A DNA stretch of 36,939 nucleotides, taken from Defluviimonas salinarum (lineage in GTDB: Bacteria > Pseudomonadota > Alphaproteobacteria > Rhodobacterales > Rhodobacteraceae). The DNA is taken from positions 1 to 36,939 of the forward strand of contig NZ_JAPDOG010000033.1 of assembly GCF_026013545.1 (NCBI RefSeq), in the 5' to 3' direction. The notes under the pieces were generated by a model that saw only the letters and a program-made list of their open reading frames with translations, was not told where the DNA came from and did not search any database. The position numbers and the translations under genes were made by a program. Within the stretch, counting starts at the first letter, position 1; each line of letters opens with the position of its first letter. Below, piece by piece: positions 1 to 36,939 of the stretch.

Positions 1-108
1 GGCGCAGGGTCGCAACCCGTTACGACAGATGCGCCAAGACCTTCCTTTCCGCCGTCGCACTCGCCGCAACCGTCCTGTTCTGGCTTTGACGATCAATGAG
101 TCTGGAGC
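1..108 (+). mobile_element. Right end of an IS5-type insertion sequence
   Basis: The transposase tail ends at 89, and about 20 non-coding bases follow (GATCAATGAGTCTGGAGCCT, near 90-107), which look like a terminal inverted repeat. The tetranucleotide CTAG at the junction fits the YTAR/TA-type target preference known for IS5-family elements. The tape-measure frame is open from base 100 onward. The exact boundary is inferred, because the left end of the element lies outside the window. Confidence 0.55.
3..89 (+). pseudogene. C-terminal end of an IS5-family transposase (partial, cut by window edge)
   Basis: The frame opening at base 3 reads RRVATRYDRCAKTF, continues with a hydrophobic tail ending LFWL, and stops at TGA 87-89. 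An R-R-x-A-T-R-Y-D motif followed by a hydrophobic end of this kind is typical of the C-terminus of DDE transposases of the IS5 family. Only 28 residues lie in the window, so whether the upstream part is intact cannot be seen. The element's right end follows directly, and a phage tape-measure reading frame resumes just beyond it, so the insertion appears to have broken that phage gene. The family assignment rests on a short motif recognised by eye. Confidence 0.7.
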
Positions 109-1119
109 CTAGACGCCCTCGCCAAACGGCAGAAACAGCTTCAGGACCAGTTGAGCGCATCGAACAAGCCCGACCGGAAAGGCCGCGGCGGGAAGTCGGA
201 CGCCGAGAAATTGGGCAATGATCTAGCGGAACAACTGAACCGCCTGAAAGCGGTCCAGTACGAACACGAGGCCGTCGCGAATAGCACATACAAGAGCGAG
301 GAGGCCACCAAGCTCTTCGGCGAGGCTATGGCACTGACCGGCGGTCACGTGGACTCCGCCACACTCGCAATGCTGCGGCAGATCGATGTGCAAGCGCGTC
401 TGACCGAGGCTGCCCGGAAGGCCAGCCGCGACCCGGTGAAAGAGTGGAAGGACTCGGTCCCCGATTGGATCGACGCCAGCGCCACGATCAAAACCGAGGC
501 CTTGGATAACCTGTCCGGAGCCCTGAGCGACGTGTTTGCCACGGGCGAGCTGGGTCTACAGTCGTTCGCGGAGTCCATGGTCCGCGTCTTCGCCGACCTC
601 CTCGCCGATCAAACGGTGAAAGCGTTCCTCGATATGCTCGCCTTTTCCGGTTCCTGCGGGGGTAGCTCCAGCATGCTCGCACAATTCGCAATGGGGCTCT
701 TCGGTGCTCACTCGGAAGTCGGGTACTCCGACCGCCCGGCGATGGGATCGGCAGCCATGCCCATCGCGGCTTTCGCGCATGCCCCGCACTTCCGCGAGGG
801 GACGGCGAACACGTCCGGTATTCCCGCGGTACTCCACCCGAATGAAGCGGTAGTCCCGCTTTCCAAGGGGCGGAAGATTCCCGTCGATATGGGGGGCGCA
901 GGAACCGACGGTGGCAGCACGTCTGTATCTTTCTCGGGCGACGTGATCGCGAACGTTCATGTCGAAGGCGGCGGCGAGCTCTCGGACCCAAAAGTTGCGG
1001 CGAAATTGTCCTCGACCATCGCCGAAACCATCCGCCTGAAAATTCAGGAGGAGATTGCGGAGCAAGTGCGATACGGCGGTCTTTTGAACCCTCGCGGGGC
1101 TAGCTCCGTCAGGTTCTGA
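109..1119 (+). pseudogene. Phage tail tape-measure protein, 3' fragment
   Basis: This open frame (stop at 1117-1119, about 336 codons) has lost its 5' part. It runs back without a stop only to base 100, inside the insertion-sequence end; no ATG with a ribosome site precedes it, and a TTG at 151 is the first start-like codon. The N-terminal stretch is charged and helix-forming (LAKRQKQLQDQ). The middle holds FAESMVRVFADLL, typical of the C-terminal membrane-active part of lambda-like tape-measure proteins. The end has HPNEAVVPLSKGRKIPVDM and YGGLLNP, also typical. Intact tape-measure proteins in this family are usually 600 residues or more. The tape measure sets tail length in siphophage-like virions, and this fragment is probably non-functional. 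Confidence 0.75.
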
Positions 1120-1127
1120 TTAACTTC

Positions 1128-1230
1128 GGCCCGGTTGCTCCTAGCCGGGCCCACGGGGACGCGCTTGGCGGTGTCGGTCCCCACAAAGGCGGGCGGGTTG
1201 CCGGTGTTTCCCTCCACCGGCACCCCGCCA
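1128..1230 (+). other. Two strong hairpins behind the tape-measure fragment
   Basis: Nine bases after the tape-measure stop, GGCCCGG (1128-1134) pairs with CCGGGCC (1145-1151). A second, longer stem-loop is centred at 1201-1220, where CCGGTG and CACCGG face each other; with its neighbours it pairs 11 of 12 positions (GGGTTGCCGGTG against CACCGGCACCCC). Neither is followed by a run of T, so they are not classical terminators. They may shape or stabilise the transcript between phage tail genes. No function can be read from the sequence. Confidence 0.4.
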
Positions 1231-1250
1231 GCTCAACAACAGAGGTTCAA

Positions 1251-1403
1251 ATGGCAGGTTACGTTTCACCACCCGCGCCCCATCCGCTCGGCCAACATCG
1301 CGAGGAAATCGAAGAGCTGCGAAAGCAGAAGGGACTCGACGAGAAGGGTTTCCCGGTTCGGCGGAAGAGCGGCGAGTCGTCGGACGACGGCGGGCGCGGC
1401 TGA
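1251..1403 (+). CDS. Small phage-like hypothetical protein (50 aa)
   Basis: ATG at 1251 is preceded by AGAGG at 1241-1245 at good spacing, and the frame ends at TGA 1401-1403. The product begins MAGYVSPPAPHPLG and continues with a charged segment (REEIEELRKQKGLDEKG) and an acidic, glycine-rich tail. No family is recognised. It lies directly behind the tape-measure fragment in the same direction, where small tail or head-tail accessory genes are common in siphophages, so a phage origin is inferred. It could be a remnant that is no longer expressed. Confidence 0.45.
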   Translation: MAGYVSPPAPHPLGQHREEIEELRKQKGLDEKGFPVRRKSGESSDDGGRG

Positions 1404-1580
1404 CGCCGCCCTTCACCGTTTTTGCAATGCTTTTTGCCATGCTTTTCATGTGACAAAAGATCGAATCCGCAGGAAAAAGGCACATCCGCCATTTCGGGCG
1501 ACGCCACGAAAATGCGCCCCGAGGCTAGCTATAACCTTGTGTTTTATATGGTTTTTTCGGTGATCTTGAGGGCGTGGAGG
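1404..1580. other. Prophage-to-tRNA junction, probable attachment-site side
   Basis: No gene is seen here. The stretch is richer in A and T than its surroundings, with runs such as GTTTTTTCGG and a short tandem-like repeat near 1416-1450 (TTTTTGCAATGC followed by TTTTTGCCATGC). It separates the phage debris from the 3' end of tRNA-Phe at 1581. Temperate phages and islands often integrate at tRNA 3' ends, so an att core within or next to the tRNA is plausible. The partner att copy would lie outside the window to the left. Confidence 0.35.
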
Positions 1581-1656
1581 TGGTGCCCAGAGCCGGAATC
1601 GAACCAGCGACACGCGGATTTTCAATCCGCTGCTCTACCAACTGAGCTATCTGGGC
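1581..1656 (-). tRNA. tRNA-Phe (GAA)
   Basis: On the minus strand the 76 bases fold as a standard tRNA. The acceptor GCCCAGA pairs with TCTGGGC, and the 3' CCA is encoded (TGG at 1581-1583 on plus). The D arm contains AGCTCAGTTGGTAGAGC, the anticodon arm GCGGATTGAAAATCCGC gives anticodon GAA, and the T arm carries GGTTCGATTCC. It stands downstream of yacG. Phage debris begins beyond its 3' end, making it the likely integration target of that element. The tRNA itself is intact. Confidence 0.97.
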
Positions 1657-1684
1657 ACCGGGGGCGTTACCGCCCGGCCCGGCG

Positions 1685-1713
1685 TTCTTAGGCGAGTGCC
1701 GCGTGGCTGTCCA
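1685..1713 (-). promoter_or_regulatory. Candidate promoter of tRNA-Phe
   Basis: On the minus strand TGGACA (1713-1708), a 17-base spacer and TAAGAA (1690-1685) form a sigma-70-like promoter 28 bases ahead of the tRNA 5' end. Spacing is ideal and the boxes match moderately well. This is inferred from sequence only. Confidence 0.5.
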
Positions 1714-1805
1714 GAGGGATTCACCGAAAAAGTGACCGTCGGCAAGGCATATGTCCAGCGCCTTTCGTCGCCCCCCGCAGCGGCGGAGCGAGCGGCGCCC
1801 GCCCA

Positions 1806-1976
1806 TCAATGCGGTCGCCGTTCCGGCAGTTCTTCGTCGCCCGGAACATCGTCGTCTTCGCCGGGAATCGCATAGGCCCCCGTCAGCCACCGGCCGAGAT
1901 CGACGTCGGCGCAGCGCTTCGAGCAGAACGGCCGGTACTTCGGGTCCGTCTCCTTGCCGCAGATCGGGCAGCTCAT
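1806..1976 (-). CDS. yacG: DNA gyrase inhibitor / zinc-binding protein YacG
   Basis: This 56-residue protein begins [20 protein letters not shown] and continues RCADVDLGRWLTG. Cys3, Cys6 and two later Cys (C18, C22) form the CxxC...CxxxC zinc site of the YacG family, and the family's D-L-G-x-W motif follows. The tail is acidic, which is usual. Known members bind zinc and inhibit DNA gyrase through GyrB. The start ATG overlaps the TGA of the RNase E/G gene by four bases (ATGA), indicating translational coupling. The order maf - RNase E/G - yacG - tRNA-Phe is common in alphaproteobacteria. Confidence 0.93.
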   Translation of the reverse strand: MSCPICGKETDPKYRPFCSKRCADVDLGRWLTGAYAIPGEDDDVPGDEELPERRPH

Positions 1977-3022
1977 TCCGCGCCTTCCCCGAGAAGCGCC
2001 GCCAGGGGGCGCCGATCTCGCTTGCGCTGGATTTCGAAATTGCCGAGCGGCGTCCAGCCCGCGAGGCTCGTCTCGGCCGCTTCGCCCTTGAAGGCCGCGC
2101 GCAGCTGCTGGTCGAGCGTGGCGCGGTCGCGCTTCGGCATCGGCGCGAAATCAACCGTGACCTGGCCGCCAAGCCCGCGCAGCCGCAATTGCCGCGGCAG
2201 TTCGCGAGCGGCGGCGATATTGGCCTTGAGGCCGGCCGCGGGCGAGGTGTCGGCGCCGGTGTTCACGTCGACCGCGATCAGCGCCCGGGTCGGCTCGATC
2301 GCCATGTGCGCGCTGCCCGACAGCAACACGACGGGCGTCAGAAGCGCGTCGATCATCTCCTCGACTCCGTGGCGCGCGAAGGCGTCCGCACCCTCGGCGA
2401 TCTCGTCCGGCGCCGGGTCGGACCAGTCGCGCCAGGCCTCCTCATGTGGGCCCGGCGCATCGACCAGAAGCTCCGGCGCGCCGCTCACGTCGGCCAGCAC
2501 GGCTTCGGCCAGTTCCCGCATCTCGGCGATATCGGCGGCTATTTCCTCTGCCTCCGACCCCTCGGCGGCCGAACGAAGGATCAGGCCCGATGTTGAACCG
2601 GCCATTGCTAGGGCCGCAATCTCCTCGAGCCGCGCGCGTTCCTCGGCATCGCGGATCCGCCGCGAGACGTTGAGGCCGGGCGCGGCGGGCGTGACGATAG
2701 CGAGCCGGCTCTTGAACAGAAGCCGCGTCGACACCGGCAGGGCCTTGCCCGGCTCGGCGTGGCCCGCGACCTGGACGAGGATCTGCTGCCCGGAGGACAG
2801 GCCCCCGGTCTCGCGCAGAAAGCCTCGGGTACCCGGCAGGCGCACGAAGACGCCGCCCTGCCCCTTCATCTGCCGGTCGACGGTGCCGCGCAGGATCGCG
2901 CCGGGCGCAAAATCCACCTCGTCGGCGGCCTCGACGAGCAGGTCCTCGAGCCGCCCGTCGACGACCAGCGCCGCGGCCTCGCGGCCGCGATACGTCCCGA
3001 GAACGACGACCCGGCCCTTCAT
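1973..3022 (-). CDS. Ribonuclease E/G family protein (short form)
   Basis: The 349-residue product starts at ATG 3022 ([10 protein letters not shown]), whose ATGA overlaps the maf stop; longer readings are antisense-like extensions. It has the RNase E/G catalytic core, with the two metal-binding aspartates in VDVNTG (D252) and VTVDFAPM (D291). It is far shorter than E. coli RNase G (about 490) or RNase E, and lacks the CPxCxG zinc-link and the C-terminal scaffold. Such short forms are annotated as ribonuclease E/G in Rhodobacteraceae, where a full-length RNase E usually exists elsewhere. The likely role is single-strand RNA cleavage or rRNA maturation; the true substrate is unknown. Confidence 0.85.
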
Positions 3023-3603
3023 GCGTCCACTCCGTATATGTCGATCCCGGCGGCTTCCAGGAGATGCGCGGTCTCGGCGACCGGCAGGCCGACCACCCCG
3101 GTAAACGAGCCCTGAAGCCAGGGAATGAAGGCGCCGAACCGGCCCTGGATGCCGTAGGCTCCGGCCTTGCCCTGCCATTCGCCGGAGGCAAGATAGGCGT
3201 TGATCTCCATGTCCGACAGTGGCTTCACCTTCACCACGGTCTCCACCGCGCGCTCCCAGAGCCGGTCGCCGCGCTTGACCGCCACGGCGGTGATCACGCG
3301 GTGGCGCCGGCCCGAGAGCTTCAGCAGGAACTCCGCCGCCTCGCCCGCGCTCACGGGCTTGCCGAGGATCCGGCGGCCGAGCGCCACGGTGGTGTCGGCG
3401 CAGAGCACGACCTCGTCGGCGCTGGCGGGCAGCGCCTCGGCCTTCTGCCGCGCCATGCGGGCGCAGTAGGGCTGCGGCAGTTCGCCGTTCAGAGGGGTTT
3501 CGTCGATATCGGGCGTGCGGATCTCGTCCGGCTCTAGGCCGAGCTGCGCCAAAAGATCCTTCCGGCGCGGGCTGGCCGAGCCGAGAATGAGGCGCGGGCG
3601 CAC
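3019..3603 (-). CDS. maf: Maf-type nucleoside triphosphate pyrophosphatase
   Basis: This 194-residue protein shows the Maf signature near the N-terminus ([14 protein letters not shown]) and the catalytic aspartate motif [11 protein letters not shown] (D70). Members hydrolyse non-canonical or canonical NTPs to the monophosphate and pyrophosphate (house-cleaning, dTTP/UTP or modified bases). The start is GTG at 3603, one base after the infA stop; the ribosome site lies in the end of infA (AAGTAAGG). The stop overlaps the next start as ATGA, so infA, maf, the RNase gene and yacG form one transcription unit. Confidence 0.93.
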
Positions 3604-3604
3604 C

Positions 3605-3823
3605 TTACTTGAAGCGGTAATTGATCCGCCCCTTGCTCAGGTCATAGGGCGTCATCGTCACCTGAACCTTGTCGCCGGCGAGAACGCGGATGCGGTTCTT
3701 GCGCATCTTGCCTGCCATCGTCGCGATGATCTCATGGCCGTTTTCCAGCTCGACCCTGAACGTCGCGTTCGGCAGGAGTTCCTTGACGACGCCCGGGAAT
3801 TCGAGACCTTCTTCCTTGGCCAT
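3605..3823 (-). CDS. infA: Translation initiation factor IF-1
   Basis: The protein has 72 residues, the normal length for IF-1. It begins [19 protein letters not shown] and carries the S1/OB-fold hallmark segments [28 protein letters not shown] and [14 protein letters not shown]-1 binds the ribosomal A site during initiation and helps IF-2 and IF-3. ATG 3823 gives the family-standard N-terminus, so a longer reading to 3928 is rejected. It leads the infA-maf-RNase-yacG unit. Confidence 0.98.
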
Positions 3824-3857
3824 GGTCACTCCATAGTTGTTCCGCCCGGGTCCACGC

Positions 3858-3880
3858 CGGGCGCGCACTAATTGCGCCCG
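3858..3880. other. Hairpin in the infA leader
   Basis: CGGGCGC (3858-3864) and GCGCCCG (3874-3880) are perfect inverted arms around a 9-base loop, in the 82-base gap between the nitrilase-like gene and infA. It may end the upstream transcript or lie in the infA leader. No T-run follows on the minus strand. Confidence 0.35.
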
Positions 3881-3905
3881 ATGGCGCGCGATTTCAAGCG
3901 CAATC

Positions 3906-4799
3906 TCAGGTTTCGGCCCGGACTGCAACCTTGTGTAGCTGGGAAAGCTGCTCGGGCCAGTGGCTGAGGTTCAAGACGCCGCCATCGGCGCGGACCGCCG
4001 CGATGGCTTCGCGCGAGACCTCGGCATAGGTCCAGCCCGGCTGGCCGAACGTGCCTTCGGCGAGGATGCCGGTCGCGGGAAAGCCGTGATCTGGCGGGCC
4101 GTAGATCGAGGCAGCGCCGGTGTTCTCCTCCATCCCGTAGCACCAGTGCGCGACACCGACGATCGGCGCATGCACCGCGACGAGCTGGTTTTCGAGCGCG
4201 CGGGCCATGGCGCCGACCCGGACACGGGTGAAGCCCGCGAGCGTCTCCGTCGCGGAGGGCACGAGCAGGATCTCGACACCCGCCTCGGCAAGCGCCCGGC
4301 CCAGCAACGGGAACTCGCTGTCGTAGCAGATCAGGATACCGATCCGGCCGAGCGCGGTGTCGAAGACCTGCAGCCCGTCGCCCGGCACGACATGCCAGCC
4401 GTCGCGTTCCCAGCGGGTCATCATCGCCTTGTCCTGATGGCCAAGAAGGCCGTTCGGACCGAAGAAGCTGGCGCGGTTCACCGGGCGCCCGCCCGCATGG
4501 GCAAGGCCGAAGGCCGGGCCCGAGGCCGCGAGGATATGGACCCCGTGCGCGGCTGCAAGGCGGGCATGCAGCGCCTCCGCCGCCGGTCGGTGCCGGTCCA
4601 CCTCGACCAGCGCGCCGGCGATGTCGCCCGCGACCGCCTGGCCGCCGAGCGAGGCGAGTTCCATCGCCGCATATTCCGGGAAGACCAGAAGCTCTGCCCC
4701 CTGCCCCGCCGCCTCGGCGACCCAGGCGGAGATCTTGGCCTCGTAGGTCGACCAGTCGTCGAACCAGTCAAGCGGATAGGCGGCGGCGGCGACTTTCAT
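3906..4799 (-). CDS. Carbon-nitrogen hydrolase (nitrilase superfamily amidohydrolase)
   Basis: The 297-residue protein starts at ATG 4799 ([16 protein letters not shown]), preceded by GGGAGAGA. It has the Glu-Lys-Cys catalytic triad of the superfamily: E42 in FPEYAAME, K124 in [11 protein letters not shown] and C158 in [10 protein letters not shown]. These enzymes hydrolyse non-peptide C-N bonds such as amides and carbamoyl groups, through a thioester on the Cys. The gene lies 19 bases after a GNAT acetyltransferase gene on the same strand, and similar nitrilase-GNAT pairs are known. The substrate cannot be read from the sequence; an omega-amidase or carbamoyl-putrescine-like activity is possible. 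Confidence 0.88.
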
Positions 4800-4818
4800 G
4801 GTCTCTCTCCCGTCGGTC

Positions 4819-5406
4819 TCAGAGCTCTCGGATCCAGAACTGCATCGGCTTCGTGGTCGGCTCCGCCTCGCCGATGTCCTTCCAGGAATACTCGGCCACC
4901 GCCCCTTCGAGCGGCGCGTAGCCGCGCTTGCGCCAGAAAGCGTCGAGCGGCCGGTAGCTCGCCGGATGGAGCGGGTGATCCTCAGGTCGCACAACCCGGC
5001 AGAAGGCCGAATGGCTGCGGCCGAGCTTGCGGGCATGCGCCTCGCGCGCATCGAAGAAGGCATGGCCGAGCCCGCGGCCGCGATAGTCCGGCAGCAGCAC
5101 CGATTCGGCGCAGTAGAAGATGTCCGTCAGGTGAATCCCTGTCCCGGTGAAGGCCGCGCCGAATTCATCGCCATGCTCCTCCATCGGCGTGCCGGTGGAG
5201 GCGCCGACCAGCCGGCTGCCGTCGAAGGCGCCGACGAGGATCGCGTTGGGGCTGTGGCGATAGGTCTTGAGGTAGCGCTTCTCGTAGCCGAGATCGCCGT
5301 CATAGAGATAGGGCCAGTCGCGGAACACCGCGATCCGGAGCTTCGCCACGTCGTCGAGTGCCGCCTCGAGCGCGTCGTCCTCGAGGACAAGAACCTCTAT
5401 TGTCAT
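4819..5406 (-). CDS. GNAT-family N-acetyltransferase
   Basis: In this 195-residue protein the acetyl-CoA-binding motif A is clear: ESVLLPDYRGRGLGHAFFD, with the RGRGLG pyrophosphate loop at about residues 109-114. The central F-R-x-W-P-Y-L-Y-D segment resembles GNATs found beside nitrilase-like hydrolases. The start codon overlaps the stop of the upstream SnoaL-like gene (ATGA), and the nitrilase-like gene follows after 19 bases, so the three are probably co-transcribed. The acceptor substrate, an amine or amide-linked metabolite, is unknown. Confidence 0.85.
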   Translation of the reverse strand: MTIEVLVLEDDALEAALDDVAKLRIAVFRDWPYLYDGDLGYEKRYLKTYRHSPNAILVGAFDGSRLVGASTGTPMEEHGDEFGAAFTGTGIHLTDIFYCAESVLLPDYRGRGLGHAFFDAREAHARKLGRSHSAFCRVVRPEDHPLHPASYRPLDAFWRKRGYAPLEGAVAEYSWKDIGEAEPTTKPMQFWIREL

Positions 5407-5801
5407 GCGGAGACCTGCCGGATCCAGTCCTGGAGGTTGTAATAAGTCGTCACGCGGGTGATCTTGCCGTCCTTCAGCGAGAAGAACCCGCCCGCCGGCA
5501 GGACGTATTTCTGGCCATGCGCCTCGGGAAGGCCGGGATCGGTCTTGAGATAGGTGCCGTTCACCACGAATTCCGCCGCGCCCCGCGTGCCGTCCTCGTT
5601 CGAGAAGACGACCATGTCGGTCAGCTCTTCCTTGTAGGTCTCGCTCATGTGGCGGCAGAAGTCGGCGAAGGCCTCCTTGCCGAGCCGGGTCGCGCCCTCG
5701 TTCACGTTATGGGCGAACTCGTCATGGAGCGTGTCGAGCATGGCGTCGGTGTCGCCACGGTTGAAGGCGGCGTAATAGGCTTCGATCGTGGCGCGTGTCA
5801 T
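5403..5801 (-). CDS. NTF2/SnoaL-like (ketosteroid-isomerase-type fold) protein
   Basis: The 132-residue protein starts TRATIEAYYAAFNRGDTD, a pattern typical of the SnoaL/NTF2-like cone fold, with a following HDEFAHNVNEG strand and PAGGFFSLKDGKITRVTTYY near the C-terminus. Members are small-molecule isomerases, cyclases or binding proteins. The stop overlaps the start of the GNAT gene, so it leads the SnoaL - GNAT - nitrilase unit. The context suggests metabolism or detoxification of a nitrogenous compound; no specific reaction can be assigned. Confidence 0.8.
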   Translation of the reverse strand: MTRATIEAYYAAFNRGDTDAMLDTLHDEFAHNVNEGATRLGKEAFADFCRHMSETYKEELTDMVVFSNEDGTRGAAEFVVNGTYLKTDPGLPEAHGQKYVLPAGGFFSLKDGKITRVTTYYNLQDWIRQVSA

Positions 5802-5889
5802 GTCTCACTCCATTGGCTGCGGCGCGCACCATATTGCGCAGGGCGGGGACTTCCCATCCCCGTTGCGTCAGTTTCCGGCCGCTTTGCGG

Positions 5890-6357
5890 CTATTGCGGTT
5901 CCGTCGGCGGGCCGAAGCGGCGGATCATCCGGGCTTTGATCTGGTCACGCGCCAGCCGGTAGGAGGCGAGCTTGGCCTCGCGTGTCTCGCCGATTCCAGT
6001 CGCGTCCATCACCGGCCAGTATTCGACCTCGAGGTGGAAGAAGCGGGTGAATTCCAGCGCCTGGCGCTGGCTCGCCGGCGAGAGCGCCACGACGAGATCG
6101 AATCCCGACAGGTCGTCGCCCCATTGCTGCATCTCCTCGAAGCTGCGCGAGCGGTGGCGCGACAGCTCCACGCCAATCTCCTGGCAGACCGCGACCGCGA
6201 AGCCGTCGACCTCCAGATCGTTGTGGACCCCGGCCGACTGCACATAGCAGGCATGGCCGTAGAACTTCTTCATCATCCCTTCCGCCATCGGCGAACGGAC
6301 GGCATTGTGATCGCAGCAGAAAAGCACCGAGTGCGGCAGCGTACGATCCAAGCTCAC
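5890..6357 (-). CDS. Low-molecular-weight protein-tyrosine-phosphatase-like protein
   Basis: This 155-residue protein starts at GTG 6357 (VSLDRTLPHS), chosen because it forms a GTGA overlap with the UPF0262 stop. The P-loop FCCDHNAVRSPMAEG fits the C-x5-R-S pattern of low-molecular-weight phosphatases, and the later FDLVVALSPAS and WPVMDATG segments match the family's second half, with a D-P-like catalytic region altered to D-A. Homologues in this genomic position (hisD - UPF0262 - phosphatase - infA) are conserved in Rhodobacteraceae. An arsenate-reductase role is less likely. The substrate is unknown. Confidence 0.82.
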   Translation of the reverse strand: MSLDRTLPHSVLFCCDHNAVRSPMAEGMMKKFYGHACYVQSAGVHNDLEVDGFAVAVCQEIGVELSRHRSRSFEEMQQWGDDLSGFDLVVALSPASQRQALEFTRFFHLEVEYWPVMDATGIGETREAKLASYRLARDQIKARMIRRFGPPTEPQ

Positions 6358-6833
6358 CCTCCGAAGTGCAGCACGCAAATGAGGGTGAAGAGCCGCCGCG
6401 CCGTGTCGATGTCGAGCTCCGCCTTGCCTTCGAGCCGTTCCTGCAACACCCGCGCGCCCTCGTTGTGGATACCGCGCCGGGCCATGTCGATCGCCTCGAT
6501 CTGGGAGGGCGGCAGGCGCTTGACCGCCTCGAAATAGCTCTCGCAGATCTGGAAATAGTCCTTCACCACCTGCCGGAACGGGCCGAGCGACAGGTGGAAC
6601 TCCGCCACCCTCTCGCCGCTCTCGGTCTCGATGTCGAAGACGAGCCGCTTTTCGCGGATCGCCAGACCAAGCCGGAAGGGCCCCTCGGGCGCCGTGTCGC
6701 CGTCCTTCGCCGGCAGCTCGAAGGAATTGTCCTCCAGGAGATCGAAGATCGCGACCTTGCGTTCCTGCTCCACTTCCGGCGTCGGCGCCGCCAGTCCGCG
6801 GTCGTCGATCTCGATTTGGCAGATGCGGCTCAT
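6354..6833 (-). CDS. UPF0262 family protein
   Basis: A 159-residue protein beginning SRICQIEIDDRGLAAPTPEV. It has charged motifs such as EQERKVAIFDLLEDNSF and PFRQVVKDYFQICESY, and I recognise it as the UPF0262 family found in alphaproteobacteria between hisD and a phosphatase gene. No enzymatic motif, signal peptide or membrane segment is visible. The start overlaps the hisD stop and its stop overlaps the next start, so it is translationally coupled on both sides. Function unknown. Confidence 0.85.
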   Translation of the reverse strand: MSRICQIEIDDRGLAAPTPEVEQERKVAIFDLLEDNSFELPAKDGDTAPEGPFRLGLAIREKRLVFDIETESGERVAEFHLSLGPFRQVVKDYFQICESYFEAVKRLPPSQIEAIDMARRGIHNEGARVLQERLEGKAELDIDTARRLFTLICVLHFGG

Positions 6834-8143
6834 TGCGCCTCCCTCCGGTTCAGCTGGTCGAGCCGGGCGCGGACCGAGAGGCCGTGCGCCTCGAGGCTTT
6901 CCGAGATCGCTAGCCGCTCCGCGGCGGGACCGATCGCGGCAAGCGCCGCCGGCGTCATCTTCGCGATGGTCGTGCGCTTGAGGAAATCCATCACCGAAAG
7001 CCCGCTCGAGAACCGCGCCGACCGCGCCGTGGGAAGCACATGGTTCGGCCCGCCGACGTAATCACCGATCGCCTCCGGCGTCCAGCGCCCGAGAAAGATC
7101 GCCCCGGCATGGGTGATCCGCTCCGCGAGCCCGTCGGGGTCGGCGACGCACAGCTCCAGATGCTCGGGCGCCACCCGGTTCGACAGCGCCGCCGCCTCGT
7201 GAAGATCGCGCGTAACGATAACCGCGCCGTAATCGCGCCAACTCGCCCCGGCGATCGCCCGGCGCTCCAGTGTCTCGAGCCGCTTCTCGACCGCCACCGC
7301 CACCGCCCGACCGAACCCTGCGTCGTCGGTCACGAGGATCGACTGCGCGCTCTCGTCATGCTCGGCCTGGCTGAGAAGGTCGAGCGCGATCCAGTCCGGG
7401 TCGTTGTCCCTGTCCGCGATCACGAGGATCTCCGACGGCCCCGCGATCATGTCGATGCCGACGCGCCCGAAGACGCGCCGCTTGGCGGCCGCGACATAGG
7501 CGTTGCCCGGCCCGGTGATCTTGTCCACCGGCCGGATCGTCGCCGTGCCGTAGGCAAGTGCGGCAATCGCCTGCGCGCCGCCGATCCGGTAGACGGTATC
7601 GACGCCCGCAAGCCGCGCGGCGAGCAGCACCAGCGGGTTGACCGAACCGCCCGGCGTCGGGCAGGCGATCACCAGCCGCTCCACCCCCGCGACCTTGGCG
7701 GGGATCGCGTTCATCAGGACCGAGGACGGGTAGGAGGCCAAGCCCCCCGGCACATAGAGCCCCGCCGCCGAGACCGGCGACCAGCGCCAGCCAAGCTCGG
7801 CCCCCGCCGCATCGGTCCAGCGCGCATCCTCGGGCATCTGGCGTTCGTGATAGGCGCGGACCCGCTCCGCCGCGAGTTCGAGCGCGGCGCGGTCCTCGTC
7901 GGACACCTTGGCGCATTCCGCCGCGATCTCGTCTTGCGTAAAGGCCAGCGTCTCCGGGCTGAGGTCGAGCCGGTCGAACTTCGAGGTCAGCCCGATCACC
8001 GCCGCGTCGCCGCGCGTCCGCACGTCGTCGATGATCGCCGCGACCGCCGCGTCGACATCCGGCGCATCCTCGCGCTTGGCCGACAGGAGCGCGGCGAAGG
8101 CGGTTTCGAAATCCGGCTCGGCGGTGGTCAGAAAGACTGGCAT
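6830..8143 (-). CDS. hisD: Histidinol dehydrogenase
   Basis: The 437-residue enzyme starts at ATG 8143 (MPVFLTTAEPDF) and catalyses the two-step NAD-dependent oxidation of L-histidinol to L-histidine. The zinc and catalytic residues are in place: Q259 and H262 (SQAEHDES), E327/H328 (APEHLE) and D361 (IGDYVGGPNHVLPT). The NAD-region motifs GLYVPGG (about 128-134) and KITGPGNAYV are also present, and the length is normal for the family. It heads the hisD - UPF0262 - phosphatase unit through ATGA overlaps. Confidence 0.98.
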   Translation of the reverse strand: MPVFLTTAEPDFETAFAALLSAKREDAPDVDAAVAAIIDDVRTRGDAAVIGLTSKFDRLDLSPETLAFTQDEIAAECAKVSDEDRAALELAAERVRAYHERQMPEDARWTDAAGAELGWRWSPVSAAGLYVPGGLASYPSSVLMNAIPAKVAGVERLVIACPTPGGSVNPLVLLAARLAGVDTVYRIGGAQAIAALAYGTATIRPVDKITGPGNAYVAAAKRRVFGRVGIDMIAGPSEILVIADRDNDPDWIALDLLSQAEHDESAQSILVTDDAGFGRAVAVAVEKRLETLERRAIAGASWRDYGAVIVTRDLHEAAALSNRVAPEHLELCVADPDGLAERITHAGAIFLGRWTPEAIGDYVGGPNHVLPTARSARFSSGLSVMDFLKRTTIAKMTPAALAAIGPAAERLAISESLEAHGLSVRARLDQLNRREAQ

Positions 8144-8249
8144 GGCGGCACTCCTCGATCCCGCCCCCAATACAGTCGCCGGACTTGCGCCTCAAGCATC
8201 CGAACGCACGCCATCGCCTGGTCGTGCGCGGAGGGACACAGGCCCCGCC

Positions 8250-8795
8250 TCAGAGCGCGGCGCGGGCGGCGAGCGCCGTCATCGCCTGATGCAGCTCATG
8301 CACCGCACTCGCCGCCATCGAGCGGAAGACCATGATCTCGAAGCTCTGCGCGCCGCTCCGGTGGAGGATCATCGCCATGTGGCCGAGCCCAGAGCGCGCC
8401 GCGCGCCCGACCGGGAACGCCCCCGCCCCGAGATCGAGCGGCACCAGCCGCGCCAGCACCGCCTTCGCCCCCCCGCCCTCGAGCCGCATCCGCGCCCAGG
8501 CGTCGCTCTGGTCGGTGAGCGCGGCGATGCCGGCAAGTCCCTCCGGCTCGGCGCCGATCAGAAAGGCCTGTCCGCGCCCGGTCCAGAGGCAGAGCCGCCC
8601 CTCGCCCCCGATGGACGTGCCGGGCCCGGGCCAGCCGAGGCCGAGCGCCTTCAGCGCCTTTCCGGCGGCGGCCTCCTTGCCGGCGAAGGGCGCGACGGAG
8701 GTGATCCGCTCCGGCGCGGGTTCGCTCAGCGTCACGCCGCCGGCCGAGACCGGCAGCAGGCCGTCACAGGCGGATTTTTCGATCAGGCTAGGCAC
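8250..8795 (-). CDS. soxG: Sarcosine oxidase gamma subunit
   Basis: The protein has 181 residues. GTG at 8795 is preferred to GTG at 8801, because the strong ribosome site AAGGAGG lies about 8 bases before 8795 and only 2 before 8801. The sequence has the SoxG pattern LCLWTGRGQAFLIG and the later TDQSDAWARMRLEG. The gamma subunit completes the alpha-beta-gamma-delta heterotetramer that oxidatively demethylates sarcosine to glycine, producing 5,10-methylene-THF and H2O2. The gene overlaps the end of soxA. Confidence 0.9.
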   Translation of the reverse strand: MPSLIEKSACDGLLPVSAGGVTLSEPAPERITSVAPFAGKEAAAGKALKALGLGWPGPGTSIGGEGRLCLWTGRGQAFLIGAEPEGLAGIAALTDQSDAWARMRLEGGGAKAVLARLVPLDLGAGAFPVGRAARSGLGHMAMILHRSGAQSFEIMVFRSMAASAVHELHQAMTALAARAAL

Positions 8796-11727
8796 GGGCA
8801 CGGCCTCCTTCCGGGTCGAAGAAGATGGGGTTCATGACTTCGCAGACGACATCGGTGCCGCGCAGGTGGTCCACCAGCCGGACCCGCTGACCATGCCGGG
8901 CGCGGCCGTCCTTGAGGAACGCGAGCGCGAGATAGGTCTTCATCGTCGGCGAATAGCAGACCGAGGTGACATAGCCCTGATCGTTGGCCGAAACGGGCTC
9001 CGCCCCCTCGTTGAAAAGATGCGCCCCGGCGCCGATCTGGCGCGACATCGGGATCGGCCGGAGGCCGACGAGTTGCTCACGCTCCGGCCCGCCAAGGCCC
9101 TCGCGCTGGCTCGCCGCCTTGCCGACGCAGTCCTTCTTCGCCGAGACCATGCCCTGCAGCCCGATATCGAAGGCGGTGGTGCGGCCGTGGATCTCGGCGT
9201 GGGTGATGAAGCCCTTCTCGATCCGGAGCACGTTCAAGGCCTCCATGCCGTACGCCCCACCTCCGAGGTTCTCCGCCCGCGCCACGAGGTCGCGGTAAAG
9301 CGCCTCGCCGTAGCGCGCCGGCACCGCGATCTCGTACCCGAGCTCGCCCGAGAACGAGATCCGGAAGAGCCGCGCCTCGATCCCCATGATCCGCACGGTG
9401 CCGCAGGAGAGGAACGGGAAATCCTCGCCGTCGATCGGCGTTTCGAGCACCGAGTTCAAAAGCTCGCGTGCGAGCGGCCCGGCGACGGCGAACTGCGCCC
9501 AGGCCTCGGTCACTGAGATCATCCGCAGGTCCCAGTCCGGGCAATGCGCCTGGTGGACGAATTCGAGATGCCGCATCACCAGCCCCGCCGCCGCGGTCGT
9601 CGTCGTCATCAGGTAATGGTTCTCACCCCAGCAGGCGGTGGTGCCGTCATCGAGCACCAGCCCGTCCTCGCGCAGCATCAGTCCGTAGCGCACCCGGCCC
9701 GGCTTCAGCGTCGAGAAGGTGTTGGTATAGACGAGGTCGAGGAACCGGCCCGCGTCCGGCCCCTGGATATCGATCTTGCCCAAGGTCGAGACGTCGCAGA
9801 TCCCGACCCGGTCGCGCACCATCAGGACCTCGCGGTCGCAGGCGTCGCGCCAGGTCGCCTCGCCCGGCCGCGGAAAGTAGGAGGGGCGGTACCAGAGCCC
9901 GGCCTCGATCATCGGCGCGCCGCGTTCGCTCGCCGCCTTGTGCGAGGTGGTGAAACGCTGCGGCGCGAAACCCTTGCCCTGCCCGCCCGCGCCCATCGCG
10001 GCGATAGAGACCGGCACATAGGGCGGCCGGAAGGTCGTGGTCCCGGTCTCTGGAATGCCCCGGCCGGTCGCGTCGGCAAGGACGGCCAGCGCGGCGACGT
10101 TGGAGTTCTTGCCCTGGTCCGGCGCCATGCCTTGCGTGGTGTAGCGCTTCATGTGCTCCACCGAGGCGAAGTTCTCCTGTGCGGCGAGCCGCACGTCCTT
10201 GGTCGTCACGTCGTTGGCAAAGTCGAGCCAGGCACGGTGCTTGCCGCCCGGCACCTCCCAATAGGCGCGGATCCGCACCGCGCCGTCCTCGGCCTCGGGC
10301 AGGTCGGCCGGCGCCGCGCCCCGCCCCAGCGACTCGAGCGCTTCGGCCGCCGCCGCCGCTCCCTCGGCAAGGCAGGCCCGCGTCGAGAACGTGCCGTTCG
10401 CCGCCCCCGCCGCCGTCAGGCCCGGGACCATCCCCGGCTTCGGCACGAAGGCCGCGATGTCCTCACGCCAGGCCGGGCGGCCGTTCATGTGGCAGGTGAG
10501 ATGCAGCGCCGGGTTCCAGCCGCCCGAGACCGCGAGGCAATCGGTGACGATGCGCGAGACCTTTCCGTCCCGGTCGGCCACCACCACCTCGCGCAGCGAC
10601 ATCCGCCCGCCCGTGTCGATGACCCGCACGCCGGTCCGGACCGGCAGGTCGCCCGCCGCAGGTGCGTCGTCACGGGCGTCGATCACGCCCGCGACGTGCA
10701 GCCCCGCCGCGATCAGGTCGCGCGCGGTGCGGTAGCCATCGTCGTTGTTGGTCAGGATCGTGACATTCTGGCCCGCCGCTACGCCCCAACGGTTGAGATA
10801 GGCCCGCACCGCGCCCGCCGTCATCACGCCCGGCCGGTCATTGTTGGAAAACGCGATCTGGCGCTCATGCGCGCCCGAGGCGAGCACCGCCCGCTTCGCG
10901 ACGATGCGCCAGAAGCACTCGCGCGGCAGCGCCGCCGCGGGGGTCGCGACATGCAGGCCCACCCGTTCGAGCGCGCCGTAGGTGCCGTTGTCATAGGCAC
11001 CGATCACGCTCGTCCGCGGCATCAGCCGCACGTTCGGCATCGACGCGAGCTCGGCCACGGTCGCGGCCGCCCAGCCGGCGCCGGACTGGCCGCCGACCTC
11101 GTGCGTCTCGGCGAGAAGCCGCCCGCCCATCCGGTGATCCTCCTCGGCGAGGATCACCTCGGCGCCGCCCCGCGCCGCCTCCCGCGCAGCCATGAGGCCG
11201 GCGGGGCCGGAGCCGACCACGAGGAGATCGCAGAAGGCAAAGGCCTTCTCGTAATGCTCGTCGTTCGACTGGCGCGACAGCGCACCGAGCCCGGCCGCGC
11301 GGCGGATCGCCGGCTCGTAGACCGCCTCCCAGAACTTCCGCGGCCACATGAAGGTCTTGTAGTAGAAACCGGCGCTCAGATAGTTCGAGAAGAGGTCGTT
11401 CACCTCCATCACGTCGAAGCCGAGCGAGGGCCAGCAGTTCTGCCCCCGCGCCTCGAGCCCGGCGTGGATCTCCTGCAGCGTGGCGCGCACGTTCGGCACC
11501 TGACCCGCGCCGCGCCCCACGGTGACGAGCGCGTTCGGCTCCTCCGAACCCGCGGTCATCACCCCGCGCGGCCGGTGGTACTTGAACGACCGGCCGAAGA
11601 CCCGGACGCCCGAGGCCAGAAGCGCCGAGGCCAGCGTGTCGCCCTGAAAGCCGGTATAGTCCTTGCCATCGAAGCGGAAGCCGACCGGAGCCGACCTGTC
11701 GACGAGGCCTCTGCCCTCGATCCTCAT
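8788..11727 (-). CDS. soxA: Sarcosine oxidase alpha subunit
   Basis: A 979-residue protein starting at ATG 11727 (MRIEGRGLVDRSAPVGF), whose ATGA overlaps the soxD stop. In order it contains: an N-terminal ferredoxin-like domain without the iron-sulfur cysteines (GRSFKYHRPRG near 45-55); a nucleotide-binding Rossmann motif GSGPAG at 172-177; a second dinucleotide-binding half (VTILTNNDDGYRTA); and a C-terminal GcvT-like tetrahydrofolate domain from about residue 600. In known TSOX enzymes this subunit binds NAD and folate and hosts the second active site. No folate-metabolism genes accompany the operon here. Confidence 0.93.
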   Translation of the reverse strand: MRIEGRGLVDRSAPVGFRFDGKDYTGFQGDTLASALLASGVRVFGRSFKYHRPRGVMTAGSEEPNALVTVGRGAGQVPNVRATLQEIHAGLEARGQNCWPSLGFDVMEVNDLFSNYLSAGFYYKTFMWPRKFWEAVYEPAIRRAAGLGALSRQSNDEHYEKAFAFCDLLVVGSGPAGLMAAREAARGGAEVILAEEDHRMGGRLLAETHEVGGQSGAGWAAATVAELASMPNVRLMPRTSVIGAYDNGTYGALERVGLHVATPAAALPRECFWRIVAKRAVLASGAHERQIAFSNNDRPGVMTAGAVRAYLNRWGVAAGQNVTILTNNDDGYRTARDLIAAGLHVAGVIDARDDAPAAGDLPVRTGVRVIDTGGRMSLREVVVADRDGKVSRIVTDCLAVSGGWNPALHLTCHMNGRPAWREDIAAFVPKPGMVPGLTAAGAANGTFSTRACLAEGAAAAAEALESLGRGAAPADLPEAEDGAVRIRAYWEVPGGKHRAWLDFANDVTTKDVRLAAQENFASVEHMKRYTTQGMAPDQGKNSNVAALAVLADATGRGIPETGTTTFRPPYVPVSIAAMGAGGQGKGFAPQRFTTSHKAASERGAPMIEAGLWYRPSYFPRPGEATWRDACDREVLMVRDRVGICDVSTLGKIDIQGPDAGRFLDLVYTNTFSTLKPGRVRYGLMLREDGLVLDDGTTACWGENHYLMTTTTAAAGLVMRHLEFVHQAHCPDWDLRMISVTEAWAQFAVAGPLARELLNSVLETPIDGEDFPFLSCGTVRIMGIEARLFRISFSGELGYEIAVPARYGEALYRDLVARAENLGGGAYGMEALNVLRIEKGFITHAEIHGRTTAFDIGLQGMVSAKKDCVGKAASQREGLGGPEREQLVGLRPIPMSRQIGAGAHLFNEGAEPVSANDQGYVTSVCYSPTMKTYLALAFLKDGRARHGQRVRLVDHLRGTDVVCEVMNPIFFDPEGGRARA

Positions 11728-12023
11728 GCCTTCTTCCCCCTGCCCTTCGCGGCCGCCTTCTTGCCCTCTCGCCCGGCAACCAGCCGGGTCGCGAGGATCT
11801 CGTGGGTCACGGTGTTGCGCGTGACCTCGATCCAGGCCGCGCAGCCCATCTCGTGATACCAGAGGTCGCGCGTCTCCCCCGCCGGGTTGTCGCGCAGGTG
11901 CAGGTAATCGTCCCAGGCCTCCGGCGCGGCATCCGCGGCCGGTCGGTCGGCATAGACGGCATCGCCGTAGTAGTAGAACTCGCGCCGGTCGCGCTCGCCG
12001 CAGAGGGGGCATGTTATGCGCAT
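11724..12023 (-). CDS. soxD: Sarcosine oxidase delta subunit (zinc site intact)
   Basis: A 99-residue protein beginning MRITCPLCGERDRREF. The four zinc ligands known from TSOX delta subunits are present: C5 and C8 in CPLCG, H57 and C61 in WYHEMGCAAW. The tail is rich in Lys and Ala. The ATG at 12023 lies 10 bases beyond the soxB stop, and the end overlaps the soxA start. It differs from the delta subunit of the second operon in this window, which lacks the cysteines. Confidence 0.92.
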   Translation of the reverse strand: MRITCPLCGERDRREFYYYGDAVYADRPAADAAPEAWDDYLHLRDNPAGETRDLWYHEMGCAAWIEVTRNTVTHEILATRLVAGREGKKAAAKGRGKKA

Positions 12024-12033
12024 GGGTCGTACC

Positions 12034-13284
12034 TCAATGCAGGTTGTGCTGGCTGCCGGTGCCTTCCTCGTCGAGGAGGCGGCCGGTCGCGAAACGGTCG
12101 AGCCGGTAGCGGCGGGCAACCTCGTGGCTTTCCCCGGTGGCCATCAGATGGGCCATGCACCATCCCGAGGCCGGCACCGCCTTGAAGCCGCCGTAGTTCC
12201 AGCCGCAGTCGATATAGAGCCCGCCGACATCGGTCTTGTCGATGATCGGCGAGCCGTCCGGGGTCATGTCCATGATCCCGCCCCACGACCGCAACACCTT
12301 CGCCTTGCCGATCATCGGCATCAGCGTCATACCCGCCTCCATCACATGCTCGACCATCGGCAGGTTGCCGCGCGCGGCATAGGAGGCGTAGAAATCGAGG
12401 TCGCCGCCGAAGACGAGCCCGCCCTTGTCGCTCTGCGAGATGTAGAAATGCCCCATCCCGAACGAGACGACATGGTCGATCACCGGCTTCAGCCCCTCGG
12501 TCACGAAGGCCTGCAGGATGTGGCTCTCGATCGGCAGCCGCATCCCCGCCATCGCCGCGACCTGGCCCGAGCGGCCGGCGACGATGATGCCGACCTTCTT
12601 CGCCTTGATCGCGCCCCGCGTGGTCTGGACGCCGGTGACGCGCCCGTCCTTGATGTCGATGCCGGTGACCTCGCAGTTCTGGATCAGGTCCACCCCGCGC
12701 TGGTCCGCGCCCCGCGCATAGCCCCAGGCCACCGCGTCATGCCGCGCGGTGCCGCCCCGGCGATGCAAAAGCCCGCCGTAGATCGGGAACCGGGTCTGCT
12801 CGAAGTCGAGATACGGCAGATGCCTCCGCACCCCCTCGCGGTCGAGAAGCTCGGCATCGTCGCCCTGGTTGATCATCGCATTGCCACGCCGCGCGAAGGC
12901 GTCGCGCTGGCCGTCGGAGTGGAAGAGGTTGATGAGCCCGCGCTGCGAATGCATGACGTTGTAGTTGAGCTCGGCCTCCAGCCCCTCCCAGAGCTTCAGC
13001 GAGTGTGAGTAGAACTCCTGGTTGCCGGGCAGGAAGTAGTTCGCGCGCACGATCGTGGTGTTGCGTCCCACGTTGCCGCCGCCGAGATAGCCCTTCTCCA
13101 GCACCGCGATATTGGTCAGCCCGTGGTTCTTGGCGAGGTAATACGCGGTCGAGAGCCCGTGCCCGCCGCCGCCGATGATGATGGTGTCGTATTCGCGCTT
13201 CGGTTCAGGGTCGCGCCAGGCCGGTTTCCAGCCCTTGTTGCCGAACAGCCCCTCGGTGAAGACCCTGAGCCCGGAATAGCGCAT
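12034..13284 (-). CDS. soxB: Sarcosine oxidase beta subunit
   Basis: The 416-residue FAD/FMN subunit starts at ATG 13284 (MRYSGLRVFTEG) after GGGAGGG. It contains a Rossmann FAD site IIIGGGGHGLSTAYYL (about 36-50) and RHDAVAWGYARG, whose H182 aligns with the histidine that carries covalent FMN in characterised heterotetrameric enzymes (alignment by eye). C-terminal DAAO-like motifs include SPIIDKTDVGGLY and GGFKAVPASG. This is the first gene of the soxBDAG operon (order beta, delta, alpha, gamma). The paralogous beta subunit at 21948-23198 has the same length and over half identical residues by eye. Confidence 0.94.
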   Translation of the reverse strand: MRYSGLRVFTEGLFGNKGWKPAWRDPEPKREYDTIIIGGGGHGLSTAYYLAKNHGLTNIAVLEKGYLGGGNVGRNTTIVRANYFLPGNQEFYSHSLKLWEGLEAELNYNVMHSQRGLINLFHSDGQRDAFARRGNAMINQGDDAELLDREGVRRHLPYLDFEQTRFPIYGGLLHRRGGTARHDAVAWGYARGADQRGVDLIQNCEVTGIDIKDGRVTGVQTTRGAIKAKKVGIIVAGRSGQVAAMAGMRLPIESHILQAFVTEGLKPVIDHVVSFGMGHFYISQSDKGGLVFGGDLDFYASYAARGNLPMVEHVMEAGMTLMPMIGKAKVLRSWGGIMDMTPDGSPIIDKTDVGGLYIDCGWNYGGFKAVPASGWCMAHLMATGESHEVARRYRLDRFATGRLLDEEGTGSQHNLH

Positions 13285-13299
13285 GACATCCCTCCCTGT

Positions 13300-13317
13300 C
13301 CGGTTCCACTGAACCGG
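13300..13317 (-). promoter_or_regulatory. Perfect hairpin/operator in the soxB upstream region
   Basis: CCGGTTC (13300-13306), a CACT spacer and GAACCGG (13311-13317) form a perfect 7-base inverted repeat, 15 bases ahead of the soxB start codon on the minus strand. It could be a repressor operator or a leader hairpin next to the ribosome site. A weak promoter-like pair on the minus strand (TTGAAT, 17 bases, TTCAGT) would place its -10 box inside the repeat. Function is inferred. Confidence 0.4.
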
Positions 13318-13399
13318 CATGCGGCAGAGAATTCAATGCCTGCGGTGGATTTCCGCGCCGTTTCACGACAAGGTCATGTCGCAACTCCACTTTCGGTGG

Positions 13400-13435
13400 A
13401 AAAACATTTCGGCCGGCACCTTTCGGCACCGGCCG
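13400..13435 (-). terminator. Terminator of the tadE/tadG unit
   Basis: On the minus strand an 11-pair stem (CGGCCGGTGCC against GGTGCCGGCCG, with two G-U wobbles) is capped by a GAAA tetraloop, followed by AAATGTTTTT. It lies about 40 bases after the tadG-like stop and is a good intrinsic terminator separating that unit from soxBDAG. Confidence 0.75.
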
Positions 13436-13474
13436 GCAAGCTTTGGGGAGCGGTGTCCTCGCGTCCTTGCTCGG

Positions 13475-14833
13475 TCAGTGGACAAGCCGGAAATAGCGGG
13501 CCGCGTAGCTGTTCCCCATGCCCTGGCCGTCGCAGAACCCGAACTTGCCGTTCGACGTCACGTCGGCCTTCCCGCCCGCGACGATCGACACGCCTTCGAA
13601 CCCGTCCGCGTTGGCGGTCAAAGACACGTCGCCCGCAGCGAGGATCTGGCTGCCGTAGATACTGGTCTTAGCGGCAAACTCGACCCCGCCCTTGGTGACG
13701 ATTTGCACGTCGCCTCCCACCACGCAATGATCGTTCTTGCCGATGACAATGTCCGACGAGGCGTAGATCGATTTCGCATCGGGATTGGTAGTGATGATCA
13801 CCGCGTCCTGAATGACCGCGCCAGAGGCGATTTGCAGCCGGCAATCGGTGATGATCACCATCTTCACGAGGTTGAATCCCGATCCGATCTGCTTGTGGGT
13901 GTTGTCGTTCTTGCAGTCCATGTAATGGATGCGCCCGGTTTTGAACTTGGTCGGGTCGAGCCCGGTCGGACCGTTGGCCTTGATCGTGATCTGCGTCGGG
14001 CTCGTGATGTAGCTCCGGTAATACTCGCTGGGCGGGGTCGAAGGCGTCATGATCCCGACCACCGGATCGTTCGGCGCGTTTACGCTCTTGATGATCGTGT
14101 CGATGCGGTTGAGGACCCGGATCTGGTAGGAACTGTCGCGCAATGCCTCCTTCAAGCCCACATTCGAGGTGAATCCCGAACTCGGCAGTTCGAGGTTGCG
14201 CTTGTCCGGCATCGAGACGATGACGCCGGGATCGTAGAGGTTGTTGGAGCTGACCTTCACATAGTCCTGCGAATGCAGGCAGATCCCGTTGGAGAACCAG
14301 CCGTTCGACTGCATCTCCAACCGCAGCCGCGACACGATCCCTTCATCCTCGCAGTCCGAATAGTAGGTCTCGAACACCGAGGTGGAGACGACGTCCCAGG
14401 CGTCGTATCCCACGAGCCCCAGCATGTAGGTCATGACACCGTTGCCGTCCGCAACGGAGCGCCGTGTGGTAACCGCGACCGCACGGTCAGACCCGGCATC
14501 GGGGGTGAACGCGGCACCGTCCCAGGTGCCGAAAACGATGTCCTCGGGCTTGAGGACGGTACCGTACTTGCCGGGCGGCAAGGCGGCGGCGGCGATTTGG
14601 ATCGCCTTCGCCTTTGCAACGTCCGCAGTATTGAGTTCGCGCGTGTAGAGCGCGGCATGGGCCGCCGCATCGGCGGCGACCTGGAGCTCGGTCTTGGAGG
14701 CCACGCCGCTGCCGTAGTCCACGGCCAGCCCGCCGACGACCAGCATGGCCAGGAACATGTAGAGGCTAAGGACGGTGATTCCGCCCTCTTCCGAGGACAC
14801 GAAGCGGGAGATTTCAAACCGACGGCGGGTCAT
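13475..14833 (-). CDS. TadG-like pilus assembly / secreted surface protein
   Basis: This 452-residue protein has an N-terminal prepilin-like hydrophobic segment (ITVLSLYMFLAMLVVGGLAV, about 19-38) preceded by charged residues (SRFVSSEEGG), then ASKTELQVAADAAAHAALY, the classical TadE/TadG-like pattern. The long C-terminal part is extracytoplasmic and strand-rich (GDVQIVTKGGV, GGKADVTSNGK), with several Cys that may form disulfides. The TadE-like gene ends three bases upstream, so the two are co-translated. No cpaB-F/tad export genes are in the window, so an apparatus elsewhere would be needed. Pilus-associated or other surface roles are possible. Confidence 0.75.
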   Translation of the reverse strand: MTRRRFEISRFVSSEEGGITVLSLYMFLAMLVVGGLAVDYGSGVASKTELQVAADAAAHAALYTRELNTADVAKAKAIQIAAAALPPGKYGTVLKPEDIVFGTWDGAAFTPDAGSDRAVAVTTRRSVADGNGVMTYMLGLVGYDAWDVVSTSVFETYYSDCEDEGIVSRLRLEMQSNGWFSNGICLHSQDYVKVSSNNLYDPGVIVSMPDKRNLELPSSGFTSNVGLKEALRDSSYQIRVLNRIDTIIKSVNAPNDPVVGIMTPSTPPSEYYRSYITSPTQITIKANGPTGLDPTKFKTGRIHYMDCKNDNTHKQIGSGFNLVKMVIITDCRLQIASGAVIQDAVIITTNPDAKSIYASSDIVIGKNDHCVVGGDVQIVTKGGVEFAAKTSIYGSQILAAGDVSLTANADGFEGVSIVAGGKADVTSNGKFGFCDGQGMGNSYAARYFRLVH

Positions 14834-14836
14834 GCC

Positions 14837-15247
14837 TCAGATCTCCTTCAGATGCTCTGCGGTGACGTTCATCCATCCGCCACCGAAGATGTCGGCGACG
14901 CCGAAAAGGTCGAGATCCGCCATCGGCACGCTGACCGTCGTCGTGATCAGGCCCGCGACATCGGTGGTCAACACCTTTGCGTTCGGGGTAAATTTGGCGG
15001 TCTCGGCAAGCACGAAGTTCTGTGTCGCGCTCACGTCCTTGAGCCTGCCGATCGACATGTTGCGATTGGCGGCCTGAACGATCACCAAGAGCTTCGACTG
15101 GCCGTGAAAGACCATTGAGACATCGGCGAGAAATCCAAACAGGATGAAGAAGAACGGAAGCCAGATCACGGCTTCGACCGTAGCGGCCCCGTCGTCGCGC
15201 TTGACGAAGCGGGCCGCGAACGCGGACAACTTGGCGTGGCAGCTCAT
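14837..15247 (-). CDS. TadE-like pseudopilin protein
   Basis: A 136-residue protein starting at ATG 15247 (MSCHAKLSAFAARF); a TTG at 15262 is a less likely start. RDDGAATVEAVIW followed by a strongly hydrophobic stretch (LPFFFILFGFLADVSM) matches the TadE family, with a short cytoplasmic head, one membrane helix and the glutamate of prepilin-like sequences. The rest is presumably periplasmic. It precedes the TadG-like gene by three bases. The pair is probably secreted or assembled by a Tad/Flp system encoded elsewhere. Confidence 0.8.
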   Translation of the reverse strand: MSCHAKLSAFAARFVKRDDGAATVEAVIWLPFFFILFGFLADVSMVFHGQSKLLVIVQAANRNMSIGRLKDVSATQNFVLAETAKFTPNAKVLTTDVAGLITTTVSVPMADLDLFGVADIFGGGWMNVTAEHLKEI

Positions 15248-15329
15248 AATAACCGCTCTCAATTCGTCGCCCGATTCCTTCAGGCAACCCCTTCCCCCGC
15301 GTTATCTATTCACTCATAAAAAAGGCATT

Positions 15330-15360
15330 TGTGTGGCCAAGCGGGTTTCCGCCCAGCCGG
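15330..15360 (-). promoter_or_regulatory. Weak candidate promoter region for tadE
   Basis: Around 15310-15350 the sequence becomes AT-rich. On the minus strand TTGGCC, 16 bases and TATGAG resemble -35 and -10 boxes ahead of the tadE start. The match is modest and the placement is approximate. Confidence 0.25.
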
Positions 15361-15451
15361 CGGAGGAAGCGCCCGGACGTCGCGGAATTCGCTGCCATCC
15401 TGCCCCGCCCGGCCCGCGGCCCGCTCACCGGCAGGACACACGCCATTGCAG

Positions 15452-15473
15452 GGCGGCGCATCGGTGCGCCGCC
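15452..15473 (-). terminator. Strong hairpin after the acyl-CoA ligase gene
   Basis: GGCGGCGCA (15452-15460), loop TCGG and TGCGCCGCC (15465-15473) form a perfect 9-pair stem starting two bases after the stop of the ligase gene (minus strand). No T-run follows, so it is either a Rho-assisted terminator or a 3' end protecting hairpin. Confidence 0.5.
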
Positions 15474-15474
15474 G

Positions 15475-17367
15475 CTACGCCCAGTCCCAGGGCCGGGTGA
15501 ACTCGCCGAGTTTCTGCTTCAGCGCCTGGGTGTCGACCTCTCCGGTCTTTTCGAGCCGCGCCACGAGGCCGAGTTTCTTGTCCTCGACAACCTCCTTCAC
15601 GTGCACGGCGAATCCCGCCTCCGCGAGCGCCGCGTCATAGACCCGCTCGATCGCGCGCTTCCTCAGGTCGGGCTTGAAGATCTTGCCCACCGCGGTCTTC
15701 GGCAGCTCGTCGAGGATCTCGATATGCTTCGGCACCGCCGCGCGCTCGCGGATATGGGCTTTCGCGTGGTCAAGCAGTTCCTCGACGGTGACCGCCGCGC
15801 CCGCGACCAGCTCGACATAGGCGCAGGGCAATTCGCCCGCAAAGGCGTCGGGCTGGCCGATCGCGCCGGCGAAGGCCACGGCCGGATGGCCCATCAGCGC
15901 CTCCTCGATCTCAGCGGGGTCGATGTTGTGGCCGCCGCGGATGATCAGGTCCTTCGCCCTGCCGGTGATCCAGAGATAGCCGTCCGCGTCGATCCGGCCG
16001 AGATCGCCGGTCCTGAGATAACGCCCCTCGGCGAAGAGCGCGCGGTTCTTGTCGACCTCGGTATAGGTCGAGCCCTCGAAGACGCCGGGATTGGAAATGC
16101 AGATCTCGCCGACCTCGTCGGTGCCGCATTCCTTGGTGACGCCGCCCTCGGCATCGGTGTGCAGGATCCGCACATGGGTATAGGGCAAGGGCAGACCGAC
16201 CGAGCCCACCTTCTTCGTGCCATCGACCGGGTTGCAGGAGACGAGACAGGTCGCCTCCGTCAGCCCGTAACCTTCGGCGATCTGCACGCCTGTCGCCTTC
16301 TCGAAACGGTTGTAGAGCTCCAGCGGCAGGGCCGCCGAGCCCGAGATCGCGATCTTGAGCGTCGAGACATCGGCATTCACGGGGCGCTGCATCAAGGCGG
16401 CGATGGCGGTCGGGACGGAGATCAGGAAGGTGACCTGCCAGCGTTCGATGAGCTTCCAGAAGTTGTCGAAGACGCCGTCGCCACGATAGCCGGCGGGCGT
16501 CGGCATCACCACATGCGCTCCCGCCGCGATCACCGACATGAAGACCGGATAGGCCGCGAAAACGTGGAAAAGCGGCAGCGGGCAGATCAGCACGTCGGTC
16601 TCGTCGAAGAGAAGCGTGCCGCCGAGCCAGCCGTTGTAGATCATGCCCGAGTAGAGGTGCTGCGCCACCTTGGGCATGCCCGTGGTGCCGCCGGTATGGA
16701 AGAAGGCCGCGACCCGGTCAGCCTTCGCATCCTCGAAAGTGAGCCGGTCGGCGGGCATCCTCGCGCATTCGGCGTTGAAATCCTTGACCACGGCCTTGTG
16801 CGCGACCGGGTTCTTGGGCCGGACGAGGGGCACGATCCAGGACTTCGGCGGCGTCAGGTAGCGGTTGAGATCGACCTCGAGGACGGTCTGCACACCCGGC
16901 GCGAGCTTCAGCGCGGCGGCGGCCTTCTGCGGAACGTCGGTCTTGGGGAAGGCCTTCAGCGTCACCAGCACCTTGGCCTTGGTCTCGCGCAGAATCGCGG
17001 CGATCTGCTCGGGCTCGAGAAGCGGGTTGATCGGATTGACGATGCCCGCGACCGCGCCGCCAAGAAGCGTCGCCCCGGTCTCCAGGCAATTCGGCAGGAG
17101 ATAGGCGACGACGTCCTTCTCGCCCACGCCGAGGCTGCGGAAGAGGTTCGCTGCCTGGGTGACGCGGCCGTGGAGCTGGTTCCAGGTCCAGGTCTCCGCC
17201 TTCGCCTGCGGGTCCGAGAAGATCTGGAAGCTGATCGCACTGCGCGCGCCATGCGCGTCACGGGTTCTCGTCAGGAACTGGTAGAGCGTGACCGGCAGGT
17301 CGCGCTCCTCATACGGCATCTCGCGCTCGACCGCGTCCCGGTCGGCCACACCCGAAAACTTGCCCAT
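15475..17367 (-). CDS. Acyl-CoA synthetase / AMP-binding ligase
   Basis: The 630-residue enzyme starts at ATG 17367 (MGKFSGVADRDAVEREMPYE) after GGGGAGAG. ANL-superfamily motifs appear in order: the phosphate loop HTGGTTGMPK (224-233), GYGLTEATCL, the hinge motif TGDLGRIDADGYLWITGR, and the C-terminal PKTAVGKIFKPDLR with the catalytic lysine. It should activate a carboxylic acid to acyl-AMP and then acyl-CoA. The length and the start EREMPYEERDLPVTLYQ resemble bacterial fadD-like ligases for fatty or aromatic acids; the exact chain length cannot be read. It lies 154 bases from the ABC exporter gene on the same strand. Confidence 0.88.
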   Translation of the reverse strand: MGKFSGVADRDAVEREMPYEERDLPVTLYQFLTRTRDAHGARSAISFQIFSDPQAKAETWTWNQLHGRVTQAANLFRSLGVGEKDVVAYLLPNCLETGATLLGGAVAGIVNPINPLLEPEQIAAILRETKAKVLVTLKAFPKTDVPQKAAAALKLAPGVQTVLEVDLNRYLTPPKSWIVPLVRPKNPVAHKAVVKDFNAECARMPADRLTFEDAKADRVAAFFHTGGTTGMPKVAQHLYSGMIYNGWLGGTLLFDETDVLICPLPLFHVFAAYPVFMSVIAAGAHVVMPTPAGYRGDGVFDNFWKLIERWQVTFLISVPTAIAALMQRPVNADVSTLKIAISGSAALPLELYNRFEKATGVQIAEGYGLTEATCLVSCNPVDGTKKVGSVGLPLPYTHVRILHTDAEGGVTKECGTDEVGEICISNPGVFEGSTYTEVDKNRALFAEGRYLRTGDLGRIDADGYLWITGRAKDLIIRGGHNIDPAEIEEALMGHPAVAFAGAIGQPDAFAGELPCAYVELVAGAAVTVEELLDHAKAHIRERAAVPKHIEILDELPKTAVGKIFKPDLRKRAIERVYDAALAEAGFAVHVKEVVEDKKLGLVARLEKTGEVDTQALKQKLGEFTRPWDWA

Positions 17368-17521
17368 CTGGTCTCTCCCCTCAGCCCGCTTGGCGGGTCC
17401 GCTTTGATCCGAAGATGCGGGCAAAGCGCGCGTGGGGCAAGACCGGCGCGGCAATCGCGACGCGGCGTAAAATCGACAGATGCCGACCGCGGCCACTGGA
17501 GCTGCGCGACAACCGGCGCGT

Positions 17522-19312
17522 CTATTCCGCCGCCAGCCCCTCGGTGAACTGCAGCCGCGCGAGGCGCGCGTAAAGCCCGCCCTCGGCCACGAGCCGGTCA
17601 TGGGTGCCCGTCGCGACGATGCGGCCGTGATCGAAGACGATGATCCGGTCCGCCTTCTTCACGGTCGCAAGCCGGTGCGCGACGATGATCGTCGTGCGAT
17701 CCTTCGACACGACCTCGACCGCCTTCTGCACCGCGCGCTCGCTTTCCGCGTCCAGCGCCGAGGTGGCCTCGTCGAGAAGCAGCACCGCGGCATCGCGCAG
17801 GATCGCTCGGGCGATGGCGATGCGCTGCTTCTGCCCGCCCGAGAGCATCACGCCGCGCTCGCCGAGCCAGGTGCCGTAGCCGTCGGGGAGCGCCGCGATG
17901 AAGTCATGCGCGGCGGCGGCGCGGGCCGCGGCCTCGACCTCGGCATCGCTCGCCTCGGGGCGGCCGTAGCGGATGTTCTCGCGCGCCGAGGCGGCGAAGA
18001 TCACCGGGTCCTGCGGTACCAGCGCGATCGCCCGGCGGAAATCGGCCCGCGCCATTGCGTCGAGCGGCACCCCGTCGAGCGTGACGCGGCCCCGGTCGGG
18101 GTCGTAGAAGCGCAGGAGAAGCTGGATGACGGTCGTCTTGCCCGCCCCCGACGGCCCCACCAGCGCCACCGTCTCGCCGGGCTTCACATGCAGATCGACC
18201 GCCTCGAGCGCCGACTGCTCGGGCCGGGTCGGGTAGTGGAAGGTGACGCCCTCGAAGCCGATCTCGCCCCGGACCGGGCGCGGCAGCGCGACAGGCTTCT
18301 CGGGGTCGGTCACGCTGTCACCGGCGCCCAGAAGCTCCACCAGCCGCTCGGTTGCACCGGCCGCGCGCTGCAGTTCGCCCCAGATCTCGGACAAAGCCGC
18401 GACCGAGCCCGCCGCCATCACCGCGTAGATCACGAACTGCACCAGCGCGCCCGGCGTCATCGCGCCCGTACGCACGTCGCGCGCGCCGATCCAGAGGACG
18501 CCGACGACCCCGGCGAAGACGAGGAAGATGACGATGATCGTCATCACCGCGCGGGTGCGGATCCGGGCCCTGGCGGAATCGAATGCCTTCTCCGTCACCC
18601 GGCCGAAGTCCCTGCGCGAATGGTCCTCGTGGGTGAAGGCCTGCACCGTCTGCACCGCGCCCAGCGCCTCGGACGCCGCGCCGGACGAGGCCGCGATCCA
18701 GTCCTGGTTCTCGCGGCTGAGGCGGCGCAGCCGCCGTCCCTGGGTGATGATCGGCACGATGACCGCCGGCACGATCAGGAAGACGAGGCCGGTGAGCTTG
18801 GCCGAGGTCAGCATCATCAGCACGAGCCCGCCGACGAGGATCAGGAGGTTCCTCAGCGCCACCGAGACCGAGGAGCCGATCACCGACAGGATCAGGGTCG
18901 TGTCGGTGGTGATCCGGCTGATGATCTCGCCGGTCAGGGTGCGTTCGTAGAAGGCGGGGCTCATCCCGATCACCCGGTCGAAGACCGCGCGGCGGATGTC
19001 GGCCACGACCCTTTCGCCGAGCCTTGTCACGAGGTAGTAGCGCGCCCCGGTGCCGAGCGCGAGCAGCGCCGCGATGCCGATCGCGGCGCCGAAATAGCCG
19101 TCGAGCAGCTCCGCGCCGTTGCCGAACTCGTCGATCACCCGGCGCACCGCCTGCGGCAGGAGAAGCGAGACCGAGGCCGTCAGCGTGAGCGCGAGACCGG
19201 CGAGCACGACGAGCCCCCGATACGGGGCAATGAAGGGCCAGAGCCCGCCGAGCGCGCCGACGCGCTTCGACGCGGCGCGATCCTCGACCGCGGTGGATTG
19301 ATGTCGTGCCAT
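17522..19312 (-). CDS. ABC-type exporter, fused permease-ATPase (MsbA/lipid-multidrug type)
   Basis: A 596-residue half transporter starting at ATG 19312 (MARHQSTAVEDRA) after GGAGG. The N-terminal half has about six membrane segments (for example VVLAGLALTLTASVSLLL and NLLILVGGLVLMML). The C-terminal nucleotide-binding domain shows Walker A GPSGAGKT (386-393), signature LSGGQ (490-494), Walker B LLLDE (511-515) and the H-loop histidine at 546. It would work as a homodimer exporting a lipid or hydrophobic compound. It belongs with the MsbA/LmrA-like proteins, though the substrate is unknown. Confidence 0.9.
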   Translation of the reverse strand: MARHQSTAVEDRAASKRVGALGGLWPFIAPYRGLVVLAGLALTLTASVSLLLPQAVRRVIDEFGNGAELLDGYFGAAIGIAALLALGTGARYYLVTRLGERVVADIRRAVFDRVIGMSPAFYERTLTGEIISRITTDTTLILSVIGSSVSVALRNLLILVGGLVLMMLTSAKLTGLVFLIVPAVIVPIITQGRRLRRLSRENQDWIAASSGAASEALGAVQTVQAFTHEDHSRRDFGRVTEKAFDSARARIRTRAVMTIIVIFLVFAGVVGVLWIGARDVRTGAMTPGALVQFVIYAVMAAGSVAALSEIWGELQRAAGATERLVELLGAGDSVTDPEKPVALPRPVRGEIGFEGVTFHYPTRPEQSALEAVDLHVKPGETVALVGPSGAGKTTVIQLLLRFYDPDRGRVTLDGVPLDAMARADFRRAIALVPQDPVIFAASARENIRYGRPEASDAEVEAAARAAAAHDFIAALPDGYGTWLGERGVMLSGGQKQRIAIARAILRDAAVLLLDEATSALDAESERAVQKAVEVVSKDRTTIIVAHRLATVKKADRIIVFDHGRIVATGTHDRLVAEGGLYARLARLQFTEGLAAE

Positions 19313-19420
19313 TGCGCCTCCGTTCCTGCCCGAGGGTTTAGGCCGAGGGCGCGCGCGGGGCAAGCGGCGCGAAAGTCGCAGGGGCCCGAGACGCCGCGAC
19401 GCAATGAACGAGCGAATATC

Positions 19421-19484
19421 TTGACAATGTGCAATATTCTTCGACTGCAACCAGGATATTCCGCAGATATTTCGAAGAAAATTG
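19421..19484 (+). promoter_or_regulatory. Palindrome-rich control region of the stress protein gene
   Basis: Inverted arms CAATATTCTTCGA (19432-19444) and TCGAAGAAAATTG (19472-19484) match in 12 of 13 positions around a 27-base centre that itself contains two GATATT copies. TTGACAATGTGCAA (19421-19434) resembles an FNR/FnrL box (TTGAT-N4-ATCAA) with mismatches in the second half and overlaps a -35-like TTGACA. It lies about 90-150 bases ahead of the universal stress gene, in an AT-rich pocket. Regulation by oxygen or another signal is inferred, not shown. Confidence 0.4.
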
Positions 19485-19573
19485 CGTCATCCTGAAAATG
19501 AGGGACGGATTGCGGCTCGGATCGGGCGACACTGAACCACCCGAAGCCTCGGGGCATAACAAGGGAGAGAGAA

Positions 19574-20008
19574 ATGGCAAACATATATGTTGCCGGTTAC
19601 GACGGAAGCACCGCCGGCCGACGGGCGGTGGACTATGCCGTCGCCCGGGCAGAAGCGGCAGGCGCCGAATTGCTCGTCGCACATGTGCTTGAATGGTCAC
19701 CCTATTCCTTCCTCACGCCGGAGGAGATCGCCGAGCGGCACAAGCGCCGCACCGAGGAGCTGAAGCGCGCCGAAAGCGCCGTGACCGGCCCGCTGGCGGC
19801 GGATCTGTCCGGCAGAGGCGTGAAAATCTCGACCGAGATCCGCTATGGCCATGTCGCCGAAACGCTCTGCGAGATCGCGAAAGAGCATGGCGCATTACAG
19901 ATCTTCATCGGCCGGACCGGCCATTCCACGGTTGTAGAGCGGCTCTTCGGCTCTGTCGCGGGCACACTCGCGCAGATCGCGCCGGTGCCCTGCACCATCG
20001 TGCCTTGA
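19574..20008 (+). CDS. Universal stress protein (UspA family, ATP-binding type)
   Basis: A 144-residue protein, start ATG 19574 after GGGAGAGAG. The UspA fold is recognisable from NIYVAGYDGSTAGRRAVDYA and the ATP-binding motif G-x2-G-x9-G-S (G113, G116, G126, S127) in GRTGHSTVVERLFGS. Members of this class bind ATP and respond to starvation or oxygen limitation. It ends 24 bases before an AGCS transporter gene and is probably transcribed with it, suggesting a regulatory partnership with transport. Confidence 0.93.
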   Translation: MANIYVAGYDGSTAGRRAVDYAVARAEAAGAELLVAHVLEWSPYSFLTPEEIAERHKRRTEELKRAESAVTGPLAADLSGRGVKISTEIRYGHVAETLCEIAKEHGALQIFIGRTGHSTVVERLFGSVAGTLAQIAPVPCTIVP

Positions 20009-20032
20009 CCGGAACAGCACAGGGAACGTGAC

Positions 20033-21580
20033 ATGAAACACATCAGGGAAACGCGCATCGCGGCCTCCGCGGCAGGGCTGTCGCTTCTGGCGGGCACCGC
20101 AGGCGCCCAGACGCTCGACGAAACCATCAACGCGACCTTCGCGAGCGCCACGGGCTGGTTCGTCAATTTCATCTTCGCCCCCTTCCCGGGAACCTCCTTC
20201 CCGTGGATCGTGGCCTGGCTGGTGGTCGCCGCCTCGGTCTTCACCCTCTATTTCGGCTTCATCCAGTTCCGGGTGATCAGGCACTCGATCCAGCTCGTGA
20301 AGGGCGACTTCTCCGACCCCAATGACGCGGGCGAGGTCAGCCACTTCCAGGCGCTCGCCACCGCACTCTCGGGCACGGTCGGTCTAGGCAACATCGCCGG
20401 CGTGGCGGTCGCGGTCGGCATCGGCGGCCCCGGGGCGACGTTCTGGATGATCCTCGCGGGCCTCCTCGGCATGGCCTCGAAGTTCACCGAATGCACGCTC
20501 GGCGTGAAGTACCGCAACGAATACGAGGACGGCACCGTCTCGGGCGGTCCGATGTACTACATCACCAAGGGCTTTGCCGAACGCGGCAAGCCGGGGGGCA
20601 AGGTCCTTGCGGCGCTCTTCGCGGTGTTCTGCATCCTCGGCTCGTTCGGCGGCGGCAACATGTTCCAGGCCAACCAGGCGCACCAGCAGCTTTCGGGCGT
20701 GCTCGGCGAGTATCCGGGCTGGATCACCGGCGTCGTCTTCGCGATCATCGTCTTCATCGTCATCGTCGGTGGCATCAAGTCGATCGCCCAGGTGACCGAG
20801 AAGGTCGTGCCCTTCATGGCGATCCTCTACTGCGGCACCGCGCTCATCATCATCCTGATGAACATCGGCAACATCGGCTGGGCCTTCGGCCAGATCTTCG
20901 CGGGAGCCTTCACCGACATGGGCATCGCCGGCGGCGCGGTCGGCGCGCTGATCCAGGGCTTCAAGCGAGCGGCCTTCTCGAACGAGGCAGGCGTCGGTTC
21001 CGCTGCCATCGCCCACTCGGCCGTGCGCACGAAGGAGCCGATCACCGAGGGCTTCGTCTCGCTTCTGGAACCTTTCATCGACACCGTCGTGATCTGCACC
21101 ATGACCGCGCTGGTGATCATCTTCACCCAGCAGCTCATCGTCGATCCCGAAACCGGGCGCTATGTGATGGACGAGGCCACCGGCCGCATCGCGACCATCG
21201 ACGGCAATTCCGGCGTCGGCCTCACCTCGGCCGCCTTCGCCTCGGCCTTCTCGTGGTTCCCGTATCTCCTTGTGATCGCGGTGGTGCTCTTCGCCTTCTC
21301 GACGATGATCTCGTGGTCCTACTACGGGCTCAAGGCCTGGACCTACCTCTTCGGCGAGGGCAAGACGCAGGAGCTGATCTTCAAGCTGCTCTTCTGCTTC
21401 TTCGTGATCGTCGGCGCGGCGGCGAGCCTCGGCCCGGTCATCGACTTCTCCGATGCCGCGATCTTCGCGATGGCGGTCGTCAACATCATCGGGCTCTACG
21501 TCCTGATGCCGATCGTCAAGCGCGAGGTTGAAAGCTACCTCGGCCGCCTGCGCTCGGGCGAGATCCGCAAGTTCGCCTGA
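20033..21580 (+). CDS. AGCS-family amino acid:cation symporter (alanine/glycine type)
   Basis: A 515-residue membrane protein with an N-terminal hydrophobic segment ([16 protein letters not shown]) that may be a signal peptide, followed by roughly 10-11 membrane helices. Family signatures include [45 protein letters not shown] and the conserved [18 protein letters not shown] carriers import alanine, glycine or related amino acids with Na+ or H+. A universal stress gene lies 24 bases upstream and a good terminator follows. Substrates could include glycine, produced by the sarcosine oxidases in this window, but this is a guess. Confidence 0.93.
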
Positions 21581-21607
21581 CGGCGAAAAGAGATCCGTGA
21601 CACCAGG

Positions 21608-21634
21608 GCCGGGCGGGAAACCGCCCGGCTTGTT
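21608..21634 (+). terminator. Terminator of the usp-AGCS unit
   Basis: GCCGGGCGG (21608-21616), a GAAA tetraloop and CCGCCCGGC (21621-21629) form a perfect 9-pair stem followed by TTGTT, 28 bases after the symporter stop. The T-run is short but the stem and loop are typical. Confidence 0.7.
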
Positions 21635-21692
21635 ACGCGCGAAGCGCGCCGGGAGGCGGCGAAGCGCAAGATTGGAATTGTCTGGAAATGAC

Positions 21693-21766
21693 TGGAGCGG
21701 GCGGCGGGAATCGAACCCGCGTCTTTAGCTTGGAAGGCTAAGGTCTTACCACTACACAACGCCCGC
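21693..21766 (-). tRNA. tRNA-Gly (TCC)
   Basis: The 74-base minus-strand gene has acceptor GCGGGCG pairing with CGCCCGC, then T and encoded CCA (TGG at 21693-21695 on plus). The anticodon stem TTAGC/GCTAA encloses loop CTTCCAA, giving anticodon TCC (Gly), and the T arm contains GGTTCGATTCC. It lies between the AGCS terminator and the methylated-amine island. Confidence 0.96.
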
Positions 21767-21778
21767 TCAGAGCTTTGC

Positions 21779-21807
21779 TACTTAGTCGACCGCCCCGGTG
21801 GCGTCAA
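21779..21807 (-). promoter_or_regulatory. Promoter of tRNA-Gly
   Basis: On the minus strand TTGACG (21807-21802), a 17-base spacer and TAAGTA (21784-21779) sit 12 bases ahead of the tRNA 5' end. The spacing is ideal and the boxes are good matches to sigma-70 consensus. Confidence 0.65.
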
Positions 21808-21858
21808 GGAGCCGCGACGCCCCTGCCCGCCATGCCCCGACACCATCGCACCCCCGAT

Positions 21859-21915
21859 GTCCGAAATGGAAGGGTCGCCGTCCGAATTGCGCGGGGCGTG
21901 CGCGGCCGAAATCGG
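21859..21915 (+). promoter_or_regulatory. Direct repeats upstream of mgdA (candidate AraC-type site)
   Basis: CCGAAAT at 21861, CCGAATT at 21882 and CCGAAAT at 21906 recur at spacings of 21 and 24 bases, about two helical turns each; the first two are both preceded by GT. Such direct half-sites are how AraC-family activators bind. A GlxA/AraC-type regulator is encoded behind this operon. No clear -35/-10 pair is seen, so an activator-dependent promoter is possible. Inference only. Confidence 0.4.
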
Positions 21916-21947
21916 CAAGAGTGCCGGAAACGTCAACGAGGATCGCC

Positions 21948-23198
21948 ATGCGCTATTCCGGCTTCAAAGTCATCAAGGAGGCCCTGACCGGCCACAAGGG
22001 CTGGCAGCCCGCCTGGCGCGATCCCGCGCCGCAACCGCACTATGACATCATCGTCATCGGCGGCGGCGGACACGGGCTCGCCACCGCCTATTACCTCGCC
22101 AGGCAGTTCGGCCAACACCGGGTCGCGGTGCTGGAAAAGGGCTGGATCGGCGGCGGCAACGTCGGGCGCAACACCACGATCATCCGCTCGAACTACCTCC
22201 TCGACGGCAACGAGCCCTTCTACGAGTTCTCGATGAAGCTCTGGGAGAACCTGGAGCAGGACTTCAACTTCAACGCGATGGTCAGCCAGCGCGGCGTGCT
22301 CAACCTCTGCCACACCGACGCGCAGCGCGACGCGATGCGCCGGCGCGGCAACGCGATGCGGCTCAATGGCGTCGATGCCGAGCTTCTCGACACCGAGGGC
22401 GTGCGCCGGATGGCGCCGTTCCTCAACTTCGAGAGCGCCCGCTTCCCGATCAAGGGCGGGCTTCTGCAGCGCCGCGGCGGCACCGTGCGCCACGATGCGG
22501 TGGCCTGGGGCTATGCACGCGGCGCCGACGCGCGCGGCGTCGACATCATCCAGAACTGCGAGGTCACGGGCTTTCGCATCGAGAACGGCCGCGTGAAGGG
22601 CGTCGAGACGACCCGCGGCTTCATCGGCGCGGGCAAGGTCGGGGTCGCGGTCGCGGGCTCCTCCTCGAAGGTCATGGGCATGGCCGGGATGCGGCTGCCG
22701 ATCGAGAGCCACGTCCTGCAGGCCTTCGTCTCGGAGGGGCTGAAGCCGGTCCTGCCCGGCGTCATCACCTACGGCGCGGGGCATTTCTACGTCAGCCAGT
22801 CCGACAAGGGCGGGCTCGTCTTCGGCGGCGACATCGACGGCTACAACTCCTACGCCCAGCGCGGCAACCTGCCGGTGGTCGAGGATGTCTGCGAGGGCGG
22901 CATGAGCCTGATGCCGATGATCGGCCGGGCCCGGCTTCTGCGGATGTGGGGCGGCATCATGGACATGTCGATGGACGGCTCGCCGATCATCGACAAGACC
23001 CATGTCGAAGGGCTCTACTTCAACGGCGGCTGGTGTTACGGCGGCTTCAAGGCGACGCCCGCCTCGGGCTGGGCCTTCGCGCACCTCTTGGCCACCGACA
23101 CGCCGCATTCCACCGCCAAGGCCTATCGCTTCGACCGGTTCCTCAAGGGGCTGATGATCGACGAAAAGGGCATGGGCGCCCAGCCGAACTTGCACTGA
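21948..23198 (+). CDS. mgdA: N-methylglutamate dehydrogenase subunit A (sarcosine-oxidase-beta-like)
   Basis: A 416-residue protein starting at ATG 21948 (MRYSGFKVIKEALTG). It has the FAD site IIVIGGGGHGLATAYYL (about 34-50), RHDAVAWGYARG with H182 as the likely covalent FMN site, and SPIIDKTHVEGLYFNGG near the end. It is a paralogue of the soxB product at 12034-13284. I assign it to N-methylglutamate dehydrogenase, not sarcosine oxidase, because the island also holds dmmDABC, an Amt gene and an mgsA-like gene, and because its delta partner lacks zinc cysteines. A second sarcosine oxidase remains possible. Confidence 0.75.
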   Translation: MRYSGFKVIKEALTGHKGWQPAWRDPAPQPHYDIIVIGGGGHGLATAYYLARQFGQHRVAVLEKGWIGGGNVGRNTTIIRSNYLLDGNEPFYEFSMKLWENLEQDFNFNAMVSQRGVLNLCHTDAQRDAMRRRGNAMRLNGVDAELLDTEGVRRMAPFLNFESARFPIKGGLLQRRGGTVRHDAVAWGYARGADARGVDIIQNCEVTGFRIENGRVKGVETTRGFIGAGKVGVAVAGSSSKVMGMAGMRLPIESHVLQAFVSEGLKPVLPGVITYGAGHFYVSQSDKGGLVFGGDIDGYNSYAQRGNLPVVEDVCEGGMSLMPMIGRARLLRMWGGIMDMSMDGSPIIDKTHVEGLYFNGGWCYGGFKATPASGWAFAHLLATDTPHSTAKAYRFDRFLKGLMIDEKGMGAQPNLH

Positions 23199-23209
23199 CA
23201 GGTCCCGAC

Positions 23210-23497
23210 ATGATCATCAACCACCCCCTGCTCGGCCCGCGCGACAGCCAGGAGTTCATCTATCTCGGCGACGCGAACCTGATCGAGCGCCCCGACTGGC
23301 AGGCCGCGAACGCTGTCGAGACGTTCCACGACTACCTCTACCTCCGTGACAACCCGGCCGGCGAGCACCGCGAGCTCTGGTACCACGAACAGGGCGACCG
23401 CAGCTGGCTCGTCGTCACCCGCAACACCGTCACCCACGAGATTTCCAAGGTCGAACTGGCCCGCGACGTGGCCCGGTCGAAGGGACGCAGTAAATGA
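23210..23497 (+). CDS. mgdB: N-methylglutamate dehydrogenase subunit B (delta-like, zinc ligands lost)
   Basis: A 95-residue protein beginning MIINHPLLGPRDSQEF, with RPDWQAANAVETFHDYLYLR and RELWYHEQGDRSWLVV following. It aligns with sarcosine oxidase delta over its whole length, including NPAGEHRELWYH and TRNTVTHEI. However, the CPxCG pair is replaced by HPLLG, and the later Cys four residues after the His is Asp (HEQGD). The protein contains no Cys at all, so the structural zinc of the sarcosine oxidase delta subunit cannot bind in the usual way. It lies 11 bases after mgdA and overlaps mgdC (ATGA). Confidence 0.78.
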   Translation: MIINHPLLGPRDSQEFIYLGDANLIERPDWQAANAVETFHDYLYLRDNPAGEHRELWYHEQGDRSWLVVTRNTVTHEISKVELARDVARSKGRSK

Positions 23498-26400
23498 ACC
23501 AGATGAACCGTATCAACGGCCAGCCACTCGGCGGCACAGAGGCCACCGGCGCGCCCCGCTCCGGCCAGGCCAACCGCCTTTCCGGCGGCCAGATCGACCA
23601 CGCGAAGACGCTGAACTTCCGCTTCGACGGCAAGACCTTCCAGGGCCACCCGGGCGACACGCTCGCCTCCGCGCTTCTCGCCAACGGCGTGCGGCTGATG
23701 GGCCGTTCGTTCAAGTACCACCGCCCGCGCGGCCCCCTGACCTCGGGCTCCGAGGAGCCGAACGCGCTCGTCGAGCTGCGCTCGGGCGCCCGGCAGGAGC
23801 CGAACACCCGCGCCACCGTGGCCGAACTCTTCGACGGGCTCGAGGCCATGAGCCAGAACCGCTGGCCGTCTCTCAGCTTTGACGCGCTGGCGATCAACGA
23901 CCGGCTGTCGACCTTCCTGACGGCGGGCTTCTACTACAAGACCTTCATGTGGCCGAAGGCGTTCTGGGAAAAGCTCTACGAGCCGATCATCCGCCGCGCC
24001 GCCGGTCTCGGCAGCCTGTCGATGGAGACCGACCCCGACCTCTACGACAAGGGCTTCCTGCACGCCGACCTCCTGATCGTCGGCTCCGGCCCCGCCGGCC
24101 TCGCCGCCGCGCTGACCGCCGGACGGGCCGGCGCTCAGGTTATCCTGGCCGAGGAGGACTTCCTCTTCGGTGGCCGCCTGATCGCCGAGACCTACCGGCT
24201 CGGCTCCGGGTCGGGCGCCGACTGGGCCGCCGCCGCGATCGCCGAGCTTGCGGCGATGCCGAACGTGCGGCTGATGCCGCGCACCACCGTCATCGGCGCC
24301 TTCGACCACGGCATCACCGGCGCGGTGGAGCGGGTCTCCGACCACCTCGCCGTGCCTGCCGCCGGCAAGCCGCGTCAGATCCTCTGGCGGATTTACGCCA
24401 AGCGCACGCTCCTCTGCGCCGGCGCGATCGAACGGCCGATCCCGTTCGAGAACAACGACCGCCCCGGCATCCTGCTCGCCGGCGCGATCCGCGCCTACGC
24501 CAACCGCTGGGCAGCGACGCCGGGCAAGACGGTCGCGATCTTCACCAACAACGACGACGGCCTCAGAACCGCGACCGACCTGATCGACAAGGGCGTGAGC
24601 GTCGCCGCGGTGATCGACACGCGGCCCGAGGGCAAGACGCTGGCGGGGACCACCCATCTCAAGGGCGCCACGGTCATCGACAGCGCCGGCCGGCTCGGCC
24701 TGACCGGGATCACCGTGCGGCTCGGCACCGGCGAGACCCGCCAGATCGCCTGCACCGCGCTCGGCGTCTCGGGCGGCTGGAACCCCAACGTCCACCTGAC
24801 CTGCCACCAGCGCGGCCGCCCGGTCTGGGACGCGAAGATCGCTGCCTTCGTGCCGGGCGCCGACCTGCCGCCGAGCATGAGCGTCGCCGGCGCGGCGACG
24901 GGCGACCTCACGACCTCCGGCGCGCTCGCGTCCGGTGCCGCGGGCGCGGTCGCAGCCCTCGATGCGCTCGGCATCACCGCCCGTGCGGCGGAGCTGCCCG
25001 AGGCCGAGGACGCGCCGGTGAACGTGACGCCCTTCTGGTACGTCAAGCACGGCAAGGGCCGCGCCTGGATCGACCAGCAGAACGACGTGACCGTGAAGGA
25101 CGTCAAGCTCGCCCACCAGGAGGGCTACCGCTCGGTCGAGCACCTCAAGCGCTACACCACGCTCGGCATGGCGACCGACCAGGGCAAGACCTCGAACATG
25201 GCCGGCCTCGCGGTCATGGCCGAACTGACCTCGAAGTCGATCCCGGCGACCGGCACGACGATCTTCCGCCCGCCCTACACGCCGGTGCCGATCGCCACCT
25301 TCGCCGGCCGCTCGGCGGGCAAGGACTTCCGCCCGGTCCGCCAGACCCCCTCGCATAAATGGGCCGCCGAACAGGGCGCGGTCTTCGTCGAGGTCGGCAT
25401 GTGGAAGCGCGCCCAGTGGTTCCCGCGCCAGGGCGAGACCCACTGGCGCCAGTCGGTCGACCGCGAGGTGCTGGCCACCCGGAACTCGGTCGGGATCTGC
25501 GACGTGACGACGCTCGGCAAGATCGACGTGCAGGGCACCGACGCGGCCGAGTTCCTCAACCGCGTCTACGCCAACCCCTTCGCCAAGCTCGCCGTCGGCA
25601 AGGTCCGCTACGGGCTGATGCTGCGCGAGGACGGGATGGCGATGGACGACGGCACCACCGCGCGGCTCGCCGAGGACCATTTCGTCACCACGACCACGAC
25701 CGCGAACGCCGTCGGCGTCTACCGCCATATGGAGTTCTGCCGCCAGTGCCTCTGGCCCGACCTCGACGTGCAGATCATCTCCACGACCGAGGCCTGGGCG
25801 CAGTTCTCGGTCGCCGGACCCAACGCCCGAAAGCTCCTACAGAAGATCGTCGATCCCGGACACGACATCTCGAACGAGGCCTTCCCCTACATGGGTTGCG
25901 GCGAGATCACCGTCTGCGGCGGCCTGCGCGCCCGGCTCTTCCGGATCTCGTTCTCGGGCGAGCTCGCCTACGAGATCGCGGTACCGACGCGCTATGGCGA
26001 CGGGCTGATCCGCGCCATGGTCGAGGCCGGCAAGCAGTACGACTCGGTGGTCTACGGCACCGAGGCGCTCGGCGTGATGCGGATCGAGAAGGGCCATGCC
26101 GCCGGCAACGAGCTCAACGGCACCACGACCGCGCGCAATCTCGGCATGGCCGGAATGGTGTCGAAAAAGAAGGACGCGATCGGCTCGACGCTTTCCGAAC
26201 GCGAAGGCTTGAACCGCGACGACGTGCTGGCGCTCGTCGGCTTCCGTCCGGTGGACCGGTCGCGGCCGCTCGTCGCGGGATCGCATTTCATCAATGTGGG
26301 CGCCGAGGCCACTGCCGCGAACGACCAGGGCTACATGACCTCGGTCGCCTTCTCGCCGAACCTCGGCCATTCGGTCGGGCTCGGCTTCCTCAAGAGTGGC

Positions 26401-26517
26401 GGCGCCCGCAAGGGCGAGACTCTCCGCGCCGTCAACCCGCTGAACAACGAAGAGGTCGAGGTCGAAGTGGTCAGCGCCCACTTCATCGACCCGGAAGGAG
26501 ACCGCCTCCGTGCCTGA
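23494..26517 (+). CDS. mgdC: N-methylglutamate dehydrogenase subunit C (alpha-like)
   Basis: A 1007-residue protein starting at ATG 23494 (overlap ATGA with mgdB), about 20 residues longer at the N-terminus than the soxA product. It has the ferredoxin-like start (LNFRFDGKTFQGHPGDT, about 40-56), GRSFKYHRPRG (70-80), the Rossmann motif GSGPAG (197-202), a second dinucleotide-binding region (VAIFTNNDDGLRTATD) and a C-terminal GcvT-like folate domain from about residue 620. N-methylglutamate dehydrogenase oxidises N-methylglutamate to glutamate and passes the methyl carbon to THF. A sarcosine oxidase alpha function cannot be excluded from sequence. Confidence 0.78.
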   Translation: MNQMNRINGQPLGGTEATGAPRSGQANRLSGGQIDHAKTLNFRFDGKTFQGHPGDTLASALLANGVRLMGRSFKYHRPRGPLTSGSEEPNALVELRSGARQEPNTRATVAELFDGLEAMSQNRWPSLSFDALAINDRLSTFLTAGFYYKTFMWPKAFWEKLYEPIIRRAAGLGSLSMETDPDLYDKGFLHADLLIVGSGPAGLAAALTAGRAGAQVILAEEDFLFGGRLIAETYRLGSGSGADWAAAAIAELAAMPNVRLMPRTTVIGAFDHGITGAVERVSDHLAVPAAGKPRQILWRIYAKRTLLCAGAIERPIPFENNDRPGILLAGAIRAYANRWAATPGKTVAIFTNNDDGLRTATDLIDKGVSVAAVIDTRPEGKTLAGTTHLKGATVIDSAGRLGLTGITVRLGTGETRQIACTALGVSGGWNPNVHLTCHQRGRPVWDAKIAAFVPGADLPPSMSVAGAATGDLTTSGALASGAAGAVAALDALGITARAAELPEAEDAPVNVTPFWYVKHGKGRAWIDQQNDVTVKDVKLAHQEGYRSVEHLKRYTTLGMATDQGKTSNMAGLAVMAELTSKSIPATGTTIFRPPYTPVPIATFAGRSAGKDFRPVRQTPSHKWAAEQGAVFVEVGMWKRAQWFPRQGETHWRQSVDREVLATRNSVGICDVTTLGKIDVQGTDAAEFLNRVYANPFAKLAVGKVRYGLMLREDGMAMDDGTTARLAEDHFVTTTTTANAVGVYRHMEFCRQCLWPDLDVQIISTTEAWAQFSVAGPNARKLLQKIVDPGHDISNEAFPYMGCGEITVCGGLRARLFRISFSGELAYEIAVPTRYGDGLIRAMVEAGKQYDSVVYGTEALGVMRIEKGHAAGNELNGTTTARNLGMAGMVSKKKDAIGSTLSEREGLNRDDVLALVGFRPVDRSRPLVAGSHFINVGAEATAANDQGYMTSVAFSPNLGHSVGLGFLKSGGARKGETLRAVNPLNNEEVEVEVVSAHFIDPEGDRLRA

Positions 26518-27082
26518 TCACAGCCTCGCCCCCCTGCTGCCGCTCGGCGGCGCCACCCCGCGCCGCGACACCTTCGCGGGCCTCACGATCACCGAGAACC
26601 CCGATGTCGCGATCGCCTCGGTCGCCTGCCGGATGGGCCGCGACGCCGATCTCGCGAAGGCCGCCGCGGCGCTCTTCGGCACCGCCCTGCCGGTGCCCGG
26701 CCAGATGGTGGCGAAGGGCGACTGGGCCCTCTTCTGGACCGGTCCCGGCCAGTGGATGGCCACCGCGCCCTTCGCGACCCACGAGGACATCTCGCGGATC
26801 GTCAAGGCCGGCCTCGGCGACACCGCCTCGGTGACCGAGCAGACCGACGCCTGGGTGCGTTTCGACATCGACGGCGCCCGCGCGCCCGACATGTTCGAGC
26901 GGCTCTGCATCCTCGACACCCGCCGGATGGCGGCGGGCAGCGCCAACCGCACGATGATCGAGCATCTCGGCACCTTCGTCCTCTGCCACCGCGCGGGCGA
27001 GGCGTTCAGCGTGCTCGGCCCGCGGTCGGCCGCGGCCTCGCTGCATCACGCGCACGTCGCGGCGGCGAAAAGCGCGATCTGA
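26510..27082 (+). CDS. mgdD: N-methylglutamate dehydrogenase subunit D (gamma-like)
   Basis: A 190-residue protein starting at GTG 26510, overlapping mgdC by 8 bases, with ribosome site GGAAGGAG ending about 9 bases upstream. It shows the gamma-family pattern WALFWTGPGQWMATAP, the internal TEQTDAWVRFDIDG, and CILDTRRMAAGSANRTMIEH. It resembles the soxG product but is clearly diverged. It completes the mgdABCD operon (beta, delta, alpha, gamma order). A GC-rich palindromic repeat follows, probably serving as the operon's 3' end. Confidence 0.76.
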   Translation: MPDHSLAPLLPLGGATPRRDTFAGLTITENPDVAIASVACRMGRDADLAKAAAALFGTALPVPGQMVAKGDWALFWTGPGQWMATAPFATHEDISRIVKAGLGDTASVTEQTDAWVRFDIDGARAPDMFERLCILDTRRMAAGSANRTMIEHLGTFVLCHRAGEAFSVLGPRSAAASLHHAHVAAAKSAI

Positions 27083-27118
27083 GGCGGCCTTGACCTGACG
27101 GGCCGGATGACCCCTCGG

Positions 27119-27220
27119 CGCTTCCCTCCCCCCTCGTGGGGGAGGGAGAGGGAGGGGGGCGGCTGACCGCGAAGCCCCCCCCACCCCCATCCCCTCCCCA
27201 CGAGGGGGAGGGGAGGCGCC
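27119..27220. repeat. GC-rich interspersed palindromic repeat, two inverted copies
   Basis: Two C/G-block units face each other: CCCTCCCCCCTCGTGGGGGA with its tail (about 27124-27160), and an inverted copy around CCTCCCCACGAGGGGGAGGG (about 27194-27213) with a GATGGGGGTGGG-type arm. Repeats of this CCTCCCC-ACGA-GGGGAGG form are widespread between genes of alphaproteobacteria. This one separates the convergent mgdD and glxA-type regulator genes and could act as a bidirectional terminator. A half copy with CCCCCTCGGCGAGGG occurs near 33032. Confidence 0.7.
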
Positions 27221-27256
27221 CGGACTCCCCGCGAAATCTCCCGGCCGGATCGTGGC

Positions 27257-28258
27257 CTAGACCGAGGGGATCGGCGCGTTCCCCTGGACGCGGATCGAGT
27301 TGATCGCCTTGCGGTCCTCCTGCGGTGTCACGCCGAAGGCCTGGATGTAGTGGCGCACCATCGGCGTCGAGCTCGCGTAGCCGACCGACAGCGCGATATC
27401 CGTCATCGTGTCGTTGGAATAGAGCGCGAGTTGGCGCGCCTTCTTCATCCGGAGCATACGGTAGTATTTCAGCGGGCTCTGCCCGGTCGCGCGCTGGAAA
27501 GTCCGGTCGAGCTGGCGCGCCGAGAGCGCCACCGCCTCGGCTACCTCGGCGATCTGGATCGGCTGCTCGACATGCTCGGCGAAAAGCCGGATCGCCTTCG
27601 CCACCGCCTCGGGCAGCATGTCCTCGGTCCGGTCGGTCCGGTGCGTCGGGATCCGCTGGCTCACGTCCTCGCCGCGCACCAGCGGATGCTGGAACCAGCA
27701 GGCGACCTCGGTCATGGTCTCGGCGCCGAGCTCGGCGTCGATGAGCCCCAGCATCAGGTCAAAGACCGCCGCCGCGCCGGCCGCCGTCACCCTGCCCCGG
27801 TCGATGGTGATGACGTTGGCGCTGGCCCGGATCTCGGGGAACTCGGCCTTGAACGCCGCCTCGTAGCACCAGTGCACCGCGCAGGTATGGCCGTCCATCA
27901 GCCCGCTCCGCGCCAGCGGGAAGATCCCGCCGCTGAAACCGCCGATCGCGACCCCGTGCCGCGCGAGCTTCCGCACCGCCGCATTCGCGCTGCGCGGGTT
28001 GTCGAACCGTCCGGCCGGGCCGCTGAGGAAATGCAGCTGGTCGACACCCTCGAGATCGGCGAGCCGCACATCCGGGTCGAAGCCGACCCGCGCGCTCGAC
28101 ACCACCCGCTCGCCGCTCTCGCCCACCACGGTCCAGGAGAACGCCTCGCGCCCGACGATCTCGTTGGCCGCGCGCAAAGGCTCGATCGCCGAGGTCAGGC
28201 AGGCCATCGGGAAGCCGGGGAAGATCAGGAAGCCGAGGTACTTGCTATTTTTTTTCAT
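27257..28258 (-). CDS. GlxA-type AraC-family transcriptional regulator
   Basis: The 333-residue protein starts at ATG 28258 (MKKNSKYLGFLIFPGF); the longer reading upstream is rejected. An N-terminal DJ-1/PfpI-like GATase1 domain (LIFPGFPMACLTSAIEPLRAA, VAIGGFSGGIFPLARSG) is followed by an AraC HTH domain (IAEVAEAVALSARQLDRTF and MTDIALSVGYASSTPMVRHY). This architecture is shared by GbdR, SouR and CdhR, which respond to betaine, sarcosine or carnitine. Its position between mgdABCD and dmmDABC suggests control of methylated-amine genes. The start carries an 8-A run (ATGAAAAAAAATAGC) that is unusual here and could slip. Confidence 0.88.
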   Translation of the reverse strand: MKKNSKYLGFLIFPGFPMACLTSAIEPLRAANEIVGREAFSWTVVGESGERVVSSARVGFDPDVRLADLEGVDQLHFLSGPAGRFDNPRSANAAVRKLARHGVAIGGFSGGIFPLARSGLMDGHTCAVHWCYEAAFKAEFPEIRASANVITIDRGRVTAAGAAAVFDLMLGLIDAELGAETMTEVACWFQHPLVRGEDVSQRIPTHRTDRTEDMLPEAVAKAIRLFAEHVEQPIQIAEVAEAVALSARQLDRTFQRATGQSPLKYYRMLRMKKARQLALYSNDTMTDIALSVGYASSTPMVRHYIQAFGVTPQEDRKAINSIRVQGNAPIPSV

Positions 28259-28279
28259 CGCGGAGTATGGTGGTTTCAC

Positions 28280-28308
28280 TTGCAGGAATATCTTTCTACC
28301 CCATATAA
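28280..28308 (+). promoter_or_regulatory. Candidate promoter of the XRE-cupin regulator gene
   Basis: TTGCAG (28280-28285), 17 bases and ATATAA (28303-28308) form a good sigma-70-like pair ahead of the GTG at 28383. The spacer contains GAATATCTTTCTA, which resembles half of the shared dmm/mgs motif. The regulator genes are divergent, and their control region is only 124 bases. Confidence 0.5.
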
Positions 28309-28382
28309 GGCCACGATTTCCTGCGTTGGCGCCGTTCCGGCAGACTAGCGCAGCGGCGCAGCCCAAAGGAAGAGGTCATACC

Positions 28383-29042
28383 GTGAACGCTCCGAAGTCG
28401 AAGACGGCTGCCGCCGCCGCCTCGCCCCTGAAGCAGGATCCGCACCGCACCTCCGAGCCGCGCGAGAAGGTGCTCGAAGTGGCGATCGGCCGCGCGGTGC
28501 GCAGTTTCCGGCGCCAGAAGGCGATGACGGTCGCGGAACTGTCGAAGCGCACCGGGCTCTCGATCGGGATGCTGTCGAAGATCGAGAACGGCGTCACCTC
28601 GCCGTCGCTGACGACGCTGCAGACGCTGTCCAATGCGCTCAGCGTGCCGCTCACCGGCTTCTTCCGCCGCTACGAGGAACACCGCGAGGCGATGCATGTG
28701 AAGGCCGGCGAGGCGGTCGAGATGGAGCGCGCGGGCACCCGCGCGGGCCACCAGTACCACCTCCTTGGTCATATCGGCGCCAATGCGAGCGGCGTGATCG
28801 TCGAGCCCTACCTGATCACGCTCACCGAAACCTCGGATGTGTTCCCGACCTTCCAGCACGACGGGATCGAGTTCCTGCACATGCTCGAGGGCGAGGTCGA
28901 GTACCTGCACGGCGACGAGACCTATCTCCTGCAGCCGGGCGACAGCCTGATCTTCGACGCCGACGCGCCGCACGGGCCGGTCGGCTTGAACAAGCTGCCG
29001 GCCCGTTACCTGTCGGTCATCACCTACCCGCAGGCGGACTGA
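28383..29042 (+). CDS. XRE-cupin transcriptional regulator
   Basis: A 219-residue protein starting at GTG 28383 after AAGGAAGAGG. The N-terminal HTH (AVRSFRRQKAMTVAELSKRT, then GLSIGMLSKIENGVTSPSLTT, about 38-78) belongs to the XRE family. The C-terminal double-strand beta-helix cupin (QHDGIEFLHMLEGEVEYLHG, LLQPGDSLIFDADAPHGPVG) is its probable ligand sensor. Regulators of this type often control amine or amino-acid catabolism genes. The gene is divergent from the GlxA-type regulator and convergent with dmmC, ending two bases from its stop. Confidence 0.88.
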   Translation: MNAPKSKTAAAAASPLKQDPHRTSEPREKVLEVAIGRAVRSFRRQKAMTVAELSKRTGLSIGMLSKIENGVTSPSLTTLQTLSNALSVPLTGFFRRYEEHREAMHVKAGEAVEMERAGTRAGHQYHLLGHIGANASGVIVEPYLITLTETSDVFPTFQHDGIEFLHMLEGEVEYLHGDETYLLQPGDSLIFDADAPHGPVGLNKLPARYLSVITYPQAD

Positions 29043-29052
29043 ACTCAGTCCG
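29035..29052. terminator. Palindrome spanning the two convergent stop codons
   Basis: CGGACTGA (29035-29042) and TCAGTCCG (29045-29052) are perfect inverted arms separated by only AC. Both contain the stop codon TGA of the XRE-cupin gene and of dmmC. The two-base gap between stops is remarkable, and the structure could end transcription from both sides, although it lacks a T-run. Confidence 0.45.
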
Positions 29053-30085
29053 GCCAGATCCCCGGCGAGGTCGGCGCGCCGTCGTCGTACTTCGACAGCC
29101 ATTCTACGATCTTCGGCCGGTTGTTGATGAAGCCCTTGTAGGTCGCCAGCTCCACCGGCAGGTCGCGGATCACCCGGTGGAATCGGCGCCCCCATTTCGG
29201 CACCGTCACCAGGTCCTCGAGCCTGATCAGGTAGCAGCGGATCGGGAACACCAGCGCGTTCGAGCGCGGCAGGCGGAACAGCGTCTGCAGCTCGACCCTG
29301 AGATGCATCATCCGGCCGACGTTCTCGGCCGTCAGCTCCTGCTTCATCGCGCCCCACTTGTGGTAGTTCTCGGGGCTGGTGTCGAGGAGCGGGTTGATCG
29401 TCATCGTCCAGTTCAGCCGCCGAGCCGGCGCGCCCTGCTGGATGTTGAGCAGGAACTTCAGCGCGCGCACGAAGACGCCCATCTCATGCGCCTTCGGCAC
29501 CGGGGCATGCCATTCGAAGAAGTTCATGCCGATGTCGAAGTCGAGCGACCAGTCGGCCTGGGTGGTGACCATGCCGGCGTCCATCCACAGGTTGTCGTCG
29601 CGCTGGTCGAGGATCGCGAAATCGCCCTGGGTCTGGCGGGTGATGTATTCCATCGGCCCGTAGGGCAGCGTCGTCTCGTCGAGGAAGGTGAAGGTGTCGT
29701 CGATCCCGAGCGGCCGGTTGATCCAGCGCCAGCGGTCGCCGTCCCGGTGCAGCTCGAAGAGGTCGGGGTATTCCTCCGCCTTCGCGGTCATGATCAGCTC
29801 GACCAGGTCCCAACCCGCCAGCGTCATGTGCGGCAGCGACTGACAGCGCAGCGGATCGTCGGCCAGCACCCGCGCCCGGTCCTTCATCTCGGCGACATAG
29901 TGCTCGTCGACGTCGAAGGTGCGCTCGTAAACGCTGCCCGGCCGGTAGGATTTGTGCGGCTCGAGGTTGACCGAGTACATGTAGCTGTCCTCGGGGAACG
30001 GGAACGGGAACCTTTGCACCGCTTTCGGCGAGTTGCGGAAGGTGAAGTCGCCGTAGAAGGTTTCGTCGTTGAAGTTGATCGTCAT
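29045..30085 (-). CDS. dmmC: Dimethylamine monooxygenase subunit DmmC (heme-dependent oxidative N-demethylase, DUF3445)
   Basis: A 346-residue protein starting at ATG 30085 (MTINFNDETFYGDFTF). The conserved DUF3445 pattern is seen in RCQSLPHMTLAGWDLVELIM, PLGIDDTFTFLDETTLP and LRVELQTLFRLPRSNALVFP. In characterised Dmm systems this is the oxygenase that carries heme and demethylates dimethylamine to methylamine and formaldehyde. It follows dmmB by 9 bases and is the last gene of the dmmDABC order known from Ruegeria and other methylotrophs. The heme ligand cannot be assigned by eye with confidence. Confidence 0.85.
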   Translation of the reverse strand: MTINFNDETFYGDFTFRNSPKAVQRFPFPFPEDSYMYSVNLEPHKSYRPGSVYERTFDVDEHYVAEMKDRARVLADDPLRCQSLPHMTLAGWDLVELIMTAKAEEYPDLFELHRDGDRWRWINRPLGIDDTFTFLDETTLPYGPMEYITRQTQGDFAILDQRDDNLWMDAGMVTTQADWSLDFDIGMNFFEWHAPVPKAHEMGVFVRALKFLLNIQQGAPARRLNWTMTINPLLDTSPENYHKWGAMKQELTAENVGRMMHLRVELQTLFRLPRSNALVFPIRCYLIRLEDLVTVPKWGRRFHRVIRDLPVELATYKGFINNRPKIVEWLSKYDDGAPTSPGIWPD

Positions 30086-30094
30086 CCTCGCCTC

Positions 30095-31060
30095 CTATCG
30101 GTCGAGCACGAGGGTCTTGCCCTCGAACCGCGACACGCATGGCATGATCTTCTTGCCGCTGGATTTCTGGTCGTCGGTCAGCCAGTGGTCGTTGTGCAGG
30201 AACTTGCCGTCATAGCCGATCACGTCGGTCTCGCACTGGCCGCAGGCGCCGCCGCGGCAGAGATAGGGCGCATCGACCCCGGCCTCCTCGATCGCCTCCA
30301 GAAGGCTCTGGTGCTCGCCAACCTTGATCACCTTGTTCGACAGGGCGAGCTTGACCTCGAAGGGCTTGCCCGAGGCCGGGGCGAGGAATTCCTCGTGATG
30401 GACCGCCTCGCGTGGCCAGCCAAGCTCCTCGGCGGTCTTGCGCACCCAGGCGATCATTCCCTTCGGCCCGCAGACATAGAGATGCGTGCCGAGCGGCTGA
30501 CCGTCGAGCAGGCGTTCGAGCTTGATCGCCTCGCCGCGGTCGTCGTGGTAGATGTGCACCCGCGTCGGATGGGTGGCATGCAGCTCGTCAGCATAGGTCG
30601 CGAGTGCCGCGGTGCGCACGGCGTAATGCAGTTCGAAATTGCCGTTCATCGCGGTGAGCTGCTTGATCTGCGCCATGAACGGCGTGATCCCGATGCCGCC
30701 CGCGATCATCAGGTGCTTGCGCGCCCTGAGATCGAGCGAGAAGAGGTTGACCGGGTTGCTCACCACCATCTTCATGCCCTGATGGACCTTGGTGTGCATG
30801 TAGAGCGACCCGCCTCGGCCCGCGTCGTCGCGCCGGACCGAGATGCTGAAGCCGCTGCGATCGGCTGGATCGCTCATCAGCGAATAGGGGTTGAGCCGGG
30901 TGCGGCCGCCGTCCTGCATCTCGACAACGGTGTGCGCGCCGCCGGAAAACGTCGGCATCGGCCCGCCGTCGCTGCGGACGAAGCGGAAGCGGGTGACAAG
31001 CTCGTTCACCGGGGTGACGTCGGCCACGGTGACGTCGATTTTTTCTGTTCCTGCGCTCAT
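30095..31060 (-). CDS. dmmB: Dimethylamine monooxygenase reductase subunit DmmB (PDR/VanB family)
   Basis: A 321-residue flavin reductase with ferredoxin domain, start ATG 31060 overlapping the dmmA stop (ATGA). The flavin-binding motif RLNPYS (55-60) and the NAD-binding GGIGITP (121-127) and YVCGPKGM precede a C-terminal [2Fe-2S] domain with C268-x4-C273-x2-C276 and C308. It would pass electrons from NAD(P)H to the heme oxygenase DmmC. The arrangement FMN/NAD module first, ferredoxin last is that of the phthalate dioxygenase reductase family. Confidence 0.9.
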   Translation of the reverse strand: MSAGTEKIDVTVADVTPVNELVTRFRFVRSDGGPMPTFSGGAHTVVEMQDGGRTRLNPYSLMSDPADRSGFSISVRRDDAGRGGSLYMHTKVHQGMKMVVSNPVNLFSLDLRARKHLMIAGGIGITPFMAQIKQLTAMNGNFELHYAVRTAALATYADELHATHPTRVHIYHDDRGEAIKLERLLDGQPLGTHLYVCGPKGMIAWVRKTAEELGWPREAVHHEEFLAPASGKPFEVKLALSNKVIKVGEHQSLLEAIEEAGVDAPYLCRGGACGQCETDVIGYDGKFLHNDHWLTDDQKSSGKKIMPCVSRFEGKTLVLDR

Positions 31061-31668
31061 CTGAAACGCTCCACCGGTTCGGGAATGTTGCCGGGATCCT
31101 CGGCATCGACGCGCACGCCCTGGAAGGCGGCGAGCCGGCGCGAATAGTGATCGCGGACGAAGAGGTGCAGGCCGCAATGGGAGCAGACGAAGGGATCGGT
31201 GGTCACGTCCTCGGTAATGCCCTTGCAGTGCACGCACTGCATGCGCCGCGCGGTCGAGCCGCGATGCTCGGCCTGGATCGCGCCGTAAGGAATGCCGGCC
31301 TGGGCCGCCTCCTGCATCGCCTGGCCCATCAGGCTCTCGGTGCCGGCGAGATAAACCTGCAGGCCCATATGCGCGCCGAGAAGCGTGCGGCGCAGCCGCG
31401 GCACGGCGGCCTCGTAGGTCGGCCCCGAGTAGAATTGCGCGGGCTTCAGGCCGCGCAGGCGCTCGGTATAAGTGCTGGCGGTCGCCTTGCGGATATGGAT
31501 GACGTGGGCGTGGTCGAAGAAGCCGGACGGCGCCACCTCGGCGAGGGCGAGGATCGCCTCGGCGCCCTCGGCATCGGCGACGAGAAGATGCGCCTTGCCC
31601 GGCCGCGGCTCCAGCCGGCTGTAGACCGGGCGGCTCGCGATCGATGGTGTGATCGTGGTTTCAATCAT
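31057..31668 (-). CDS. dmmA: Dimethylamine monooxygenase subunit DmmA (zinc-ribbon)
   Basis: The 203-residue protein starts at ATG 31668 (MIETTITPSIASRPVY) behind GGGAGGAG; the upstream extension is rejected. The N-terminal part resembles a nucleotide/flavin-type fold (GKAHLLVADAEGAEAI, LQVYLAGTESLMGQAMQ). The C-terminal zinc ribbon has C145-x2-C148 and C162-x2-C165 (QCVHCKG, CSHCGLHLF). It matches the DmmA-like family. It sits between the GcvT-like DmmD and DmmB, as in known dmmDABC operons. Its precise electron-transfer or structural role is not clear from sequence. Confidence 0.85.
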   Translation of the reverse strand: MIETTITPSIASRPVYSRLEPRPGKAHLLVADAEGAEAILALAEVAPSGFFDHAHVIHIRKATASTYTERLRGLKPAQFYSGPTYEAAVPRLRRTLLGAHMGLQVYLAGTESLMGQAMQEAAQAGIPYGAIQAEHRGSTARRMQCVHCKGITEDVTTDPFVCSHCGLHLFVRDHYSRRLAAFQGVRVDAEDPGNIPEPVERFR

Positions 31669-31741
31669 TGATGGATGCTCCTCCCTGACGGTGCGGCCGG
31701 AATGCGCGGCGCAGGGTCGACCCCCGCGCCGCGCCACCGCC

Positions 31742-32875
31742 TCAGCCCTTGGCCGTCCGGCGCTTCTTCTCAGGGTCGTAGAACGGCATGGAGTGGGCGA
31801 CACAGGGAATCTCCCCGGCGTCGCACTTGACCGTCATCCGCACGCCGTCGACCGCACATTCGACCGGCATCCGCGCGATCGCGATGTTATGCTTGTTGAG
31901 GCTGGAATACATCCCTTGCGTGACCACGCCGACCTGCTTGCCGTCCATCGTCAGCGCCGCACCGTTCTCCGGCACCGTCGTGCCTTCGAGCTTCAGCCCG
32001 TAGATCTTGAACCGCTCCTTGCCCTTCAGCCGGTAATGCTCCTCCGCGCCGCGGAACCCGGTCTTGCCCGGCGAGACGGTGAAGTCGAGCCCGAGTTCCC
32101 AGAGCGTGTCGCCCGGCCCCTCGTTGTCGAACGGATACATCTCCGAGTTGTCGTAGGGGAAGAACAGGAGGTAGCTTTCCGTCCTTAGCAGGTCGAGCGT
32201 GGTGAAGCGGCAGGGGATGATCCCCATCGACGCGCCTTCCTCGAGGATGCGGTCCCAGATCCCCGGCGCGTCCTGGCCGCGGCAGAAGATCTCGTAGCCG
32301 CGCTCGCCGGTATAGCCGGTGCGCGAGATCGTCACCGGCAGGCCGAAGAGCGACGTGTGCATGTGGCTGAAGTAGTTGAGCTGGCGGATGCCCGGCACAT
32401 GCTCCTGCAGGTACTCGACGGCGAGCGGCCCCTGCAGCGACAGGTCGTGGAGATTGTCGTCGAAGCGGATCGAGACATCGCGGCCGGTCGCGGCCATCGT
32501 CAGCTGCTCATGCGCCTGGCCCGAACCGTGCACGACCATCCAGCTGTTCGGTCCCATCCGGTAGATGACGCAGTCGTCGACGAACTTGCCGGCGTCGTTG
32601 AGCATCGCCGCATAGGCCGAGCGGCCCGGCATGATCTTCTCGACATTGCGCGTGGTGGCGCGGTCGATGACATGGCTCGCGGCCGGGCCGGTCAGATGCA
32701 CTTTCTTCAGGCCCGACACATCCATCAGACCCGCCTTGGTGCGGATCGCGAGGTACTCCTTCTCCGGATCGCCGGAATAGGACCAGGCCGTGCCCATTCC
32801 GCTCCAGTCCTCGAGCGCCGAGCCGAGCTTTCGGTGCCGCTCGCCGAGGGTCGAGAATCGCCAAGATGCCGTCAT
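31742..32875 (-). CDS. dmmD: GcvT-like aminomethyltransferase DmmD
   Basis: A 377-residue GcvT/DMGDH-family tetrahydrofolate enzyme starting MTASWRFSTLGERHRKLG. The motifs EYLAIRTKAGLMDVSGLKKV, MLNDAGKFVDDCVIYRM, ISRTGYTGERGYEIF and DLLRTESYLLFFPYDNSEM fit the family; the first segment matches the sugar/amine-demethylating GcvT homologues. In dmm systems DmmD is thought to transfer the released formaldehyde carbon to THF. It leads the dmmDABC operon and is divergent from a permease gene, with a shared motif between. Confidence 0.86.
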   Translation of the reverse strand: MTASWRFSTLGERHRKLGSALEDWSGMGTAWSYSGDPEKEYLAIRTKAGLMDVSGLKKVHLTGPAASHVIDRATTRNVEKIMPGRSAYAAMLNDAGKFVDDCVIYRMGPNSWMVVHGSGQAHEQLTMAATGRDVSIRFDDNLHDLSLQGPLAVEYLQEHVPGIRQLNYFSHMHTSLFGLPVTISRTGYTGERGYEIFCRGQDAPGIWDRILEEGASMGIIPCRFTTLDLLRTESYLLFFPYDNSEMYPFDNEGPGDTLWELGLDFTVSPGKTGFRGAEEHYRLKGKERFKIYGLKLEGTTVPENGAALTMDGKQVGVVTQGMYSSLNKHNIAIARMPVECAVDGVRMTVKCDAGEIPCVAHSMPFYDPEKKRRTAKG

Positions 32876-33347
32876 GCGTAACTCCCTGATGCTGTTCCGC
32901 CGAGTGATGGGCCGGCGGTTCGGATGGATTGATGTTGACAGAAGGTGGGTTTCGAAAGCAACACTTAACTGAATATTATTTTCCTAAGAGGCAACAAATG
33001 CCGGCTTCCGGGCTGAAATCGTTGCTCAATCTCCCCCTCGGCGAGGGTGGGCCGGCGCGTGCGCGTGGCACCGCGCTCCGGGTCCCTGCCCCCGCGGTGT
33101 GCGAAATTGCACTGGGGAAACATGTGCTTGCGGGCGCAATGGCGCGCCGAATCACTTCGCGCCGTCAATGCGGCGCCGCGCCGCAGCCCGTCCCGCCCTC
33201 CGCCCCGGCCCGAGAAACAGCCGGAGCCACCCGCCGCCGAAACAGCGCGAATCGGTTTCGGCCTGCGGGGACCGGACCAGGCCCGGCGATCCGCCGCGGC
33301 CCGCCCCACGAGAAGACCAAAGTCACCCAACAGGACAGGAAAACGCG
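32876..33347. other. Long divergent control region between dmmD and the permease
   Basis: No credible gene lies in this 472-base gap. It holds the AT-rich 21-base motif at 32970-32990, the palindrome TTTCGAAA (32950-32957), a CCCTCGGCGAGGG hairpin near 33035 related to the repeat at 27119, and GTGC-GAAATT-GCAC at 33099-33112. The remainder is GC-rich and weakly structured. The motif lies about 358 bases ahead of the permease start, so the permease mRNA may have a long leader. Confidence 0.55.
32970..32990 (+). promoter_or_regulatory. Shared regulatory motif, copy 1 (dmm/permease)
   Basis: TGAATATT, two variable bases, TTTCCTA, one variable base, then GAG. The copy here matches the one at 36805-36825 in 18 of 21 positions, within a GC-rich genome. 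It is about 95 bases from the dmmD start on the minus strand. A binding site for one of the two regulators in the island is inferred. Confidence 0.6.
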
Positions 33348-34958
33348 ATGACCGACACGATCTATGAAAGCCCCGGCACGGGGGTGAAGGCGGGCGAAGG
33401 CGGCATGCTGTTTCGCTCGATCGGCTGGAAGGACGCTTTCTGGATGGCCTCCGGCGTTCCGGCGCTGGTGCTCTTTTCGATCGGCGGCATCGCCGCGACG
33501 GTCGGCAACCCGTCCTGGGTGATCTGGATGCTCTCGGTGACCTTCGGCTTCATCCAGGCCTTCACCTATGCCGAGATCGCCGGGCTCTTCCCCAACAAAT
33601 CGGGCGGCGCCTCGGTCTATGGCGCGGCCGCCTGGGTGCGCTACTCGAAGATCATCGCGCCGCTGTCGGTCTGGTGCAACTGGCTCGCCTGGACGCCGGT
33701 GCTGGCGATCGGCTCCGGCCTCGCGGCGGGCTACATCCTCAATTCCTTCTTCGGCGCCGACGCCGCGATCAACGCCTGGCAGATCACGCTGGTCGATCTC
33801 GGCTTCGTCAACGAGGGGCTGACGCTGCGGATCAACGCGACCTCGATCATCGGCACGGTGATCCTGCTTGGCGTCTTCGCCGCGCAGCACCACGGTATCT
33901 CGCGCGCCGCCAAGATCCAGACCTTCATCGGCCTCGCGGTGCTGATCCCGCTCCTGATCGTCGGCCTCGTGCCGCTGCTGACCGGTGACGTGCTCAACGC
34001 CAACCTGATGCCGCTCCTGCCGAGCTCGGGCGCCTGGGACACCAATGGCTGGACGCTGTTCCTCGGCGGCCTCTTCATCGCCGCCTGGTCGACCTACGGC
34101 TTCGAGACCGCGGTCTGCTACACCAGCGAGTTCCGCGACCCCAAGACCGACACCTTCCGCTCGATCTTCTTCGCGGGCCTCGTCTGCATCGTGATCTTCT
34201 CGCTCGTGCCGCTCGCCTTCCAGGGCGTGCTCGGGGTCGAGGGCATCCTGCAGCCGGGCATCGTCGACGGCACCGCGGTCGCCGGCGCGATGGCGCACAT
34301 GGTCGGCGGCGGCTCGGCGGTGGCGGCGATCATGGTGGTGATGCTCTGCCTCGCGCTCGTCCTGTCGATCATGACCTCGATGGCGGGCTCCTCGCGCACG
34401 CTCTACCAGGGTTCGGTCGACGGCTGGCTGCCGCGCTACCTCAGCCATGTCAACGAGCACGGCGCGCCGACCAAGGCGATGTGGACCGATCTCGGCTTCA
34501 ACCTCATCCTGCTGATGATGTCGGACTACCTCTTCATCCTCGCCGCCTCGAACGTCTGCTACCTGGTGTTCAACTTCCTCAACCTGCATTCCGGCTGGAT
34601 CCACCGCATCGACAGCGGCCATGTCGAGCGGCCGTGGAAGGCGCCGAACATCCTGCTGTGGCTCGGCGGCATCCTCGCCTTCTTCAACGCCATGCTGATC
34701 GGCGCCGGGGCCAACGTCTGGGGCGAAGGCACGCTGCGCACCGCGATCTTCGCGATCCTGCTGATCGTCCCGGTCTTCGCCTGGCGGCACTGGGTCATCG
34801 ACAAGGGCAAGTTCCCGCACGAGATGCTCGAGGACCTGACCGTCGGCGGCGTCGACCCCGACCACGGCAAGCGCAAGGCGGGGTTCCTGCCCTACCTCAC
34901 AATCGCGGCGGGCATTGCTGTCGTCGTGATCGCCAACCAGATGTTCCAGCTGTCGTAA
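33348..34958 (+). CDS. APC-superfamily permease (amine or amino acid transporter)
   Basis: A 536-residue membrane protein, start ATG 33348 after CAGGACAGGA. About 12 membrane helices are visible. Family features include AYAEIAG-like FTYAEIAGLFPNKSGGASVYG near residues 68-88 and the WSTYGFETAVCYTSEFRDPK loop. APC permeases move amino acids, polyamines or other amines. Location beside dmmDABC and amt suggests uptake of a methylated amine or related amino compound. No terminator separates it from the Amt gene except the stem at 34976. Confidence 0.85.
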   Translation: MTDTIYESPGTGVKAGEGGMLFRSIGWKDAFWMASGVPALVLFSIGGIAATVGNPSWVIWMLSVTFGFIQAFTYAEIAGLFPNKSGGASVYGAAAWVRYSKIIAPLSVWCNWLAWTPVLAIGSGLAAGYILNSFFGADAAINAWQITLVDLGFVNEGLTLRINATSIIGTVILLGVFAAQHHGISRAAKIQTFIGLAVLIPLLIVGLVPLLTGDVLNANLMPLLPSSGAWDTNGWTLFLGGLFIAAWSTYGFETAVCYTSEFRDPKTDTFRSIFFAGLVCIVIFSLVPLAFQGVLGVEGILQPGIVDGTAVAGAMAHMVGGGSAVAAIMVVMLCLALVLSIMTSMAGSSRTLYQGSVDGWLPRYLSHVNEHGAPTKAMWTDLGFNLILLMMSDYLFILAASNVCYLVFNFLNLHSGWIHRIDSGHVERPWKAPNILLWLGGILAFFNAMLIGAGANVWGEGTLRTAIFAILLIVPVFAWRHWVIDKGKFPHEMLEDLTVGGVDPDHGKRKAGFLPYLTIAAGIAVVVIANQMFQLS

Positions 34959-34975
34959 GCCAGCCGAGACAACGG

Positions 34976-35005
34976 GCCCGGGCGGTATTTCGCCCGGGCT
35001 TTTTT
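34976..35005 (+). terminator. Terminator of the permease gene
   Basis: GCCCGGGCG (34976-34984), loop GTATTT and CGCCCGGGC (34991-34999) make a perfect 9-pair stem followed by TTTTTT. It stands 18 bases after the permease stop and is the clearest intrinsic terminator in the window. Confidence 0.88.
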
Positions 35006-35061
35006 GTTAAGAAAGTTTCCCTAAATCCCAGTCACTTCGGCCGCTCCGACCGTCCAACAGT

Positions 35062-35131
35062 CGAAATTTCGTTGACTCACGCGATCCGAATAGTTTCCCA
35101 TTGTGAAATTACTTTCACTGCGAGGTAAAAT
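35062..35131 (+). promoter_or_regulatory. Amt promoter region with palindromic operator
   Basis: The perfect palindromes CGAAATTTCG (35062-35071) and GTGAAATTACTTTCAC (35103-35118) precede the Amt gene. TTGTGA (35101-35106) and TAAAAT (35126-35131), 19 bases apart, may be promoter boxes with the second palindrome lying between them, a typical repressor position. GAATAGTTTCCCATTG (35088-35103) resembles a shortened copy of the motif at 36805. Confidence 0.45.
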
Positions 35132-35154
35132 CTCGCCAATCAGGGAGACGCGAA

Positions 35155-36525
35155 GTGAACGGTAATCTCGAAGCACTATCGACCGTCTTTACCGAGTTCT
35201 ACTACTGGGTGACGGTCGTCTTCATGTTCCTGATCCATGTCGGCTTCTGCATGTACGAAGTCGGCGCGAGCCGGCGCAGGAACCACATGCACACATTGAT
35301 GAAGAACGTCATGATCATCCCTCTGGTCACCGTGACGTTCTTCTTCTTCGGCTGGTGGATCTACTGGGCCTTCCCGGATTTCCCCTTCTTCGGCGGCCTC
35401 AACCACGAGATGGGCGACGCCAACCTGCCCTGGTCCAAGACGATGGCCACCAATCTCGGCGACCGGATCACCGGCGTCTTCTGGGCGGCGTTCCTGCTGT
35501 TCTCCTGGACCGCCGCCTCGATCGTCTCGGGCGCGGTGATCGAGCGCATCCGATCGAGCGCGCTCTGGGTCCACGCGGTGATGATCGGGTCGGTCTGGTG
35601 GATCATCGACGCCGCCTGGGGCTGGCACTATGGCGGCTGGATGGTGCGGATCCTCGGCTACCATGACGCCTATGCGTCGGGCGTGATCCATGCGATCGCC
35701 GGCGGCTACGCGCTCGGCGTGATCATGGTGCTCGGGCCGCGGCTCGGCAAATTCGCCGCCGACGGGACGCCGCGCGACATCCCCCCGCACAATCCGTGGA
35801 TGCTGACCATCGGCCTGTTCCTGATCTACACCGGCTTCTGGGGCTTCTACGCGGCCTGCAACGTGCCCGTGATCTCGCCCGAGGCGATCGGCGGCCAGAT
35901 CACCGGCACCACCTGGACCGCGACCAACATCTACCTCGCGCCGACGACGCTCTCGGCCATCACCTTCAACTTCCTGATGTCGCTCTCGGGCGGGCTGATG
36001 GCGGCTTACGTGGTGTCGAAGGGCGATGCGTTTTGGACGTTCTCGGGCGGCCTCGCCGGGGTGATCACCGCATCCGCCGGCAACGATCTCTACCACCCGG
36101 TCCAGGCGATGCTGGTCGGCGCCGTCGGGGTCGTGATCGTCTACCACCTGCACTACTGGGTCGAACGCCGCCTCAAGCTCGACGACGCGGTCGGCGCGGT
36201 CGCGGTGCATGGCTATTCCGGCGTCATCGGCCTGATCATCGCCGGCTTCCTGCTCTGGGGCGCCCCGTCGTCGCCGTTTGAGGGCTACGCGACGATCAAC
36301 CCGATCGGACAGACGGCCGGTGCGGTGATCATGTTCCTCGTCCTCGGCTTCGTGCCGGGCTGGGCTCTCGCCAGGGTCCAGGCCGCGGTCGGCGTGCTCA
36401 GGATCCCCGAAGAGGTCGAACTCCAGGGCCTCGATTACGCCGAGCACCATGCCTACGAAGACGCCAAGGCGGCGATCATCGAAGCCGACAAGGCATATCT
36501 GGCCACCAACCTCAAAGCCTCGTGA
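35155..36525 (+). CDS. Amt-family ammonium/methylammonium transporter, divergent
   Basis: A 456-residue protein with GTG start at 35155 after CAGGGAGA. About 11 membrane helices are seen. The twin histidines of Amt channels are present (H179 in SGVIHAIAG, H352 in VAVHGYSG), and D171 matches the conserved substrate-site Asp region. The usual central loop and the C-terminal GlnK-interacting tail are altered (ends EADKAYLATNLKAS), so control by GlnK is uncertain. It lies in the methylated-amine island and would import or recapture ammonium or methylammonium. Confidence 0.85.
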   Translation: MNGNLEALSTVFTEFYYWVTVVFMFLIHVGFCMYEVGASRRRNHMHTLMKNVMIIPLVTVTFFFFGWWIYWAFPDFPFFGGLNHEMGDANLPWSKTMATNLGDRITGVFWAAFLLFSWTAASIVSGAVIERIRSSALWVHAVMIGSVWWIIDAAWGWHYGGWMVRILGYHDAYASGVIHAIAGGYALGVIMVLGPRLGKFAADGTPRDIPPHNPWMLTIGLFLIYTGFWGFYAACNVPVISPEAIGGQITGTTWTATNIYLAPTTLSAITFNFLMSLSGGLMAAYVVSKGDAFWTFSGGLAGVITASAGNDLYHPVQAMLVGAVGVVIVYHLHYWVERRLKLDDAVGAVAVHGYSGVIGLIIAGFLLWGAPSSPFEGYATINPIGQTAGAVIMFLVLGFVPGWALARVQAAVGVLRIPEEVELQGLDYAEHHAYEDAKAAIIEADKAYLATNLKAS

Positions 36526-36541
36526 CGAAGGGAGAACCATC

Positions 36542-36757
36542 ATGTCAACGATCGGATACGAGACCTGGGCCGTCGATCTTGCCGAAGTGGGCGCGGTCTA
36601 TCCGTTCCAGGGCCACGAGTTCCTGATGACGCTGCTCGGCGTCGCCTTCTGGATCGGCTGGCACCGGATCCAGTTCGTCCGGGAAGGCCGCCACCTCGAC
36701 AAGGCGCGCCATATCGGGGATCCCGACAAGATCACCAAGGCGCTCGAACGTTACTGA
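36542..36757 (+). CDS. Small membrane protein behind amt (71 aa)
   Basis: ATG at 36542 follows GGGAGAA. The product starts MSTIGYETWAVDLAEVG and has one hydrophobic helix (FLMTLLGVAFWIGWHRIQFV, about 27-46), then a charged tail with HIGDPDKITKALERY. No known family is recognised. It is 16 bases from the amt stop and shares its transcript, and a hairpin follows it, so it is probably a partner of the Amt channel or of the amine pathway. Confidence 0.7.
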   Translation: MSTIGYETWAVDLAEVGAVYPFQGHEFLMTLLGVAFWIGWHRIQFVREGRHLDKARHIGDPDKITKALERY

Positions 36758-36767
36758 CACGCCGCGC

Positions 36768-36800
36768 ACCCGGGCGAGTCGGATCTCGCCCGGGTTGCCC
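36768..36800 (+). terminator. Hairpin after the amt-small protein unit
   Basis: ACCCGGGCGAG (36768-36778), loop TCGGAT and CTCGCCCGGGT (36785-36795) form an 11-pair stem 10 bases after the stop of the small gene. Only two T follow, so termination may be partial. Confidence 0.6.
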
Positions 36801-36804
36801 AATA

Positions 36805-36825
36805 TGAATATTTGTTTCCTATGAG
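36805..36825 (+). promoter_or_regulatory. Shared regulatory motif, copy 2 (mgsA)
   Basis: The 21-base motif (TGAATATT, TG, TTTCCTA, T, GAG) ends directly against a -35-like box, as an activator site of class II promoters would. It matches the dmm/permease copy at 32970-32990 in 18 of 21 positions. Confidence 0.6.
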
Positions 36826-36854
36826 TTGATGTGTGTATGGAATGGTGCTAGCGT
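36826..36854 (+). promoter_or_regulatory. Candidate promoter of mgsA
   Basis: TTGATG (36826-36831), a 17-base spacer and TAGCGT (36849-36854) form a plausible sigma-70 promoter 29 bases ahead of the start codon, with the shared motif lying just upstream. Confidence 0.5.
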
Positions 36855-36883
36855 TTTGGGGAGACGATCCAAGGGAGTCGAAG

Positions 36884-36939
36884 ATGTGCGGGATTGTGGG
36901 ACTGTTTTTGAAGGACCGGTCGCTGGAGCCTCGGCTCGG
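36884..36939 (+). CDS. mgsA: Class II glutamine amidotransferase, start only (probable MgsA/GlxB)
   Basis: The window ends after 18 codons (MCGIVGLFLKDRSLEPRL), start ATG 36884 after AAGGGAG. Cys2 after the initiator Met, followed by GIVGLF, is the N-terminal nucleophile pattern of class II glutamine amidotransferases. In methylotrophs MgsA (GlxB-like) is one of the three subunits (MgsABC) of N-methylglutamate synthase. Context next to mgd and dmm genes supports this; the rest of the gene is outside the window. Confidence 0.65.
   Translation, partial: MCGIVGLFLKDRSLEPRL

Follow-up and report, generated by a model that had tools for sequence, protein, structure and literature searches.

Which regulator, if any, joins dimethylamine oxidation to methylamine assimilation in the Rhodobacteraceae? 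The question is raised by a 36,939-nucleotide stretch of Defluviimonas salinarum DNA (contig NZ_JAPDOG010000033.1, hereafter the window), in which nearly identical 21-base sequences precede dmmD and mgsA. Methylated amines are an important fraction of marine dissolved organic nitrogen (PMC13390433). In Ruegeria pomeroyi, the AraC-type protein TmaR (SPO1584) is essential on all methylated amines; its DNA-binding domain binds the tmm, tdm, dmm, gmaS-mgs, mgd and tmaR promoters, the last most tightly, and it activates its enzyme-gene targets save tmm (PMC13390433). Its inducer is a methylamine catabolite whose identity the TmaR work leaves open, and the word "motif" is absent from the main text of that 2026 paper (PMC13390433). 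The dmmDABC genes were defined in PMC5520151, and glxA and XRE genes are recurrent members of Rhodobacteraceae methylamine clusters (PMC7574528). Our searches, confined to open-licence papers, turned up none that links this operator, or any regulon, with the XRE gene, and we found nothing on such an operator in the available sections of PMC8292978, PMC12565409 and PMC5023235. From comparative sequence evidence we propose, with a probability of about 0.78, that the 21-mers are operators of one methylated-amine regulon, most likely read by the XRE-cupin protein encoded at 28383-29042.

The relevant features of the window are as follows.

27257..28258, minus strand: AraC-family regulator gene, GlxA/GbdR type (HTH_18; GbdR model below cut-off)
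28274..28301, plus strand: marginal match in the gap that separates the divergent AraC-type and XRE genes (12.9 bits)
28383..29042, plus strand: XRE-cupin regulator gene (HTH_3, Cupin_2), proposed operator binder
29045..30085, minus strand: third dmm subunit gene, haem-dependent oxidative N-demethylase type (PF11927)
30095..31060, minus strand: second dmm subunit gene, ferredoxin-reductase type (Fer2, NAD_binding_1 and DmmA-like_N domains)
31057..31668, minus strand: dmmA (NF041259, above cut-off)
31742..32875, minus strand: dmmD, GcvT-domain protein, first gene of dmmDABC (PF01571/PF08669)
32933..32938, minus strand: predicted -10 of dmmD, TCAACA, a poor consensus match, 17 bp after the -35 (CARACT in relatives)
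32956..32961, minus strand: predicted -35 of dmmD, TTGCTT, at the same offset from the operator as the conserved TTGMTT block of relatives
32971..32994, minus strand: candidate operator of dmmDABC, TTGCCTCTTAGGAAAATAATATTC (pattern match with 1 mismatch; 26.8 bits; aligns with the loci of 78 relatives)
33348..34958, plus strand: permease gene, TMAO-permease family (NF053774, above cut-off)
34995..35022, plus strand: marginal match 3' of the permease gene (11.0 bits)
35092..35129, both strands: weaker site before amt, in two overlapping registers (19.3 and 17.2 bits)
35155..36525, plus strand: amt-type transporter gene (PF00909)
36542..36757, plus strand: small gene separating amt from mgsA, conserved next to amt in relatives (44-75% identity; no family match in profile searches)
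36795..36818, plus strand: candidate operator of mgsA, TTGCCCAATATGAATATTTGTTTC (pattern match with 1 mismatch; 26.4 bits)
36826..36831, plus strand: predicted -35 of mgsA, TTGATG, falling on the TTGA block in an alignment of 47 mgsA loci
36849..36854, plus strand: predicted -10 of mgsA, TAGCGT with TGC in front, 17 bp after the -35 (TGCTAGC kept in relatives)
36884..36939, plus strand: beginning of mgsA, truncated where the contig stops (MCGIVGLF start common to relatives)

Two copies of a rare sequence

The sequences at 32970-32990 (TGAATATTATTTTCCTAAGAG) and 36805-36825 (TGAATATTTGTTTCCTATGAG) agree at 18 of 21 bases. The first-pass annotation had judged this agreement to lie far from chance, and both the genome search and the shuffles bear it out. 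With up to three mismatches, the common pattern matches the window only at these two copies and the whole 5,016,967-base genome at the same two sites only, so the motif is not common in its own genome; 100 dinucleotide-preserving shuffles of the window yield no match, and neither does the reversed control pattern in the whole genome. A looser pattern with up to two mismatches finds seven places in this genome (reversed control, none). Four of these lie at dmmD, at mgsA, at a second mgsA copy on contig C9, and at a C9 operon containing an amino-acid-permease-type gene; the other three show no evident link. The last 116 bases of the window (from 36824) are identical to this second mgs locus.

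The two copies are inverted relative to their own genes, dmmD running on the minus strand from 32875 and mgsA on the plus strand from 36884. They match despite opposite orientation because the element is pseudo-palindromic, and both represent the inner, second pseudo-palindromic half of something longer.

The full element and its promoter context

The whole element approximates TTNCCTGACAGGAAAAWWWKTTKC, is pseudo-palindromic and lies just upstream of a conserved -35/-10 promoter. It measures about 24-26 bp and comprises three half-sites, TTNCC, GGNAA and TTKC, which form two overlapping palindromes and share one register between dmmD and mgsA. The conserved element extends beyond the 21 bases originally singled out. 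As listed, the dmmD operator (32971..32994) contains the first 21-mer, and the mgsA operator (36795..36818) overlaps the second.

Column counts over 78 aligned dmmD loci (39 non-redundant) give the consensus TT-N-CCTG-A-CAGG-AAA-WWWN-TTGCAC when read in the direction of dmmD, followed by a -35 of TTGMTTT and a -10 of CARACT. The corresponding counts over 47 mgsA loci (37 non-redundant, a few rows misaligned) give TTGCC-N-ACAGG-AAAAWWWG-TTTCTT-NNCAG, followed by a -35 of TTGA and an extended -10 of TGCTAGC. In the dmmD upstream set, consisting of 100 regions from relatives and that of the window (101 in all, 90 distinct), the best ungapped match to the consensus reaches a score of at least 21 of 38 in 81 of the 101 regions; shuffled sequences reach at most 20. 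Gene order is conserved in relatives of 78-89% identity.

At both genes 5-7 bp separate the end of the element from the -35, a spacing that is fixed in the aligned loci and two bases shorter at mgsA than at dmmD, and the predicted -10 boxes are weak. Since the site lies wholly upstream of the -35, at a fixed distance, and is followed by weak -10 boxes, this geometry suggests that the protein bound there activates rather than represses dmmD and mgsA. Inspected by eye, the TTGCAC...TTGMTT block does not have the spacing of a sigma-54 promoter, and that reading was dropped. A reading as MarA-like class I and class II AraC boxes, prompted by the opposite orientation of the 21-mers, was dropped because the aligned whole elements of dmmD and mgsA share both orientation and register.

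Distribution of the element

Scored with a combined matrix trained without either window site, the dmmD (26.8 bits) and mgsA (26.4 bits) sites are the highest in the window. The sites before amt score 19.3 and 17.2, those at the starts of the AraC-type and XRE genes and in the gap between them 12.9 and 13.2, and 34995-35022 scores 11.0; the best match outside these control regions reaches 6.4 bits. Shortened versions of the motif had been reported before amt and between the regulators. They are present but weaker than the original pair, and some of their limits needed revision: the one placed at 35088 falls in a lower-scoring site better bounded as 35092-35129 (17.2-19.3 bits), the one placed at 35015 scores only 11.0 bits (34995-35022), and the one placed at 28287 truly starts at 28286, within the 12.9-bit match at 28274-28301. 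Self-control through this last site is possible. For the permease gene of the window, the sole nearby site is that of dmmD, more than 350 bp upstream.

In other genomes the motif precedes dmmD, mgsA, amt and permease genes, so it is not absent before orthologues. Among distinct 250-bp upstream regions scored at 14 bits or more, with sites between divergent genes counted for both, the element precedes mgsA in 43 of 43, dmmD in 82 of 89, the permease gene in 47 of 59, amt1 in 10 of 11, amt2 in 10 of 16, xre in 12 of 40 and tmaR in 11 of 78. Genes internal to operons (dmmA, B and C, soxA and amtX) carry it in 3 of 316 cases. It is also found in 25 of 48 tdm loci (estimated start, wider stretch, duplicates included) and in 1.3% of 4,959 control windows, some loci being entered twice in that set. 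For dmmD and mgsA the counts carry some circularity, because such sites trained the matrix, and in the mgsA training set 6 of the 31 distinct rows reach no more than 11 and are clearly misaligned. Seven of the 89 dmmD regions have no site within 250 bp; several such genomes (e.g., L054 and L089-L093) carry XRE and show either a site at a distance of at least some 200 bp upstream or another conserved block in its place.

Which regulator tracks the element

The first-pass annotation had named two candidate readers, an XRE-cupin and a GlxA-type regulator. The protein encoded at 28383..29042 has the corresponding N-terminal helix-turn-helix (PF01381 HTH_3, E 5.3e-13, residues 40-92) and C-terminal cupin domain (PF07883 Cupin_2, E 1.3e-12, residues 153-212), and is probably the product of the XRE gene of Rhodobacteraceae methylamine clusters, judging by its context; the available sections of PMC7574528 give the co-occurrence of that gene and name no operator, regulon or function for it. 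The gene at 27257..28258 encodes an AraC-type helix-turn-helix (PF12833 and PF00165), lies between dmm and soxB/soxA-type (mgd-type) genes, and is likely the TmaR orthologue.

To separate the candidates we relied on mgsA promoters scored with a matrix built from dmmD sites only (including the dmmD site of the window), a comparison that is not circular. The motif was found in 91 of 92 genomes with the XRE gene and 2 of 11 without it (Fisher p 2e-10, uncorrected for phylogeny); 3.9% of 2,060 shuffled mgsA promoters reached the threshold. Among genomes with XRE, it precedes mgsA in 30 of 30 with a close TmaR and in 61 of 62 without one, so its presence does not depend on a close TmaR. Of 124 genomes with an mgsA match, 103 entered the test (21 were left out, one of which, G356, is cut at the start), and the D. 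salinarum row is the contig C9 copy, not the mgsA of the window. The genomes are drafts, and orthologues were assigned by identity cut-offs.

Some group assignments followed sight of the motif result. Ten mgsA matches of 53-57% identity had first been set aside as paralogues, and seven of these carry the motif, which prompted a search for diverged XRE genes: six of the seven have one at 50-57% identity near mgsA and were reassigned, no diverged XRE gene was found in the seventh (G301), and the three without the motif have no XRE gene above 42%. A further genome (G236) was reassigned on a 71% partial match. Before these seven changes the counts were 84 of 85 with XRE and 9 of 18 others. Both XRE-lacking genomes above threshold (G192 and G301) have promoters of 28-29% GC, and shuffles reach their scores in 1.0% (G192) and 7.7% of cases.

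In 50 dmm-bearing genomes chosen from 80 loci, an XRE orthologue is present in all 50 (best match 54-81% identity) and a close TmaR in 34; where the latter is missing, the motif precedes dmmD in 12 of 16 genomes. Among 394 genomes of the family (393 genera), XRE occurs with an orthologous mgsA in 105, XRE alone in 6, mgsA alone in 9 and neither in 274, at an XRE cut-off of E up to 1e-75 and excluding the ten mgsA matches of 53-57%; the corresponding figures for TmaR are 47 with mgsA, 14 with TmaR alone and 67 with mgsA alone. By a coordinate count, xre lies on the same strand 87-560 bp before mgsA in at least 49 genomes. Residues 60-70 of the XRE protein, its recognition helix, are at least 96% conserved at 10 of 11 positions across 71 loci. 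Of the two candidates, then, the XRE-cupin tracks the motif, whereas a close GlxA/AraC-type, TmaR-like protein does not. A distant AraC-type reader retains some residual probability, because 17 of the 19 genomes tested carry weak AraC homologues (26-37%).

Alternative readings

Coincidence, or a trace of recently duplicated mgs DNA, can be dismissed almost entirely as the source of the 21-mer match. The genome does hold duplicated mgs DNA, in the 116 bases common to the window end and contig C9, but the identical stretch starts at 36824, downstream of nearly the whole motif, and chance is refuted by the lack of matches in shuffles and by the motif's presence before orthologues in many genera. 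More serious is the proposal that the motif is the binding site of TmaR, the activator of this pathway in Ruegeria. In R. pomeroyi, binding to these promoters has been demonstrated for TmaR and not for XRE (PMC13390433), the motif precedes its target genes dmm, mgs and often tdm, and in the window its likely gene adjoins the XRE gene. We nevertheless consider this improbable. The motif precedes mgsA in all but one of the 62 XRE-bearing genomes that have no close TmaR; the tmaR promoter, the tightest Ruegeria target, has a site in 7 of 15 loci with a divergent adjacent xre but in only 1 of 16 where xre lies elsewhere and 1 of 9 that lack xre (some loci entered twice); few mgd-type soxB genes have one (8 of 53, duplicates included, reach 13 bits), unlike the target list of TmaR; and the element is a palindrome, not a direct repeat.

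A different question is whether the XRE-cupin reads the motif as a repressor, released by an amine-derived inducer. The Pseudomonas XRE-cupins are described as inhibitors (PMC7901475), and repression would suit both the amt sites, some of which are only 40-50 bp away from the start codon, and the sites upstream of xre, which apparently fall inside the xre promoter. We regard this as the weaker possibility, about a one-in-four matter, since activation better fits the dmmD and mgsA sites, set as they are upstream of the -35 at a constant distance from weak -10 boxes.

A proposed model for joint control of methylated-amine genes

If the XRE-cupin is an activator, one or two of its dimers would bind the element at around -41 to -68, its cupin domain would sense a metabolite, and the bound protein would recruit RNA polymerase to transcribe dmmDABC for dimethylamine oxidation. 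It would also start mgs, through which methylamine nitrogen enters N-methylglutamate, and might activate amt, more weakly in this window. The proposal of the first-pass annotation that one regulon covers oxidation and assimilation of methylated amines thus finds support in the comparative evidence, and in many bacteria the dimethylamine/methylamine pathway seems to be under a single common switch.

The closest known systems differ in instructive ways. The TmaR regulon of R. pomeroyi DSS-3 serves the same pathway and has promoters overlapping those described here (dmm, gmaS-mgs and tdm), but its regulator belongs to the AraC family while the proposed reader here is an XRE-cupin, and the element is retained where a close TmaR is absent and is mostly missing before tmaR and mgd-type genes. 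Two regulators on the same promoters is the simplest reconciliation of the TmaR data with ours; TmaR and the XRE-cupin may both act on them in Ruegeria. Pseudomonas PsdR, PauR and ErfA combine an XRE helix-turn-helix with a cupin, as the window protein does, and share with the present system a palindromic operator and few, related targets near the regulator gene, according to the available sections of PMC7901475. Here the palindrome is seen in the column counts and tracks the presence of the gene, whose product is its presumed binder. The Pseudomonas proteins are described as inhibitors, and their consensus sequences as quite different (PMC7901475); here the targets are methylamine genes, and the position of the site points to activation.

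A cupin-type sensor at the promoters that TmaR binds could partly answer the question of the TmaR inducer. A defined operator with a candidate regulator also allows regulon prediction in bacteria without TmaR, and opens direct tests of joint switching of dimethylamine oxidation, methylamine assimilation and uptake. We give about even odds to the broader proposition that the XRE-cupin is an activator on a three-half-site operator at a fixed distance before the -35 and the wider master regulator of methylamine assimilation, with TmaR a second layer in some bacteria. The range of the XRE-cupin methylamine system on this joint reading takes in Rhodobacteraceae, Rhizobiales, and single Kiloniella and gammaproteobacterial contigs.

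A second mgs locus and further operator-like sites in the genome

The final 116 bases of the window (36824-36939) exactly match another mgs locus of the same genome, L283 on contig C9. This identity points to two mgs copies in the genome, or a collapsed repeat, whose upstream halves differ and each carry an operator of their own. Sites outside the window are as follows.

L283:9026 (contig C9), second mgsA copy, sharing the 116 identical bases with the window end
L283:5463-5486 (contig C9:15962-15985), extra operator-like site upstream of the C9 mgs operon
C41:17984-18007 (locus L271, own genome G000), loose-pattern match with 2 mismatches, flanked by an aminotransferase-like gene and a divergently oriented gene for an IclR-type regulator

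The extra C9 site is followed by reading frames for small membrane proteins and by a gene of amino-acid-permease type, together a candidate uptake operon in the same regulon as mgs. The C41 match probably reflects chance or the site of a different regulator.

Regions upstream of dmmD and TmaR-type genes in relatives

At the dmm loci L039, L047, L054, L089-L093 and L122, a different conserved block, approximately ATTCTTCGC, occurs within ~200 bp 5' of dmmD, and the operator mostly lies farther upstream. This block is possibly a leader element or another site.

Mesorhizobium dmm loci (L078-L085, L087 and L088) retain the operator before dmmD, and the contig that bears each of them also encodes a distant AraC homologue (28-30%); L083 and L085 additionally have a close TmaR (76%). 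Many relatives of the Leisingera genome G456 have two TmaR-type genes, with ~58% and ~50% identity to that of the window.
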